Below, one piece after another: positions 1 through 64,000 of a stretch of DNA of 64,000 nucleotides. Under the pieces are notes generated by a model. It had not been told where the DNA came from. It worked only from the letters and a program-made list of their open reading frames with translations, and made no database searches. Made by a program: the position numbers and the translations under genes. Source of the DNA: Rhodomicrobium sp. R_RK_3 (GTDB lineage Bacteria; Pseudomonadota; Alphaproteobacteria; Rhizobiales; Rhodomicrobiaceae); contig NZ_MWLK01000036.1 in NCBI RefSeq assembly GCF_002198715.1, positions 310,223 through 374,222 of the forward strand, written 5' to 3'. Positions within the stretch are counted from its first letter, which is position 1; each line of letters starts with the position of its first letter.

Positions 1-150
1 CCGAGCATCCTCGCCGCCTTCGGCTGGGAGGTGATGACCGTACTCGGCAAGGATTGGCGCGACGATCCGGCCAAGGTGGTCGAGCGCATCGCCGCGCGGC
101 TCGCCCCAAAGCCTGAGGAGGTTCCCCAGGAGGAGCCGCCCGCCGAATGA
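1..150 (+). CDS. C-terminal end of an unidentified protein (partial)
   Basis: The first 49 codons read open to a TGA at 148-150, so this is the tail of a gene that starts before the window. The visible residues include FGWEVMTVLGKDWRDDP and end in a Glu/Pro-rich tail (PKPEEVPQEEPPAE). The first motif loosely recalls the last helix of restriction-endonuclease-like domains that end some large superfamily I helicases, but that is only a resemblance from memory. Too little is present to assign a function. Confidence 0.6.
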   Translation, partial: PSILAAFGWEVMTVLGKDWRDDPAKVVERIAARLAPKPEEVPQEEPPAE

Positions 151-334
151 CGGCGTTGCGAAATCGCTGAGCGGCACGAAAAGAGGCCGGCCGCTGCAAG
201 TCAGGCCGGCCCAGGCACGCGGGACGTCAATGCAAAATCGCTTGGTCAAGGAAGCAACGAGCGGGACCGTTCCGACGTCATCCCCGCTCGAACTCTGGTG
301 ATCCGCAGCCGGATGCGGCTGCGGGAGCCCCGTC

Positions 335-580
335 CTAGGAGGCGTGCCGCCGCCTCAGCGCGGCGTGTTCGCGGACCGCGCGCTCGGCGGCTTCCGGTTT
401 GGCAAATCTGTGGCCGTCGAGCGCCTTGAACGCCTTGACCGCGGAGTGGAAGCGGAACACGCGCTCATCGTCGCCGCGAACGATAATGCCGACCAATTCG
501 TCAGCGATTTCAATTGAATAACCTTCCGACATGCGCTCAATCCTCGCCAGGTGACTGGCATCTTCAGTGCTGATGGTCAT
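335..580 (-). CDS. Small hypothetical protein, 81 aa
   Basis: This is a short soluble protein with no signal peptide or membrane segment. It has an acidic N-terminal half containing the sequence SIEIADELVGIIVRGDDERVFRFHSAV, seen here in two short stretches, and a basic Arg-rich tail (ALRRRHAS). The pattern of a beta-rich core followed by one helix (KPEAAERAVREHAAL) suggests a compact fold. The start at 580 has only a weak ribosome binding site; an internal ATG at codon 18 is possible. It stands alone between a leftward gap and a 420-bp gap. Function unknown. Confidence 0.6.
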   Translation of the reverse strand: MTISTEDASHLARIERMSEGYSIEIADELVGIIVRGDDERVFRFHSAVKAFKALDGHRFAKPEAAERAVREHAALRRRHAS

Positions 581-1000
581 CGCCGGCCTGCGGCCGGAAA
601 AGCTGCGTGCTGCGACGGCAGCCCGGACAGCACATCATCGCGAAGGCAGAGGATTTGGCGTGAAAACCGGCTTTCATTCGGGTTCTCCTCATCTACGGAG
701 ACACGAGCGGATCGTGGCACCTTAGCGTTTGGTTTCGCGGCGCAAAGTGGGTCGACAAATCACCGCGGCGGACACATCAGGCGTCCAGCACGGCCAGAAT
801 CCCGCAAAGCCCGCCCCGCCGCCACCAATTAAATCTGCTAAGAAATGCAGCCTGGGTTGTAAGCGCGGCGCTCCGCATCGGGGCCATCCCACCGGGAACC
901 GCAGCGCCGATGCCCTGCCGAGCTGCGCAGCTCGGGAATAGCTGTCATGCCGATGGCGGCAGGACTTGCCGCGCCGGCGCAATAATGGCTTTTCTGCCCA
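581..1000. other. Non-coding gap of 420 bp
   Basis: No reading frame here shows convincing protein character, and no RNA gene, repeat or strong hairpin was seen. It should hold the promoters of the leftward 81-aa gene and the rightward LysE gene, but no clear -35/-10 pair was recognised. Confidence 0.5.
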
Positions 1001-1594
1001 ATGTTCGATACTCTCCTGCCCCTTACCCTCTTTGCGCTGGCCTCTTCGGTGACGCCCGGGCCCAATAACGTCATGCTGACCGCATCCGGAGCGGCTTTCG
1101 GCTTTCGCCGTTCGCTGCCGCATATGCTCGGCATCACCATCGGCTTTCCCGTCATGATCTTCGCCGTCGGGCTGGGGCTCGGCACGATTTTCATCCGCTA
1201 CACGCAGGTGCATCTGGCGCTGAAACTGGTCGGCGCGGCCTATCTGCTCTATCTGGCCTGGCGCGTCGCGCAAGCCGGACAGCCCGATGGCGGCGACGCC
1301 AATGCCCGGCCGCTGAGCTTTCTCGAGGCCGCCGCCTTTCAATGGGTCAACCCGAAAGCCTGGATGATGGCGGTCAGCTCGATCCCGGCCTTCACGACGG
1401 TCGGCGGCAATTATTACGCCGAGCTCCTGGTGATCTGCCTCGTCTTCGCGGTGATAACCGTGCCGACCTGCACGCTCTGGTGCCTGTTCGGCGTCGCCAT
1501 CCGCCAGCTCATCCGCACGCCTGGGACGGCGCGCATCGTCAATCTCAGCCTTGCCGGGCTGGTCGCGCTTTCGATCGTGCTGCTGTTTTTGTAA
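1001..1594 (+). CDS. LysE/RhtB family amino acid exporter
   Basis: This 197-aa inner-membrane protein has about six hydrophobic segments and the family hallmark near the N-terminus, SSVTPGPNNVMLTASG (roughly residues 15-30), followed by GFRRSLPHMLGITIGFPVM. The second conserved stretch, FQWVNPKAWMMA, lies at about residues 114-125. Members export amino acids or related small molecules by proton exchange; the substrate cannot be read from the sequence. It converges on the leftward substrate-binding protein gene with only 12 bp between stops, and is not in an obvious operon. The start lacks a strong Shine-Dalgarno sequence. Confidence 0.88.
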   Translation: MFDTLLPLTLFALASSVTPGPNNVMLTASGAAFGFRRSLPHMLGITIGFPVMIFAVGLGLGTIFIRYTQVHLALKLVGAAYLLYLAWRVAQAGQPDGGDANARPLSFLEAAAFQWVNPKAWMMAVSSIPAFTTVGGNYYAELLVICLVFAVITVPTCTLWCLFGVAIRQLIRTPGTARIVNLSLAGLVALSIVLLFL

Positions 1595-1606
1595 GCGACC
1601 GATCGA

Positions 1607-2653
1607 CTAACGGCCTCGCAGCAGCGTCGCAAGCTGCGCCTCGTCTAGATCGACGTGGTAGAAGCGCCGGTAGAAATCGCGTGTGATGTCTTTCAGGTCT
1701 TCGGGGAAGAGTTTTGGGTGCAGCAGCGCCGCAAGCCAGCGGATGCCGATCAGGCGGTTGACGCCGGGCGGCGCGTCGAACCAGCCATAGGGCAGATTGG
1801 GCGCGAGATAGATGCGGCCCGCGCGAACCGCCCGCACGGATTGCCAGAGCGGATCCGTTGAGACCTTGGCGTGGAAATTGGGATCGAGGGTCAAAATCAC
1901 ATCCGGGTTCCAGCCCAGCACCTGTTCGATAGAGACCTTGGTCAGACCGCCCTTGCCGGCCTCCGCCGCGACATTGACCGCGCCGACATATTCCAGCGCC
2001 TCCATGTTGATCGACCCGTCCAGCCCGGTTTCGAGCCCGTCCGCGCCGCGCCCGTAATAGATGCGCGGGCGTTCGCCGGCTGGGACTTGCGCGAGCTTCG
2101 CCTTGATGCCGTCAAGCACGTCCTCGGCATAGTGGGCGAGCTCCTCGGCGCGGTCCTTCAGCCCCAGCGCATCGCCGAGCGCGCGGTAGGTCGCGGGCGT
2201 GGCGGCCAAGGCGCCGTCGAACAGCAGATAGGGAATCTTCGTCTGGCTCTGCACCTCGTCGGCGAGCGAGACGAAGGTCGGCGCGGTGCTGCCGGCATCG
2301 ATGATGAGATCCGGCTTGAAGCTGAGCACGGTCTCCAGATTGGCGGTGTTGCCGCGCCCGGTCAGCCGGCCATATTCGGGCAGGTCGCGGACGGCGGGCG
2401 ACAAAAACGCCTTCTCCGGCGGGCGCGGCGCGCGCACCCAGCCGACCATCGTCTCGGGCGCCAGCGTATAAAGCAGGATCGAGGCGGGCGGCCCGGCGGC
2501 GAGCACCCGGCCCACGCTGGCGGGGATCTCCACGCGGCGTCCGCCGGCATCGGTCACGCTGCGGGTTTGCGTCTGGGCCGAGAGCGGCGGCGCGCCGAGG
2601 GCGGCGGCGGCGATGATCGAAAGGCACAGGCGCAAGATGGCGCGTCGGTCCAT
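1607..2653 (-). CDS. ABC transporter periplasmic substrate-binding protein (FecB/BtuF class)
   Basis: This 348-aa exported protein of the Peripla_BP_2 fold begins with MDRRAILRLCL, a hydrophobic stretch and a probable cleavage after PPLSAQ; the RRAIL segment resembles a Tat signal. The ATG at 2651-2653 is preferred over the one four codons upstream because GGAAG precedes it. The conserved C-terminal stretch LPYGWFDAPPGVNRLIG is typical of metal or oxyanion binders in this class. It is divergent from the permease and ATPase genes, and a Mo-box-like repeat lies in the shared promoter. The family usually binds siderophores, haem or cobalamin, but class II molybdate binders (MolA) also belong to it; the context favours molybdate or tungstate (inference). 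Confidence 0.82.
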   Translation of the reverse strand: MDRRAILRLCLSIIAAAALGAPPLSAQTQTRSVTDAGGRRVEIPASVGRVLAAGPPASILLYTLAPETMVGWVRAPRPPEKAFLSPAVRDLPEYGRLTGRGNTANLETVLSFKPDLIIDAGSTAPTFVSLADEVQSQTKIPYLLFDGALAATPATYRALGDALGLKDRAEELAHYAEDVLDGIKAKLAQVPAGERPRIYYGRGADGLETGLDGSINMEALEYVGAVNVAAEAGKGGLTKVSIEQVLGWNPDVILTLDPNFHAKVSTDPLWQSVRAVRAGRIYLAPNLPYGWFDAPPGVNRLIGIRWLAALLHPKLFPEDLKDITRDFYRRFYHVDLDEAQLATLLRGR

Positions 2654-2676
2654 ATTGTCTTCCATTCCGGTTCTGC

Positions 2677-2700
2677 GATATGTTTATCCAGATATATCGC
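2677..2700. promoter_or_regulatory. Mo-box-like inverted repeat (putative ModE operator)
   Basis: A 24-bp imperfect palindrome has half-sites CGATATGT and ATATATCG around an 8-bp spacer (7 of 8 positions pair). It sits in the divergent promoter between the substrate-binding protein and permease genes. Two sites of the same architecture lie before modA. The form matches the CG-N-TATAT type inverted repeat known for ModE/Mop regulators. No modE gene is in the window. Confidence 0.6.
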
Positions 2701-2777
2701 ATGGTTACCAGAATGGCCGCAACTCACGACTGCGCCACCGCAATTGCGCCGCCCGCCGAATTGCCGCAAGGTCGGGC

Positions 2778-3848
2778 ATGACGACAGGCAGCATGGACAG
2801 CGACGACGCGGACGAAACCGGCCTCGCCACGGCGCGGATGGGCCGGCGCGGCGCACCGCTGACGCTGATCGCCGCGCTGACGCTGCTGCTCGCCGCGATG
2901 ATGATCGGCGCGATGCAGCTCGGCCGCTATCCAATCGCGCTTGCCGATATTGGCGGGGCCATGCTGCGCCTGTTCACCGGCGGCGCGGCGGCCGGCCAGA
3001 TCGACACCGTGCTTTGGCAGATCCGGCTGCCGCGCATCCTCGCCGCCGTGCTGGTCGGCGCGGCGCTCTCGGCGGCGGGCGCGGCCTATCAGGGGCTGTT
3101 CCGCAATCCGCTGGTCTCGCCGGACATCCTCGGAGTCTCGACCGGCGCCGGGCTCGGCGCGGTGATCGGCATCTTCCTGTCGCTGCCGGTGCTCGGCATC
3201 CAGCTTTTCGCCTTCCTCGCCGGGTTGGCGACCGTCGCGCTGGTCTCCGCGATCGGCCTTTTGGTGCGCGACCGCGAGCCGATCCTCGTGCTGGTGCTGG
3301 CGGGCGTCGTGGTCGGCTCGCTGGCGGGCGCGGCGATCTCGCTGCTCAAAATCCTCGCCGATCCCTATGAGCAGCTTCCCGCCATCACCTTCTGGCTGCT
3401 CGGCAGCCTGTCCAGCATCCGCAATGGCGACGTGCTCTCCGCTTTGCCGATGATCCTGCTCGGCCTCGTGCCGATGATCCTTTTGCGCTGGCGCATCAAC
3501 CTGCTCTCGCTCGGCGACGAGGAGGCGAGCGCCCTCGGCCTCGAAACGCACCGGCTGCGCTATCTCATCATCGCCGCCGCCACGCTGATGACGGCGAGCG
3601 CCGTCGCCATTGCCGGCGTCGTCGGCTGGGTCGGGCTGATCCTGCCGCATCTGGCGCGGATGCTGGTCGGCCCCAATTTCGAGCGCCTGTTGCCGACCGC
3701 CATGCTGATGGGCGCGTGCTATCTGCTGCTGGTCGACACGCTGGCGCGCACCATGGCCAGCATCGAAATCCCGCTCGGCATCCTGACCGCGCTGGTCGGC
3801 GCGCCGTTCTTCCTCTGGCTGCTGGTCGCCAGGAGGGACGGCTGGTGA
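2778..3848 (+). CDS. ABC transporter permease, FecCD/BtuC family
   Basis: The 356-aa polytopic membrane protein has about ten hydrophobic segments. FecCD hallmarks include RLPRILAAVLVGAALSAAG, GLFRNPLVSPDILGVSTGA, FWLLGSLSS and the coupling region VGWVGLILPHLARMLVGP. The ATG at 2778 is chosen because AAGG lies 6-7 bp upstream; a longer open frame to 2613 would overlap the divergent gene. The ATPase gene overlaps its stop codon by 4 bp. It should form the membrane pore of the importer whose binding protein is divergent to it. The N-terminus carries an unusual acidic extension (MDSDDADE). Confidence 0.87.
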   Translation: MTTGSMDSDDADETGLATARMGRRGAPLTLIAALTLLLAAMMIGAMQLGRYPIALADIGGAMLRLFTGGAAAGQIDTVLWQIRLPRILAAVLVGAALSAAGAAYQGLFRNPLVSPDILGVSTGAGLGAVIGIFLSLPVLGIQLFAFLAGLATVALVSAIGLLVRDREPILVLVLAGVVVGSLAGAAISLLKILADPYEQLPAITFWLLGSLSSIRNGDVLSALPMILLGLVPMILLRWRINLLSLGDEEASALGLETHRLRYLIIAAATLMTASAVAIAGVVGWVGLILPHLARMLVGPNFERLLPTAMLMGACYLLLVDTLARTMASIEIPLGILTALVGAPFFLWLLVARRDGW

Positions 3849-4636
3849 GCGCGCCCCTGCTCGAAGCGCGCGGCCTCGCCTTCGGCTATCCCGGCCGCAC
3901 CGTCGGCCGCGATGTCGCCCTGTCGCTGCGGCCGGGCGAGATCATCTGCCTGCTCGGCCCGAACGGCTCGGGCAAGACCACCTTATTCAAGACTCTGCTC
4001 GGCCTGCTGCCCACGCATGGCGGCGAGGTGCGGCTCGGCGGCGATCTGCTCGGCCGGATGCCGCGCCGCGAGATCGCGCGCCGCGTCGCCTATGTGCCGC
4101 AGGCGCACGCCGCGCATTTCCCGTTCAAGCTGCTCGACATGGTGGTGATGGGCCGCGCCGCGCATCTGGGCCTCTTCGCCGCGCCCTCGGCCAGGGACCG
4201 CGAGCGCGCCCGCGCCGCTCTCGACCTGCTCGGCATCGCCGATCTCGCCGCCGCCGAATATACAAGGCTCAGCGGCGGCCAGCGGCAACTGGCGCTGATC
4301 GCCCGCGCCATCGCCCAGGATGCGGCCATCATCGTCATGGACGAGCCGACCGCCAGCCTGGATTTCGGCAATCAGGTCACGGTGCTGTCGGAGGTGAAGC
4401 GCCTCGCCAGCCGCGATCTGGCGATCATCCTCTCCACCCACGACCCCGACCACGCCTTCAGCGTCGCCGACCGGGTGCTGCTGCTGCAGAACGGGCGTTT
4501 GATAGCCGAGGGTGACCCTGCGTCGGTGCTGACGCCGGAGCGGCTGCGGGCGGTCTACGGCGTCGAGGTCGCCGTGGAGCAGCTATCGCGCGGCCAGACC
4601 GTCTGCGTGCCCGATTACGACCAGCCGCGCGGCTAA
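3845..4636 (+). CDS. ABC transporter ATP-binding protein, FecE/BtuD family
   Basis: This 263-aa cytoplasmic ATPase drives the FecCD-type permease. Walker A is GPNGSGKTT (38-46), the signature is LSGGQRQLALIARA, Walker B is AIIVMDEPTASLD and the switch is STHDPDH. The GTG start at 3845 overlaps the permease stop as GTGA and has AGGAGGG upstream, so the two are translationally coupled. The gene is followed by the modA promoter with its Mo-box-like sites. Substrate is not determinable from the ATPase alone. Confidence 0.9.
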   Translation: MSAPLLEARGLAFGYPGRTVGRDVALSLRPGEIICLLGPNGSGKTTLFKTLLGLLPTHGGEVRLGGDLLGRMPRREIARRVAYVPQAHAAHFPFKLLDMVVMGRAAHLGLFAAPSARDRERARAALDLLGIADLAAAEYTRLSGGQRQLALIARAIAQDAAIIVMDEPTASLDFGNQVTVLSEVKRLASRDLAIILSTHDPDHAFSVADRVLLLQNGRLIAEGDPASVLTPERLRAVYGVEVAVEQLSRGQTVCVPDYDQPRG

Positions 4637-4689
4637 ACAGCATTCATGCAAGCCCTTCGCTTGACTGTCAGCCGCAATATGCCATCATG

Positions 4690-4713
4690 CGCTGTATCCA
4701 ACTGAATATAGCG
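4690..4713. promoter_or_regulatory. Mo-box-like inverted repeat upstream of modA (distal)
   Basis: Half-sites CGCTGTAT and ATATAGCG flank an 8-bp spacer, pairing at 7 of 8 positions. The layout and length match the site at 2677-2700. It lies 100 bp before the modA start. An alternative upstream start for modA at 4687 would place this palindrome inside the coding region, which argues against that start. Confidence 0.62.
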
Positions 4714-4779
4714 ATTAGGTTTCCCATGCCCCTTTCGCAGATCAGCGCTTGCCGGTTTCAGCCAGGGCGGGTTATGACA

Positions 4780-4803
4780 CGTTGTGTTTGTTCGTATATA
4801 GCG
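4780..4803. promoter_or_regulatory. Second Mo-box-like site overlapping the modA leader
   Basis: The right half ATATAGCG is identical to that of the 4690 site; the left half CGTTGTGT is degenerate (5 of 8 to CGCTATAT). Spacing is again 24 bp overall. It ends next to the GAGGGAG ribosome binding site of modA, a position suited to repression. Confidence 0.42.
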
Positions 4804-4812
4804 AGGGAGTGT

Positions 4813-5601
4813 ATGCTCATGGCCGAGTTTGCCCTCTTGTTCCGTCCCTTGAAGCGGCTGGCGTCCTTGGCGGCGCTGCCGTTTGCCCTGCTCCTGCTCG
4901 CTGCCGCCCCGGCCGAAGCGGGCGAAGTCAAGGTCGCGGTCGCGGCAAATTTCACCGAGGCGGCCAAGGACATCGGCGCGGCGTTCGAAAAATCGACCGG
5001 CCACAAAGCCGTGTTCAGCTTCGGCGCCACCGGCCAGCTCTATACGCAGATCAGCCAGGAAGCGCCCTTCGAAGTCTTCCTTTCCGCCGACCAGACGACC
5101 GCCAAGAAGGCGGCCGATGACGGCTTTGCGGTGCCCGACAGCCGCTTCACCTATGCTACCGGCGGGATCGTGCTGTTCAGCAAGTACAAGGACCTCGTCA
5201 CCGGCGAAGCAACCTTGAAGGACGGCAAGTTCACCAAGATTGCCATCGCCAATCCGGCCACCGCCCCTTACGGCGCCGCAGCCGTCGAGGCGATGAAGGC
5301 GCTCGGCGTCTACGAGGCGCTGACGCCGAAAATCGTGCAGGGCAACAGCATCGCCCAGGCCTATCAATTCGTCGACACGGGCAATGCCGAGCTTGGCTTC
5401 GTCGCGCTGTCGCAGGTGATCGGCAAGGATGAGGGCTCGCGCTGGATCGTGCCGGCAGGGCTTTACACCATCATCGCGCAGGACGCCGTGCTGTTGAAAA
5501 AGGGCGCGGAGAATGAAGCGGCCCGCGCCTTTCTCGCCTATCTTAAGGATCCGGAAGCCAAGGCGGTGAAAGATAAATTCGGTTATGGCGCGGGCGATTA
5601 G
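4813..5601 (+). CDS. modA: Molybdate ABC transporter substrate-binding protein ModA
   Basis: This 262-aa periplasmic protein has a signal peptide (hydrophobic core ALPFALLLLAAA, probable cleavage after PAEA). The mature part starts GEVKVAVAANFTEAAKDIG, the classical ModA opening; FSFGATGQLYTQI and EVFLSADQ provide oxyanion-binding loops. The ATG at 4813 follows GAGGGAG; an ATG two codons later is an alternative. It is first of modABC, 15 bp before modB. ModA binds molybdate and tungstate. Mo-box-like sites just upstream suggest repression when molybdate is plentiful. Confidence 0.94.
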   Translation: MLMAEFALLFRPLKRLASLAALPFALLLLAAAPAEAGEVKVAVAANFTEAAKDIGAAFEKSTGHKAVFSFGATGQLYTQISQEAPFEVFLSADQTTAKKAADDGFAVPDSRFTYATGGIVLFSKYKDLVTGEATLKDGKFTKIAIANPATAPYGAAAVEAMKALGVYEALTPKIVQGNSIAQAYQFVDTGNAELGFVALSQVIGKDEGSRWIVPAGLYTIIAQDAVLLKKGAENEAARAFLAYLKDPEAKAVKDKFGYGAGD

Positions 5602-5616
5602 CAGTCAGGTCCATTG

Positions 5617-6300
5617 ATGCCGGATATCGCCGAGCTCTGGTCTCCGATCCGGTTGACGCTCGAGCTGGCGACAATCGCCACAGTGCTGCTGCTCGCCATC
5701 GGCACGCCGATCGCCTGGTGGCTGGCCCGCTCACCGGCGACATGGAAGGAGGCGGTCGCGGCTGTGATCGCGATGCCTCTCGTCCTTCCGCCGACCGTGC
5801 TGGGCTTCTATCTGCTGATCGCGCTCGGGCCGAACGGTCCCGGCGGCTGGGTCGCGGGCCTTTACGGCGCGCGCACGCTGGCTTTCACCTTCGAGGGGCT
5901 GGTGATCGGCTCGGTGCTGTTCTCCATGCCCTTCGTCGTGCAGCCGATCCGCAATGCTTTCGAAGCCATCGGCGAGCGCCCCCTGGAAGTCGCCGCCACC
6001 TTGCGCGCCTCGCCCTGGGACCGCTTCTGGACCGTCGCCGTGCCGCTCGCCCGGCCCGGCTTCATAACCGGCGCGGTGCTCGGTTTTGCCCATACGGTCG
6101 GCGAGTTCGGCGTCGTGCTGATGATCGGCGGCAATATTCCGGGCGAAACCAAGGTGTTGTCGATCGCCATTTTCGACTATGTCGAGACGCTGCAATGGAG
6201 CAAGGCGCATATTCTGGCGGGCGGGATGCTGGTCTTCTCCTTCTGCGTCATCCTGGCGATGATGCTGCTGGAGAAGCGCATCGGGCGGCCCGGCGCATGA
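5617..6300 (+). CDS. modB: Molybdate ABC transporter permease ModB
   Basis: This 227-aa inner-membrane permease has five to six hydrophobic segments and the conserved ATPase-coupling loop ([22 protein letters not shown]). [15 protein letters not shown] and [20 protein letters not shown] are characteristic of ModB. The ATG at 5617 is favoured over the adjacent TTG at 5614 because the AGG at 5607-5609 then has usual spacing. Its stop overlaps the modC start (ATGA). Confidence 0.93.
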
Positions 6301-7415
6301 ACGGCGAGGCCGGAGCCATCGCCGCAGCCTTCTCAGGCAGCCTTGGGACCTTCAGCCTGGACGTCGCCTTTGAGGCGCCGATGCGTGGCGTCACGGCGCT
6401 GTTCGGTCCATCCGGCTCCGGCAAGACCACGATCTTGCGCTGCATGGCGGGCCTGCATAAGCTCGCCGGGCGGCTGAGCGTCGGCGGCGAAATCTGGCAG
6501 GACGACGCGGCCGGCATCTTCCGCAAGGCGCATCAGCGGCCGATCGGCTATGTCTTCCAAGAGGCGAGCCTGTTCCCGCATCTGTCGGTGCGGAAAAACC
6601 TGCTTTACGGCGCGCGGCGCGCGGCGAAACAGGGCGCGGAGGAGTTGATCCGCGAGGATGAGATCGTCAGTCTGCTCGGCATTGGCCACCTGCTAGGGCG
6701 GGCGCCGCTGGCCCTGTCCGGCGGCGAACGCCAGCGCGTGGCGGTGGGGCGTGCGCTGCTGTCCCAGCCTCGGCTTTTGCTGATGGACGAACCGCTCTCG
6801 GCACTCGATCGCATGGCCAAGGACGAGATCCTCCCTTATTTCGAGGCCCTGCACCGGCATCTGTCGATCCCGATCGTCTATGTCAGTCACGACATCGCAG
6901 AGGTCGAGCGGCTGGCCGACACGCTGGTGCTGCTGGAGCGCGGGCGCGTGCTCGCCGCCGGTCCGCTATTCGAGCTGGAGGCCGACCCGGGATTGCCACT
7001 GCTGCGCGCGCCGGAGGCTGCTGTAACGCTAGAGGGCCGGATCGCCAGCATCGACGAGGCTTATGCGCTGACGGCGGTTTCGGTCGCGGGCGGCATGTTG
7101 GTCGTGCCGGGCATTCAGGGCCGCCTTGGCGATGCGCGCCGGCTGCGGATTACCGCAGCCGATGTGAGCTTCAGCCTGTCGCCGCCGGGCGATACGACGA
7201 TCCTCAATTGCCTGCCCGCGCGCATCCTCTCGATCACCGGGCAGACGGATGGCGAGCCGCAGGTCACCGTCGTGGCGGGGTTGGGCGCGGATGGCGCGGG
7301 GGCGCGCATCGTCGCGCGCATCACCCGCAAATCGCTGGAGGCGTTGGCGCTCGCGCAGGGTTCGCAGGTGTTCGCGCAGATCAAGAGCGTTGCGCTGCTG
7401 GCGTCCGGAGCCTGA
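6297..7415 (+). CDS. modC: Molybdate ABC transporter ATP-binding protein ModC
   Basis: The 372-aa protein has an N-terminal ATPase domain (Walker [10 protein letters not shown] at 37-45, signature [16 protein letters not shown], Walker [13 protein letters not shown], switch VSHDIAEV) and a C-terminal Mop/TOBE domain from about residue 290 that binds oxyanion in this family. The start overlaps modB by 4 bp, so modABC is one transcript. It powers molybdate import and the Mop domain can give trans-inhibition by molybdate. Confidence 0.94.
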
Positions 7416-7509
7416 CGGGCGCGACGCCCGCGACTTGGTGTTGCGGGGCGAACCTATGGCGGCCCGTCCTGCTATCATGCCGGCTCAACGGACCCGAGAG
7501 ACAGACCTC

Positions 7510-8505
7510 ATGCGACATGGCGGCGATTTGGCGGAAGCGGCGGCGCGTTACGGCGTGCCCGAATACGCTTGGCTCGACCTGTCGACCGGGATCAGCCCGC
7601 TGGCCCACCCATTCCAGCCGCCCAGTGCCGATGCCTGGCAGAAGCTGCCCCAGTCGGACCGGCTCGAAACGTTGCTTAAGGCCGCGCGGGCCGCTTACGG
7701 CGCGCGCTCCGACGCGCCCATGATCGCGGCATCCGGCACGCAATGCCTCATCCAGCTTCTGCCCCTCGCACGCCCGACAGCGCGGGTTGCCGTCGTCGGT
7801 CCGACCTATAACGAACATGCGGCCTGCTGGCGGCGCTCCGGCGCGGAGGTCGAGATCGTCCACGACCTGGATCGCGCTTCGGGGGCCGATGCCATCGTGC
7901 TGGTCAACCCGAACAATCCGGATGGCCGCGCCTGGGAGCGCGAGCACGTACTCGCCTGCGCCGGGTCGCAGGCGGCGCGCGGCGGAGTCCTCATCGTGGA
8001 TGAAGCTTTCGCCGATGTGCTACCCGAGATCAGCGTGGCCCCGCAGGGTGGTGCCGACGGCCTCGTCATCCTGCGCTCCTTCGGCAAATTCTTCGGCCTC
8101 GCGGGAGTCCGCCTCGGCTTCGCGCTCGGCCCGCGCACCGTCATCGATGCGCTCGGCGCTTTGATCGGCCCCTGGGCCGTCTCCGGCCCCGCCCTTGAGA
8201 TCGGCATACAGGCGCTCGACGACCGCGCGTGGCAGGACACGGCCCGGCGGACGTTGCACGGCCTCGCCCGGCGCCTCGACGCCCTGCTCGTCGAATCCGG
8301 TCTCACCGTGCTGGGCGGCACATCGCTTTACCGTCTGGCCTCGCACCCCGCCGCGACCGCGATACACGCCCGGCTGGCCGCGCAAGGCATCTGGGTGCGC
8401 CGCTATGACAGCGCACCCGACCAGCTCCGCTTTGGCCTGCCCGCCAGCGACGCCGATTTCAACCGCCTCGGCGCCGCGCTTGGCCCGGCGGCCGGCCACG
8501 CCTAG
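7510..8505 (+). CDS. cobC: Threonine-phosphate decarboxylase, CobC/CobD type
   Basis: This 331-aa fold-type I PLP enzyme starts MRHGGDLAEAAARYG, the signature N-terminus of the cobalamin-pathway branch. Other motifs are NPNNPDGRAW, IVDEAFADV and the PLP-lysine segment ILRSFGKFFGLAGVRLGF. The family makes (R)-1-amino-2-propanol phosphate for the nucleotide loop of cobalamin. No other cobalamin gene and no recognisable cobalamin riboswitch is nearby, so it is an outlier of its pathway here. An in-frame ATG at 7456 is possible, but conservation begins at 7510. A histidinol-phosphate aminotransferase relative is the main alternative. Confidence 0.8.
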   Translation: MRHGGDLAEAAARYGVPEYAWLDLSTGISPLAHPFQPPSADAWQKLPQSDRLETLLKAARAAYGARSDAPMIAASGTQCLIQLLPLARPTARVAVVGPTYNEHAACWRRSGAEVEIVHDLDRASGADAIVLVNPNNPDGRAWEREHVLACAGSQAARGGVLIVDEAFADVLPEISVAPQGGADGLVILRSFGKFFGLAGVRLGFALGPRTVIDALGALIGPWAVSGPALEIGIQALDDRAWQDTARRTLHGLARRLDALLVESGLTVLGGTSLYRLASHPAATAIHARLAAQGIWVRRYDSAPDQLRFGLPASDADFNRLGAALGPAAGHA

Positions 8506-8601
8506 AGCGGGAAGTTTGGTATGGAATCACCCGTTGTGGCTTAGTACGCAGCAGCGGGTCGAGCACGCCTTCTCGTATAAGCGCGACCATTGACCGGCCA
8601 C

Positions 8602-9237
8602 TCAGCGCGGCCGCAGCCCCTCCAGAAAGAGCGCCTCGATACTTCGCGCGGCGTCCTCGAACCGGCCCTCTCCAGCGCGGTCCAGCCCCAGCACGGCGCG
8701 CACCTGCACGTCGAAATCGGCGTAGTGCTGCGTGGTCGCCCAGATCGCGAAGATCAGGTGATGCGGGTCGGTCTTGCCGAGCTTTCCTGCGCGCATCCAT
8801 TGCCGCAGGACCTTGGCCTTTTCGTCCACCAGCGGCTTCAGCTCGCGGGTCAGCATTTCGCCGACCCGCGGCGCGCCTTGCAGCATTTCATTGGCAAACA
8901 GCCGGCTCTCGCGCGGGAAATCGCGGGCCATCTCGATCTTGCGCCTGATATAGCCGCGCAGCTCCTTCAGCGGATCGCCCTCGGCGCTCAGTTCGCGCAA
9001 GGGAGCGAGCCAGGTGTCGAGCAGCCGGTGCAGCAGGGTCGAGTGAATTTCCTCCTTGCTGCGGTAGTAGTAGAGCAGGTTCGGCTTCGACATGCCGGCG
9101 GCTTCGGCGATCTGGTCGATGGTCGCGCCGCGAAAGCCGTGCGTGGAAAACACCTCGAGCGCCGCGCCCAGAATGAGCTCGCGCTTCTCGCGTTGGATGC
9201 GGGTGTTCGGTCCCGTGGCGGGCGCTTCAGCCGTCAT
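8602..9237 (-). CDS. rutR: TetR-family regulator, RutR-like
   Basis: This 211-aa repressor has an N-terminal helix-turn-helix (GATIDQIAEAAGMSKPNLLYYYRSKEEI, shown as two parts GATIDQIAEAAG and MSKPNLLYYYRSK) and a C-terminal domain with FANEMLQGAPRVG, WATTQHYADF and a length like RutR of E. coli. RutR senses uracil or thymine and represses pyrimidine catabolism. It is divergent from the amidohydrolase-dihydropyrimidinase genes, and a RutR-like palindrome lies between them (9343-9358). The pairing of regulator, operator and substrate class makes the assignment good. Confidence 0.83.
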   Translation of the reverse strand: MTAEAPATGPNTRIQREKRELILGAALEVFSTHGFRGATIDQIAEAAGMSKPNLLYYYRSKEEIHSTLLHRLLDTWLAPLRELSAEGDPLKELRGYIRRKIEMARDFPRESRLFANEMLQGAPRVGEMLTRELKPLVDEKAKVLRQWMRAGKLGKTDPHHLIFAIWATTQHYADFDVQVRAVLGLDRAGEGRFEDAARSIEALFLEGLRPR

Positions 9238-9342
9238 CTTTTACGGACCTTTTCGCAAGGGTTTCGCATAAGCTAGACGCTCGAAATCCCTCGCGGTTTA
9301 CGCCAACTATGCCCTTGACCGGTAACCCGGCAATGCTAGGAT

Positions 9343-9358
9343 TTGTCCAATCGGTCAA
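9343..9358. promoter_or_regulatory. RutR-type operator candidate
   Basis: The 16-bp sequence TTGTCCAATCGGTCAA matches the RutR consensus TTGACCA-NN-TGGTCAA at all but two fixed positions. It lies 106 bp before the rutR start on one side and 88 bp before the amidohydrolase start on the other, as expected for control of both divergent units. Confidence 0.6.
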
Positions 9359-9445
9359 AATTCTACAGCAGCCACACGCCGAAGCCAATGACGAGGGACA
9401 CAGCGCGTCCCGGCGGTTTCGCGGTCGCAGCGAGGATGAGCAGGC

Positions 9446-10696
9446 ATGGCGGCGCCCGGAGAGAACCTTCGCATCAACGGCGCCCGGCTTTGGGAGTCCA
9501 TCCACGAGATCGCCAAGATCGGCCCCGGCGTCGCGGGCGGCAGCAACCGCCAGACGCTGACCGACGAGGATGCCGAGGGGCGCGCGCTCTTCCAATCCTG
9601 GTGCGAGGCGGCCGGGCTTGAAATGGGCGTCGACGCCATGGGCACCATGTTCGCCACCCGCGCCGGCACCGATCCGGAAGCGCTGCCGGTCTTTATAGGC
9701 AGCCATCTCGACACCCAGCCGACCGGCGGCCGCTATGACGGCGTCTTGGGCGTGCTCGGCGGGCTGGAAGTCGTCCGCACCCTCAATGATCTCGGCATCA
9801 AGACCAAACATCCCATCATTGTCGCCAACTGGACCAATGAGGAGGGCACGCGCTTTGCCCCCGCCATGGTGGCCTCGGGCGTGTTCGCAGGCGCCATCGA
9901 CCAGGACTGGGCCTATGGCCGCACCGACGCCAAGGGCCTGCGCTTCGGCGACGAGCTGGAGCGCATCGGCTGGAAGGGGCCGGAGGCGGTCGGCGCGCGG
10001 AAAATCCACGCCTATTTCGAGCTGCATATCGAGCAGGGGCCGATCCTGGAGGCCGAGGGCAAGGATATCGGCGTCGTCACCCACGGGCAGGGCACCTATT
10101 GGACACAGCTCACGCTGACGGGCGTTGCCGCCCATACCGGCTCGACGCCGATGCCGATGCGCAAGAATGCCGGGCTCGGCATGGCGCGCATCCTGCAATT
10201 GGTCGATGAGATCGCCTGGTCGCACGCGCCGGACGCGGTCGGCGCGGCGGGCCATATCGACGTGTTCCCCAATTCGCGCAACGTCATCCCCGGCAAGGTG
10301 GTGTTCACCGTCGATTTCCGCTCGCCCGACCTCGCTGTGCTCCAGGACATGGAGAAGCGGCTCTACGAGGGCGCGCAGAAAATCGCCGACGAGATGGGCC
10401 TCGGTTTGGAGCTGGAGAACGTCAACCGCTTCGATCCCGTCACTTTCGACGCCGGCTGCGTCAAGGCAATACGCGACGCGGCGGAGCGGCTTGGCTATTC
10501 GCACCGCGACATCATTTCGGGCGCGGGACACGATGCCTGCTGGATCAACCGCGTCGCCCCGACCGCGATGGTGATGTGCCCCTGCGTCGGCGGCCTGTCG
10601 CACAACGAGGCCGAGGAGATTTCGCAAGAATGGGCCGCCGCCGGGGCCGATGTGCTGTTCCACGCGGTGATCGAGACGGCGGGGATCGTGGAGTAG
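9446..10696 (+). CDS. Zn-dependent N-carbamoyl amidohydrolase (beta-ureidopropionase / allantoate amidohydrolase family)
   Basis: The 416-aa M20-family hydrolase shows its metal ligands in GSHLDTQPTGGRYDG, NWTNEEGTRFAP, HIEQGPILE and GAGHDA, plus the dimerisation-domain motif THGQGTYW and AAHTGSTPMPMRKNAG. It should remove a carbamoyl group, probably from N-carbamoyl-beta-alanine or N-carbamoyl amino acids, giving ammonia and CO2. It precedes dihydropyrimidinase by 64 bp in the same direction, so the pair would carry out the last two steps of reductive pyrimidine breakdown (PydB/PydC). The first-step dihydropyrimidine dehydrogenase is not in this window. Confidence 0.85.
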   Translation: MAAPGENLRINGARLWESIHEIAKIGPGVAGGSNRQTLTDEDAEGRALFQSWCEAAGLEMGVDAMGTMFATRAGTDPEALPVFIGSHLDTQPTGGRYDGVLGVLGGLEVVRTLNDLGIKTKHPIIVANWTNEEGTRFAPAMVASGVFAGAIDQDWAYGRTDAKGLRFGDELERIGWKGPEAVGARKIHAYFELHIEQGPILEAEGKDIGVVTHGQGTYWTQLTLTGVAAHTGSTPMPMRKNAGLGMARILQLVDEIAWSHAPDAVGAAGHIDVFPNSRNVIPGKVVFTVDFRSPDLAVLQDMEKRLYEGAQKIADEMGLGLELENVNRFDPVTFDAGCVKAIRDAAERLGYSHRDIISGAGHDACWINRVAPTAMVMCPCVGGLSHNEAEEISQEWAAAGADVLFHAVIETAGIVE

Positions 10697-10760
10697 AACG
10701 TAGATTGCGATCCGGCGTGATCGCGCCGGGCCATCCGGCCAGACAGGGGAGCGGAGATTT

Positions 10761-12215
10761 ATGTCCACCGTCATCAAGAACGGCACCATCGTCATTGCCG
10801 ACCGCACCTGGCAGGCGGATGTGCTGATCGAGGACGGCAAGATCGCCCGCATCGGCGGCGGCCTCACAGGCAACACGGTGCTCGATGCGACCGGCTGCTT
10901 CGTCATGCCCGGCGGCATCGACCCGCATACGCATCTCGAAATGCCCTTCATGGGCACCTATTCCTCCGACGACTTCGAGAGCGGCACCCGCGCGGCGCTG
11001 TCCGGCGGTACCACCATGGTCGTCGACTTCATCCTGCCGAGCCCGGGCCAGTCGCTGCTCGAGGCCATGCAGATGTGGCACAACAAGACCGGCCGCGCCG
11101 CCTGCGATTACGGCTTCCACATGGCGATCACCTGGTGGGGCGAGCAGGTCTGGCGCGAGATGGAGACCGTCGTCCGCGACAAGGGCATCAATTCGTTCAA
11201 GCACTTCATGGCCTATAAGGGCGCGCTGATGGTGCATGACGACGAGATGTACGCCTCGTTCAAGCGCTGCGCCGAGCTCGGCGCGCTGCCGCTTGTCCAT
11301 GCCGAGAACGGCGACGTCGTCGCCGAGCTTCAGGCGCGGCTGATGGCCGAAGGCAAGGATGGGCCGGAATCGCACGCCTATTCGCGCCCGCCCGAGGTCG
11401 AGGGCGAGGCCACCAACCGCGCCATCATGATCGCCGACATGGCCGGCTGCCCGGTCTACATCGTCCACACTTCCTGCGAGCAGGCGCATGAAGCCATCCG
11501 CCGCGCCCGGCAGAAGGGCATGCGCGTCTACGGCGAGCCGCTGATCCAGCACCTGACGCTCGACGAGAGCGAATATCAGAACAAGGACTGGGACCACGCC
11601 GCGCAGCGCGTGATGAGCCCGCCTTTCCGCGACAAGAGCCATCAGGACAGTTTGTGGGCGGGCTTGCAGGCCGGTTCGCTGCAAGTGGTGGCGACCGATC
11701 ACTGCGCCTTCACCACCAAGCAGAAGCGCTTCGGAATCGGCGATTTCACCAAGATTCCGAACGGCACGGGCGGGCTCGAAGACCGTCTGCCGATGCTGTG
11801 GACCTATGGCGTCGAGACCGGCCGCCTGACCATGAACGAGTTCGTCGCGGTGACGTCAACCAACATCGCCAAGATCCTGAACGTCTATCCGCAGAAGGGC
11901 GCCATCGTCGAAGGCGCCGACGCCGATATCGTCGTGCTCGACCCGGCCAAGGGCAAGACCATCACGGCGGCCAGCCAGCAATCGGCCATCGATTACAACG
12001 TCTTCGAGGGCAAGCAGGTGAAGGGCCTGCCGCGCTACGTGCTGACGCGCGGCAAGCTGGCGGTCGATGACGGGGTGCTGAAGAGCGAGCAAGGCCACGG
12101 CCGCTATGTGCCGCGCGAGCCGTTCCCGGCGGTCGCCCGCGCGCTGTCGCAGTGGAAGGAGCTGACCGCCCCGCGCAAGGTGGAACGCTCCGGCATCCCT
12201 CCGAGCGGGGTTTGA
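10761..12215 (+). CDS. hydA: Dihydropyrimidinase / D-hydantoinase
   Basis: This 484-aa amidohydrolase-superfamily enzyme hydrolyses the ring of dihydrouracil, dihydrothymine or 5-substituted hydantoins. Zinc ligands are in GGIDPHTHLEMPF (HxH), the carbamylated lysine in SFKHFMAYKGALMV, histidines in VHAENGDVV and YIVHTSCEQAHE, and the catalytic Asp in VATDHCAFTTKQK. The ATG at 10761 has GGGGAGCGGAG upstream. It is co-transcribed with the N-carbamoyl amidohydrolase and probably repressed by the RutR-like protein. Confidence 0.93.
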   Translation: MSTVIKNGTIVIADRTWQADVLIEDGKIARIGGGLTGNTVLDATGCFVMPGGIDPHTHLEMPFMGTYSSDDFESGTRAALSGGTTMVVDFILPSPGQSLLEAMQMWHNKTGRAACDYGFHMAITWWGEQVWREMETVVRDKGINSFKHFMAYKGALMVHDDEMYASFKRCAELGALPLVHAENGDVVAELQARLMAEGKDGPESHAYSRPPEVEGEATNRAIMIADMAGCPVYIVHTSCEQAHEAIRRARQKGMRVYGEPLIQHLTLDESEYQNKDWDHAAQRVMSPPFRDKSHQDSLWAGLQAGSLQVVATDHCAFTTKQKRFGIGDFTKIPNGTGGLEDRLPMLWTYGVETGRLTMNEFVAVTSTNIAKILNVYPQKGAIVEGADADIVVLDPAKGKTITAASQQSAIDYNVFEGKQVKGLPRYVLTRGKLAVDDGVLKSEQGHGRYVPREPFPAVARALSQWKELTAPRKVERSGIPPSGV

Positions 12216-12306
12216 GGGCGAGGTGTCACGCCGGCGAGCGGAAATTTCAAAGAGCTGCGGTTGCGCCTCGCGGTTCCGACCGCCGTTCCGATGGGCGGCG
12301 GCCTGG

Positions 12307-13212
12307 TTAAAGCTTCGCAGCCGGTCTTGCGCGCCCGGCCTCGATCTCGGCAATGAACGCCGCGACCGCCCTGCCGATCATCTCGGGATGATCCTCCTGC
12401 AGGAAATGCAGCCCGGAGCCGAGCCTGACCAGCCGGCAATCGGGGAGGCGATGCGCGAAGTCCTCTGCTAATTCAGGGGAAACGAGAGCACCGGGATCGG
12501 CGGCGAAGAGCAGCTTCGGATAGGTCGAGGTGGCGAGCGCCGCGTGGGCCGCCTCGATTGTGGCGTACACATCCGCCGGCTCATGCGCGATCGGCAGCTC
12601 GTTCGGGAAGCGCCAGGTGGGTCGACGGGATTCCGGCGTGGGGAACGGGGCGCGATAGACGGCCATTTCCTCATCGCTGAGCTTTCTTTGCACTGAGCCT
12701 GGAAGCACGCGCTCGACAAAGGCGTTGTCTTGAAGGATCAGCGTTTCGCCTTCGCAGGGCGTTCGAAACCGCCGGAAGATTTCACGCCGCGGTGATCCTC
12801 GCAGGAATTCCGCCCAGGTCGGAATGGGCCTGATGAACTCCATGAAGGCAAGGCCGCGCATGAACGACGGTTGGCGCGCCGCCAGATGAAAGGCAAGCGC
12901 CGTCCCCCAATCCTGCGCCACCACATAAGCCGAGGCGATCCCGGCCTTTGCGATGAACGCATCGAGATAGCGGACATGGTCCTCGAAGCGGTAGGCGATG
13001 TCGGGCTTGCCCGACTGGCCGAAGCCGATGAGATCCACCGCGATGCAATGCGCGGTCCCGGCGACGAACGGCATGATGTTGCGCCAGATGAAGGAGGAGG
13101 TAGGGTTGCCGTGCAGGAAGAGCGCCACTGGCGCGCCCGGTGCCCCTAACTCGCGATAGGCCATCGCCGAATCCAGCACGCGAAGACTTGGTAGGCTGAT
13201 ATCCGCACTCAT
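12307..13212 (-). CDS. dhaA: Haloalkane dehalogenase (HLD-II subfamily, DhaA/DbjA-like)
   Basis: This 301-aa alpha/beta hydrolase closely follows DhaA. The halide-binding Asn is in HGNPTSS (N36); nucleophile Asp and second halide-binding Trp are in VAQDWGTAL (D101, W102). The catalytic acid is E125 in FMEFIRPIPTW and the catalytic His is H269 in GLHFLQEDHP. WRFPNELPIA is another family hallmark. All catalytic and halide-binding residues are present, so it should hydrolyse haloalkanes to alcohols and halide in the cytoplasm. Its start overlaps the stop of the upstream tetR gene by 4 bp, forming a two-gene unit. Natural substrate is unknown. Confidence 0.92.
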   Translation of the reverse strand: MSADISLPSLRVLDSAMAYRELGAPGAPVALFLHGNPTSSFIWRNIMPFVAGTAHCIAVDLIGFGQSGKPDIAYRFEDHVRYLDAFIAKAGIASAYVVAQDWGTALAFHLAARQPSFMRGLAFMEFIRPIPTWAEFLRGSPRREIFRRFRTPCEGETLILQDNAFVERVLPGSVQRKLSDEEMAVYRAPFPTPESRRPTWRFPNELPIAHEPADVYATIEAAHAALATSTYPKLLFAADPGALVSPELAEDFAHRLPDCRLVRLGSGLHFLQEDHPEMIGRAVAAFIAEIEAGRARPAAKL

Positions 13213-13802
13213 GCCGATGGCTCCTTGAAAATCGTCGAGAAAGCAATGCGCTTGAAGCGCTCCAGCGGTTCGGCGGTGCGTGTGACCTTCATGCGCAAGA
13301 TCGCGCCCTGCCAGGAGGAAAGCAAAAACTCCGCAAGGTCTTCAGCCGGGATCGCGGCTTCGATATCTCCGGCCGCCTGGCCCTCCGCGATGCATGCGGC
13401 GAAGGAGGAGCACCATTCGAGAAAGATCTCCTCCAGCCGCGTGCGCAGCATCTCGCTCACCGGCGCCGCTTCGAGGCTGAAGTCGCCGATCAGGCAGCCC
13501 CGGCTGAACTCGGCTTTTGCAAGACGGTCAGTGATGATGTCGAGATAATTGCGCAGACGCTCGCGCGGCGTCCGGCTTTCGTCGCCTAGCGCTTCGGCAA
13601 CCAGCAGCTTCAGATCCTCGAAATAGTGGTCGAGCACCGCGCGCGCAAACTCTTCCTTGGACCGGAAATGATTGGTGAACGAGCCCTGCGGCGCCGGGAC
13701 CTCGGCGACGATCGCGCGCACGCCCGCCCCGACATAGCCTTTGCGGAACATCACCTTGAGCCCGGCTTCCAGGATTTGGTCACGGAGTGAATGTCTTGCC
13801 AT
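13209..13802 (-). CDS. TetR-family regulator of the haloalkane dehalogenase unit
   Basis: This 197-aa repressor has an N-terminal helix-turn-helix (VRAIVAEVPAPQGSFTNHF at about 28-46) and a C-terminal domain with SRGCLIGDFSLEAAPVSEMLR, in the style of the NemR/AcuR branch that senses reactive electrophiles. It is transcribed first, with the dehalogenase 4-bp overlapped behind it. An exact palindrome 8 bp before its start suggests autoregulation. Inducer unknown; a halogenated substrate or its product is a reasonable guess. Confidence 0.85.
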   Translation of the reverse strand: MARHSLRDQILEAGLKVMFRKGYVGAGVRAIVAEVPAPQGSFTNHFRSKEEFARAVLDHYFEDLKLLVAEALGDESRTPRERLRNYLDIITDRLAKAEFSRGCLIGDFSLEAAPVSEMLRTRLEEIFLEWCSSFAACIAEGQAAGDIEAAIPAEDLAEFLLSSWQGAILRMKVTRTAEPLERFKRIAFSTIFKEPSA

Positions 13803-13810
13803 CGGAAAAC

Positions 13811-13828
13811 AATACGGTCGTCCGTATT
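13811..13828. promoter_or_regulatory. Perfect palindromic operator for the TetR regulator
   Basis: AATACGGTCGTCCGTATT has two perfect 7-bp inverted arms (AATACGG / CCGTATT) around TCGT. It lies 8 bp upstream of the tetR start codon, where a bound repressor would block the tetR-dehalogenase promoter. The size and form match operators of NemR/AcuR-like TetR proteins. Confidence 0.65.
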
Positions 13829-14026
13829 ATTCGTCAAGCAGCTTGCAGGCAGATGACGAACATCGCGCAAGCGTGCCGCGCCGACCGGCGCCGAGGCGCA
13901 AACCGCCGCTCGCCGCGAAGTCCGCTGCCGAACGATCCCGCTTTTCTTCGCCGCCGGAACCTTGCATGATGCGAGGCACGCATAGCCGCGCCGGCGCGGC
14001 CTACCGGCACACCACCGGAGCCCTTG

Positions 14027-14485
14027 ATGGATCACGACGGCGCCGCGTTCATGGCAGAAGCCTACCGCCTCGCGAAGAAGAGCTTCGACGAGGGCGGCTT
14101 GCCGATTGGCTCGGTGCTTGTCCGCCGAGGCGAGATTATCGGCGCGGGGCATAACCAGCGCATCCAGCAGGGCGATGCCATCGCGCATGGCGAGATGGAC
14201 GCCATCCGCAATGCCGGCCGGCAGCGCACCTATAAGGACACGGTGATCTATACGTCGCTGTCGCCCTGCATGATGTGCGCGGGCACCATCGTCCAGTTCG
14301 GCATTCCGCGCGTTGTCATCGGCGAGAACACCACGTTCGGCGGCAATGAGGCGTTTCTGCGCGAGCGCGGCGTCGAGGTCGTCATCCTCAACGATCCCAA
14401 ATGCATCGCGCTGATGGAGCGCGTCATCCGCGAGCGCCCGGGCGACTGGTTCGAGGATATCGGCGAGGACGAGCCGACGGCATAG
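14027..14485 (+). CDS. Cytosine/nucleoside deaminase (yeast FCY1-like)
   Basis: The 152-aa cytidine/deoxycytidylate deaminase fold protein has HGEMDAI (His ligand and catalytic Glu) and TSLSPCMMC (two Cys ligands) for one zinc. The stretch GIPRVVIGENTTFGG and the C-terminal helix MERVIRERPGDW resemble yeast cytosine deaminase more than the tRNA adenosine deaminase TadA. It would convert cytosine to uracil, feeding the nearby pyrimidine-degradation genes. The ATG at 14027 is preferred to TTG 14024 because GGAG sits 6 bp upstream. A guanine or other base deaminase is possible. Confidence 0.83.
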   Translation: MDHDGAAFMAEAYRLAKKSFDEGGLPIGSVLVRRGEIIGAGHNQRIQQGDAIAHGEMDAIRNAGRQRTYKDTVIYTSLSPCMMCAGTIVQFGIPRVVIGENTTFGGNEAFLRERGVEVVILNDPKCIALMERVIRERPGDWFEDIGEDEPTA

Positions 14486-14516
14486 CTGCGGAGCGGCGGG
14501 CGCCGGTTCCCCAGGC

Positions 14517-16466
14517 TCAAGGCCTCATTTCCGGCGTTGGCGTTTCATTGCCCGCGGCCTCGCCATCCGGGCCGCGCCCTTCGCCGGCGGGCCTCTTGTT
14601 GGAGCGCGTGACGTAGCGCCGGAGCTGCCGCCATAAGGCCCGTCGCGAGGATTCGACCAGCTCGACATCGCGCACCAGCTTGGCCCCGTCCTGCCGCTTT
14701 TCGAGTTCGATCTTGCGGGTGTGGAAATCCTCAAGTTCCGGCCGGTGGCCGACGCTCAGCAAGGTGGTCCCTTCCAGGTCGACCAGCAATTCCATCAGCT
14801 TGACCTGGCTCTTGGCATCGAGCGCGGCGGTCGCCTCGTCGAGCACCACGATATCCGGCCGGTGCAGCAGGATGCGGGCGAAGGCGAGGCGCTGTTTCTC
14901 GCCGCCCGACAGCGTCTGGTCCCAAGGGGCCTCCTCGTCGAGCTTTTCGATATGCTGCTCCATGCCGACCCGCTTGAAGGCATCGGCAACCTCCTCGACG
15001 CTCCGGCTTTCGGGCGCGTCGGGGTAAGTCGCCGCGCGGCGGAGCGTGCCGATCGGCACATAGGGCCGCTGCGGCAGCAAAAACATCTTGGCGTCCTTCT
15101 TGACCTCGATGGTGCCCCCGCCCCAGGGCCACAGACCCGCGATGGCGCGCACCAGCGTGCTCTTGCCCGAGCCGGACGCGCCGGCGATCAGCACCCGCTC
15201 GCCCGGCATGATGACGACATCGGTATCGTCGACCACGGCGGTGCCGTCATTCAGCCGCACGGACAGGTCGCGCAGGCGCAGCGCCGCTCCGGTTCCTTCG
15301 GTCTCGATGCTGATCCGTCCGACGCCGTCGCCCTCTTCGGCCTCCTGGAGCGAGTCCAGCGCGACCATCAGGGATGCGACGCGCCGGGCCGACGCGGTCC
15401 AATCGGCCATGCGGGGATAGTTGTCGACCAGCCAGTTGAAGGCGCCCTGCACGATGGTGAAGGCCGACGCGGCCTGCATGATCTCGCCGAGCGTCATCGA
15501 GCCGTCGAGGAATTTGGGCGCGCACAGGATGATCGGCAGCACCGGCGCGATGAAGCTGGAAGTTTGCGAGACGACCGTCGTCTTCATGTTCTGGAAGGCG
15601 ATGTCGCGCCAGGCGGCGAGCACCTTCTTCAGCGAGCGGTCGACGCCGGCGCGCTCCTCCTCCTCGCCGCGAATGAGGGCGATGCTCTCGCCGTTCTCGC
15701 GCAACCGCGTAATGACATAGCGGTATTCCGCCTCGCTCTGGTTCTTGTTCTCGGAGGCGGCGACGAACCGGCTGCCGATCAGCACCATCGATCCGCTGGC
15801 GATCAGCGCATAGAGCAGCGCGGCAAGCACCAGGAAGCCGGGGATCTCGAACTGCCATCCGCCCAGATTGACGGGCAGCGAACCGCCGATGGTCCACAGC
15901 ACCACGATGAAAGTCGCCGCCGACAGAAAGGCCTGGGTGACGCCGCTGGCGAAATCCACCGGCGATTCGGTTGCGATGCGCACGTCGTCGGCGATGCGAT
16001 ACTCGGGGTTGCCGTGATCGCCGCGCACCAGATTGAGCTGGTAGTAGCGGCCATTGGTCAGCCAGCGGTCGATGAGCTGGTTGTTCAGCCACGCCCGCCA
16101 GCTCCGCTGCAGCCGCATCCGGATATAAACCTGCACCACGCTCAAGGCGACGCTGACGCCGAGGATCACGAAATAGATCACCGACAGCCACGCCACCGCA
16201 GCGGTGTCGCGGTTCTGCAGGCCGTCGAAGATCGCCCGGTTCCAGACGTTCATGGCATAGGCCGAGCCGAGCAGCAGCACGATGATGAGGAGCAGTCCGG
16301 CCGACAGCGTCCAGGCCATTGCGCGGGCCTCGCCCGCCCAGAATTTTCCGGCCGTTCGCCAGAAGCGCCTGAGCAGATTGCGCCGCCGCAGCTTCTCCGA
16401 AGTCAGATCATCGGCCGCGCCGGATGGAAGGGCATCCGGCCGGTCCGCACCGGTCATTGCTGTCAT
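14517..16466 (-). CDS. ABC transporter permease-ATPase fusion, SbmA/BacA-like (BclA-type)
   Basis: This 649-aa protein has an N-terminal membrane domain with about six segments (residues ~40-330) of the ABC_membrane_2/SbmA-BacA type, including YIRMRLQRSWRAWLNNQLI, and a C-terminal ATPase with GASGSGKST, LSGGEKQRLAFARI and VVLDEATAALD. In rhizobia such BacA-like proteins with an ATPase (BclA) import antimicrobial peptides; other members handle acyl-CoA-like lipids. The start at 16466 (MTAMTGADRP) has AGG upstream; an open frame to 16580 lacks conserved sequence. It stands alone. Confidence 0.85.
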   Translation of the reverse strand: MTAMTGADRPDALPSGAADDLTSEKLRRRNLLRRFWRTAGKFWAGEARAMAWTLSAGLLLIIVLLLGSAYAMNVWNRAIFDGLQNRDTAAVAWLSVIYFVILGVSVALSVVQVYIRMRLQRSWRAWLNNQLIDRWLTNGRYYQLNLVRGDHGNPEYRIADDVRIATESPVDFASGVTQAFLSAATFIVVLWTIGGSLPVNLGGWQFEIPGFLVLAALLYALIASGSMVLIGSRFVAASENKNQSEAEYRYVITRLRENGESIALIRGEEEERAGVDRSLKKVLAAWRDIAFQNMKTTVVSQTSSFIAPVLPIILCAPKFLDGSMTLGEIMQAASAFTIVQGAFNWLVDNYPRMADWTASARRVASLMVALDSLQEAEEGDGVGRISIETEGTGAALRLRDLSVRLNDGTAVVDDTDVVIMPGERVLIAGASGSGKSTLVRAIAGLWPWGGGTIEVKKDAKMFLLPQRPYVPIGTLRRAATYPDAPESRSVEEVADAFKRVGMEQHIEKLDEEAPWDQTLSGGEKQRLAFARILLHRPDIVVLDEATAALDAKSQVKLMELLVDLEGTTLLSVGHRPELEDFHTRKIELEKRQDGAKLVRDVELVESSRRALWRQLRRYVTRSNKRPAGEGRGPDGEAAGNETPTPEMRP

Positions 16467-16936
16467 ATCTATTACCTGGGCGAAGGGCGTGCGGGAGCGT
16501 GTTGCCGGCGGCCGCCGGCTTTCGTCGAAAACAAATGCGGCTGGCGCGCAAGCGTTCCCGAATGGGCGCAGCGGCGGCACGCATTTCTAACGCGGTGTAT
16601 CCCATAGAGCACCGGCGCCGGCCAAACCACAAGAGTTCGGCGCCACACCCGTTACTTGCTCAACATTTTCGCTTTTCCGCATCGGCCGTGGCTCGGTTCA
16701 ATGTTGACGATTCATCGACTCAGAACCGCCCTGTCCGCTGCGTTTTTCACCTCCGGCCTTAATTGAAGACATCGGCTCGATTGACCTTTGCTCAGGGCTA
16801 TCGCATCCCTTCGCCGAGGACGATCAATAGCGCCCAAAAGGCGGGATGGCCCTGCCAGCCACCATCGTTTTCAAAATCTTAACGGCGCGCGGCGTAAAAA
16901 CTCCGGGCGGGGTCGCGCTGGGCCGGGCGGAGCGAG
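16467..16936. other. Non-coding gap of about 470 bp
   Basis: Between divergent genes. No convincing ORF, RNA gene, repeat or strong palindrome was found. The central part is less GC-rich than its surroundings, which fits two back-to-back promoters. Confidence 0.45.
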
Positions 16937-17539
16937 ATGACGATGTTTCGGCTTGTTTACGCGACTGCGGCGGTGCTGGCCTGCTTTGTTGGCGGCCAAG
17001 TCCCGGCGCTGGGCGAGGAAGCCCATATTGTCGAGGTGAAACGATACATCGCCCTGCACGTCGTGCCCTGGCTGCGCGACCATGTCGTCGTCGATGCGGT
17101 GCAGGCTCAGAATTTCGCCCATGCCGAGCTCACCGATACGGATGTCGAACGTCTCGACCAGCAATGGCGGCGGGAGTTGGATTCACCGTCGAAGCCGCTG
17201 ATCGACAGCGTCTTGAACAACCCGCTCTCCCTCTTTCTGAAGGAGAAGCAGGCAGCCTCCGACGGCTATATCGGCCGGCTCGTCGTCATGGACGAAAAAG
17301 GTATGAATGTCGGCCAGAGCGGGCTGACCGACGATTACTGGCAGGGCGACGAAGTCAAATGGCAGAAAAGCTTCAAGAAACGGACCGAGCCGGTGTTCGT
17401 CGATAATGTCGAGAAGGATGCGACCGGGCAAAGGCTGCAAATCCCGGTCAGCCTGCCGGTCGTCGATCCCGAAAGCGGCCTGCCGATCGGCGCCATCACA
17501 GTCAACATCAATGTCGAAAGGCTGCCCACCACCTTTTAA
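16937..17539 (+). CDS. Secreted PDC/Cache-like sensor-domain protein
   Basis: The 200-aa protein has a signal peptide (MTMFRLVYATAAVLACFVGG, likely cleaved near ALGEE). The rest is a single alpha/beta domain with the strands and linker of periplasmic PDC/Cache sensors: GYIGRLVVMDEKGMNVGQS, DYWQGDEVKWQKSF and IPVSLPVVDPESGLPIGAITV. No transmembrane or signalling domain follows, so it is a free periplasmic ligand-binding module. The flagellar regulator FtcR begins 130 bp downstream in the same direction. Ligand and partner are unknown. Confidence 0.72.
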   Translation: MTMFRLVYATAAVLACFVGGQVPALGEEAHIVEVKRYIALHVVPWLRDHVVVDAVQAQNFAHAELTDTDVERLDQQWRRELDSPSKPLIDSVLNNPLSLFLKEKQAASDGYIGRLVVMDEKGMNVGQSGLTDDYWQGDEVKWQKSFKKRTEPVFVDNVEKDATGQRLQIPVSLPVVDPESGLPIGAITVNINVERLPTTF

Positions 17540-17669
17540 GCGCGACGTTTCGGCAACGCTCAATAAGTGTTCTTTAACAAAAGAACAACCAAAGGTTGAT
17601 CGAATCGGAGCCAGCGGCTAACCCGGACCGCATGGCTACGCTCATAATGAGTGAACCGGGGGTCGTCTT

Positions 17670-18341
17670 ATGATCGTGATTGTTGACGAACGCGAGACCG
17701 TCACCGAGGGGTATACCTCTTGGTTTGACCGCGAAGGCGTTTCGGCGACCGGATTTCGCGCGGCGGATTTCGGTAATTGGGTAAAAACGGTCTCCGACCC
17801 CGACATCGATGCGGTCGAGGCGTTCTTGATCGGCGATTGCGAGGACCGGCGGCTTCTGCCGAAATTGATCCGGCATCGGACCAGCGCGGCGGTGATCGCC
17901 ATGAACGATCACAAATGTCTCGACGAGACCTTGGAGCTGTTCGATGCCGGCGTCGACGACGTCGTGCGCAAGCCGGTGCATGTCCGCGAAATCCTGGCGC
18001 GCATCAAAGCCATCCAGCGCCGCGCCAAGGGCGAGGACGAGGGCAGGCTGGTCGGCGACATCCGCGTTTTCTCCGATGGCCGCGACCCGGAAGTGAAGAG
18101 CGAAGTGCTCCCGCTTCCCCGGCGCGAGCGCCGCATCCTCGAATATCTGGTCTCCAATCGCGGCCGCCGCGTCACCAAGAGCCAGATCTTCAATTTCGTC
18201 TACGGCCTGTTCGGCGAGGACATCGACGAGAATGTCGTCGAGAGCCATATCAGCAAGCTGCGTAAGCGCCTGCGCCACCGCCTCGGCCACGACCCGATCG
18301 ACAGCCAGCGCTATCTCGGCTACCGGCTGGTTTACGACTAG
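17670..18341 (+). CDS. ftcR: Flagellar transcriptional regulator FtcR/Rem-like
   Basis: The 223-aa OmpR-type protein has an N-terminal receiver-like domain ([17 protein letters not shown] motif in [13 protein letters not shown]) and a C-terminal winged helix ([38 protein letters not shown]). Length, opening and the stretch [12 protein letters not shown] match FtcR of Brucella and Rem of Sinorhizobium, master regulators of flagellar genes. The usual aspartate at the end of the third strand is not clearly placed, as in other Rem-like orphans. No flagellar gene is in the window, so it is separated from its targets. Confidence 0.82.
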
Positions 18342-18460
18342 GCAGAGTTGCCCGCGCGTGGCGGCCTTCGGGCCATCGCCCGCTCCGACAAGCGGAGCCG
18401 CTTGCTCCTTCGCCGCCGGCGCGGCAGGCTGGCGCAGGACGCATTGCAAGGAGCGGCCCT

Positions 18461-18880
18461 TTGAGAAAGCCTGTGACCCCCTGGCTGACGGTCGATTGCG
18501 TGGTGCTCGATGCGCAGAAGCGCGTGCTTCTCATCCGGCGCAAGAACCCGCCCTTCGAAGGGCAACTGGCGCTGCCCGGCGGCTTCGTTGAAATCGGCGA
18601 GACGGTCGAAACGGCCTGCAAGCGCGAGCTGATGGAGGAGACCGGCATCAAGGCCGGCAAGCTGACGCTCGTCGGCGTCTATTCCGACCCGCGCCGCGAC
18701 CCGCGCGGGCATAGCTGTTCGGTCGCCTTCCTCGCCCACGTGAAAACCGCCAGGCCGACAGCCGGCGACGATGCGGCGGACGCGCTCTGGGTCGAGGATT
18801 GGCGCCGGGCCAAGCTCGCCTTCGACCACCGCAAGATCCTGAAGGATGCACTCGCCTTGGCGGACCGCGACGGGGCCTGA
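18461..18880 (+). CDS. Nudix hydrolase (ADP-ribose pyrophosphatase-like)
   Basis: This 139-aa enzyme has a complete Nudix box, with GGFVEIGETVETACKREL followed by MEETGI, at about residues 37-60. The preceding PPFEGQLALPGG is typical of the ADP-ribose/NADH subgroup. The TTG start at 18461 is supported by AAGGAG 7 bp upstream; no ATG fits. It should cleave a nucleoside diphosphate linked to another group, with Mg2+. Stand-alone between FtcR and a leftward SMR pump. The exact substrate is unknown. Confidence 0.85.
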   Translation: MRKPVTPWLTVDCVVLDAQKRVLLIRRKNPPFEGQLALPGGFVEIGETVETACKRELMEETGIKAGKLTLVGVYSDPRRDPRGHSCSVAFLAHVKTARPTAGDDAADALWVEDWRRAKLAFDHRKILKDALALADRDGA

Positions 18881-18891
18881 GTCCCGGCCGG

Positions 18892-19221
18892 TCAATGCGG
18901 AGCCGATTCCGACAGGATGTTGATGATCGCGACGCCGGCGAGGATCAGGGCAATGCCAATCACGGCGGGGGCATCCAGATGCTGGCGGAACACCAGCCAG
19001 CCGACCAGCGCCACCAGCACGATGCCCAGACCCGACCAAAGCGCGTAGACCACGCCGAGCGGCATCGTCTTCAGCGTCAGGGAGAGCAGATAGAAGGCCG
19101 CGCCGTAGCCGAACACGACGATCAGCGACGGCCCGAGCCGGGTAAAACTCTCCGAGGCCTTAAGCGCGGAGGTCGCGACGACTTCCGCCGCTATGGCCAG
19201 GATCAGATAGGCCCAGGTCAT
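18892..19221 (-). CDS. Small multidrug resistance (SMR) efflux protein, EmrE-like
   Basis: The 109-aa inner-membrane protein has four hydrophobic helices. The essential membrane glutamate is in AIAAEVVATSALK, and YALWSGLGIVLVALVGWLVF plus IGIALILAGVAIINILS follow EmrE closely. As a dual-topology dimer it would export cationic drugs or guanidinium-like compounds by proton exchange. The ATG at 19221 is preceded by AAGGA; the longer frame to 19266 adds no membrane sequence. Single gene, converging on nudix. Confidence 0.9.
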   Translation of the reverse strand: MTWAYLILAIAAEVVATSALKASESFTRLGPSLIVVFGYGAAFYLLSLTLKTMPLGVVYALWSGLGIVLVALVGWLVFRQHLDAPAVIGIALILAGVAIINILSESAPH

Positions 19222-19274
19222 GGGGGGTGATTCCTTGAATGCTGAGAGTCGGGAGGAGGAGCCCAAAACACATT

Positions 19275-19380
19275 GTCATTCCCGCGAAAGCGGGAATCCA
19301 GTAGGCCGAAGCGACGCGATTAACGGGGACGCGATCGCGCCGTTTGCCCTTTACAGGATCCCCGCTCGCGCGGGGATGAC
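19275..19380. repeat. 106-bp dispersed palindromic element, copy 1
   Basis: The element is bounded by inverted ends GTCATTCCCGCG and CGCGGGGATGAC. The left arm forms its own hairpin (TTCCCGCGAAAGCGGGAA) and the right arm another (CCCCGCTCGCGCGGGG). Copies of nearly the same length occur at 61117-61221 and 63337-63442, with a half copy at 22047-22080. It has no coding potential and resembles dispersed palindromic elements of alphaproteobacteria. Confidence 0.8.
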
Positions 19381-19403
19381 GAAGAGGCTGCGATCCCCCT
19401 CCG

Positions 19404-19862
19404 TCACTCGGGATAGGGCGTGCCGTCCTTATGCACGAAGCGGCCGTCGGCGTTGGAGCTCATCATGTCGATGTCGGAACAGGTGGTCAGGTCGTCGGGC
19501 TGGCGCGAACCGACCTCGAGATAGACCGCCACCTTGTCCGACCTGTTGATCAAATGATGACCGTTGCCGGAGCCCTTGGCGAAGGCAGCGCAGTCGCCGG
19601 CGCGCAGCACGATATCGCCGCCATCCTCGACCAACGTCACTTCGCCTTCGAGCACATAGACGAATTCGTCCTCGTGCGAATGCCAATGGCGCTGGCTCGA
19701 CCAGTTTCCCGGCGGCAGCTGCATGAGATTGACGCCGAAATCGGTGAGGCCGCCGGCATCGCCCAGACGCTGCCGGATACGTTCGGCACAAGGCGCGTCG
19801 AAGGGCGGCGGATAGGGAGCGCCTTTGCGCTGAGGCACGGCGGCAAGGTCGATCTTCGGCAT
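19404..19862 (-). CDS. Cupin-domain protein
   Basis: The 152-aa protein holds one cupin barrel. Motif 1 with metal ligands is HWHSHEDEFVYVLEGE; motif 2 is DCAAFAKGSGNGHHLIN. The N-terminal part (YPPPFDAPCAERIRQRLGD) and C-terminal part (PDDLTTCSDIDM, DGRFVHKDGTPY) are common in a proteobacterial cupin group of unknown enzyme activity. It lies between a palindromic repeat and the rho gene, all leftward; co-transcription with rho is possible but rho reads toward it with 62 bp between. Confidence 0.8.
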   Translation of the reverse strand: MPKIDLAAVPQRKGAPYPPPFDAPCAERIRQRLGDAGGLTDFGVNLMQLPPGNWSSQRHWHSHEDEFVYVLEGEVTLVEDGGDIVLRAGDCAAFAKGSGNGHHLINRSDKVAVYLEVGSRQPDDLTTCSDIDMMSSNADGRFVHKDGTPYPE

Positions 19863-19924
19863 CAGCGTTCCCCGGCGATCGGCGGCCGAGCTGACGCCCG
19901 GCCGCGTGTTGGGCTGAACGGTTA

Positions 19925-21190
19925 TTAAGTGTTCATGGAGTCGAAGAAGTCGCCGTTGTTCTTGGTCTGGCGCAGCTTGTCCATCAGGAACTCGATGGCG
20001 TCCATGGTGCCCATCGGATTGAGGATGCGGCGTAGCACGAACATCTTCTTCAATTGCGGCGCCGGGACCAGCAGCTCTTCCTTGCGGGTGCCGGAGCGGG
20101 CGATGTCGATGGAGGGGAAGGTGCGCTTGTCGGCGACCTTGCGGTCGAGGATCAGCTCGGAATTGCCGGTGCCCTTGAACTCTTCGAAGATAACTTCGTC
20201 CATGCGGCTGCCGGTCTCGATCAGCGCCGTGGCGATGATGGTGAGCGAGCCGCCCTCTTCGATATTGCGCGCCGCGCCGAAGAAGCGCTTTGGCCGCTGC
20301 AATGCGTTGGCGTCGACGCCGCCGGTCAGCACCTTGCCCGAGGACGGCACCACCGTATTATAGGCGCGGCCGAGGCGGGTGATCGAGTCCAGGAGGATCA
20401 CCACGTCCTTCTTATGCTCGACGAGGCGCTTGGCCTTCTCGATCACCATCTCGGCGACCTGGACGTGACGCGATGCCGGCTCGTCGAAGGTGGAGGAGAT
20501 CACCTCGCCCTTCACCGAGCGCTGCATGTCGGTCACTTCTTCCGGCCGCTCGTCGATGAGCAGCACGATCAGGTAGCATTCCGGATGATTGCAGGTGATG
20601 GAGTGGGCGATGTTCTGCAAGAGCACGGTCTTGCCGGTGCGCGGCGGGGCGACGATCAAGCCGCGCTGGCCCTTGCCGAGCGGGGCGACGATGTCGATGA
20701 CGCGGCCGGAGATGTCCTTCTGGTCCGGCGCCTCGACTTCCATCCGCATCCAGGTGTCCGGATATAAAGGCGTGAGGTTGTCGAAGTGAACCTTGTGGCG
20801 CATGGCCTCGGGCTCGTCGAAATTGATCTTGTTCACCTTCAGGAGGGCGAAGTAGCGCTCGCCATCCTTGGGGGAGCGGATCTGGCCTTCGACGGTGTCG
20901 CCGGTGCGCAGGCCGAAGCGGCGGATCTGGCTGGGGCTGACATAAATATCGTCAGGGCCGGGCAAATAATTGGCGTCGGGCGAGCGCAGAAAACCGAAAC
21001 CGTCCTGCAGCACTTCAACGACGCCGATGCCGGTAATATCGACATCCTTGGCGGCCAATTGTTTCAATATCGCGAACATCAGCTCCTGCTTGCGCATCGT
21101 GCTGGCATTCTCGACTTCGACGCCTTCGGCAAAGCTGAGCAATTCGGTGGGCGATTTAACTTTAAGGTCTTGGAGTTTCATTTCTTGCAT
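19925..21190 (-). CDS. rho: Transcription termination factor Rho
   Basis: The 421-aa hexameric RNA helicase ends transcription at rut sites. It has the N-terminal Rho domain ([41 protein letters not shown] in the RNA-binding fold), Walker [17 protein letters not shown], Walker [15 protein letters not shown] and the catalytic and R-loop regions ([22 protein letters not shown]). Length is normal. It lies leftward of hemJ and hemE, the usual alphaproteobacterial arrangement beside the origin. A 380-bp leader upstream leaves room for autoregulation. Confidence 0.98.
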
Positions 21191-21570
21191 TCGGGATGAC
21201 TCCGAACTTTCGTGCGATATTGGTAATGGGGAGGCGCGCGGCCGAAAGGAGCGCGACCTTAGGTTTGGAGGGCATTTCGAGGCGCCGTTCCCGCGATGAC
21301 CGGCGAGCCGCGCGGGTTAGAATTGCGCAGGCCGCTCAAGTCTCATGCGGGCTGAAGGGAATTCAGATTCTCGGCCAAGTGAAGAATTACGACTCACACT
21401 ATAGCAAAGAATTGGCGCGTGCGAAAGCAGCAGATTTTCAGCGTTACGTGACTGGGCGTCGCGGGTGCTGGCTGGCCGTCGGCGATGAGGCACTAAGTAT
21501 AAAGAGGCCCGGTCCTTCTTATGCCTCTCTTATATAGGAGAGAGCGGCGGGTCCGAGAAGGTGACCGCGC
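21191..21570. other. Leader region between rho and hemJ (380 bp)
   Basis: An open frame on the plus strand (21196-21537) has no protein-like features and is probably chance. The region is relatively AT-rich around 21370-21530 and should hold the rho promoter and untranslated leader. A short imperfect hairpin (CTCTC, TTATATAG, GAGAG) sits near 21523-21541. No riboswitch was recognised. Confidence 0.45.
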
Positions 21571-22008
21571 CTAGAACGGCTTCACCACCACCAGGATCAC
21601 GATCAGGATCAGCAGCACGGTCGGGATCTCGTTGGCGATCCGGTAGAAGCGCTCGCTATGGGTGTTGCGGTCGGCGGCGAAATCCTTGCGCCATCTGGCC
21701 AGCATGATGTGAAACACCGTCAGCAGCACGACCAAGAAAAGCTTGGCGTGCAGCCAGCCGGAGGTGCGCAGGTCGATGACGTCGAAGCCGAAGATCAGGG
21801 CGAGGCCGAGCAGCCAGGTCGCAATCATCGCCGGATTGATGATGACGCGCAGCAGCTTGTTTTCCATGACCTTCAGCGTCTCGGAAAGCTGCGAGCCGGC
21901 CGGTGCGCCGACATGGTAGACGTAGAGGCGCGGCAGATAGAACATCCCCGCCATCCAGGCGACCATCGCGATGACGTGGAAGGCTTTGACGTAGAGATAT
22001 AATTCCAC
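21571..22008 (-). CDS. hemJ: Protoporphyrinogen oxidase HemJ
   Basis: This 145-aa inner-membrane protein has four hydrophobic segments. The conserved His is in KAFHVIAMVAWMAGMFYLPR; LRVIINPAMIATWLLG, WLHAKLFLVVLLTVFH and FYRIANEIPTVLLI are family hallmarks. HemJ converts protoporphyrinogen IX to protoporphyrin IX in haem synthesis and is the usual oxidase in alphaproteobacteria. It is transcribed after hemE, 92 bp downstream, with a partial palindromic repeat between them. Confidence 0.93.
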   Translation of the reverse strand: MELYLYVKAFHVIAMVAWMAGMFYLPRLYVYHVGAPAGSQLSETLKVMENKLLRVIINPAMIATWLLGLALIFGFDVIDLRTSGWLHAKLFLVVLLTVFHIMLARWRKDFAADRNTHSERFYRIANEIPTVLLILIVILVVVKPF

Positions 22009-22046
22009 TTGGCGCCTCGTCTGGCTTTGCGTCTGCGGCTCTTCTC

Positions 22047-22080
22047 GTCATCCCCGCGAAAGCGGCGATCCCGTACGCAC
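22047..22080. repeat. Half copy of the 106-bp palindromic element
   Basis: GTCATCCCCGCGAAAGCG repeats the left end of the elements at 19275 and 63337, then diverges. Only the left arm is present. It lies between hemE and hemJ. Confidence 0.6.
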
Positions 22081-22100
22081 AAACTCGAAACTCGCGTCCC

Positions 22101-23150
22101 TCAATCGCCACGCACCAGCGCCACCAATCGCTCGACATGCGCGATCGGCGTCGTCTGCAAGATACCGTGGCCTAGGTTGAAAATATGCGGAACGCCCTGA
22201 AGCCCGGCCAAGATGGACCGGATGCGCGATTCGAGCAAGTGCCCTCCGGCCACAAGCAGCAACGGATCGAGATTGCCCTGCACAGCGGTCGTGGCGGCGA
22301 GCTTGCGCATCTGCGCCAGCGGCATCGCCGTGTCGCAGCCGAGCCCGTCAACGCCAGTTTCGCGGACGAACTGCTCCGACAGCACGGCGGAGCCGCGCGG
22401 GAAACCGATGATCGGGACATCCGGGTGCAGCGCCCTGAGCGCCTTGACCATGCGCACCGTCGGCGCGATCACCCATCGCTCGAATTCGGCGTCAGGCAGC
22501 ACGCCGGCCCAACTGTCGAAAATCTGCACGACCTGTGCGCCGGCGGCGATCTGGGCCGAGAGATAGGCAACCGAGCTGTCGGCGACAAGGTCGAGCAGGC
22601 GGGCGAAATTTTCCGGGTCGCGATAGGCGGCGAGCCGCGTCGGCGCCTGATCGGGGGTGCCGTGGCCGGCGACCATGTAGGTCGCGACGGTCCATGGCGC
22701 GCCGCAAAAGCCGATCAGCGCCTTGTCCGCCGGGAGTGCCGCCCGAACCAGCGCAACAGTTTCGCAGATCCGGCCGAACTTCTCCCCGGTCGCCTCGGGG
22801 CGCAAAAGCTTGAGCAGCTCGGCTGGCTGCATGCCATCGAGCTTTGGTCCGGTGCCTTCCTCGAAAGCCACTTTCTGGCCGAGCGCGTCCGGCACGATCA
22901 GGATATCGGCGAACAGGATGGCCGCGTCGAAGCCGAAGCGCCGGATCGGCTGCAGCGTAATTTCCGCGGCCCATTCCGGCCGGTAGCACAGATCCAGGAA
23001 GCCGTTCGCCTTCGCGCGAAGCTCCCGGTACTCCGGCAGGTAGCGGCCGGCTTGCCGCATCAGCCACATGGGCGGTCTGCCGAGCGCCTTGCCTTTCAGG
23101 ACTTCGATCAGCTTCGGCGTCGAGGGTGTTTGCTGGATATCAGCGGGCAT
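22101..23150 (-). CDS. hemE: Uroporphyrinogen decarboxylase HemE
   Basis: The 349-aa cytoplasmic enzyme decarboxylates uroporphyrinogen III to coproporphyrinogen III. Substrate-binding motifs are PPMWLMRQAGRYLPEYR near the N-terminus, CYRPEWAAEITLQPIRRFGFDAAILFADIL (two adjacent parts) with the essential Asp, and GFCGAPWTVATYM. The C-terminal end FNLGHGILQTTPIAHV is also typical. It transcribes away from the predicted origin, the position that gave alphaproteobacterial origins their hemE-proximal description. Confidence 0.97.
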   Translation of the reverse strand: MPADIQQTPSTPKLIEVLKGKALGRPPMWLMRQAGRYLPEYRELRAKANGFLDLCYRPEWAAEITLQPIRRFGFDAAILFADILIVPDALGQKVAFEEGTGPKLDGMQPAELLKLLRPEATGEKFGRICETVALVRAALPADKALIGFCGAPWTVATYMVAGHGTPDQAPTRLAAYRDPENFARLLDLVADSSVAYLSAQIAAGAQVVQIFDSWAGVLPDAEFERWVIAPTVRMVKALRALHPDVPIIGFPRGSAVLSEQFVRETGVDGLGCDTAMPLAQMRKLAATTAVQGNLDPLLLVAGGHLLESRIRSILAGLQGVPHIFNLGHGILQTTPIAHVERLVALVRGD

Positions 23151-23547
23151 CGCTTCGCTCTTTGATACAGAGTCTTACTTTCTTAAGTGACTCTTATTTA
23201 TAGGGGGTGAATTGCGGATATTGCGGCATTGTCCACGCATTATCTACAGCTTTGCGGCAGGATCGCGAAGGCCGGGCCTCAAGATCGCCGGCGGTTTGCA
23301 AACGGCCATTGCGGCAGACGAAAAACAGCTCAGGAAGGCAATCGGTTGCGCGGTGAGGTTCATTTTATATCGTGACAATAACCCTTGTTTAGCCGCTGGC
23401 CGAGCGGTGCGCAAAGATGGCGCTTTGCAAATTCATTCAACTCGGCGAGATTTTGCCGTCCCCAAAAGCGAGGCTGTGGACGGAAATTGAATTAGCGTGC
23501 GGGACTCAGCCCGAAGGCTTTCCATAAAGTGAGGCGCTGTTCAAAAC
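23151..23547. other. oriC: Predicted chromosomal replication origin region
   Basis: This 397-bp non-coding stretch lies between hemE (leftward) and ppsR/DUF299 (rightward), the gene pair that flanks Cori in Caulobacter and origins of other alphaproteobacteria. It has AT-rich patches at about 23160-23203 and 23356-23393. DnaA-box-like 9-mers are TTGTCCACG (23229-23237), TTATCTACA (23240-23248, 8 of 9 to TTATCCACA) and TGTGGACGG (23475-23483). Three GANTC (CcrM) sites and a near-consensus CtrA site are present. Genes on both sides read outward. Function is inferred mainly from synteny. Confidence 0.75.
23183..23197. promoter_or_regulatory. CtrA-like site in the origin region
   Basis: TTAA-GTGACTC-TTAT matches the CtrA consensus TTAA-N7-TTAA at 7 of 8 fixed bases and includes a GANTC sequence in its spacer. 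CtrA represses initiation at Cori by binding such sites. Confidence 0.4.
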
Positions 23548-24396
23548 ATGACAGCTTATCAACAGACCACCAAGGAGCTGCCGAAGTTTTTTCACCTGCA
23601 CATGGTGTCGGACGCTTCGGGTGAAACGCTGGCGGCGATCGCCAAGGCGGCGGCTGTTCAGTACTCCAGCATCCGAGCGCTCAAGCACTCGCATCCTTTC
23701 GTGCGCAACCGCCGGCATCTCGACCGCGTGCTGCAACAGATCGAGGCCTCGCCCGGCATCGTGCTCTACACCATCGTGGAGCGCTCGATCGGGGCGCATC
23801 TGGAGCAGCGCTGCGAGGAGCTGAATATCCCGTGCGTTCCAGTGCTTAGCCCGCTGTTGAAAGTGTTCGAGGCCTATCTCGGCACGCCGTCGACGCCGAT
23901 CGTGGGCGGCCAGCATGTGCTCAACACGGATTATTTCCGGCGCATCGAGGCGATGAATTTCACCCTTGCGCATGACGATGGTCAGCGCACGGCCGATCTC
24001 GACGACGCCGACATCGTGCTGATCGGGGCGAGCCGCACCTCGAAGACGCCGACGAGCCTTTATCTGGCGAACCGCGGCTTCAAGACCGCCAATGTCTCGC
24101 TGATCCCCGACATCCCCCCGCCGCCCGAGCTGGAGACCATACGCAGCGCGGTCGTCGCCGGGCTGGTGGCGAGCCCGCAGCGTCTGGCCGAGATCCGGCG
24201 GCAGCGCCTGCTCGGCATGAACGACACCAAGAACCGCGACTATACCGACACCGAAATGATCGTGAAGGAGATCGCCTATACCCGTAGGCTGTGCGGCCGG
24301 CATCATTGGCCCGTCATCGACGTGACGCGCCGCTCGATCGAGGAGACGGCGGCTGCCGTGATCAAGCTGGTGGAGGATCGCAAGGGGAATGGCTGA
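23548..24396 (+). CDS. ppsR: Pyruvate,phosphate dikinase / PEP synthase regulatory protein (DUF299)
   Basis: The 282-aa bifunctional ADP-dependent kinase / Pi-dependent phosphorylase controls PEP synthase or pyruvate phosphate dikinase. It begins FFHLHMVSDASGETLAAIAKAA and has the P-loop-like GASRTSKTPTSLYLANRG, followed by KTANVSLIPDI and a C-terminal DVTRRSIEETAAAVI. Length and motifs are full. It is the first gene to the right of the predicted origin, and maf overlaps its end by 8 bp. Confidence 0.93.
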   Translation: MTAYQQTTKELPKFFHLHMVSDASGETLAAIAKAAAVQYSSIRALKHSHPFVRNRRHLDRVLQQIEASPGIVLYTIVERSIGAHLEQRCEELNIPCVPVLSPLLKVFEAYLGTPSTPIVGGQHVLNTDYFRRIEAMNFTLAHDDGQRTADLDDADIVLIGASRTSKTPTSLYLANRGFKTANVSLIPDIPPPPELETIRSAVVAGLVASPQRLAEIRRQRLLGMNDTKNRDYTDTEMIVKEIAYTRRLCGRHHWPVIDVTRRSIEETAAAVIKLVEDRKGNG

Positions 24397-25009
24397 GAAT
24401 TTCGCCGGCCGCGAACTGATCCTGGCGTCGGCGAGCGCGGGGCGGGCGGCGATCATGCGCGGGGCGGGGCTGACATTTCGACAGGTGCCCGCCGACATCG
24501 ACGAGCGGGCGATCGAAGCGGGCATGGCGTCGGGACTGGACCCATTGCCCGCGCCGGAGCTCGCCGTGCGATTGGCCGTCGCGAAAGCCAAGTCCGTCAG
24601 CGCCCGCCATCCCGAGACGCTGGTGATCGGTGCCGATCAGGTGATGGAATGCGGCGGGGTGATCTTCCACAAGCCGGCCGACATCGCCGCCGCGCGGGTG
24701 CAATTGCTGGCGCTGCGCGGTCGCACGCATCGTCTCTGCTGCGGGCTCGCGGTTGCTTTGGGAGGCCGGTGCCTTTGGGACCATCTCGATGAGGCGAAGC
24801 TGGAGATGCGGGCGTTCTCCGAGCAATTTCTCGACGCTTACCTGGACATGGAGGGCGAGGCGGTGCTGCAATCCGTCGGCGGCTATCGCATCGAAGGCCC
24901 CGGCGTCCAGCTTTTCCGGCATATTAGCGGCGACCATTTTACGATCATCGGGCTACCAATCATGACCCTGCTCGCATACTTGCGCGAATGTGGGGCGGTC
25001 GCCGAGTGA
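24389..25009 (+). CDS. maf: Maf-family nucleotide pyrophosphatase
   Basis: The 206-aa protein has the Maf opening ILASASAGRAAIMRGAGL, the metal-binding region LVIGADQVMECGG and the stretch ALRGRTHRLCCGLAVAL. The C-terminal SVGGYRIEGPGVQLF is also characteristic. Maf proteins hydrolyse non-canonical or specific nucleoside triphosphates and affect septation. It overlaps ppsR by 8 bp. In relatives aroE follows; here holA does, 102 bp on. Confidence 0.92.
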   Translation: MAENFAGRELILASASAGRAAIMRGAGLTFRQVPADIDERAIEAGMASGLDPLPAPELAVRLAVAKAKSVSARHPETLVIGADQVMECGGVIFHKPADIAAARVQLLALRGRTHRLCCGLAVALGGRCLWDHLDEAKLEMRAFSEQFLDAYLDMEGEAVLQSVGGYRIEGPGVQLFRHISGDHFTIIGLPIMTLLAYLRECGAVAE

Positions 25010-25111
25010 CCACCTGAGTGCGCGCACCGGGTTGCATTCCAGCGGCAGGATCGATAGTTGAACCCTTGACGTTCCCGCGCCGCCGCCGCGCTCACTCGCA
25101 AAGGCCGCCAA

Positions 25112-26155
25112 ATGGTCGCCATCAAAGCCGCCGAATTGCCCGGCCTCCTCAAATCTAGCGGCACGAAGACCGACGCCTATCTGATCCACGGCACCGATGT
25201 CGGCCAGGTCGCCGAGATTGCGGGCTCGCTGGCCAAACAGCTCGCGGCGCTGTCCAAGCCGCCCGGGGAAATCATCCGCCTCAGCGAGCAGGATTTGGCG
25301 CAGGCGCCCGGTCGCCTCGCCAGCGAAGCGCGCAGCCTCGCCATGTTCGGCGGGCGTCCGGTGCTGCTGGTCAAACCTGGCCCGCAGCTCACTCCGGCGC
25401 TGTTCGAGGACCTGCTCGGAGGGCCGCCGCTCGCCGCCTTTATCATCGTCGAGGCGGGCAATCTGAAGAAGGACGCCAAGCTTCGCCAGATCTTCGAGAA
25501 GGCCAAGAGCGCCGCCGCTATTGTCTGCTATGGCGCCGATAATCGCAGCCTGCAGCAGCTCATACGGGATGAAGTCGAAAAGGCAGGGCTGACCATCGCG
25601 GCCGACGCCGCGCAGCGCCTGACCCAGCTCATCGGCGCGGATTGGGCCGTCTCCCGTGCCGAGATCGCCAAGCTGACGCTCTATGCGCTCGGTGAAACAC
25701 AGATCACTCTCGCTCATGTCGAGGCCGTGGTCGGCGACGCATCGGCCCATGCTTTCGACGCAGCGATTTCCGAAACGCTTGCTGGGAACGCCGCCGCCGC
25801 GCTGGCCCAGCTCGACGCGCTGGCCGGGAGCGGTACGCCGGCCCAGGTGCTGCTCAATCTGCTCTCCGGCCATCTGCAAAAGCTGCACGCCGTGCTCGCC
25901 GCCGTCGACCGCGGCGACAGTTTCGACGCCGCCGCCGGACGGCTCCGCCCTTCACCGCATTTCCGTCAGAAGGACGAGATGAAGGCGCAAACCGCGCGCT
26001 GGCGCCTGCCGGAGGTCGCCGCCGCCATCGAGGCGGTGCACGAGACCATCCGCCAAACGCGCCTGAAGCCCGCGCTCGAGCATGAGCTCGCGGCGGCGCT
26101 GATCCTGCGGATGCCGGAGATCAATCCGCGTCTCACGAAGTCGCGCGCGGCGTAG
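25112..26155 (+). CDS. holA: DNA polymerase III subunit delta
   Basis: This 347-aa clamp-loader subunit opens the sliding clamp. The N-terminal AAA-like domain starts AYLIHGTDVGQVAEIAG; LASEARSLAMFGGRPVLLVKPG, FIIVEAGNLKKDAKLR and ELAKL-like IGADWAVSRAEIAKL follow the family, and the C-terminal domain ends in RQTRLKPALEHELAAALIL. It usually follows leuS-lptE in alphaproteobacteria; here it follows maf. A bidirectional terminator separates it from convergent secB. Confidence 0.92.
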   Translation: MVAIKAAELPGLLKSSGTKTDAYLIHGTDVGQVAEIAGSLAKQLAALSKPPGEIIRLSEQDLAQAPGRLASEARSLAMFGGRPVLLVKPGPQLTPALFEDLLGGPPLAAFIIVEAGNLKKDAKLRQIFEKAKSAAAIVCYGADNRSLQQLIRDEVEKAGLTIAADAAQRLTQLIGADWAVSRAEIAKLTLYALGETQITLAHVEAVVGDASAHAFDAAISETLAGNAAAALAQLDALAGSGTPAQVLLNLLSGHLQKLHAVLAAVDRGDSFDAAAGRLRPSPHFRQKDEMKAQTARWRLPEVAAAIEAVHETIRQTRLKPALEHELAAALILRMPEINPRLTKSRAA

Positions 26156-26181
26156 ATCGCCTGGGGGCGGCCCTTAAAACA

Positions 26182-26207
26182 AAAATCCCCGCGACGGCGG
26201 AGATTTT
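26182..26207. terminator. Bidirectional intrinsic terminator between holA and secB
   Basis: An 11-bp stem with one mismatch, AAAATCCCCGC and GCGGAGATTTT, encloses the loop GACG. On the minus strand it is followed by a T-rich tract, so it should end secB transcripts well; it also serves holA. Confidence 0.8.
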
Positions 26208-26226
26208 GCACGATGGCAGAAGCTAC

Positions 26227-26727
26227 TTATTGAACCGCGGGTTCGCCGCCGGCTGCTTCGTCCTGCATCAGGCGCTGGCGGAACAGGGAGGCGAAATCGA
26301 TCGGGTCGAGCAGCAGAGGCGGGAAGCCGCCTTCGCGCGTCAGGTCGGCGACCAGGCGGCGCACGAAGGGGAAAAGCAGCGCCGGGCATTCGATGAACAG
26401 CACCGGACGCAGCGCCTGTTGTGGCAGGTTCTTCAGCCGGAAGCCGCCGGCATAGACCAATTCCAGATTATACAGCGCGCCGTCCTCGTTTTTCGCGGCG
26501 GCCTCCATGGTCAGCACGACCTCGAACACGTCGTCGCCGATGGGGTGGGCCTGGACGTTGAAATTGATCTGGATGTTCGGGTTCTTGCCCGGTCCGCGCA
26601 GACTGCGCGGCGCGCCCGGATTCTCGAAGGAGAGATCCTTGATATACTGCCCCAAAACATTGATCTGAGGCTGCTGATCCTCATCCTTCGCCGCTTCAGG
26701 CGCGGTGCCGTTATTGCCGTTCGCCAT
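26227..26727 (-). CDS. secB: Protein-export chaperone SecB
   Basis: The 166-aa tetrameric chaperone keeps preproteins unfolded for SecA. Motifs are INVLGQYIKDLSFENPGAP, VVLTMEAAAKNEDGALYNLELVYAG and the C-terminal FASLFRQRLMQDE. The ATG at 26727 (MANGNNGTAPE) is preceded by AGGATGAGG; an open extension to 26808 is unlike SecB. It is leftward, converging on holA. Confidence 0.95.
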   Translation of the reverse strand: MANGNNGTAPEAAKDEDQQPQINVLGQYIKDLSFENPGAPRSLRGPGKNPNIQINFNVQAHPIGDDVFEVVLTMEAAAKNEDGALYNLELVYAGGFRLKNLPQQALRPVLFIECPALLFPFVRRLVADLTREGGFPPLLLDPIDFASLFRQRLMQDEAAGGEPAVQ

Positions 26728-26939
26728 GGCCTCATCCTCAGTTTTGGAGCGCGGTGGGGAAATTTCGGCCCCGCCGGGAGGCGGGGGTGCAGACGTTTCC
26801 CAAAACATCGCGCGAAGACAATCGTCGCTGGGTCACGTCGCTAGCATGACAGGCGGTGGCAGGCAACGTCCATCCCGCAATTTTGCGGAGGCTCGGCCGG
26901 CGAAGCTGAACCAAGGCCGCCGCAGGGCGGCGCTAAAGC

Positions 26940-27551
26940 CTATTCCTTATGCCAGGGCGAATCGGTGTCCTTGCGGCCCGGCTTGGCCGTTTCAGCCTTG
27001 CCGCCGGTGGGCGGTTCTCCCTTGGGCGGGTCGGGCTCGAGCGTCTCGAATTCGGCATCGACGGCGTTGCTCGACCGCTTCAGCCCGCCGCCGCCGCGCG
27101 GCGACGCGCCGCCCGGTTTCGGTCCGGCACCCGGGCGCGGTCCAGCCCCGCCGCCGCCGGCGGGACGTCCGAAACCGCTGACATGCACCCGCCCGCTTGC
27201 CAGCGCCCGTTTCACCACCCAGCGCCCGGCGGCGCGGCGGATCGGCGGCACGAACAGCGCCAGGCCGATGACGTCGGTCAGCAGCCCGGGCGTAATCAGT
27301 AATATCCCCGCCGCCAGAATGCCGATGCCGTCGATGACAGGCGTCAGGGGCATCTCGCCCCGCTCCAGGCTTTGTGCAAAGCGGTTCAGCGCGGAGAAGC
27401 CCTGTACGCGCATCAACACGCTGCCGGCGATCGCGGTGCCGATGGTCAAAAGGATCGTCGGCAGCACGCCGATCAGCCGTCCGGCCTCTATAAAAAGCGC
27501 GATTTCGGCGATCGGCAGGCCGATAAAGAGCAGGAACAAAAGAATGGGCAT
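26940..27551 (-). CDS. fxsA: FxsA family membrane protein
   Basis: This 203-aa protein has the FxsA core: MPILLFLLFIGLPIAEIALF, TIGTAIAGSVLMRVQG, GIGILAAGILLITPGLLTD and FVPPIRR. Three or four hydrophobic segments are followed by a long Gly/Pro-rich, low-complexity cytoplasmic tail (GGGGAGPRPGAGPKPG). FxsA in E. coli affects F-exclusion of phage T7; the general role is unknown. The start at 27551 is chosen because the membrane part begins there. It is next to secB, the common alphaproteobacterial order, and divergent from the Tim44-like gene. Confidence 0.9.
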   Translation of the reverse strand: MPILLFLLFIGLPIAEIALFIEAGRLIGVLPTILLTIGTAIAGSVLMRVQGFSALNRFAQSLERGEMPLTPVIDGIGILAAGILLITPGLLTDVIGLALFVPPIRRAAGRWVVKRALASGRVHVSGFGRPAGGGGAGPRPGAGPKPGGASPRGGGGLKRSSNAVDAEFETLEPDPPKGEPPTGGKAETAKPGRKDTDSPWHKE

Positions 27552-27778
27552 GCTGTTAAGCCCCCAACATGTGCAACAATGGGTGGCGAAATCGGCGGTA
27601 TCGGCCATAGGGCGAATTCTTGCAGGTTGGCTTAACCGTTTCGATCGCGTAATTTGCTATAGGATGCGTGGCATGCTTTCTACCGCCCTTCACACGGCTG
27701 GCGGTCCTGATGGCCGCGACCTATATGATAGATGACAGCCCCTAAGCGCACATATGTATCCAAAGAAGCTGCGGCAAT

Positions 27779-28492
27779 ATGAACGGCACATTCGACATTC
27801 TGACTTTGCTTTTCTTGATCATAGCAGTTGTGATATTTCTCCGGCTTCGCAGCGTGCTGGGTCGCCGGACCGGAAACGAACGTCCGCGCTATGATCCTTA
27901 CACGCCTTCCGACGCCAATGGTAAGCCGGTGCGCGATAATATCGTCACCCTTCCTCGTGGGGAGCCGCCGCGGATGACTGATGAACTGGACGAAGCCACT
28001 TTCGCGAAACGGCTGAAGGATGTGGCGCCGGTCGGCAGCGACGCTGCGCAAAAGCTGCAGTCGGTGGCGCAGGCCGATCGCAGCTTCGACCCGAAGCATT
28101 TCCTCAACGGCGCCAAGGCGGCCTATGAAATGATCGTCTCGGCCTTTGCCGAGGGCGACCGCAAAACGCTGAAATCCCTACTCAGCCGCGAAGTTTTCGA
28201 CAGCTTTTCAACAGCCATCGGTGAGCGTGAAAAGGCCGGCGACACGGTCGAGTTCAAATTCGTCGGCATTTCCAGCACGGAAATCATCGACGCCGAGGTA
28301 AGCGGCAAGACCATCAACATCACCATCAAATTCGTCAGCGACCTGATTACCGCCACGCGCAACCGCGCGGGCGAGGTCATCGACGGCGATCCGGTGACCA
28401 TCCGCGACGTCACCGACGTCTGGACTTTTTCGCGCGACGTCACGGCGCGCGATCCGAATTGGCGGCTTGTGGCGACAGGATCGGCGGCCTGA
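27779..28492 (+). CDS. Tim44-like domain protein (TimA)
   Basis: The 237-aa protein has one N-terminal membrane segment (ILTLLFLIIAVVIFLRL) and a C-terminal Tim44 domain (DRSFDPKHFLNGAKAAYEMI, FAEGDRKTLKSLLSREVFD, ITIKFVSDLITATRN, DVWTFSRDVTARDPNW). Mitochondrial Tim44 helps pull preproteins through the inner membrane; the bacterial counterparts have an undefined membrane role. It heads a rightward group with mltA (22 bp on) and smr, the order seen in many Hyphomicrobiales. Confidence 0.88.
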   Translation: MNGTFDILTLLFLIIAVVIFLRLRSVLGRRTGNERPRYDPYTPSDANGKPVRDNIVTLPRGEPPRMTDELDEATFAKRLKDVAPVGSDAAQKLQSVAQADRSFDPKHFLNGAKAAYEMIVSAFAEGDRKTLKSLLSREVFDSFSTAIGEREKAGDTVEFKFVGISSTEIIDAEVSGKTINITIKFVSDLITATRNRAGEVIDGDPVTIRDVTDVWTFSRDVTARDPNWRLVATGSAA

Positions 28493-28513
28493 GGCCGCAC
28501 GGACGACGGGGCC

Positions 28514-29665
28514 ATGCGGGCGGTATTTCAGTTAGGGGCGGCGCTATTCGTCATGGCCGGTGCAAATCTGTGGCAGTGGCAATTTTCCGATGCCGAGGCC
28601 AAGGGCCTCAAATCCTTCGATAAGACGCCGCTCGAATTCGCGGCGGTCCCCGGCTGGGCGGATGACGATCATGCCGCCGCCTTCGCCGCCTTCCGCAAAT
28701 CCTGCGGCAAACTTCTCACCGATGCCAAGGAAGGCGACCGCATCAAGCCGGCCTGCGAGCTGGCGACGATGCTGCCGGAGAAGCTGCGCCGCGAGGATGC
28801 GCGCCAGTTCTTCGAGAACAATTTCAAGCCGCATCTGGTCAAGCGGCCCTCGACAGGCGCCATGCTGACCGGCTATTTCGAGCCCGAGATCAAGGGCTCG
28901 CTGACGCCGACGCCCGAATACAAGATCCCAATTTACGCCCTGCCGAGCGACCTGACCCTGATCCGGCAGCCCTCCGATCGTGGCACGCTGGCGGCGGACC
29001 TCACTGCGGCACGCGCCACCGCCGGCGGGCTCGTGCCCTATTACACCCGCCAGGAGATCGAGCAGGGTGCGCTCGCCGGCCGCGGATTGGAGATCGCCTA
29101 TCTCGCCGACCCCTACGATGCCTTCGTCATGCAGGTGCAGGGCTCCGGCATGATCCGGCTGCCCGACGGCAAAACCTTGCGTGTCGGCTTCGCGGGCAAG
29201 AACGGTCATCCCTATTCCTCGATCGGCAAGATCCTCGTACAGGCCGGACAATTGCAGGCGACGTCGGCCTCGCTCGACCAGTTGCTGACCTGGCTGCGCG
29301 CCGACCCTGAACGCGGCCGGCAAATGATGTGGGAGAACAAGTCCTATCCGTTCTTCCGCGTGCTCGACCCGTCCGAGGCCGGGGAGGGGCCGCATGGCGC
29401 GCTCGGCCTGCCGCTGATGCCGGGGCGCAGCCTCGCCGTCGATCCGCGCTATCACGCGCTCGGCACGCCGATCTGGGTCTCGGCGCCCGATATGAAGGAC
29501 GCCAAGGGAAAGCCCATCGCCCGGCTGATGGTGGCGCAGGATACCGGCTCGGCCATTCGTGGGCCGGTGCGCGGTGATTTCTTCTTTGGAAGTGGCGACG
29601 CTGCCGGACGCAGCGCCGGCGTCACCAAGCACATCTGTGATTTCACGGTTCTCATCCCAAATTAA
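28514..29665 (+). CDS. mltA: Membrane-bound lytic murein transglycosylase A
   Basis: The 383-aa periplasmic enzyme has a short hydrophobic N-terminus (QLGAALFVMAGANLW) without a lipobox. The MltA domain includes GAMLTGYFEPEIKGSLTPT and YAFVMQVQGSG-like DAFVMQVQGSGMIRL; the C-terminal 3D domain carries the catalytic Asp in LMVAQDTGSAIRGPVRGD and FFFGSGDAAG. It cleaves peptidoglycan glycan strands to anhydromuropeptides. It sits between tim44-like and smr genes. Confidence 0.94.
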   Translation: MRAVFQLGAALFVMAGANLWQWQFSDAEAKGLKSFDKTPLEFAAVPGWADDDHAAAFAAFRKSCGKLLTDAKEGDRIKPACELATMLPEKLRREDARQFFENNFKPHLVKRPSTGAMLTGYFEPEIKGSLTPTPEYKIPIYALPSDLTLIRQPSDRGTLAADLTAARATAGGLVPYYTRQEIEQGALAGRGLEIAYLADPYDAFVMQVQGSGMIRLPDGKTLRVGFAGKNGHPYSSIGKILVQAGQLQATSASLDQLLTWLRADPERGRQMMWENKSYPFFRVLDPSEAGEGPHGALGLPLMPGRSLAVDPRYHALGTPIWVSAPDMKDAKGKPIARLMVAQDTGSAIRGPVRGDFFFGSGDAAGRSAGVTKHICDFTVLIPN

Positions 29666-29672
29666 CGGCGAA

Positions 29673-29700
29673 GCGCGGGGTCTCTGACTGCTCCCCGCGC
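29673..29700 (+). terminator. Hairpin downstream of mltA
   Basis: Perfect 8-bp arms GCGCGGGG and CCCCGCGC enclose a 12-nt loop 8 bp after the mltA stop. There is no T tract, so it may be a weak terminator or an mRNA 3-prime stabiliser. Confidence 0.4.
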
Positions 29701-29921
29701 CGAGCCGATCGCGCCAGAGCCTTATCCTTCCGTTTGCCGGTGGGGCCGTCCAAGCTCGTGGCGAGCTGCATTTGCCGTCAAATTCGGTCCGGCTTTTGCG
29801 GATGATGCTTTAGAGTCAGATGCTTACGCAGGAATTGCCGGACAGCCGGAGCCTTGATGCTTTTGGGGGGAGGGCGAGGCGGCGATCGTGCGCAACGCCC
29901 CTCGCCGAACACAGAGGATTT

Positions 29922-30551
29922 ATGAATTCGGAGCCGCCATCGCGCAAAAGGCCGCTGACCGCCGAGGAGGCGGAGCTGTGGACCTATGCCATGCGCGAGG
30001 CGAATGCTCTGCGCCGCCGCGGCCGTGAGGAGAAGCGCGAGGCGGAACGGCTGGCCGATGAGGCCAAGGCTGAGCGTTTTGCCCCGGAACCGTCTCCTGC
30101 CACGAAGGTGCAGCCGGCCGCTAAACCGAGCGCGGATAAACGGCCAGAGCGCCGTCCTCCGCCGCCGAAATCACCGCCTCCGCTCGCTCCCTTCGACGAC
30201 CGCGACCGCCGCAAACTCTCGCGAGATCGCGACCTGATCGACGCCCGCCTCGATCTGCACGGCATGCGCCAGCGCGAGGCGCATGGGGCGCTGCGGGCGT
30301 TTCTGTTCGCGTGCGTGACGCGCGGCCATCGGCATGTGCTGGTCATCACCGGCAAAGGCGTCCGCGCCGATGTGGAGCGCGTGCGCGATCATTTCATCGA
30401 GGAACGCGGCGTACTGCGCCGGCTGGTGCCGCAATGGCTGGCGGATGCGGATCTGCGCGGCATCGTGGTCAGCTACACCGCCGCCGGGGTCCGCCACGGC
30501 GGCGATGGAGCGCTGTATATCCGTCTGCGCAAGCAGGGAGCCGGAGGATAA
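29922..30551 (+). CDS. Smr-domain protein (MutS2-like nuclease domain)
   Basis: The 209-aa protein has a charged coiled N-terminal half (ANALRRRGREEKREAERLAD), a Pro-rich linker (RRPPPPKSPPPLAPF) and a C-terminal Smr domain with DLHGM, THGRG-like VITGKGVRADVERVRDHF and SYTAAGVRHGGDGALYI. Smr domains can cut branched DNA or RNA. The ATG at 29922 has GAGG just upstream; the longer frame from 29820 is unconserved. It ends the tim44-mltA-smr group. Confidence 0.9.
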   Translation: MNSEPPSRKRPLTAEEAELWTYAMREANALRRRGREEKREAERLADEAKAERFAPEPSPATKVQPAAKPSADKRPERRPPPPKSPPPLAPFDDRDRRKLSRDRDLIDARLDLHGMRQREAHGALRAFLFACVTRGHRHVLVITGKGVRADVERVRDHFIEERGVLRRLVPQWLADADLRGIVVSYTAAGVRHGGDGALYIRLRKQGAGG

Positions 30552-30577
30552 CTCCTATTGCGCGCCCGGAACCTTGC

Positions 30578-31063
30578 CTAAGCGCCGTCATAAGCCCTTT
30601 GCAGAGCCGCAACATTCGGCTTGCTCATCTTGAGCATGGCCTGCATCGCCCGGCCGGCCTTTTCCTTGTCGGCGTCGAGCAGCATATCGATGAGTGGCGC
30701 CCAATTGACCTGCCATGACAGGCCGAAACGATCCTTGAGCCAGCCGCAGACGCTCGGTTTGCCGCCATCCGCCAAAAGTGCATTCCAGTAACGGTCGACC
30801 TCGCCCTGGTCCTTGCACTCGATCAGGAACGATACCGATTCGTTGAACTTGAATTGCGGGCCGCCATTGATGGCGGTGAACACCAGACCGTCGAGCTGGA
30901 ACTCGATGGCCATGATCTCGCCTTCGGGGCCGGGACTGTCCTTCAGGTAATGCGAGGTGCGCAGCAGCTTGGAGTTTGGAAAAATCGAAATGTAGAAGTC
31001 GACCGCTTCCTTCGCTTTGAAATCGAACCAGAGGTTCGGCGAGATGCGTGTGCGGATGGTCAT
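30578..31063 (-). CDS. VOC-superfamily protein, PhnB-like
   Basis: The 161-aa protein has two beta-alpha-beta-beta-beta repeats: NLWFDFKAKEAVDFYISIFPNS and IMAIEFQLDGLVFTAINGG in the first half, SVSFLIECKDQGEVDRYWNALL and GWLKDRFGLSWQVNW in the second. This is the PhnB / 3-demethylubiquinone methyltransferase-like group of unknown reaction. The ATG at 31063 (MTIRTRISPN) has AAGGAG 8 bp upstream. Converges on smr. Confidence 0.87.
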   Translation of the reverse strand: MTIRTRISPNLWFDFKAKEAVDFYISIFPNSKLLRTSHYLKDSPGPEGEIMAIEFQLDGLVFTAINGGPQFKFNESVSFLIECKDQGEVDRYWNALLADGGKPSVCGWLKDRFGLSWQVNWAPLIDMLLDADKEKAGRAMQAMLKMSKPNVAALQRAYDGA

Positions 31064-31437
31064 TCGTGCGCTCCTTCGGCTGTGATCCTGCATAGGACGC
31101 GCCGAGGACGTCGCCTCCGACATTGGCGGGTCGAAAAACGTCGGCGGTAAACGTCCGCCACCCGCATTGCTGTACTTTAAGACTACATCCGAAACGCAAT
31201 CTGAGATTGCTTCCGGCGGCGCAGGCTGCCGCGGATTGTGCCCCGATCGACCTTCGGGCGGGCGTGCGCCGAGCATGGCCCAAACATCTTGGTGCCGAGC
31301 GCTTGCTCTGCCGCATTTATGCGCGCTGCCCGAAGCCCGACTGACACATTTTGGTGCAGCCTATTCGTGGCCGCTTCCGGCCGAACCTGCTACCCGAAGC
31401 AAAGCCTGACTAAGAGCCAGCAAGACAGGGAGTGACG
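31064..31437. other. Divergent intergenic region with a 15-bp palindrome
   Basis: This 374-bp gap lies between leftward PhnB-like and rightward secreted-protein genes. A perfect palindrome GCAATCT-G-AGATTGC occupies 31196-31210 and could be an operator. No other structure was seen. Confidence 0.4.
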
Positions 31438-31836
31438 ATGAATTCAGGAGCCAAATTCCTCACCGGCGCGCTGCTTCTCTCGGCCGCCATGAGCTCGCCC
31501 GCCATGGCCCGCGACCATTGGGACGAACTGGGCTGCCAGTCGGTCGGCTTTTTGGGCGACCGTGATGTCATCAAGATCGGACGCCGCGAAGGCCGCTTCA
31601 AAGCCATTAAGCTGAATGTGTCCGGCAACGCCGTCCATATCATGGACCTCAAGGTCGTCTACGCCAACGGCGCGCCCGACGACATCCAGGTGCGTTCGGA
31701 AATCCGTGAAGGCGGTGAGACGCGTCCGCTGGATCTGCGGGGCCGCGAACGCGCCATCGACCGCGTCGAGCTGGTCTATCGGGCCAAGCCCAATTTCCAT
31801 GGCAAGGCCAGGGTCTGCGTCTCCGGGCTGCAATAA
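31438..31836 (+). CDS. Secreted hypothetical protein (DUF2541-like)
   Basis: The 132-aa protein has a signal peptide (FLTGALLLSAAMSSPAMA, cleavage before RDHWDE). The mature domain reads WDELGCQSVGFLGDRDVIKIGRREG, AIKLNVSGNAVHIMDLKVVYANG and VELVYRAKPNFHGKARVCVSG, a beta-rich pattern I associate with DUF2541; that name is from memory. The ATG at 31438 follows AGGGAG; the in-frame GTG at 31432 would overlap that site. Two cysteines (in LGCQ and RVCV) could form a disulphide. Function unknown. Confidence 0.75.
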   Translation: MNSGAKFLTGALLLSAAMSSPAMARDHWDELGCQSVGFLGDRDVIKIGRREGRFKAIKLNVSGNAVHIMDLKVVYANGAPDDIQVRSEIREGGETRPLDLRGRERAIDRVELVYRAKPNFHGKARVCVSGLQ

Positions 31837-31935
31837 GCCCTGACAGGAATGGAGCGGGGGGCTCTTTGCATCTCCTGCATCATAAGAAAGCGTTGCGGCA
31901 CCTCGCTTACTCAGGGGCCGCGACAGATGAGCGGC

Positions 31936-31971
31936 GGACCGTGATCGCTTTACAGGTGGCGATCACGGTCC
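31936..31971. terminator. Strong 13-bp hairpin between convergent genes
   Basis: Perfect arms GGACCGTGATCGC and GCGATCACGGTCC enclose a 10-nt loop (TTTACAGGTG). It lies between the stops of the secreted-protein gene and dnaQ, where a bidirectional terminator is expected, but no T tract follows on either strand. Confidence 0.55.
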
Positions 31972-32008
31972 AGCCCTCTGAATCCGTACTGTCCGTCCCC
32001 GCGCGCGC

Positions 32009-32698
32009 CTACTGGTACTGCCGCCAGACTGCGGCGCCCCCGAGTTCCTCGATGAACGCCGCATGGGCAGCCGCCTCGGCCTCGGCCAGATTGGCCGGCA
32101 GCGGAGTCGGACGGAGCTGAATGACCGCCGAGCCCGCCGTGCCGCGACCGGTCGCCGAGCGCCGGGCGGACAGGTCCAAACCAGGCTGCTGGCCGCCGAT
32201 GAGCTGCAAATACACATCCGCCAGCAGCTCGGCGTCGAGCAGAGCGCCGTGCTTGGTCCGAGCGGAATTGTCGATATTGTAGCGCTTGCAGAGCGCGTCG
32301 AGGCTGTTCGGACCGGCGGGATGTTTGCGGCGGGCGAGCGCCAGCGTGTCGAGCACGCGCTCCGGCGGGATCGTCGATCGGCCGATGCGGTTCAGCTCGA
32401 AATTGATGAAATTCATGTCGAAGGCGGCGTTGTGGAAGATCATCCGCCCGCCGTCGACAAAATCCAGAAACGACTCCACCAGATCGCCGAACAGCGGCTT
32501 GTCGGCGAGGAACTGCGTCGACAGGCCGTGCACGCGGAAAGCGTCCTGCGGCACCTCGCGCTCGGGGTTGATATATTGATGCCAGACGCGGCCCGTCGGG
32601 ATGAAATTGGCCAGCTCGACGCAGGCGATTTCGACCAGCCGGTCGCCCTTATGCGGGTCGAAGCCGGTGGTCTCGGTGTCCATGACGATTTCGCGCAT
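32009..32698 (-). CDS. dnaQ: DNA polymerase III subunit epsilon (proofreading 3-5 exonuclease)
   Basis: The 229-aa DEDDh exonuclease has ExoI MDTETTGFDPHKGDR, ExoII HNAAFDMNFINFEL and ExoIII RTKHGALLDAELLADVY, then a C-terminal tail that should bind the polymerase alpha subunit. It corrects replication errors. It is third in the leftward unit aroE-coaE-dnaQ, 3 bp after coaE. Confidence 0.96.
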   Translation of the reverse strand: MREIVMDTETTGFDPHKGDRLVEIACVELANFIPTGRVWHQYINPEREVPQDAFRVHGLSTQFLADKPLFGDLVESFLDFVDGGRMIFHNAAFDMNFINFELNRIGRSTIPPERVLDTLALARRKHPAGPNSLDALCKRYNIDNSARTKHGALLDAELLADVYLQLIGGQQPGLDLSARRSATGRGTAGSAVIQLRPTPLPANLAEAEAAAHAAFIEELGGAAVWRQYQ

Positions 32699-32701
32699 CG
32701 C

Positions 32702-33355
32702 TCAGCCCCCCAAATCGCCGTCCCCGGCGGACTCGGTGTGGAGCCGGCGCCAGAGATCGATCTTGTCCCCGGCGCGATGTTTCAATGATTCGAGGATTTT
32801 ATCGACCTGCGCGATGGTTTCGTCCAGAGGCAAGCCTGTGTCGACGAGATAGTCGGCACGGGCGCGCTTTTCCGCGTCGGACATCTGCTGGGCGCGGATG
32901 GCGGCGAGTTTTTCCGGCGTCATGCCGGGGCGGGCCATGACGCGCTCGGTCTGCACCTGTTCGGGCGCGCTGACGACCATCGAGGCATCCACGATACGGT
33001 CGCCGCCGGTCTCGAACAGCAGCGGAATGTCGAGCACACAGATCGGCTCGCCGGCGGCGGCGCAGTCCTGGATGAAGCGCCATTGGGCCAGCCGCACCAG
33101 CGGGTGCACCAGCGCTTCGAGCCTGGCGAAAGCGTCCGGCATTTGCATCGCGGCCGCCGCCAGTCTGGCGCGGTCGACCTTGCCGCCCACCGTGGTACCG
33201 GGGAAGGCCGATTCGATATGCGGCACGGCCTCGCCCTCATAGAGGCGGTGGACGATGCCATCGCTGTCGATGACGGGCACGCCGCGCGCCGCGATGTGGT
33301 TGGCGACGGTGGTCTTGCCCATCCCGATGGAGCCCGTCAGACCGATAATCAGCAT
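32702..33355 (-). CDS. coaE: Dephospho-CoA kinase
   Basis: The 217-aa P-loop kinase performs the last step of coenzyme A synthesis. It opens LIIGLTGSIGMGKTTVANH (Walker A GSIGMGKTT) and has VLDIPLLFETGGDRIVD and VSAPEQVQTERVMARPGMT. It lies 12 bp after aroE and 3 bp before dnaQ, so the three are one transcript. Confidence 0.95.
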   Translation of the reverse strand: MLIIGLTGSIGMGKTTVANHIAARGVPVIDSDGIVHRLYEGEAVPHIESAFPGTTVGGKVDRARLAAAAMQMPDAFARLEALVHPLVRLAQWRFIQDCAAAGEPICVLDIPLLFETGGDRIVDASMVVSAPEQVQTERVMARPGMTPEKLAAIRAQQMSDAEKRARADYLVDTGLPLDETIAQVDKILESLKHRAGDKIDLWRRLHTESAGDGDLGG

Positions 33356-33367
33356 TGCCCCGAAAAC

Positions 33368-34198
33368 CTAATGTGCGTTCAGATCGGCGATGATAAGCGC
33401 GCGCAGCTCCGGCGTCACCTCCGGGCGAATGCCGAACCATTTCTCGAAGCCGGGCACGGCCTGATGCAGCAGCATGCCGAGGCCGTCAGCCACGCGGAAG
33501 CCGGAGGCGCGGGCGCGGCGCAGCAGGTCGGTTTCGAGCGGGGCGTAGACGATGTCGTTAACGACGGCGTACGGCGCGAGGGGGGAAAGGTCGAGCACAA
33601 GAGGGGGCGCGCTGGTCATGCCGAGAGTGGTGGTGTTCACGACCAATGCACAGCTTTTCAACATGCTGGTGCCCTGCTCCCAGTCGTACACGGCAATGGC
33701 GGGGCCGAAAATGGCGGCGAGCGCTTCGGCGCGATCGCGGGTGCGGTTTGCCAGACGGATCTGCTGAAAGCCGCGATCGAGCAGTCCGCGAATGATCCCG
33801 CGCGCCGCGCCGCCCGCCCCCAGGACGGCGACTGGCTGGCGGGTTTCATCCCAGCCTGGCGTGCGGTCGTCGAGATTGGCGAGGAAGCCGTAGATGTCGG
33901 TGTTGGAGGCGCAAAGCACGCCGTCTTCGAGCCAGAGCGTGTTGGCGGCTTCAACACTGCGCGCGGCGGCGTCGGGGCGGGCGGCGGCGCGGAAGGCTGT
34001 TTCCTTGTGCGGTACGGTGACGTTGCAGCCGGCAAAGCCATGGCCGGCGAGGTCACGGAAGAACTCGGGCGCCTCATCGGGGGTGACGGGCCGGCGCACG
34101 TAATCGCCGTCGATACCGTAGGATTTCAGCCAATAGCCATGGATGAGCGGCGAGCGCGAATGCGCAACCGGCCAGCCCGCGACGCAAGCTCGTTTCAT
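33368..34198 (-). CDS. aroE: Shikimate dehydrogenase
   Basis: The 276-aa NADP enzyme reduces 3-dehydroshikimate in aromatic amino acid synthesis. Motifs are GWPVAHSRSPLIHGYWL (substrate site), GCNVTVPHKETAF with the catalytic Lys, VLGAGGAARGII for nucleotide binding and GLGMLLHQAVPGFEKWFG at the C-terminus. It heads aroE-coaE-dnaQ. In relatives this unit follows maf; here it lies after lptE. Confidence 0.95.
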   Translation of the reverse strand: MKRACVAGWPVAHSRSPLIHGYWLKSYGIDGDYVRRPVTPDEAPEFFRDLAGHGFAGCNVTVPHKETAFRAAARPDAAARSVEAANTLWLEDGVLCASNTDIYGFLANLDDRTPGWDETRQPVAVLGAGGAARGIIRGLLDRGFQQIRLANRTRDRAEALAAIFGPAIAVYDWEQGTSMLKSCALVVNTTTLGMTSAPPLVLDLSPLAPYAVVNDIVYAPLETDLLRRARASGFRVADGLGMLLHQAVPGFEKWFGIRPEVTPELRALIIADLNAH

Positions 34199-34330
34199 TC
34201 AGCGCTTCCCATTGGCGTCGTGCTCCGCAGCTTTCCTGGTGGTTATCGCATTCCGGCGCATGCGGGAATCGAAAAAGCGCCAGCGCGATCTGGTTGCAGG
34301 ATCTAACAATAGGCGGGGGCTCAAACGAAA

Positions 34331-34355
34331 TGGCCCCGTCCTCAGGACGGGGCCA
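34331..34355 (-). terminator. Intrinsic terminator after leuS-lptE
   Basis: An 11-bp perfect stem (TGGCCCCGTCC and GGACGGGGCCA) with a three-base loop lies 31 bp after the lptE stop and 130 bp before the aroE start. The minus-strand sequence after it is moderately T-rich (ATTTCGTTT). It should separate leuS-lptE from aroE-coaE-dnaQ. Confidence 0.75.
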
Positions 34356-34386
34356 CTTGAAATTCGTCAGCCTCGACTAGGCGGCC

Positions 34387-34938
34387 TTAAGCATTCGTCG
34401 AGAAATACGCCGCCAGCCTTGTCCGAATGGCTTCCGCGATGGTCCTGGCGGTGCGGTCTTCGGCGTCGCGTCTGGCGCGGATGTCGGCAAACACCGAGTC
34501 GACCTTGTCATAGGCGGCGCGGGAATTGCTATGGCCTTCAAGCACGACTTCATTGTCCGACAGGCGGATCAGCCTGAACTGGCTGTAAAGCTGGAACACC
34601 TGCGACTTCGGATCGCCGGTGTCGCTGACCAGAGTATTGATCAGCGACTCCTTCACCGAGATGTCGAGCCGGTATTTGGATTTGTCGGCCGCCTCGCCGC
34701 CATTGGTGGTCTTGAAGATCAGCTCGTTGCGCACGCGCTGGCCGACGCGGCCCGGAATGGTCGTGATATCGACCGTGCGCATTACGTCTTCGAGCTGCGC
34801 GCCGCTGGCCGTCGGGCCGTAGAGCGGCTGCCAGCCGCAGCCGCCGAGCATCGCGACGCCCAGAATAAGCCCGCCCGCTGCGGCAAGCCTGATAGATTTT
34901 GCGAGTGCCCCCACCCTTGCGACCTCAAGCAACGACAT
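34387..34938 (-). CDS. lptE: LPS-assembly lipoprotein LptE
   Basis: The 183-aa lipoprotein has a hydrophobic signal with lipobox AMLGGC and then [12 protein letters not shown], the usual start of alphaproteobacterial Lpt[19 protein letters not shown] and a coil-like C-terminus ([20 protein letters not shown]) fit the family. With LptD it inserts LPS in the outer membrane. Its start overlaps the end of leuS by 14 bp. holA, the usual next gene, is elsewhere here. Confidence 0.9.
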
Positions 34939-37528
34939 TGACGATCCTTTGCGGCACCACGATGATTTTCTTGATCGCCCGGCCCTCGATGGCTCTCTGG
35001 ACGCCGTCCAGCTTCAGGGCGGCAGCCTCCAGGTCGGCCGTCGATGCGTCGCGCGAAATCAGAAGCTCGTCCCGCCGCTTACCATTCACCTGTACGGCAA
35101 TGGTCACCTTATCGTCAACGAGCAGAGCCTTTTCGACCTCGGGCCAGGGCTGTTTTGCGACCAGACTGTGGTAGCCGAGCCGCGCCCAGCACTCTTCGGC
35201 AAGGTGCGGCATCATCGGCGCGAACATCTGAACCAGCAATTCACCCGATTCCCGGAGCGCCCAATCTAGGCCCTCATCTGCGGCGGATTTTTGTCCCTGT
35301 AGCGCCGCGCCGAATTTGTTGGCGAGGTCGTAAATCGCCGCAACCGCCGTGTTGAAGCGCAGGTTCTGAATGTTGCGGCTCACCGCGTCGAGCGCGCGAT
35401 GGGCGGCGCGGCGCAACTCGTCCGCGGCGGGGCCGAATTTCTCAGGCCGCTTGGCGCCGAGCGGCGCGCCCTGGCTCGCGGCCTCGTCGACCAGACGCCA
35501 CAAGCGCTGGATGAACCGCCATGCGCCCTGCACGCCTTCCTCGGTCCATAGCACGTCGCGCTCGGGCGGACTATCGGAGAGCATGAACCAGCGCGCGGTG
35601 TCCGCGCCGAAATGGGCGGTGAAATGGTCCGGGTCGACGGTGTTGCGCTTCGACTTGGACATCTTCTCCGCCGCGCCGATCGTCACCGGGCGGCCGCCAT
35701 CGACAGTGACGGCGCGGCGGTCGCTCGCGTCATTGCCGGTGAAGCGGACCTCGTCCGGGCTTAGCCACTTGCCGTCCTCGTCCCGATAGGTCTCGTGGAT
35801 TACCATGCCCTGCGTGAACAGCCCGGCGAAGGGCTCGGCGAGATCGACATGGCCGGTCGTGCTCATGGCGCGCATGAAGAAGCGCGAATAGAGCAGATGC
35901 AGGATCGCGTGCTCGACGCCGCCGATATATTGGTCGACCGGCAGCCAGTAATCCACCATGTCGCGCTCGACCGGCACCGTCGCGTGCGGCGAACAGAAGC
36001 GGGCGAAATACCAGGACGAGTCGACGAACGTATCCATTGTGTCGGTTTCACGCCGGGCGTCGCCGCCGCAGCTTGGGCAGGCGACATGGGTGAAATCGGG
36101 ATGGCGGTCGAGCGGATTGCCCGGCTTGTCGAAGCTGACATCCTCGGGCAGCAGCACGGGCAGCGTTGCCGCCGGGACCGCGCCGCATTTTTCGCAATGG
36201 ATGATCGGGATCGGGCAGCCCCAATAGCGCTGGCGCGAAATGCCCCAGTCGCGCAGGCGGTAATTCACCTTGCGCTTGCCTTCGCCGCGCTTCTCCAGCC
36301 GCTTGGCGACCTCGTCCTTCGCCTCTTCGACGCTCAAGCCGTCGAGGAAGCTGGAATTGGCGATCCGCCCCGGCCCGGTATAGGCCTCGCTGCCGACATC
36401 GAAGCTCTTCGGGTCCTCGCCCTCGGGGATGACGACCGGCTTCACTTTCAGCTTGTATTTGCGGGCGAAATCCAGGTCGCGCTGGTCATGCGCCGGGCAG
36501 CCGAAAATCGCGCCGGTGCCGTAATCCATCAGGATGAAATTGGCGACATAGACGGGAAATTTCGCCTTGCGGAAGGGATGCGCGACCTTCAGCCCGGTGT
36601 CGTAGCCCTGCTTCTCGGCGCGCTCGATCTCCTCCGTCGAGGTGCCCATGCGATGGCACTCGTCGATGAAGGCTTTCAGCTTCGTGTCCTTCTTTGCCAG
36701 GGCGGTCGCCAGCGGATGGTCGGGCGAGATGGCGCAGAAGGACATGCCGAAAATCGTGTCCGGCCGCGTGGTGAAGACCTCCAGCGTCTCCTGGCCCTCG
36801 GGCAGCGCGTCGCCCTCGAGCGGGAACTGCATCAGCAGCCCTTCCGAACGGCCGATCCAGTTGCGCTGCATCAGCCGTACCTTGTCCGGCCAGCGGTCGA
36901 GCGTGTCGAGCGCGGCCAGCAAATCGTCGGCATATTCGGTGATCTTCAAGAACCACTGGCTCAGCTCGCGTTGCTCGACGACGGCGCCCGAGCGCCAGCC
37001 GCGCCCGTCGATGACCTGCTCATTGGCCAGCACGGTATGGTCGACCGGGTCCCAATTGACCTTGCTCTTCTTGCGGTAGACGAGGCCGCGCTTGAACATG
37101 TCGACGAAAAGCCGCTGCTGCTGCGCGTAATATTCCGGGTCGCAGGTGGCCAGCTCCCGGCTCCAGTCCAGCGACAGGCCGATGCCCTTGAGCTGCGAGC
37201 GCATCGCCGCGATGTTCTCATAGGTCCAGGTCTTGGGGTGGACCTTGCGCTCGATAGCGGCGTTCTCGGCCGGCAGGCCGAAAGCGTCCCAGCCCATCGG
37301 ATGCAGCACATTATAGCCGCGCGCCCGCATATAGCGCGCGATCACGTCGCCCATCACATAATTGCGGACATGGCCGACATGGATGCGCCCGGACGGGTAG
37401 GGGAACATCTCGAGGACGTAGTATTTCGGCAGCGCTTCATCCATCTGGCTGCGGTCGATCTGGGCATCCTCCCAGACTTTGCGCCAATGTTTTTCGCGAT
37501 CCGGTGCATTATAGCGTTCAGCGGCCAT
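34925..37528 (-). CDS. leuS: Leucyl-tRNA synthetase
   Basis: The 867-aa class I synthetase has the HIGH motif as [15 protein letters not shown] near residue 45, the editing domain between about 225 and 420 ([12 protein letters not shown]), a zinc-like domain ([21 protein letters not shown]) and KMSKSKRN at about 630. Length is typical. The start MAAERYN at 37528 fits homologues; an in-frame start 12 codons earlier is possible. It precedes lptE with overlapping ends. Confidence 0.97.
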
Positions 37529-37664
37529 GGGTGTTGTCTTGTGCTTCGTTTGCGCTCGCCTCATGACGGGGCGTCATTCGGTGTGGTATCCAGCCGAAAA
37601 ACAGGTGCACGGTCAAGCAGCGCTTGGACCCGCGCCACAACATTCTCGGCTCAGGTGGCAGAAT

Positions 37665-38348
37665 ATGACGTCAGACGGTGAAGCTGCGGGAAGGCTGGAG
37701 GCGATCCGCCAGCGGGTGGCGTCGGCCGCGCACGAGGCGGGACGCCAGCCGGATATGGTCACGCTGGTGGCGGTGAGCAAGACGTTCGCCGCCGAGAACA
37801 TCGAGCCGGCGATCGCGGCGGGGCAGCGGATTTTCGGCGAAAACCGGGTGCAGGAGGCGAAGGAGAAGTGGCCGGGCCTTCAGGCGGCGCATCCGGGCCT
37901 CGAGCTGCACCTGATCGGGCCGCTGCAATCGAACAAGGCGCGCGACGCGGTGGCGCTGTTCGACGTCATCCACACGCTCGACCGGCTGAAGATCGCCCGG
38001 GCGCTGGCCGCCGAGATGGCCGCGCAGGGGCGGACGCCGAAGCTGTTCATCCAGGTCAATACGGGTCTGGAGCCGCAGAAATCGGGCATCGCGCCCGCCG
38101 AGACGGAGGGTTTTTTGCGCGAATGCCGCGAGGGGCTGGGCCTTCGCATCGAGGGGCTGATGTGCATCCCGCCGTTTGACGCGCCGCCCGACGAGCATTT
38201 CCGTCTGCTGGCGCGGCTCGCCGGCGACCTCGGTCTGCCGGGCCTCAGCATGGGCATGAGCGCCGATTTTGAAACCGCCATCCGCCTCGGTGCGACGCAT
38301 GTCCGCGTGGGGTCGGCGATTTTTGGGGCGCGGGTGAAGCAGGGTTAG
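37665..38348 (+). CDS. PLP homeostasis protein YggS/PLPBP
   Basis: The 227-aa alanine-racemase-like barrel binds PLP through the Lys of LVAVSKTFAAENI. GENRVQEAKEKWP, HLIGPLQSNKA, FIQVNTGLEPQKSG and MGMSADFETAIRLGATHVRVGSAIFG are diagnostic. It buffers free PLP and has no known catalysis. The ATG at 37665 has AGGTGG upstream. It is divergent from leuS. Confidence 0.94.
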   Translation: MTSDGEAAGRLEAIRQRVASAAHEAGRQPDMVTLVAVSKTFAAENIEPAIAAGQRIFGENRVQEAKEKWPGLQAAHPGLELHLIGPLQSNKARDAVALFDVIHTLDRLKIARALAAEMAAQGRTPKLFIQVNTGLEPQKSGIAPAETEGFLRECREGLGLRIEGLMCIPPFDAPPDEHFRLLARLAGDLGLPGLSMGMSADFETAIRLGATHVRVGSAIFGARVKQG

Positions 38349-38359
38349 TGAGGGCGGGC

Positions 38360-39220
38360 TCAGCGAAACCTCCGCGCGCCCGCCACGCACGCGATCACGG
38401 CGAAAGTCACCGCCAGCATCATCCAGCTCACCGGCTCATGCAGCAGCGTCGCGGCGAGGGCGAGGCCGAAGAACGGCTGCAGCAATTGCAATTGGCCGAC
38501 CGCCGCAATGCCGCCTTGGGCGAGGCCGCGATACCAGAAGACGAAGCCGATCAACATGCTGAACAGCGAGACATAGCCAAGGCTGAGCCACGCCGCTGCC
38601 TCGATGCCGGAGAAGCTCGCCGGCCTGGTGGCGATCGACAGCGCCAGCATCACCGGCAGCGACAGCACAAGCGCCCAGGAAATCACCTGCCAGCCGCCGA
38701 GCGTGCGGGATAGCGTCGCGCCCTCCGCATAGCCGAGCCCGCAGACGATGATGGCCGCGAGCATCAACGCGTCGCCGATGGGCGAGGCGGTCAGCCCTTG
38801 TGCTAAGGCGAACCCGGCCACCAGGGCGCTGCCGAGCGCTGAGAACAGCCAAAATGCCGGCTTCGGCCGCTCGCCGCCGCGCAATACGCCGAAGATCGCC
38901 GTCGACAGCGGCAGCAGCCCGATAAAGACGATCGAATGGGCGGAGGTGATGTGCTGCAGCGCCAGCGCCGTCAGTACCGGAAAGCCGACGACGACGCCAA
39001 GCGCGACGATCAGGAGCGATAGGATATCGCCACGCGCGGGGCGTTTCTGCTCGAAAGCCAGCAGGAGGCAAAGCGCCAGAGCGCCTGCAATGGCCGCACG
39101 GGCGACGGTTAGAAAGACCGGGTCAAACTGCATGACCGCGAGGCGCGTGGCCGGAAGCGAACCACTGAAGATCACCACCCCGACAAATCCGTTGATCCAG
39201 CCGCTCGCCGCCCGGTCCAT
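38360..39220 (-). CDS. EamA/DMT superfamily transporter
   Basis: This 286-aa inner-membrane protein has ten hydrophobic helices in two EamA repeats (VIFSGSLPATRLAV in the first; the second around AEGATLSRTLGGW to YRGLAQGGIAAVGQLQLLQPFFG, given in parts). Members export amino acids, bases or other metabolites. It is divergent from the MocR-type regulator with 84 bp between, so it is the likely target of that protein. Confidence 0.9.
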   Translation of the reverse strand: MDRAASGWINGFVGVVIFSGSLPATRLAVMQFDPVFLTVARAAIAGALALCLLLAFEQKRPARGDILSLLIVALGVVVGFPVLTALALQHITSAHSIVFIGLLPLSTAIFGVLRGGERPKPAFWLFSALGSALVAGFALAQGLTASPIGDALMLAAIIVCGLGYAEGATLSRTLGGWQVISWALVLSLPVMLALSIATRPASFSGIEAAAWLSLGYVSLFSMLIGFVFWYRGLAQGGIAAVGQLQLLQPFFGLALAATLLHEPVSWMMLAVTFAVIACVAGARRFR

Positions 39221-39285
39221 GTGACGCTCCTATGCTCCGGTCGCTTATGGGAGGGGGCGGCTGGCAATTCCAGGGACAGTCCGGT

Positions 39286-39303
39286 ACGGTTTCAGGAAAC
39301 TGT
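39286..39303. promoter_or_regulatory. Near-perfect palindrome at the mocR start
   Basis: ACGGTTTCAGGAAACTGT pairs at 7 of 8 positions on each side of a central AG. It ends 1 bp before the ATG at 39305, so binding would block translation start or transcription entry of the regulator. MocR sites are often direct repeats, so this may not be its own operator. Confidence 0.4.
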
Positions 39304-39304
39304 T

Positions 39305-40726
39305 ATGGGATCGGATGCAGCACGGATGATGGACGCCAAAGGCGGAACACGGGTGGCGATGGTCATGGCCGCGATAAAGCAGCGCATTGCCGCCCGCAGC
39401 CTGACACGAGGCGACAAGCTGCCGTCGGTCCGCGCTTTTGCCGGCACCGTGCAAGTCTCAACCTCCACGGTGGTCGAAGCTTATGACCGGCTCGTCGCCG
39501 AAGGGGTGATTCAGTCCCGTCCTGGCTCCGGCTTCTATGTGGCCAGCCCGGCAGCTCCGCTCGCGCTATCCGCGATCGAGCCAAAACTTGACCGCGCCAT
39601 CGATCCGTTCTGGGTGTCCCGACAATCGCTCGACGCCGGGGGCGCCGACCTGAAGCCGGGCTGCGGCTGGCTGCCCCCGTCCTGGCTGCCGGAAGAGGGG
39701 GTGCGGCGGGCGCTTCGGACGTTGTCGCGGGCCGACGGGCCGGCGTTGGCGGACTACGGCTCGCCGCTCGGGCTTCCGCCTCTGCGCCAGCTCATGGCGC
39801 GGCGCATCGGCGAGCGCGGCATCGATGCATCGCCCGACCAGATCATGCTTACAGAATCAGGGACGCAGGCGCTCGACCTGCTATGCCGGTTCCTGCTCGA
39901 GCCGGGCGATTGCGTGCTGGTCGACGATCCCTGCTACTTCAATTTCCACGCCTTGCTGCGGGCCCATCGCGCCCGCATCGTCAGCGTTCCCTACACGCCG
40001 GCAGGGCCGGACATCGCGCTGTTCGCGGAGGCGCTCCGGGAGCACCGGCCCCGACTCTACATCACCAATTCGGGGATTCACAACCCAACCGGAGCCACGC
40101 TGTCGCCGGTGACGGCGCACCGGGTGCTGAAGCTTGCCGAACAATCCGGCCTCACCATCATCGAGGACGATATTTTCGCCGATTTAGAGCACAGTTCCGC
40201 ACCGCGCCTTGGCGCCTTCGACGGGCTCGACCGCGTGATCCACATCGGCAGCTTCTCCAAAACCCTGTCCGCCTCGGCCCGCTGTGGTTTCATCGCCGCC
40301 CGCCCCGACTGGATCGAAGGCTTGATCGACCTGAAGATCGCGACCTCCTTCGGAGGGGGACGGCTGAGCGCCGAGCTCGTCTTCAATGTTTTGCGTGACG
40401 GGAGCTACCGGAAACATCTCGAAGCGCTGCGCCTCCGGCTCTCTCGCGCCATGATCGAGGTCGGCGCTCGGCTGAAATCGCTTGGTATCGAGCCCTGGCT
40501 GGAACCCCAGGCCGGCATGTTCCTATGGTGCCGGCTGCCCGAAGGCATCGATGCCGCCGACGTCGCCCGGGATGCGCTCGCCGAGAACATTGTCCTTGCT
40601 CCTGGCAACGCTTTCAGCCTGTCGCAGTCGGCGACGGGCTATCTGCGCTTCAACGTTTCGCAGTCGCAGGATGACCGCATCTTCGAGGCGCTGCGACGGT
40701 CGATCACGCAAAGAGCATGCCCATGA
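39305..40726 (+). CDS. MocR-family regulator (GntR helix-turn-helix plus aminotransferase-like domain)
   Basis: The 473-aa protein has a GntR winged helix (KQRIAARSLTRGDKLPSVRAF, STSTVVEAYDRLVAEGVIQ given as parts) and a fold-type I PLP domain with SGIHNPTGATLS, IIEDDIFADLEH and the PLP-lysine motif GSFSKTLSASARCGF. These proteins sense amino-acid-like ligands bound as PLP adducts. The ATG at 39305 is the first conserved start; a longer frame to 39221 overlaps the promoter. The divergent DMT exporter is the probable target. Confidence 0.9.
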   Translation: MGSDAARMMDAKGGTRVAMVMAAIKQRIAARSLTRGDKLPSVRAFAGTVQVSTSTVVEAYDRLVAEGVIQSRPGSGFYVASPAAPLALSAIEPKLDRAIDPFWVSRQSLDAGGADLKPGCGWLPPSWLPEEGVRRALRTLSRADGPALADYGSPLGLPPLRQLMARRIGERGIDASPDQIMLTESGTQALDLLCRFLLEPGDCVLVDDPCYFNFHALLRAHRARIVSVPYTPAGPDIALFAEALREHRPRLYITNSGIHNPTGATLSPVTAHRVLKLAEQSGLTIIEDDIFADLEHSSAPRLGAFDGLDRVIHIGSFSKTLSASARCGFIAARPDWIEGLIDLKIATSFGGGRLSAELVFNVLRDGSYRKHLEALRLRLSRAMIEVGARLKSLGIEPWLEPQAGMFLWCRLPEGIDAADVARDALAENIVLAPGNAFSLSQSATGYLRFNVSQSQDDRIFEALRRSITQRACP

Positions 40727-41043
40727 CCCTTTGCGCGGAGCCTCCGACGAGGCCGACGCCCTACAAATTCGTTGATGCGCGGTGCTAAAAACGATTCAGC
40801 GCTCGGCGAAGAAGTCGCTTCGTTCCCGATAGATTCACCACTTCCCGCATCGTCCTTCCTGCGCTGGCCTTATCCCGTACCATTCCGGCACGGGCCCTGG
40901 CGGACGCCGGGAACGGAACCTACCTAACTATTGGTGATTTCAATCGCAACTTCGGGTAAACAAGGCGGGATGCGCGGCCATGGTGGCTTGCGGCGTCTTC
41001 GCTCGTAGAACTCCAGACGCCGCAGGACGGCAAAGCTCAAAGC
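40727..41043. other. Non-coding gap before hisE (317 bp)
   Basis: No credible gene, repeat or hairpin was found. The rest of the his operon, which often precedes hisE, is absent; open frames here have no similarity to HisF. Confidence 0.5.
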
Positions 41044-41373
41044 ATGGCCAGCGATACATTGTCCACCCTCGCCGCGACCATCAGCGCAAGGCGGCTTGCC
41101 AGTGGCGATGCGTCCTATACGCGCCAGCTTCTCGATGCCGGCCCCGCCAAATGCGCGCGCAAATTCGGCGAGGAGGCGGTCGAGGCCATCGTCGCCGCGC
41201 TCGACGAAGACGACGAGGCGCTCAAGGCGGAAGCGGCCGATGTGCTCTACCACCTGCTGGTGCTGCTCGAAGTGCGCGGCATTCGGCTGGATGAGGTTTT
41301 CAGCGTTCTCGAAGCCAGGATGAGCCGATCGGGGCTCGCCGAAAAGGCTTCACGGTCCCAGCCGCAAGGGTAG
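41044..41373 (+). CDS. hisE: Phosphoribosyl-ATP pyrophosphatase HisE
   Basis: The 109-aa all-alpha NTP-pyrophosphatase acts second in histidine synthesis. SYTRQLLDAGPAKCARKFGEEAVEAI and EAADVLYHLLVLLEVRGI carry the metal-binding acidic residues. It is 3 bp before coaA, a pairing seen in Hyphomicrobiales, but lacks the hisBHAF genes that usually precede it. Confidence 0.94.
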   Translation: MASDTLSTLAATISARRLASGDASYTRQLLDAGPAKCARKFGEEAVEAIVAALDEDDEALKAEAADVLYHLLVLLEVRGIRLDEVFSVLEARMSRSGLAEKASRSQPQG

Positions 41374-41376
41374 CCT

Positions 41377-42345
41377 ATGCTCACCAGACCAGCAACGCAG
41401 CGCGCTCGGTTCGAATTCTCCCCCTATCGTATATTTACCCGCGAGGAATGGGCCAAGCTGCGAGGCGGCACGCCCATGACGCTGTCCGACGAAGAGGTGG
41501 CGCAACTTTCGGGCGTCATCGAGCGGATCTCAGCCGAGGAGGTGGTGGACATCTACCTGCCGCTCTCGCGACTGCTGAACCTTTATGTCGGCGCGACGCA
41601 GAATCTGCATTCCGAATCGAACGGCTTTCTCGGCAAACAAGACGGCAAGACGCCGTTCATCATCGGCATCGCCGGCAGCGTCGCCGTTGGCAAGAGCACC
41701 ACGGCCCGCGTTCTGCGCGCGCTTCTCGCCCGTTGGCCAAATCATCCGCGCGTCGACCTAGTCCCGACCGATGGTTTCCTGCTGCCGAACGCCGTGCTCG
41801 AGAAACGCAATATCATGAACCGCAAGGGCTTTCCGGAGAGCTTCGACCAGAAGGCGCTGCTGCAATTCATGGCGGACGTCAAGGCCGGTCGGCCGAATGT
41901 CAAGGCGCCGGTCTATTCCCATTTCGACTACGATATCCGCCCCGGCGATCATATCGTCATCGACCGCCCGGATGTGCTGATCGTCGAGGGGCTGAACGTT
42001 TTGCAGCCGGCGACCTTGCCGAAGGACGGCGAGGCCATCCCCTTCGTCTCGGACTTTTTCGACTTCTCGATCTATATCCATGCCGAGCCGGCGACGATCG
42101 AGAACTGGTATGTGACGCGGTTCCGCGCTCTGCGCGAGACCGCCTTCCGGCATCCGGACGCTTATTTCCACCGCTACGCCAATTTGTCCGACGAGGAATC
42201 GCGCCGCGTCGCGCTCGACATCTGGCAGCGCATCAATCTGCGCAATCTGGAAGAGAACATCCTGCCGACGCGCCAGCGCGCCGATCTCATTCTCGACAAG
42301 GGCACCGATCACTTGATCGAGACGGTCTGGCTTCGCAAGCTTTAG
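41377..42345 (+). CDS. coaA: Type I pantothenate kinase
   Basis: The 322-aa P-loop kinase catalyses the first step of coenzyme A synthesis. Motifs are [16 protein letters not shown], Walker [32 protein letters not shown] and [18 protein letters not shown], with [11 protein letters not shown] between. Length is normal. It is co-transcribed with hisE. Confidence 0.96.
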
Positions 42346-42452
42346 CCGATACGAACCGGAAGCTTAGCCGCTACCGCGAACCGCGCTCCACGAGGGAGTA
42401 AAGGCAGCGGCGGCGCAGAGTCGGCCGGCCGCTGCGGTCGGACGCTAAAAGC

Positions 42453-42608
42453 TTATTTCTTCGAGCATTTCTTCGCGGTGTCGTCCCATTTCATCTTGGC
42501 CTTGGTGCATTCGGCCTTGGTTTTGGGGGCGTCGGCGGCATAGACGGGAGCGCTGACCGCAAGCAGAAAGCCAGCGACAAATGCGGCATTCACGACCTTC
42601 GTAATCAT
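42453..42608 (-). CDS. Tiny secreted Lys/Cys-containing peptide, 51 aa
   Basis: A complete small gene reads ATG at 42606-42608 to TAA at 42453-42455, with GAAGGAG 7 bp before the start. The signal peptide is MITKVVNAAFVAGFLLAVSA with probable cleavage after VYAA. The mature peptide contains TKAECTKAKMKWDDTAKKC and ends SKK, with two cysteines 14 apart (C34, C48) and many lysines. Short periplasmic peptides of this form occur in Hyphomicrobiales; function unknown. It converges on coaA. Confidence 0.78.
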   Translation of the reverse strand: MITKVVNAAFVAGFLLAVSAPVYAADAPKTKAECTKAKMKWDDTAKKCSKK

Positions 42609-42854
42609 GCGAGATCTCCTTCAGGGGTATCGGACCGTCATCCTAGGTCCGTTTGACCGTGTACGCCGGAAATACAGGATTGTCTAAGCCATCCGCGTTA
42701 GAAGAGACGAAGTTCTCCAGCGCTATCGCTCCACGGCAACAGTTGCATGAAAGTTGTGAACCCCGATAGCTGCGGTGGGACGAGGCAAACCGGCTGCACG
42801 GTCAAATATGTATAAAGACGTAATTACGACAAGCTTGGGGAAAGCTTCGGCTGA

Positions 42855-43658
42855 ATGATTCTCTCGCCTTTGGATTGTATGCAAAATTACCGAGGCTCAA
42901 GCATTAAGCCCGCGTCCGACGTCGACGGGCGTAGGCACGCCCGCCCTTCCAGCACTCGAGCCGGTGACGCGGCCGCCTCCGGGCTGCTACAAGCGGAGAT
43001 AATCGTCCTTAGCCAACCGGATGCCCGCCTCGTGCTCCCACCTCTTTTCCATGCGCTTGATATCATCGGCGTTGCCGTCTTCGCGACCACCGGCGCACTG
43101 GTCGCCAGCCGCAAGCAGATGGACCTGATCGGCTTCGCCTTGCTGGCGACGCTCACCGGCATTGGCGGTGGGACCGTCCGCGACATCGTCCTGGATCGGC
43201 CGGTGTTCTGGCTTATGGATCAGTCCTATCTAGTGATCTGCATGGTGGTGGCCACAATATCCTTCTTCGCCGCGCACCTCATACAAAGGCGCTATCCGGT
43301 GCTGCTCTGGCTCGACGCCGTCGGTCTTGGCGCCTACGGGGTGCTCGGCGCCCACGTCGCCGTCCAGTCCGGCGCCGGGCTGATCGTGGCGGCCGCGCTC
43401 GGCGTCATCACGGCGACCTTCGGCGGCATGATGCGGGACGTGCTCAGCCAAGAGACACCCCTTATTCTAAAGCAAGAATTATACGCCACCGCTGCCCTCG
43501 CTGCCGCCGCGACCTATCTCGGTGCGGTCGGCCTCGGCGCCTCGACCTGGATGGCTGCGGTGATCGGAGTCGCGGCTGGATTCGCGCTGCGCGCGGGCGC
43601 CATCCAATGGAACTGGTCGCTGCCGCGCTATAAGCCGCGCGAGGGGCGGAGCTATTGA
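42855..43658 (+). CDS. Trimeric intracellular cation (TRIC) channel / UPF0126 protein
   Basis: The membrane part has seven hydrophobic helices in two UPF0126 repeats: DIIGVAVFATTGALVASRK with TGIGGGTVRDIVLDRP, and LDAVGLGAYGVLGAHVA with ATFGGMMRDVLSQETP. The glycine-rich kinks of both repeats are present. The first 60 residues are Arg/Ser-rich, unlike the family, so the real start may be downstream. Candidates include a GTG at about 43032. Bacterial TRICs are K+-selective channels of uncertain role. Confidence 0.85.
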   Translation: MILSPLDCMQNYRGSSIKPASDVDGRRHARPSSTRAGDAAASGLLQAEIIVLSQPDARLVLPPLFHALDIIGVAVFATTGALVASRKQMDLIGFALLATLTGIGGGTVRDIVLDRPVFWLMDQSYLVICMVVATISFFAAHLIQRRYPVLLWLDAVGLGAYGVLGAHVAVQSGAGLIVAAALGVITATFGGMMRDVLSQETPLILKQELYATAALAAAATYLGAVGLGASTWMAAVIGVAAGFALRAGAIQWNWSLPRYKPREGRSY

Positions 43659-43721
43659 CCCCTCCTGTGGATAGCGCCGAGACAGCTCAAGGTTGCTTTT
43701 GACTTTTTGTACATCCGGACT

Positions 43722-44999
43722 ATGTTCCGGTCAGTTGATCCTCATCTCATTGAGCAATTCGTTTATTTTCAAATGAAGATTTATTCGCCGATCTACGTGA
43801 GCCGATTTTTCGCTCTCGCGGATCAAACAATATTTGCCGTCGCGAATTTTACGCTGACAGTGACGATCGCCAGGTATCACGGCGAGAGCGAGCTGGCGGC
43901 GTTCGGCATTGCATTGTCGATCGCTCTTATCCTGCAGGGTATCCAGCTCAACAATTATATCATTCATTTGAACATGCTGGATCGCAGGGTCTTCAGGTTC
44001 CGCCGCCGAAGGATATTGGGCGAGCATCTTATCGCGACCATGCCATTCATCATCGGCGCCGCAGCCCTGAGCATCATTTGCGTCAGCCTTGTGGGGCCGA
44101 GCATGCTGACAAGGGTCGCCGTCGCGACCATGGCTTGCTTCGCCATTTACTGCCATGTCGGTTTCGAGCGGGTGTTCTTCACCAAGGAAGACAATTACAT
44201 CGCCCCGTTCCTCAGCTCCGCCGTGTACTTTCTCGTCAACCTCTACATGCTGAAGAGCCATGCCAGCGTGAGCTTTAACCAGGCCATGCTCGTATTGTTC
44301 GCCTTCGGCATGGTGCGATACGCCGTGCTGATGTTCGCTGGTCGCCCCGATCTTCGCCGCGGCGCGGCGCTCCTTAGAATCGATCTGCGGCGGAATTCGC
44401 TGGGGTCGCTGCTGGGTATGATCGGCTATTCCGGCTACACCCACGTCCCAGTCTTCGCCCTTGGCGCCTTCTCGACACCGGGGCAGGTCGCCGCTTATGT
44501 CGCGTTTCGGAGCGCGCTGCAGCCCTCGCAAATCATCATGCGCAGCATGGATGTTGTGGATAAGAACCAATTTCGCGAAGCCATCAGGGCCAGCGACAAG
44601 CCGCGCCAGGTTTTGCTTTATCAGGTGCTCTTCTACGGCGGCATGTCGACGGCGATGAGCCTGGCGATCTGCTTCTTCTCAAAAGATATCGTCGATATTC
44701 TTTATCACGGGAAATATTATGATTATATCGGCGTGCTCTACATCTGGGCTACCATCACCGTCTTCTTCAACATGACCCAGCCCATCGAAAGCGCGATTGT
44801 TCTGAAGAAGATGTTGACGACTTTCAATGTCGTTCGTTCCGCGGTCGGTGTCTTAACCGCTATCGTGACCGTCTTCATCGCCACACCCTTCGGCGCCTTC
44901 GGCGTTGCAACCACCAGCATGCTCGCCGGATTGGCCGTATTCTCGCTGGGCGGCGTGATCTCGCTCATCGCGCTTTGTGGACGACCTCAGCATGGATAG
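43722..44999 (+). CDS. Polysaccharide flippase-like membrane protein (Wzx/MOP superfamily)
   Basis: This protein of about 425 aa has 12 or so hydrophobic helices, with ARYHGESELAAFGIALSIALILQG early on. The C-terminal part (DIVDILYHGKYYDYIGVLYIW and GAFGVATTSMLAGLAVFSLGG) recalls lipid-linked oligosaccharide flippases. The start is uncertain: TTG 43707, ATG 43722 and ATG 43773 are all possible, none with a strong ribosome binding site. It overlaps the next gene by 8 bp. Base composition looks lower in GC than neighbours, a possible sign of transfer. Confidence 0.72.
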   Translation: MFRSVDPHLIEQFVYFQMKIYSPIYVSRFFALADQTIFAVANFTLTVTIARYHGESELAAFGIALSIALILQGIQLNNYIIHLNMLDRRVFRFRRRRILGEHLIATMPFIIGAAALSIICVSLVGPSMLTRVAVATMACFAIYCHVGFERVFFTKEDNYIAPFLSSAVYFLVNLYMLKSHASVSFNQAMLVLFAFGMVRYAVLMFAGRPDLRRGAALLRIDLRRNSLGSLLGMIGYSGYTHVPVFALGAFSTPGQVAAYVAFRSALQPSQIIMRSMDVVDKNQFREAIRASDKPRQVLLYQVLFYGGMSTAMSLAICFFSKDIVDILYHGKYYDYIGVLYIWATITVFFNMTQPIESAIVLKKMLTTFNVVRSAVGVLTAIVTVFIATPFGAFGVATTSMLAGLAVFSLGGVISLIALCGRPQHG

Positions 45000-45939
45000 G
45001 GCCCGTCACAAACTCAAACTGGACGAGGTCGGGGTAGAGGCTGACACCCGGTTAAAGGCGAGTTTGAATGAATTGGCCCATCGATGTTCCGCGCAGGATC
45101 AGGCGCTGAGTGGCGTCTTGCGGCGAGTTCAGCGGGCAAGGGATACGCTGCCGCCTTCCATCCACTATAACCGCTTTCCACTCGCCATCTGCCGCATCAT
45201 TGCCGAGACCCTGCCGCCCGCCGATGTCGATGGCGTCATGCGCGCAAAGCGCTATGTCGTTGCCAATCTGCTGATCGGCAACGCCTCTCGACTTCTGAAG
45301 CGCTATTCCCACCCTATGATTGCCGCGTGCATGGTCAGGAACCTGGACCGGATTGCGAGCAACCTGCTCGGGGCCGACGACGACTACGCGGTCTATGACC
45401 ATTTTGTCAAAGACGTCAACTACGTCAGCGGAGCCTTCGTTCACCTCGGAGCTCGGGCCATCTCGTTGAACGCGAATGCGTCGCTGAGCTCGCTGGTTTC
45501 GAGGCCAGCCCTTGGCGCGTATTCTGGGGCCGGCGGATGGATCCGAGCGGTCGCGCGAGGCGGTCGGGGCTGGTTCAGAGCCCATACCGACAACCGGATG
45601 ATGGAGGATTTCAACGAACTCGGAAGCGAGCGGTTTTATCGCAACGTCGCCGCGCTGCTCCAAGACAATCCCAAGATTCTCGGTTTGGTCTCGACCACCT
45701 GGTTCCTCGATCCGCAGATCCTGACGATCGCCCCGCATCTGGCCTATTGGCAACTCACGCCCGTCAAGCACGGTGCCTTCCTTTATCGCCACGGGCCCAC
45801 GGCGCAGCATACCGCCTGGGCGATTGAAAAGTCGCAAACGCGCCGCAAGCTGGTCGAGGAGGGCCGGTATGTTCCGCAATGCTACTCGATGACCTGGCCG
45901 CGCAAGGCGCTTTGCAATTGGGCGGGGATTCCGCAATGA
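44992..45939 (+). CDS. Unrecognised protein in a polysaccharide-type operon
   Basis: I do not recognise this 315-aa protein. There is no signal peptide or clear membrane segment. The N-terminal half is helical and basic (GVLRRVQRARDTLPP, IHYNRFPLAICRIIAETLPP). The C-terminal part contains RAHTDNRMMEDFNELGSERF, ILGLVSTTWFLDPQI and APHLAYWQLTPVKHGAFLY, a set of conserved-looking His, Asp, Arg and Trp residues that could form an active site. The start overlaps the flippase stop by 8 bp and the next gene overlaps its stop as ATGA, so the three are translationally linked. Confidence 0.8.
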   Translation: MDRARHKLKLDEVGVEADTRLKASLNELAHRCSAQDQALSGVLRRVQRARDTLPPSIHYNRFPLAICRIIAETLPPADVDGVMRAKRYVVANLLIGNASRLLKRYSHPMIAACMVRNLDRIASNLLGADDDYAVYDHFVKDVNYVSGAFVHLGARAISLNANASLSSLVSRPALGAYSGAGGWIRAVARGGRGWFRAHTDNRMMEDFNELGSERFYRNVAALLQDNPKILGLVSTTWFLDPQILTIAPHLAYWQLTPVKHGAFLYRHGPTAQHTAWAIEKSQTRRKLVEEGRYVPQCYSMTWPRKALCNWAGIPQ

Positions 45940-46748
45940 TCGGCCGCACCGGCGTCGGCCTCTTCGACCGCGCTCTCGGCAAGGCCCGGCGGGCCTATGC
46001 CGAACGCTGTACTTTTGCCCATATCAGCATCCCAGCGGACTTCCGCGCGGTCAGCTTCTGCTTCGACGACTTTCCGCTCAGCGCCGCCGAGGATGGCGCC
46101 CGGACGCTGGAAAGCTTCGGCCTCAGAGGGACCTTCTACACCTGCTTCGGCACCTTAAGCCACGACAGCCCGAGCGGCCGTCTGGCGGGCATGCAGGACG
46201 TTGCGGCGCTTCATCGCAACGGCCACGAGATCGGCTGTCATACCTACGACCACATGAATTGCTCGTTCGTCGAAGCGGACGACGCGGCGCAATCTTGCGA
46301 CCTCAATCGCAGGGTCGCGGCCGAGCGCGGCATTACCATGGAGAATTTGGCCTATCCACAGGGCGGCATCAGGGCCTCCACCAAACAATTGCTCAGCACG
46401 CGCTACGCCACCGCGCGCGGCACGCTTCAGGGCGTCAATCGCGGCCTTACCGACGCGCATGGGCTCCGGGCCGTGCGGATCTATGAGCACCACGCCGCCT
46501 CGGCCATGCGCCAGCGCATTGACGACGTCGCCCTCGAAGGTGGCTGGCTGATCCTCTACACCCACGACGTCGCCACGTCGCCGTCCCGTTATGGCTTGTC
46601 GAAGTCACGCTTCCGCGACCTGATCCTCTACACGATCGGGAGAAATCTGCCCGTTCTGACCATTGCCGAAGTGGTCCGCCTCATCGGCCACGCCGGGGCG
46701 GCGCATGTGGGATCCGGACCGATACCGGCCACAGCGGGCCAGGCGTAA
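45936..46748 (+). CDS. Polysaccharide deacetylase (CE4/NodB domain)
   Basis: The 270-aa enzyme has CE4 motif 1 FCFDDFP (two metal/base Asp), motif 2 GHEIGCHTYDH (two metal His), a motif 3-like segment AYPQGGIRAS and a late ILYTHDVA. It lacks a signal peptide, so it should act in the cytoplasm, for instance on a lipid-linked sugar before export. The ATG at 45936 overlaps the upstream stop (ATGA). The neighbours suggest removal of an acyl group from a polysaccharide or oligosaccharide intermediate. Confidence 0.85.
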   Translation: MIGRTGVGLFDRALGKARRAYAERCTFAHISIPADFRAVSFCFDDFPLSAAEDGARTLESFGLRGTFYTCFGTLSHDSPSGRLAGMQDVAALHRNGHEIGCHTYDHMNCSFVEADDAAQSCDLNRRVAAERGITMENLAYPQGGIRASTKQLLSTRYATARGTLQGVNRGLTDAHGLRAVRIYEHHAASAMRQRIDDVALEGGWLILYTHDVATSPSRYGLSKSRFRDLILYTIGRNLPVLTIAEVVRLIGHAGAAHVGSGPIPATAGQA

Positions 46749-46860
46749 TCGTCGGGCGCCGCCCCTCCCGTCCAACGCGGGTGCCGGTGTCCGCCGCGAA
46801 GAACAAGAGAGGCCACTGGGTCCGAGCCCGGCGGCGCCCCCAACCCCATCCGCGTGAGCG

Positions 46861-47856
46861 TCAGATCAACCCTTGTGCCCGAGCCAAGGCCGCCAGCGAT
46901 GTTTCCGGCCGCGGACCGATATGCGAGATCACCTCCGCCGCGGCGATGCTGGCCAGACGTCCGCAGACGCGGAGGTCAAGACCGCGCGCGCGGCCGAACA
47001 GGAAGCCTGCCGCATAAAGATCGCCCGCCCCCGTCGTGTCGAGAACGCGCGCGACCGGCTCGGCGGGGATCTCGATCAAGTCGCCGGGCGTAACGATCAC
47101 CGAGCCTTTTTCGCTGCAAGTCACCGCCGCCAGCGCACAGTCCGTCCGCAACCGCGCGCAGGCCGCCGTCAGATCATCGGTCTGGTACAGCGACAGCACC
47201 TCGCTCTGATTTGCGAACAGCAGATCGACGCTGCCGCGAATGAAATCGAGAAACGCCTCGCGGTGGCGCTCGACGCAGAACGGATCGGACAGCGTCAGCG
47301 AGACGATGGTGCCCGCCTCCCGCGCGATCGTCGCCGCCTCGTAAAAAGCGGCCTTCGCCTGCGGCCCATCGAAGGAATAGCCCTCGAGATAAAGATGGCT
47401 GGCATCGCCGATCAGCGCCGGGTCGAGCTCGTTGCTGCTCAGCTCGGCGGCGGCGCCAAGAAAGGTGTTCATCGTCCGCTCGCCGTCGGGCGTGACCAGG
47501 ATCAGGCAGCGGGCGGTCGGCGCGCTCCCTTGGGTCGGCGGCGTATTGAAGGTAACTCCGGCGGCGCGCAGATCATGCGCAAAAATCTCGCCGAACGGAT
47601 CCTTCGCCGTCTTGCCCATGAAGCCCGCCTTGCCGCCGAACGAGGCGACGCCGACGCAGCTATTCGGCACCGTGCCGCCGCTGACTTCGATCGCTGGTCC
47701 CATTTCGGCGTAAAGCCGCGTCGCCTCCTCGGCATCGATCAGCCGCATCGTGCCTTTGGTCAGACCCTGAGCCTCGATGAAACCATCATCGCAGCGGGCG
47801 ATGATGTCGACGATGGCGCTCCCCAGGCCGACGACGTCATGAACGGGCTGCACCAT
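46861..47856 (-). CDS. Adenosine kinase / PfkB-family carbohydrate kinase
   Basis: The 331-aa ribokinase-fold enzyme has VVGLGSAIVDIIAR at the start, IEVSGGTVPNSCVGVASFGG and the catalytic/ATP motif VLDTTGAGDLYAAGFLFG. This group in Hyphomicrobiales is usually labelled adenosine kinase, but the sugar or nucleoside is not certain from sequence. The start MVQPVHD at 47856 overlaps the end of nth by 20 bp. Confidence 0.86.
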   Translation of the reverse strand: MVQPVHDVVGLGSAIVDIIARCDDGFIEAQGLTKGTMRLIDAEEATRLYAEMGPAIEVSGGTVPNSCVGVASFGGKAGFMGKTAKDPFGEIFAHDLRAAGVTFNTPPTQGSAPTARCLILVTPDGERTMNTFLGAAAELSSNELDPALIGDASHLYLEGYSFDGPQAKAAFYEAATIAREAGTIVSLTLSDPFCVERHREAFLDFIRGSVDLLFANQSEVLSLYQTDDLTAACARLRTDCALAAVTCSEKGSVIVTPGDLIEIPAEPVARVLDTTGAGDLYAAGFLFGRARGLDLRVCGRLASIAAAEVISHIGPRPETSLAALARAQGLI

Positions 47857-48568
47857 CCTCAATCCTCGCAATCTTCATCTCTTCAGGGGTGGTCTTCGGC
47901 TCGAACAGGCAGATATCCGAAATCAGGCAGCGCGGACATTCCGGCTTGCGCGCCTTGCAGACATAGCGCCCGTGCAAGATCAGCCAATGATGCGCGTGCA
48001 GCATATATTTCGCCGGCACGACGCGTTCCAGCTCCAGCTCGACCGCGAGCGGGTCCTTGCCCGGCGCGAGGCCGGTGCGGTTGGCGACGCGGAAAATATG
48101 GGTGTCGACCGCCATGGTCGGCTGGCCGAAGGCGACGTTCAGCACCACGTTCGCCGTCTTGCGGCCGACGCCGGGCAGCGCCTCCAGCGCCTCGCGATCC
48201 GCCGGCACGTCGCCGCCATGCTCATCGACCAGCATCTGCGACAGGGCAATGACGTTCTTGGCCTTGTTGCGGAACAGGCCGATGGTCTTGATGGCGTCCT
48301 GCACCCGCGCCTCGCCGAGCGCCAGCATCTTCTCCGGCGTGTCGGCGGCTTCGAACAGCGCCCGCGTCGCCTTGTTCACGCCGGCATCCGTCGCCTGCGC
48401 CGACAGCACGACCGCGACCAGCAGCGTGTAGGGATTGACGTATTCCAGCTCACTTTTCGGGTCGGGCTGGGCCTTCTGGAACCGGCGAAACATCTCCTCG
48501 ATCGCCGCCGGCTTCAGATGCTTCGGCCGGACCGTCGCAGGCGTTTTCGGTTTGGATCTGGCCGCCAC
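47837..48568 (-). CDS. nth: Endonuclease III
   Basis: The 243-aa base-excision repair glycosylase/AP lyase has the helix-hairpin-helix LPGVGRKTANVVLNVAF with the catalytic Lys, the catalytic Asp in MAVDTHIFRVANR, and the [4Fe-4S] cysteines in CKARKPECPRCLISDIC (C-x6-C-x2-C-x5-C). The N-terminus has a basic extension (RSKPKTPATVRPKH). It precedes adenosine kinase in one leftward unit. Confidence 0.96.
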   Translation of the reverse strand: MAARSKPKTPATVRPKHLKPAAIEEMFRRFQKAQPDPKSELEYVNPYTLLVAVVLSAQATDAGVNKATRALFEAADTPEKMLALGEARVQDAIKTIGLFRNKAKNVIALSQMLVDEHGGDVPADREALEALPGVGRKTANVVLNVAFGQPTMAVDTHIFRVANRTGLAPGKDPLAVELELERVVPAKYMLHAHHWLILHGRYVCKARKPECPRCLISDICLFEPKTTPEEMKIARIEDGAARS

Positions 48569-48612
48569 TAAAGGGTTCCCGACGCCGGGCTTCTCGATTA
48601 TCTTCGGCCGTC

Positions 48613-49104
48613 ATGACCGATAGCACCGCCAAAGCGCCCGAAGCGCATTTCAGCGCTGTCTTGCTGCCCCATCGCTCGCTCGGGCGCAAGGGCTTTATCA
48701 CGCTTATGAGCGTCATCAGCGGGGTCAGCTTCCTGACCGGCATCGCTTTCTACTTGAAGGGCGCCTGGCCGGTCTTTGGCTTTTTCGGCCTCGACGTGCT
48801 GCTGGTCTACGGCGCCTTCAAACTGAATTACCGCGCCGCGCGCCTCTACGAAACCGTCGAGCTGACCGACGAGCAACTGACAGTGACGCGCATCCACCCC
48901 TCCGGCCGGGCGGAAAGCTGGAGCTTCAACCCCTATTGGGTGCGGCTCGAGCTCGAGGAGATCGACAATGCGGCCAACCGGCTGAGCCTCAGGTCGCATG
49001 GCCGCGAACTGCGCATCGGCACTTTCCTCAGCGATGACGAGAAGCGCGGCTTTGCCCATGCGCTCGGCGCGGCGCTCTATGACGTGCGCGGCTCGCGGAT
49101 CTGA
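48613..49104 (+). CDS. DUF2244 membrane protein
   Basis: The 163-aa protein has two close hydrophobic helices (FITLMSVISGVSFLTGIAFYL and FGFFGLDVLLVYGAF, residues ~28-70) and a beta-rich soluble domain with VRLELEEIDNAANRLSLRSHGRELRIGTFLS in adjacent parts. This is the alphaproteobacterial DUF2244 family of unknown function. Divergent from nth with 44 bp between. Confidence 0.9.
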   Translation: MTDSTAKAPEAHFSAVLLPHRSLGRKGFITLMSVISGVSFLTGIAFYLKGAWPVFGFFGLDVLLVYGAFKLNYRAARLYETVELTDEQLTVTRIHPSGRAESWSFNPYWVRLELEEIDNAANRLSLRSHGRELRIGTFLSDDEKRGFAHALGAALYDVRGSRI

Positions 49105-49109
49105 GCTGG

Positions 49110-49673
49110 CTACATCCGGCTCTTGCCGCGCGCCCCGACGATCTGCGGCGCGTCGGCCTCGCAGCGGAAATCGGCCGCGCCCTCATCGGCGATCTTCTGC
49201 GCCAGCCCGTTCGGGTTTGGGGTGGCGAGCGCGTCGATATAGGCCATATGGCAGGCCTCCGAGCCGGAAATTTTCGTCACCACCAGCACCTGACCGGCAG
49301 GCCCACCGTCGAGGCCGCCGGTGAAATAGCGCAGGATCGCCGCATGCGGTCCCTCGGCTCCGGGCCGGATGCGCAATTCCAGCGTGTCGTGGATATGGTT
49401 TAAGGGCGCCAGCGTCTGGCTGAACGCCTTCTGCTTCAGCCCGTTCGGTCCATAGCCGACGAAACTGCGCAGATCCCCTTCGGCGACATAGAATTCGTAA
49501 TCGCCGAAATCGCGGCAATGGCGCACTACGGAGGCGGTCTCCCGATCCTCGTCGATGATCGCGCAGCGGGCGATGTCGAATTTGATGTAGATGCTGCTGG
49601 CCCCTTCCGCCACGGCGTCGGTCGGCGCGGCGAGTATCAGGGCGAAGCAGCAAATCAGTCTGGAAACGGTCAT
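49110..49673 (-). CDS. Secreted hypothetical protein, 187 aa
   Basis: A signal peptide MTVSRLICCFALILAAPTDA (cleaved near AVAEG) precedes a soluble domain. Features include SIYIKFDIARCAIIDEDRET, FVGYGPNGLKQKAFSQTL and ILRYFTGGLDGGPAGQVLVVTKI. Three cysteines in the mature part (ARC, RHC, EAC) and a fourth near the end (FRC) could form two disulphides. The N-terminal extension in the same frame to 49844 is not protein-like. Function unknown. Confidence 0.75.
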   Translation of the reverse strand: MTVSRLICCFALILAAPTDAVAEGASSIYIKFDIARCAIIDEDRETASVVRHCRDFGDYEFYVAEGDLRSFVGYGPNGLKQKAFSQTLAPLNHIHDTLELRIRPGAEGPHAAILRYFTGGLDGGPAGQVLVVTKISGSEACHMAYIDALATPNPNGLAQKIADEGAADFRCEADAPQIVGARGKSRM

Positions 49674-49785
49674 CGGTCGAACGGCTTTGCGGTGAAAAAA
49701 ACCCGGCGCCCCCCAGCGATGCTTTATGTCTCGCCCCATCACTGCTATAGGGCAGCTTGACTGAACACAACCATCCGATGGCGAT

Positions 49786-50583
49786 ATGAAACTGGCAATT
49801 ATGGGCGCGGCCGGGCGGATGGGACAAGCCCTCGTCCGTATCATTCACGAGATGCCGGATTGCGCGATCTCCGGCGGCACCGAACCGGCGGGCTCGCCGC
49901 ATCTGGGCGCCGATATCGGCGAGATCGCGGGCGTCGGCAAGCTGGGCATCCCGATCACCGACGATCCGCTGGAACTCTACATCCGCTCCGAAGGCGTGCT
50001 CGACTTCACCACGCCTGAGGCGACCGCCGAACATGCCGGCCTCGCCGCCCAGGCGCGCATCGTGCATGTGATCGGCACTACCGGCCTCTCGCCGCAGCAT
50101 CAGGACGCCATTCTCGCCGCCTCGCGCCATGCTGTCATCATCGAATCCGGCAATTTCAGCCTGGGCGTCAATCTGCTCGAAGCGCTGGTGAAGAAGGCGG
50201 CCAAGGTGCTCGGCCCGGATTACGATATCGAGGTCCTCGAGATGCATCACCGGCTGAAGGTCGACGCGCCGTCGGGCACCGCCCTGATGCTCGGCCGGGC
50301 CGCCGCCGAGGGGCGCGGCATCGGGCTGGACGACCACTCCGTGCGCGTCCGCGACGGTCAGACCGGCGTGCGCAAGCGCGGCGATATCGGCTTTGCCGCT
50401 TTGCGCGGCGGCGACGTCATCGGCGATCATTCGGTGATCTTTGCAGGGCCCGGCGAGCGGGTCGAGATCGCCCACCGCTCCGGCGACCGCCAGCTTTTCG
50501 CGCGCGGCGCGCTGCGGGCCGCACAATGGGGCAAGGGCAAGCCGCCCGGCCTCTATTCGATGCACGACGTGCTGGATCTCTGA
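49786..50583 (+). CDS. dapB: 4-hydroxy-tetrahydrodipicolinate reductase
   Basis: The 265-aa NAD(P)H enzyme acts in lysine and diaminopimelate synthesis. The nucleotide loop is [15 protein letters not shown], followed by [12 protein letters not shown], the substrate motif [16 protein letters not shown] with catalytic His and Lys, and the C-terminal [12 protein letters not shown]. Length is normal. gpmA follows by 84 bp. Confidence 0.96.
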
Positions 50584-50667
50584 CCGGCCGCAACGATATC
50601 GGCGCGGGCGCATTCATACACAAACACGCGGCTTCCGCTTGAAGCCTTCAGACCTTCGAGGACGCAG

Positions 50668-51288
50668 ATGGACAATATGCTGGTGCTGGTCCGCCATGGC
50701 GAGAGCGAATGGAACAAGCTCAATCTGTTCACCGGCTGGCGCGATGTCGATTTGACCGAGACCGGCGTCGCCGAGGCCAAGCGCGCGGGCGAGTTGCTCA
50801 AGGCCGCCGGCGCGCATTTCGACCTCGCCTTCACCAGCGCTCTGAAACGCGCCCAGCGCACGCTCGACATCATCCTCGCAGAACTCGGTGAGACCGGTAT
50901 CGAGATCATCCGCGACCAGGCGCTGAACGAGCGCGACTATGGCGACCTCTCCGGCCTCAACAAGGACGACGCCCGCGCCCGCTGGGGCGAGGAGCAGGTG
51001 CATATCTGGCGCCGCTCCTTCGACGTCCCCCCGCCCGGCGGCGAAAGCCTGAAGGACACTGCCGCGCGCGTGCTGCCCTATTACGAGACCCGGATCTGGC
51101 CCGAGCTGAAAGCGGGCAAGAACGTCATCGTGGCGGCGCACGGCAATTCGCTGCGCGCTTTGGTGATGAAGCTCGACGGCCTCAGCCAGGAGCAGGTGCT
51201 GGCGCTGAACCTCGCCACCGGCGCGCCCATCATCTATCGCCTCAACCCCGACGGCACGGTCGCCGAGAAGCGCGATTTGGCGGGCTAG
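50668..51288 (+). CDS. gpmA: 2,3-bisphosphoglycerate-dependent phosphoglycerate mutase
   Basis: The 206-aa enzyme interconverts 3- and 2-phosphoglycerate. The phospho-His is in [36 protein letters not shown] and [12 protein letters not shown] complete the active site. It is shorter than the 250-aa E. coli protein but usual for this order. Follows dapB in the same direction, as in many Hyphomicrobiales. Confidence 0.95.
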
Positions 51289-51384
51289 GCGCGCTGTCCT
51301 GCCCGGCTTGCCGCGCCCTTCCCTTGCACATGTCAGCCGTACACGGTAAGCCAAAACCGGGTCACATCGCGGCAGGGGGCAATC

Positions 51385-51966
51385 ATGAGCGTACCGGATC
51401 TCTTGGAGCATGCACACGCGCCGGAGAGCAAATTCACACCGATCTATATCGCCGTCCTCGCCGTGCTGCTGGCGATCTGCTCGATCGGCGATGACGACGC
51501 GGCCAAGACCATGATCCGCTCCAGCGTCGAAGCGGCCGACACCTACGCCTTCTTCCAGGCCAAGAATATCCGCCAGACCAATTACGAGCTCGCCGCCGAC
51601 GCCATCGAGGCGCAGCTCAAGGATCCCGCCCTCACGGAAGAAGGGCGCAAATTCCTGCATGACAAGATGGACGCTTACCGCTCCAAGGCCGCGCGCTATG
51701 AGAGCGAACCGGCGACCGGCGAGGGCAAGGCCGAACTGCTCGCCAAGGCCAAGGCTCTCGAAACCGAGCGCGACATTGCTCTCAAGCGCGATCCCTATTT
51801 CGATCTCGGCCAGGGTCTGCTGCAGATCGCCATCGTGCTCGCCTCGATCTCGCTGATCATCGACGGCGCGTTTTTGGTCTGGGTCAGCGGCCTGCTCGCC
51901 GTGGTCGGCACGTTTGCGATGGTGAACGCCTTCACGCTGGCCGTGGCGGTGCCGTTCCTGAGCTGA
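51385..51966 (+). CDS. DUF4337 membrane protein
   Basis: The 193-aa protein has one N-terminal membrane segment (PIYIAVLAVLLAICSIG), a charged helical middle of about 100 residues (DTYAFFQAKNIRQTNYELAAD) and two C-terminal membrane segments (LLQIAIVLASISLIIDGAFLV and LLAVVGTFAMVNAFTLAVAV). This layout matches DUF4337, whose function is unknown. The N-terminus is His/Ala/Glu-rich (EHAHAPESK), as usual for the family. Confidence 0.85.
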   Translation: MSVPDLLEHAHAPESKFTPIYIAVLAVLLAICSIGDDDAAKTMIRSSVEAADTYAFFQAKNIRQTNYELAADAIEAQLKDPALTEEGRKFLHDKMDAYRSKAARYESEPATGEGKAELLAKAKALETERDIALKRDPYFDLGQGLLQIAIVLASISLIIDGAFLVWVSGLLAVVGTFAMVNAFTLAVAVPFLS

Positions 51967-52014
51967 CATCGGGGGGCAAGGTGCGCCGAGCCTGCGCGTC
52001 CTTGCCCCGCTTGC

Positions 52015-52662
52015 CTATATCGTGACCGTCTCGCCGGCCGGCGTCACGATCTTGGCCGACAGGCCCGGCTTCTCCCCTTCGGCCACCTTCACCGACGAAA
52101 AGCCGCGCGCGCAAAGCGTCCGCAGCGCTCCGGTCAGCCAGGCGGCGTCGGGGTGGGTCAGGGTCAGCTCCTGCAGCCAGAAGCCCTCGTCCGGCAGCGC
52201 CTCCCATGGACGCGCGCCGCCATCCCATTCGATCAGATGCGGAATGACGCCGTCGCCGGGCAGGTGCCCATCATCCGGCACCGTCAGCCGCCAGCTCAGC
52301 ATGCCGCGACTGACCGATGTCACCGCGCCGAGCGGCACCGCCGCCGCCTGCACCGCCGCGATGATGTCCGCCGTCCGCAGCACCCAGGCGATTAGCGCCG
52401 GGCCGTTTTCCAGCCGCGCCCGCATTTGCGGCTCGTCGAGCGCGTACCAGCGCGGACGGGTCGGCGGCGTCGCGGCCGGGTTGACCGCGATCACCTCGAG
52501 ATAGCGGTTCGCCCCGAGCCGCATGAGCCGGTTATGCGTGCCCATGCTCTCGTGCCGGCCGCCGGCCGGGATCTCGATGCCGAGCCGCTCGCGAATGAAA
52601 TCCGCCCCGTCCTCCAGCGACGCGGCGGCGATGACGATATGGTCCAGTTCGCAAGCGGGCAT
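52015..52662 (-). CDS. Glyoxalase-like (VOC) domain protein
   Basis: The 215-aa protein starts ELDHIVIAAASLEDGADFI with the family metal His, and has GTHNRLMRLGANRYLEVIAV and ALIAWVLRTADI followed by a second, degenerate half. This is the Glyoxalase_3 type of the VOC superfamily; the reaction is unknown. It ends the leftward pair behind the thioredoxin-domain gene, 10 bp after it. Confidence 0.85.
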   Translation of the reverse strand: MPACELDHIVIAAASLEDGADFIRERLGIEIPAGGRHESMGTHNRLMRLGANRYLEVIAVNPAATPPTRPRWYALDEPQMRARLENGPALIAWVLRTADIIAAVQAAAVPLGAVTSVSRGMLSWRLTVPDDGHLPGDGVIPHLIEWDGGARPWEALPDEGFWLQELTLTHPDAAWLTGALRTLCARGFSSVKVAEGEKPGLSAKIVTPAGETVTI

Positions 52663-52672
52663 GGGTTCCTCC

Positions 52673-54703
<2,031 letters not shown>

Positions 54704-54736
54704 AGCTCGCTCCTCTTTTGCCTGCGGAGGTTCATC

Positions 54737-56053
54737 GTGACCACCATCTACGCTCTCTCTAGCGGTCATGGAAAGTCGGGCGTCGCGGTCATCCGCATTT
54801 CCGGGCCGGCGGCGGGCGATACGCTCGCCAAACTGGGCGGCTCGCTGCCGCAGCCGCGCGTCGCGACGCTCCGGACGCTGCGCGATCCGGCGGACGGTAC
54901 CATCATAGACCACAGCCTGACGCTTTGGTTCCCTGCGCCCGCCAGTTTCACCGGCGACGATCTGGCGGAAATGCACGTGCATGGCGGCCGGGCGGTGGTC
55001 GAGGCGCTGTTCGGGGCGTTGGCCGGGATGGTCGGGCTGCGACCCGCCGAGCCGGGGGAATTCACCCGCCGGGCGTTCGAAAACGGCAAGATGGACCTCA
55101 CCGAAGCCGAAGGTCTAGCCGATCTGATCGACGCCGAGACCGAGGCGCAGCGGCGGCAGGCCTTGCGGCAGGCGGGCGGCTCCTTGCGCCTGCTCTATGA
55201 TGGCTGGCGACTTAGGCTGATCGGCGCGCTGGCGAGCATCGAGGCGGAGCTGGATTTCTCCGACGAGGGCGATGTGCCGGAGGAAGTCGCGGCCGGCGCG
55301 CGGTCGCTGGCGGGGGCTTTGCGGGAGGAGATCGCGGCGCATCTGGCCGACAAGCGCGGCGGCGAGATTCTGCGCGACGGGCTGCGGGTGGTGATCGCCG
55401 GGCCGCCCAATGCGGGCAAGTCCAGCCTGATGAATGCGCTGGCCCGGCGCGACGTGGCCATCGTCTCGGCGGAGGCGGGCACGACGCGCGATGTGATCGA
55501 GGTGCGGCTCGATCTCGGCGGCTTTCCGGTGATCCTGATGGACACGGCCGGCATTCGCGAGGCGGCGGGCGAAATCGAGCGCGAAGGGGTGCGGCGGACG
55601 CTGGAGCGGGCGCAGGAGGCCGATCTGGTCCTGTGGCTGGATGATGCGACGGCGCCGGAGAATGTTTCACGTGAAAAGTTCGGGGCGAACGGCGCCCGCA
55701 TCATCGAGGCGGTGAATAAGGTCGATCTGGCTCCGGCGGGGAATGGCGGCGCGCTCGCTTTGTCGGTCAAGACCGGGCAGGGGATGGACCGGCTGATCGA
55801 ACGGCTCGCGGCGGAAGTCCGCGATGCGGCGGATATCGGCGAGAACCCGGCCATCAGCCGCGCCCGCCATCGCCGCGAGTTGGAGCGTTGCGCCGCCGGT
55901 CTGAGCCGCTTCCTGGCGGGCGACTTCGCCGAGCTGGAACTCCGGGCCGAGGATCTGCGCGACTCGGCGACGGCGCTCGGGCGGCTGGGCGGCCGCGTCG
56001 ATGTGGAGGACATTCTGGACCAGATTTTCGCGGAATTTTGCATCGGAAAATAA
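54737..56053 (+). CDS. mnmE: tRNA modification GTPase MnmE
   Basis: The 438-aa protein, with MnmG, makes the 5-carboxymethylaminomethyl group on wobble U34. The N-terminal folate domain starts [19 protein letters not shown]. The GTPase domain has GPPNAGKSS (222-230), a TTRD switch, DTAGIRE and NKVDL. The C-terminal FCIGK carries the essential Cys. The GTG start at 54737 has GGAGG 6 bp upstream. A parS-like sequence lies inside the gene. Confidence 0.96.
55663..55678. promoter_or_regulatory. parS-like site 1 (inside mnmE)
   Basis: TGTTTCACGTGAAAAG matches the parS consensus TGTTTCACGTGAAACA at 14 of 16 positions. It encodes part of NVSREK in MnmE. ParB would load here. Confidence 0.75.
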
Positions 56054-56071
56054 TGTTTGCGCCAAGCTCGC

Positions 56072-56087
56072 CGTTTCACGTGAAACA
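56072..56087. promoter_or_regulatory. parS-like site 2 (mnmE-mnmG gap)
   Basis: CGTTTCACGTGAAACA matches the parS consensus at 15 of 16 positions with a perfect 14-bp palindrome core. It lies just after mnmE in a 273-bp non-coding gap. Confidence 0.88.
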
Positions 56088-56326
56088 GCGGGCCAAAACC
56101 CTTGCTAGGGGCCAATTTCCAGCCCGAGCCCGGGTTCTGAGGCTGGAATTGTGGGATGTCGCCGGGACATGATGGAACGTGTCGGAACGCAATCTTGCGC
56201 CCACTTTGACGCGCCGGTTGGAAACGGCTAATGTCCCTCCCAATTTCCGGATTTGACGGGCACGCGCCACCGCCTCCGGGCGGAAGCCGAACGGATTCCG
56301 CGCCGCGCCCCCGAACGAGCAGACCG

Positions 56327-58198
56327 ATGCGACACACGGCCTATGACGTCATCATTATCGGCGGCGGACATGCCGGCTGCGAGGCGGCCGCCGCTTCCGC
56401 GCGCATGGGCGCCCGCACGGCGCTGGTGACGCATAAGATCGAGACCATCGGCGAGATGTCGTGCAATCCGGCCATCGGCGGGCTCGGCAAGGGCCACCTG
56501 GTGCGCGAGATCGACGCTTTGGACGGCCTCATGGGCCGCATCGCCGACCGCGCCGGCATCCAGTTCCGGATGCTGAACCGCTCCAAGGGCCCCGCCGTGC
56601 AGGGCCCGCGCGCCCAGGCCGACCGCAAGCTGTACCGCCAGGCCATGCGCGCCGCCATCGAGGCGACCGCCAATCTCGATGTCATCGCCGAGCCGGTCGA
56701 GGATTTGATCGTCACCGACGGGCGCGTGGCTGGCGTCGTCACGGCCAACGGCACGGAATACAGCGCCGCCGCCGTGGTCGTCACCACCGGCACCTTCCTC
56801 AAGGGCCTCATCCATATTGGCGAGCGCCGCATTCCCTCCGGCCGCGTCGGCGAAGCGCCTTCCATCGGCCTCTCGGACCGCCTTTACGGCCTCGGCCTCG
56901 CCATGGGCCGCCTGAAGACCGGCACGCCCGCCCGCCTCGACGGCAAGACCATCGACTATTCCGCCCTCGCAGCCCAGCCCGGCGACCAGCCGCCGGTGCC
57001 GTTCTCCTTCCTCAACGACCGGATCGAGACGCCGCAGACCGTCTGCCACATCACCCATACCGGCCCGGAGACGCACCGCATCATCGCGGAGAACCTCTCC
57101 CGCGCGCCGATGTATTCCGGCCAGATCGAGGGCGTCGGCCCGCGCTATTGCCCCTCCATCGAGGACAAGGTCGTCCGCTTCCGCGAGCGCCAGAACCATC
57201 AGATCTTCCTCGAGCCGGAGGGGCTGGACGACGACACCGTCTATCCGAACGGCATCTCCACCTCGCTGCCCGAGGATGTCCAGGAAGCCTTCATCCGCAC
57301 CATTCCGGGGCTGGAGGCCGTCCGCATCATCCGGCCCGGCTATGCCATCGAATATGACTATGTCGATCCGCGCGAGTTGCTGCCGACGCTGGAGGTCAAG
57401 CGCCTGCCGGGCCTGTTCCTTGCCGGTCAGATCAACGGCACGACCGGCTATGAGGAAGCGGCGGGGCAGGGCCTCGTCGCGGGCCTCAACGCCGCGCTGA
57501 AGGCGGGCGGCGGCGGGCGAGACTTCATATTGTCACGCACCGACGCTTATATCGGCGTCATGATCGACGATCTGGTGACGCGCGGCGTCGCCGAGCCCTA
57601 TCGCATGTTCACCTCGCGCGCCGAATACCGGCTGCGCCTGCGTGCCGACAATGCCGACGCCCGGCTGACCCCCCTCGGCGAGGCCCTGGGCTGCGTCGGC
57701 CCGGCGCGCTCGGCGGTGTTCGCCGCCAAAACCGCCGTCATGGATGCCGGCCGGGCGCTGCTCGCCAGCCTCACCGTCACGCCGGACGAGGCCAACGCCA
57801 AGGGCATGAGCATCAACCGCGATGGCCGCCGCCGCACCGCGTTCGAAATGCTGGCCTTCCCGGATATGAGCGTCGCGCGCCTCACCCCGCTCTGGCCCGA
57901 ACTTGGCGGCATCGCGCCCGCCATCGCGGCCCAGCTCGAGATCGACGCGCGTTACGACATCTATCTCCGCCGCCAGGACGCCGACATCGCCGCCTATCGC
58001 AAGGACGAGGCCATCGCGCTGCCCGCTGCGCTCGATTATGGCGCGATCTCGGGCCTGTCGACGGAACTGCGCCAGAAGCTCGTCCAGGGCCGCCCGGCCT
58101 CGATCGCCCAGGCGGCGCGCATCGACGGCATGACCCCGGCGGCGCTAATGCTCGTGCTCGCCCATGTGAAGAAGGCGCCGCAGCGGCGCAGCGCATGA
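56327..58198 (+). CDS. mnmG: tRNA uridine-5-carboxymethylaminomethyl synthase, subunit MnmG (GidA)
   Basis: The 623-aa FAD protein begins [24 protein letters not shown] and has [23 protein letters not shown] (two adjacent motifs), RGP-like [15 protein letters not shown] and [14 protein letters not shown]. The C-terminal helical domain that binds MnmE is complete. The ATG at 56327 matches homologues; the open frame from 56231 is not conserved. RsmG follows 1 bp after its stop. Confidence 0.97.
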
Positions 58199-58199
58199 G

Positions 58200-58880
58200 A
58201 TGATGCAAGCCACCGCCCCCGAAAAGCTTCTACGCATCGCCGGCCCCGCCGATTTCGCCGCCGCCTTCGATGTTCCACGTGAAACGGTGGAAAGGCTGGA
58301 GACCTACGCAGCGCTCCTTATTCAGTGGCAGCGCGCGGTCAATCTGGTGGCGCCATCGACGCTGAACGATGTGTGGCAGCGCCATTTCGCCGACAGCGCC
58401 CAGCTCCTGGCGCGCGCATCTGCGGCAAAAAAATGGGTCGATTTGGGCAGCGGTGGGGGTTTCCCCGGACTTGTGATTGCCATTCTGCTCGCGAATCATG
58501 AGAATCATATCGTGCATCTCATCGAGTCGAATGGCCGCAAATGCGCCTTTCTGTCTGAAGTCGCCCGGCGCACGGGTGCGCCCGTCAAGGTTCACGAAGG
58601 GCGCATAGAGGATAATGGCCTCAGCGGCAGCATAGGCGCCGCCGACGTGGTGAGCAGCAGGGCGCTCGCGCCGCTAAAACTCTTGCTTGGACTGGCGCAG
58701 GGCTTCTTTGCGGACCGAACCGTGGGTTTGTTCCTGAAGGGGCGCGATGCCGGGCAGGAAATCGCGGAAGCCGGGGGGCTGTGGCGTTTCGAGCATGAGT
58801 GTATTCCAAGCTGCACCAGCGGCGAGGGCAAGATCGTCGAGATCAAAAACTTGATCTCTCAGGGGGATTATTCGCGGTGA
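58200..58880 (+). CDS. rsmG: 16S rRNA (guanine527-N7)-methyltransferase RsmG (GidB)
   Basis: The 226-aa SAM methyltransferase has NLVAPSTLNDVWQRHFADSAQL, the SAM loop VDLGSGGGFPGLVIAI, LIESNGRKCAFLSEV and SSRALAPLKLLL. It lies between mnmG and parA, with parA overlapping its stop by 4 bp (GTGA). A parS-like sequence lies within its first codons. Confidence 0.95.
   Translation: MMQATAPEKLLRIAGPADFAAAFDVPRETVERLETYAALLIQWQRAVNLVAPSTLNDVWQRHFADSAQLLARASAAKKWVDLGSGGGFPGLVIAILLANHENHIVHLIESNGRKCAFLSEVARRTGAPVKVHEGRIEDNGLSGSIGAADVVSSRALAPLKLLLGLAQGFFADRTVGLFLKGRDAGQEIAEAGGLWRFEHECIPSCTSGEGKIVEIKNLISQGDYSR
58271..58286. promoter_or_regulatory. parS-like site 3 (inside rsmG)
   Basis: TGTTCCACGTGAAACG matches the parS consensus at 14 of 16 positions. 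It encodes VPRETV near the RsmG N-terminus. Confidence 0.78.
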
Positions 58881-59713
58881 AATCTTTCTCGTACGGACGG
58901 CCGGATTTGCGTGTCCTCGCCGTGGCCAATCAAAAGGGCGGCGTGGGCAAGACCACGACGGCGATCAATCTGGGCACGGCCCTGGCCGCCGCCGGCCAGC
59001 GCACCCTGGTCGTCGATCTCGACCCGCAGGGCAATGCCAGCACCGGCCTCGGCATCCCCGAGGACCAGCGCCACGTCTCGACCTATGACGTGCTGGCGGG
59101 CGCCGCCGCGCTCGAACAGGCGATGGTGGAAACCGCCATGGTGCCGGGCCTTTACGTCGCGCCCGCGACCCGTGATCTCGCCGGCCTCGAGCCGGAAATC
59201 TCCGCCGCGCCCAACCGCGCCTATTTCCTGCGCGACGCCATCGTCTCGCTGCGCGCCTCCGAGCAGGACCGCCCGGAGAAGGAGCGCATCCGCTATGTGC
59301 TGATCGACTGCCCGCCCTCGCTGAACATCCTCACCCTGAACGCCATGGCGGCGTCGGATTCGGTGCTGGTGCCGGTGCAATGCGAGTTCTTCGCGCTGGA
59401 AGGCATCACCCAGCTCAAGGAGACCATCGAATTCGTGCGGGCGAGCCTCAATCCGACGCTGGAGATCCACGGCGTCGTGCTGACCATGCATGACAGCCGC
59501 ACCAAGCTCGCCGACGAAGTCTCCAACGAAGTGCGCGGCTTCTTCGGCGAAAAGGTCTATGCGACGGTCATTCCCCGCAATGTCCGCGTCGCGGAAGCGC
59601 CGTCGCACGGCAAGCCGATCCTGCTCTATGACAGCAAGAGCCCCGGCAGCCGCGCCTATATCGACCTCGCCGCCGAAATCATCGACCGCGAACGCCGCGC
59701 CTCCGCCGCCTGA
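58877..59713 (+). CDS. parA: Chromosome partitioning ATPase ParA
   Basis: The 278-aa deviant Walker A ATPase moves ParB-parS complexes. Motifs are VANQKGGVGKTTTAINLG (Walker A at 20-27), LVVDLDPQGNASTGLG, VLIDCPPSLNILTLNAM and PVQCEFFALEGITQL. The GTG start at 58877 overlaps the rsmG stop and has AGGGGG 10 bp upstream. It precedes parB by 132 bp containing repeat-like sequence. Confidence 0.96.
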   Translation: MKSFSYGRPDLRVLAVANQKGGVGKTTTAINLGTALAAAGQRTLVVDLDPQGNASTGLGIPEDQRHVSTYDVLAGAAALEQAMVETAMVPGLYVAPATRDLAGLEPEISAAPNRAYFLRDAIVSLRASEQDRPEKERIRYVLIDCPPSLNILTLNAMAASDSVLVPVQCEFFALEGITQLKETIEFVRASLNPTLEIHGVVLTMHDSRTKLADEVSNEVRGFFGEKVYATVIPRNVRVAEAPSHGKPILLYDSKSPGSRAYIDLAAEIIDRERRASAA

Positions 59714-59717
59714 GCCG

Positions 59718-59775
59718 GCTCCCTCTCCCATTGGGAGGGGTCCCAACACCGGTGAGGCATGACCCCTCACCCGGC
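59718..59775. repeat. CCCTCTCCC-type dispersed repeat in the parA-parB gap
   Basis: CTCCCTCTCCCATTGGGAGG followed by GGTGAGGCATGACCCCTCACC form short hairpins. The same motifs appear in inverted arrangement at 60918-61032 after parB. Confidence 0.55.
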
Positions 59776-59845
59776 GCCCCGCGCGCCACCCTCGCCTTCG
59801 AGGGGCCAGATTGCCGTACCGTTTGTATGGATTGAGGACGAGACC

Positions 59846-60760
59846 ATGAACACACCGCTACCCGCGAACAAGAACCGGCTCGGCCGGGGCCTGGCGTCCT
59901 TGATCGGCGAGAATGTGCAGACGCCCGGCGCGCCGGGTCAGCCGGGACCCGCCAAGACGCTGCCGAGCCATGGCGAGCAGCGGATGATCCCCATCGACCG
60001 CATCAGCCCCAGCCCTTTCAATCCGCGCAAGACCTTCGACAGCGCCGAGCTGGACGAGCTGTCCAACTCGATCCGCGAAAAGGGTCTGGTGCAGCCCATC
60101 GTGCTGCGGCCGATCGGCTCCAGCGGGCATCATTACGAGATCGTCGCCGGCGAGCGCCGCTGGCGCGCCGCGCAGCGCGCCTCGCTGCATGTGGTCCCCG
60201 CCATCGTGCGCGCGCTCACCGACCAGGAAGCGCTCGAGCTGGCCATCATCGAGAATGTCCAGCGCACCGACCTGAACGCCATCGAAGAGGCCGGCGGCTA
60301 TCGCGAGCTGATCGACCGTTTCGGCTATACCCAGGACGAGCTGGGCCAGATCATCGGCAAGAGCCGCAGCCATCTGGCCAACACGCTGCGCCTGCTGAAG
60401 CTGCCCGACAGCGTGCAGGCGTTGGTGCGCGGCGGCGAGCTGAGCGCCGGTCACGCCCGCGCGCTGGTCGGCCGCGAGGATGCCGAGGAGATGGCGCGCG
60501 AGATCGTCGACAAGGGCCTCAACGTCCGCGACGTCGAAGCACTGGTGCAGACCAAGAAGGATAGCGGCGGCGTCAAGGCGCGCGCGGCGACCCCGGGCCT
60601 GCAGAAGGACGCCGACACCCGCGCCGCCGAGCGCGAGATGGCTGACGCGCTGGGCCTCGCGGTCGAGATCGCGCCCGGCAAGGGCGAGGCCGGCGAGATC
60701 ATCATCCGCTACCGCACGCTGGAGCAGTTCGAGACGGTCAGGAAGAAGCTGGCGGTGTAG
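59846..60760 (+). CDS. parB: Chromosome partitioning protein ParB
   Basis: The 304-aa CTPase clamp has an N-terminal RLGRGLASLIGE ParA-contact motif, IDRISPSPFNPRKTF, the CTP-binding boxes EIVAGERRWRAAQ and ENVQRTDLNAIEEA, and a helix-turn-helix around LGQIIGKSRSHLANTLRLLKL. The C-terminal dimer domain ends FETVRKKLAV. The ATG at 59846 is preceded by GAGGACGAGA. It should load on the three nearby parS sites. Confidence 0.97.
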   Translation: MNTPLPANKNRLGRGLASLIGENVQTPGAPGQPGPAKTLPSHGEQRMIPIDRISPSPFNPRKTFDSAELDELSNSIREKGLVQPIVLRPIGSSGHHYEIVAGERRWRAAQRASLHVVPAIVRALTDQEALELAIIENVQRTDLNAIEEAGGYRELIDRFGYTQDELGQIIGKSRSHLANTLRLLKLPDSVQALVRGGELSAGHARALVGREDAEEMAREIVDKGLNVRDVEALVQTKKDSGGVKARAATPGLQKDADTRAAEREMADALGLAVEIAPGKGEAGEIIIRYRTLEQFETVRKKLAV

Positions 60761-60917
60761 GGGCGGTGCGGGCAGGGAATGGACGAAGGCCGCCCACACC
60801 CGGCGCTGACAGATCGGGATTGCCCGCGCGAGCGGGATTGTGCCCCTCATGCCGCCGGAGCAGCCGTCTGCAGCCGGACCGTTTTAATTAGACGCACTGC
60901 GCAACCCCTTGCCGCAG

Positions 60918-61032
60918 CCCAACCCTCTCCCAGGGGAGAGGGTGGCGCGCGAAGCGTGCCGGGTGAGGGGTTGGTGCCTCACGGCTTGCTCACGAACCCC
61001 TCACCCCAGCCCTCTCCCAAGGGAGAGGGAGT
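60918..61032. repeat. Inverted pair of CCCTCTCCC-type repeats
   Basis: The left arm holds CCCTCTCCCAGGGGAGAGGG and GGGTGAGGGGTTGG, the right arm AACCCCTCACCCCAGCCCTC and CCCAAGGGAGAGGG. The arms are in opposite order about 35 bp apart, so the whole can fold as a long hairpin. It lies downstream of parB and may work as a transcript end or mRNA stabiliser. Confidence 0.75.
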
Positions 61033-61116
61033 CCGGCAGAGGATCGCGGAGCGCCGCGCAATATCCCGCGTCCATTAAAGGCGATTACGCTTTAGCGTAA
61101 GCACCCCAATCAAACC

Positions 61117-61221
61117 GTTTCCCGCGAAAGCGGGAATCCAGTACGCCGCAGCGGCGCGGTTTCAGGCACTGCCCGGCGGCAGACTTCGCCCTTTACTGGA
61201 TCCCCGCCTGCGCGGGATGAC
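61117..61221. repeat. 106-bp palindromic element, copy 2 (105 bp)
   Basis: Starts TTTCCCGCGAAAGCGGGAAT and ends GGATCCCCGCCTGCGCGGGA followed by TGAC. Shared inner words with copy 1 include CCAGTA, and CGCCCTTTACTGGATCC against GCCCTTTACAGGATCC. The left terminal bases are degenerate. Confidence 0.75.
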
Positions 61222-61277
61222 ACGTTGGGTGCGCGTATGGGTAAATCGGCTCACACGCGCGGACCTCCAGACCGCCC

Positions 61278-61526
61278 TTAATCGCGCTTGATGATGACCG
61301 TCTCTTCACGGTCGCGGTCGCCGTCGCGGCACAGCACGACGCGCTCACGCTCGGCTTCGTCGCGGGTCTTGAAAGCAAGCGGCCCGACCTGGACAATCGT
61401 CGTATCGGTCGGACGTGTCTCCACGACCCGGCACTCCCGGTCCGGTCCGCGCACGACATAATATTCATCCGCCGATGCCGGGGACGCCAGCGCGGCAAGG
61501 CCACCGATAATGAGGAAATATTTCAT
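61278..61526 (-). CDS. Small secreted protein, 82 aa
   Basis: Signal peptide MKYFLIIGGLAALASPASA is followed by DEYYVVRGPDRECRVVETRP and a charged C-terminus (TRDEAERERVVLCRDGDRDRE). Two cysteines could pair. AAGGAG lies 8 bp before the ATG. Such DEYYVVR proteins are common small periplasmic proteins of unknown function in Hyphomicrobiales (from memory). Confidence 0.8.
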   Translation of the reverse strand: MKYFLIIGGLAALASPASADEYYVVRGPDRECRVVETRPTDTTIVQVGPLAFKTRDEAERERVVLCRDGDRDREETVIIKRD

Positions 61527-61857
61527 AATTCTCGCTCCTTGTGGTTCGTAGGAGGCAAACGAATTTAAATCAATAAAGTTGCACTTCCTCAGTGCTTCGC
61601 TGACCGTCTTATTGCTGCCCCAATCAGGCGCCCGGTGTGACCCGCAATCTCACGTCCCGCCGGACGCGCGGCGCCACCGACTTAACTGATTACGGAAAAC
61701 ACCTCTCCTGCCACGGAATTTCCGTTTTGTGCGAATAATGTTCATCTTATGTTTCGCCGAGCCGCCGAATTTGTTAAAAACCCTTTATCGGCATGGCGGC
61801 CTTGCGCGCCGCGCTTTACCTTGCCTCAACGTCACCTGAAAGGAACCGGCCCCCAAC
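61527..61857. other. Promoter region before the helicase gene (331 bp)
   Basis: No gene is visible. Sequence is less GC-rich than average around 61555-61580 and 61690-61790. GTTC-ATCTTAT-GTTT at 61740-61754 is one base off the alphaproteobacterial LexA box GTTC-N7-GTTC, which could be chance. Confidence 0.4.
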
Positions 61858-63204
61858 ATGCTTTCGGCTCCCATCGCAGCCTCGCCGCGGCCCGATCTCC
61901 GCTGGCCGGCCGGCGTCAACCCGTCCGATGAATTCGCCTCCGTCATCGAGCAGACCCGGGGCGGCGAGGAAAGCCTGTTCGTCACCGGGCGCGCGGGCAC
62001 GGGCAAGTCGACGCTGTTGCGCTGCCTGAAGAGCAACCTGCCGCAGAAGACCGCCGTGCTGGCGCCGACCGGGCTTGCCGCGGTGAATGTGCAAGGGCAG
62101 ACCATCCATTCCTTTTTCGGCTTCCCGCCCCAGCTCATCACCGCCGACATCGTCAAACGCGCCCGCCGCGCCGCTCTGTTCCGCTCGATCGAGACCATCA
62201 TCATCGACGAGGTGTCGATGGTGCGCGCCGATCTGATGCAGGGCATCGACATGGCGCTGCGGCTGACCCGCAAGCAGCCGCACAAGCCCTTCGGCGGCGT
62301 GCAGATCATCGCCATGGGCGACCTGCACCAGCTCCCGCCTGTCGTGCGCGACCGCGAGACCATGAACCATTTCCACGAGAATTTCGGCGGCGTCTATTTC
62401 TTCAACGCCCCCGTCTTCCGCGACGCCCCGCTCGGCCTCACCGAGCTGACCACCGTCTTCCGCCAGAAGGACGAAGCCTTCGTCGACGCGCTGAACGGCG
62501 TGCGCGAGGGCGAGCCGTCGCGCGACCAGCTCGACATCCTCAACGACCGCGTCTCGGAGTTTCGCGCCCTGCCCAATTGCGACGATTATATCGTGCTGAC
62601 GCCGGTCAATCAGGCGGCGGAGAACACCAACCGCGTCTTCCTCGACCGGCTGGGCGGCAAGGCGGTGCAGTTCGACGCCGTCATCACCGGCAAGTTCGAC
62701 GCCTCCGCCTGCCCGACCGACGCCAGTCTGGTGCTGAAGGAAGGCTCGAAGGTCGTGCTGCTGCGCAACGACCCGGACAAGCGCTGGGTGAACGGCACTC
62801 AGGCCAAGATCTCCCGCATGGAGGGCCGCACGGTCTTCATCGAGGTCGCCGGCGAGGAGCACGAGCTGGAGCCGGTGACCTGGGAGAGCATCCGCTACGA
62901 CCACGACCCCGACACCGACCAGATGGTCGAGACGGTGGCGGGCTCGTTCCGGCAGCTCCCGGTCCGCCTCGCCTGGGCGCTGACCATCCACAAGAGCCAG
63001 GGCATGACGCTCGACAAGGTCTATGTCGATTTCGGCCGCGGCACCTTCGCCCATGGGCAAGCCTATGTGGCGCTGAGCCGGGCGCGCTCGCTTGAGGGCC
63101 TCGCCCTGGCGCGGCCGATCCGGCAGTCCGACATCATTTTCGACGAGCAGGCGCTCGGCTACCGGTCGGTGTTCGGCAGGTACGCGCCGCAGCGGGCGGT
63201 TTAG
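61858..63204 (+). CDS. PIF1-like superfamily 1B DNA helicase
   Basis: The 448-aa helicase has Walker A GRAGTGKST (44-52), motif Ia LAPTGLAAVNVQGQTIHSFF, Walker B IIIDEVSMV, motif III MGDLHQLPPV, motif IV-like LTTVFRQKDEAF, motif V TIHKSQGMTLDKVYVDF and motif VI YVALSRARSLEGL. All catalytic motifs are intact. PIF1/RecD2 proteins unwind 5-3 DNA at stalled forks and G-quadruplexes. Start ATG 61858 has a distant AAAGGA. It is followed by repeat arrays. Confidence 0.92.
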   Translation: MLSAPIAASPRPDLRWPAGVNPSDEFASVIEQTRGGEESLFVTGRAGTGKSTLLRCLKSNLPQKTAVLAPTGLAAVNVQGQTIHSFFGFPPQLITADIVKRARRAALFRSIETIIIDEVSMVRADLMQGIDMALRLTRKQPHKPFGGVQIIAMGDLHQLPPVVRDRETMNHFHENFGGVYFFNAPVFRDAPLGLTELTTVFRQKDEAFVDALNGVREGEPSRDQLDILNDRVSEFRALPNCDDYIVLTPVNQAAENTNRVFLDRLGGKAVQFDAVITGKFDASACPTDASLVLKEGSKVVLLRNDPDKRWVNGTQAKISRMEGRTVFIEVAGEEHELEPVTWESIRYDHDPDTDQMVETVAGSFRQLPVRLAWALTIHKSQGMTLDKVYVDFGRGTFAHGQAYVALSRARSLEGLALARPIRQSDIIFDEQALGYRSVFGRYAPQRAV

Positions 63205-63336
63205 GTGGGGGGCGTCCGGCACGGGTTGTCCGCCGGGGCTTGATGGCGGCCTGGGTACGGGCCGTCCGGCGCTTCTGAGCGTCCGCAGAGTGGGATTGGC
63301 GACCGCAAAAAACCTGACCCGCCCTTCCAGTTTCTT

Positions 63337-63442
63337 GTCATCCCCGCGAAGGCGGGCTTCCAGCAACGCGGGTATTCATGACGGGATTGCGCACATAATC
63401 TCCGCCCTGCGAGTACTGGATCCCCGCCTTCGCGGGGATGAC
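63337..63442. repeat. 106-bp palindromic element, copy 3
   Basis: Bounded by GTCATCCCCGCG and CGCGGGGATGAC, exactly 106 bp like copy 1, with CCAG and GTACTGGATCC inner ends. The left hairpin is CCCCGCGAAGGCGGG, the right CCCCGCCTTCGCGGGG. Confidence 0.8.
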
Positions 63443-63469
63443 AAAAAGGGGGTTAAATCGCAGTCTCAA

Positions 63470-64000
63470 TTCCGTCGCCCCGGCCGTCAGAGCCGGGGCG
63501 TAATCGCCTCACATCTTGCCGCCGTGCTCGCGGATACGGGATTGGGTCCCGGCTCGCCCTTACGGGCGTCCGGGACGACGGGAGGAGGGGCCTTTGGGAA
63601 ACTCAAAGTCTCTCGGGAAAGGCTGCGGGGGGAACTCGGCGCTGGGAATTCACTTCCGTCGCCCCGGCCTTCAGAGCCGGGGCCCACTCGCCTCACATCT
63701 TGCCGCAGTGCTCGCGGATACGGGATTGGGTCCCGGCTCGCCCTGCCGGGCGTCCGGGACGATGCGAGGAGGGGCCTTGGGAAACGCAAAGTCTCTCGTG
63801 TCGAGGCATGGCTGCGGGGAACTCGGCGCTGGGAATTCAATTCCGTCGCCCCGGCCGTCAGAGCCGGGGCCCACTCGCCTCTCCTCTTGCCGCAGTGCTC
63901 GCGGATACGGGATTGGGTCCCGGCTCGCCCTGCCGGGCGTCCGGGACGACGGGAGGAGGGGCCTTGGGAGACGCAAGGTCTCTCGTGGCGGGGCATGGCT
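63470..64000. repeat. Tandem array of 184-187 bp repeats, three copies, running off the window
   Basis: Units start TTCCGTCGCCCCGGCC at 63470, 63654 and 63841. Each includes CGGATACGGGATTGGGTCCC, GGGCGTCCGGGACGA and GGAACTCGGCGCTGGGAATT, with a few substitutions and small indels. Each holds nested inverted repeats (for example CGTCGCCCCGGCC / AGAGCCGGGGC and CCCGGC...GTCCGGGAC). Open frames across the array are by-products of the repetition. Confidence 0.9.

Follow-up and report, generated by a model that had tools for sequence, protein, structure and literature searches.

Both class II molybdate importers and Mo-boxes have been described before. The closest described importer, MolABC of Haemophilus influenzae (HI1472, HI1471 and HI1470), is a class II system for molybdate and tungstate (PMC4031551) that stands beside a ModABC system. 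MolBC-A is described as a low-affinity route beside ModBC-A, and molB as repressed by molybdate via a factor that the same source describes as unknown (PMC4031551). For the control of modABC, the closest described system is that of E. coli, where the ModE consensus is given as ATCGNTATATA-N6-TATATANCGAT (PMC545781).

We analysed a stretch of 64,000 nucleotides (the window) on contig C30 of a 5.79-Mb Rhodomicrobium genome. As in H. influenzae, a binding protein, a permease and an ATPase of the MolABC families are encoded beside modABC; unlike the genes of MolABC, those described here have a divergent order with a Mo-box-like site between them. We consider the genes at 1607-4636 likely to specify a class II ABC importer for molybdate and/or tungstate, and we predict that a ModE-type regulator represses both this importer and modABC at three Mo-box-like sites when metal is abundant. 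In the open-licence full-text literature, searched by titles and abstracts, we recognised no report of Mo-box control of a FecBCD-type importer, and we do not claim that none exists in print. Three points did not appear in the literature searched: the predicted joint Mo-box control of a MolABC-like operon and modABC, the wide occurrence of the clade under the names of iron transporters, and its association with Mop and TrmO and, among some relatives, with TonB receptors.

A FecBCD-type importer beside modABC

Family profile scans showed that the FecB, FecCD, ATPase and modABC gene calls of a first-pass annotation, made from the sequence alone, are correct:

1607 to 2665, minus strand: FecB/MolA-type periplasmic binding protein (PF01497)
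2778 to 3848, plus strand: FecCD-type permease (PF01032), closest solved relative HI1471 (MolB)
3845 to 4636, plus strand: ATPase of a FecCD-type importer (family profiles)
4813 to 5601, plus strand: modA (TIGR01256, over cut-off)
5617 to 6300, plus strand: modB (TIGR02141, over cut-off)
6297 to 7415, plus strand: modC (TIGR02142, over cut-off), with a TOBE domain

The binding-protein gene, which has an alternative later in-frame start at 2653, is divergent from the permease gene, with a promoter region of 112 bp between them. ModABC and TupABC importers, which presumably have the same substrates and are frequent neighbours of orthologs of the importer described here, are built from other families (PF13531 or PF12849, with PF00528), in contrast to the PF01497 and PF01032 proteins of this system. 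The gene that follows modC is cobD, which scores over its NCBIfam cut-off. At the other end, the window opens (positions 1-151) in the last part of a protein of 1731 aa (L092:2178-7373), the domains of which are DUF4011, a helicase-type AAA domain and REase_MTES_1575.

Mo-box-like sites upstream of both importers

We searched for sites with the 24-bp core of the E. coli ModE consensus, CGNTATAT-N8-ATATANCG. This pattern was published for E. coli and is therefore not fitted to the window. It recovers the modA operator of E. coli K-12 with one mismatch, and in the window it matches three places at three mismatches or fewer:

2676 to 2699, no strand: Mo-box-like site 1, within the 112-bp divergent promoter of binding protein and permease, 1 mismatch
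4690 to 4713, no strand: Mo-box-like site 2, 5' of modA, 1 mismatch
4780 to 4803, no strand: Mo-box-like site 3, 9 bases 5' of the modA start used (4813), 2 mismatches

Dinucleotide shuffles gave a mean of 0.37 matches, and none of 100 had three. When the two intergenic regions (288 bp) were shuffled as mononucleotides, 12 of 20,000 shuffles had at least one site at two mismatches or fewer, and none had three. Core pattern and spacing are those of E. coli-type control of modABC, from which this locus differs in that a second importer also lies under a site; by pattern match, the importer promoter contains the E. coli-type Mo-box by which a member of a ModE regulon is recognised. The half-sites are imperfect, with palindromic outer pairs at 7, 7 and 5 of 8 positions in sites 1, 2 and 3, respectively, and against the full 28-bp E. 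coli consensus with its flanks the three sites have 7, 5 and 6 mismatches.

Strong matches are not frequent elsewhere in the genome. At one mismatch or fewer, the core pattern finds two places, and both are at this locus. The three 24-bp ModE-type inverted repeats that the first-pass annotation had described are borne out. Exactly two mismatches are found at eight places, one of them here; around some of these places, inspected by eye from reading frames only, no molybdenum gene was seen, and we treated them as background. One two-mismatch place (L027) adjoins an aldehyde dehydrogenase-like frame. At three mismatches or fewer the count is 67, which is not above the 79 of a reversed control; we therefore gave weak matches no weight, and a wider regulon drawn from them was rejected. 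A relaxed pattern, CGNTATRT-N8-AYATANCG, was picked after the sites had been seen, and at one mismatch or fewer it finds four places in the genome: the three described here and one within a reading frame on contig C31.

Positions 4661-4688, one base 5' of site 2, hold a promoter-like sequence (one found, 0.3 expected). The positions of the sites, with site 1 in the divergent promoter, site 2 one base behind the promoter-like sequence and site 3 just 5' of modA, fit a scheme of repression. A terminator scan also flags the inverted repeat of site 2 as terminator-like.

Relationship of the importer proteins to MolABC

In comparisons by family profile, the binding protein matched 4pag (6.5e-89) and 4ovk (9.8e-44), with MolA third (4e-37) and BtuF at 6e-15. 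The best solved match of the permease was MolB (HI1471, 3.8e-71), followed by a heme permease (4.2e-56) and BtuC (1.8e-38); matches of the ATPase were level (HI1470, 4.9e-42; FhuC, 1.2e-41). A tree placed the binding protein with MolA in a 33-row group with support of 84/87, a moderate value, and with long branches. BtuF lies one branch outside this group, and siderophore and heme rows lie elsewhere. By tree and scores alike, the binding protein groups with MolA and not with siderophore, heme or B12 proteins.

The binding protein differs from MolA, to which it is about 28 percent identical, in falling, with good support, into a separate clade with 4pag, a solute-binding protein of Sulfurospirillum deleyianum from structural genomics (30 percent identity). 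Residues D297, P299, P300 and R304, near the C-terminus, are conserved in this clade and in 4pag and absent from MolA; hence, the pocket may differ. In Foldseek, 2etv, described as a putative Fe(III) protein, ranked level with MolA (2.1e-21 and 3.8e-21), and structure comparison put the iron-named 4hn9 (Z 29.1) above MolA (Z 27.2).

Molybdenum and tungsten genes around orthologs

We collected relatives of the importer from genomes of the same order, with hits in 24 of 199 genomes at E <=1e-30 (own genome included) and in 45 of 397 genomes at E <=1e-60. In the first batch, genes for molybdenum or tungsten (modA, tupA, mop, modE or MOT1) were present in the fetched stretch at 16 of 24 loci (15 of 23 without our own). 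Some of the query genes were drawn from these loci, and we fixed the criterion only once the first batch had been seen; with queries and criterion unchanged, a second batch of 22 further loci had such genes at 18. Across both batches, own locus excluded, they were found at 33 of 45 ortholog loci and in 18 of 20 families (32 of 45 loci with a 60-bit floor, which removes L201, a weak 42-bit modE match), leaving 12 loci without any. By comparison, none of the 40 control loci, other FecCD loci taken from the same genomes (12 families), had one (Fisher 8e-14 by locus and 4e-7 by family, with relatives treated as independent). These ortholog neighbourhoods are independent support for the reading as a molybdate or tungstate importer.

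The control loci are part of the other FecCD matches from a search of 21 of the 24 genomes, and two loci were excluded as members of the Mo-box set (L128 on G132:C3 and L124 on G182:C32). Including both gives 1 of 42 with a molybdenum or tungsten gene. Matches to modB- and tupB-like permeases, present at 2 of the 40 control loci, were too unspecific and went uncounted in both sets. When representatives were scanned, Mop, ModA and TrmO were over cut-off, as was MOT1 over its Pfam cut-off; TupA (229.9 of 400) and ModE (88.5 of 98.5) were below.

ModA-type genes stand at 8 of 23 first-batch loci (own excluded) and 7 of 22 second-batch loci, and TupA-type genes at 12 of 45, six per batch. At one locus (L086) the gene order is modE, modA, modB, modC, mop, trmO, binding protein, permease, ATPase. 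Such links to mop, trmO and tup genes distinguish orthologs of this importer from Haemophilus MolABC. Of the 45 ortholog loci, 14 (L070, L076, L079, L086, L088, L089, L203, L204, L205, L206, L209, L212, L218 and L222) have a gene of the TrmO/TsaA family next to the operon, against none of the 40 control loci. In our own genome, a TrmO/TsaA-family gene (L001:1830-2303) follows modE. Three loci encode orthologous binding proteins with no FecCD permease detected in 16 kb, one beside mop and trmO (L203) and two beside tup genes (L220 and L221). Two further stretches (L070:3290-4715 and L123) have modE, a Mo-box, modA and mop without modB, which is located elsewhere in both genomes.

The Mo-box itself is less widespread. 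The relaxed pattern at one mismatch or fewer gave 10 sites in 7 of the 45 ortholog loci and none in the 40 control loci. With 38 of 45 loci lacking one at this threshold, an upstream Mo-box was rejected as a conserved hallmark of these operons, and the argument from conservation therefore rests on the genes. Only L203 has such a site directly 5' of the binding-protein gene. Binding protein and permease are on one strand in all 41 orthologs in which both were found (no permease was found in four); hence, the shared divergent site is seen only in this genome, and the divergent arrangement around a common site may be a peculiarity of this lineage. Across 23 relatives, the relaxed pattern at one mismatch or fewer finds 26 places, against 7 for the reversed control. 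Among 20 regions fetched around such sites, 10 have modA, 10 have modE and 11 have some molybdenum or tungsten gene, and so the box marks molybdate genes about half the time in this order.

ModB is over cut-off in 22 of the 24 genomes, and the FecBCD-type system was accordingly rejected as the sole molybdenum importer. No nitrogenase was found as a consumer of the metal, the single nifD match scoring 25.1 bits against a cut-off of 653.55.

A short ModE and a separate Mop-like protein

A ModE-like gene, for which the first-pass annotation had proposed a search, is present on contig C19, in the region of C19:24028. Its product matches TIGR00637 (E 1.4e-24) with 86.0 bits, below the curated cut-off of 98.5, and is a DNA-binding domain of about 135 aa. 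The domain scan found HTH_1 only and no TOBE domain; the protein is therefore not a full-length ModE, a difference from E. coli-type control. Short forms are common in relatives: counted from the first Met, 12 of 16 distinct ModE genes (17 entries, L079 and L126 containing the same one) give 113-140 aa. One is full length (L090, 273 aa with two TOBE stretches), and the remaining three, including that of our own genome, read longer from an upstream Met. A relaxed site lies within about 150 bp of 7 of the 12 short modE genes, most of these stretches having been fetched for holding a site. For the single-domain ModE proteins of Desulfovibrio, the mode of molybdenum sensing is described as not clear, and their sites as different from the E. 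coli type (PMC545781).

We infer that the short ModE binds the three sites at our locus and relies on a partner, perhaps a Mop protein encoded separately, to sense the metal. A Mop-like protein of 70 aa is encoded on contig C28, with a score slightly below cut-off (51.7 of 55 bits). The presence, in the same genomes, of a short ModE without a sensing domain and of an E. coli-type box makes the question of single-domain ModE sensing approachable.

About 1.3 kb separate the Mop-like gene from a match to the 5' ureB sRNA family (L093:3431-3720 and 5046-5258). On contig C19, about 4 kb from modE, a SECIS element is located at the start of a formate dehydrogenase alpha frame (TIGR01553, L094:9483-12695), the product of which is likely to be a selenocysteine-containing molybdo- or tungstoenzyme.

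Proposed regulation and alternative readings

The first-pass annotation had read the FecBCD-type genes as a second molybdate or tungstate importer under the same predicted metal control as modABC. The sites, the protein relationships and the ortholog neighbourhoods together support this reading: the genome contains a ModE-like gene, strong sites are rare elsewhere, and the binding protein does not group with siderophore or BtuF proteins. The substrate would be a group-6 oxyanion. When molybdate is scarce, a ModE-type repressor would be off the three boxes, so that binding protein, permease-ATPase pair and ModABC would all be produced; when molybdate is abundant, importer and ModABC would be shut off together. 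Site 1 would serve both divergent promoters, and sites 2 and 3 would serve modABC. By analogy with ModBC-A and MolBC-A of H. influenzae, ModABC may provide high-affinity uptake and the FecBCD-type system a further route of other affinity or preference, a two-route scheme that the low affinity of MolBC-A and the repression of molB fit. A MolABC-like operon with a ModE-type site in its promoter makes the question of the Haemophilus mol coupling factor testable in an environmental bacterium.

The importer could instead prefer tungstate and leave molybdate to modABC, joint control then arising because the regulator reads either metal. We regard this as possible but do not favour it. MolA is described as binding tungstate as well as molybdate (PMC4031551), and TupA-type genes recur at ortholog loci as noted above; however, the one TupA checked against NCBIfam is below its curated cut-off, ModA-type genes are equally common at these loci, and the partner here is modABC. 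It is unlikely, in our judgement, that the importer takes up molybdate or tungstate while a factor other than the short ModE reads the sites, or while the site at the divergent promoter is not read at all. Such a view can draw on the HTH-only structure of our ModE, on the Desulfovibrio proteins and on the lack of the divergent site in orthologs, whereas the short modE goes with the box in relatives (the 7 of 12 genes given above, from stretches mostly fetched for a site).

Other substrates fit less well. An ordinary siderophore, heme or iron-complex importer is what the names of relatives would suggest, since many homologs bear the JGI name "iron complex transport system substrate-binding protein", and iron-named structures (2etv and 4hn9) are among the close folds. 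We consider this reading very unlikely: models of iron, heme and siderophore binding proteins score far below cut-off (for instance NF010649, 41.9 of 374; IsdE, 23.4 of 298.65; FhuD, 19.9 of 252), orthologs have molybdenum or tungsten genes as neighbours, and TonB receptors, which are usual though not obligatory beside siderophore and heme importers, stand at 6 of 45 ortholog loci as against 26 of 40 loci in the control set. Some of the sequences that seeded the TonB profile came from ortholog loci, a bias that works against the observed difference. The idea of a vitamin B12 importer of the BtuFCD type that neighbours modABC by chance seems to us barely credible, despite cobD 3' of modC, the place of BtuF as the nearest outside row to the MolA-containing group, and BtuC models at the head of the NCBIfam permease list. 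These BtuC models are far below cut-off (239.4 of 461 and 182.4 of 334), as is the BtuF model (21.8 of 234 bits). No cobalamin riboswitch of Rfam reached the gathering score in six stretches searched, our own locus (L092) among them, and the profile search found no TonB receptor in L092. The neighbours of orthologs and the Mo-box-like site in the importer promoter also argue against B12. In one relative, L128, a FecCD operon judged by eye to be of B12 type lies a few kb from modABC; together with cobD, this means that adjacency to modABC proves little by itself. With iron-complex names on many homologs, cells with two or three routes for molybdenum or tungsten would be read as having one.

TonB receptors beside some orthologs

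In some relatives, a TonB receptor stands next to an ortholog with Mo-box-type sites (L079:2251-4290 and L206:1937-4348) or with weaker site-like sequences upstream (L090:9209-11347 and L091:14920-17247), a combination hinting at chelated molybdenum. The site-like sequence of L090 has a 9-bp spacer, and that locus adjoins the full-length modE. Tentatively, and with more doubt than confidence, we suggest that the clade is a widespread alphaproteobacterial line of molybdenum and tungsten acquisition under iron-transporter names, and that ModE-controlled operons of some members pair a TonB receptor with an importer for chelator-bound metal (a molybdophore), so that one ModE regulon would extend from receptor to cytoplasm.

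In L090, a luciferase-like monooxygenase gene (PF00296, L090:8227-9201) separates the genes for TonB receptor and binding protein. One of the two loci excluded from the control set, L124 (L124:6011-9307 on G182:C32), has a second, different operon of FecCD permease, ATPase and binding protein, with a zero-mismatch relaxed Mo-box about 500 bp 5' of the permease gene; the binding protein of that operon shares 45 percent identity with one that adjoins the TonB receptor of L206.
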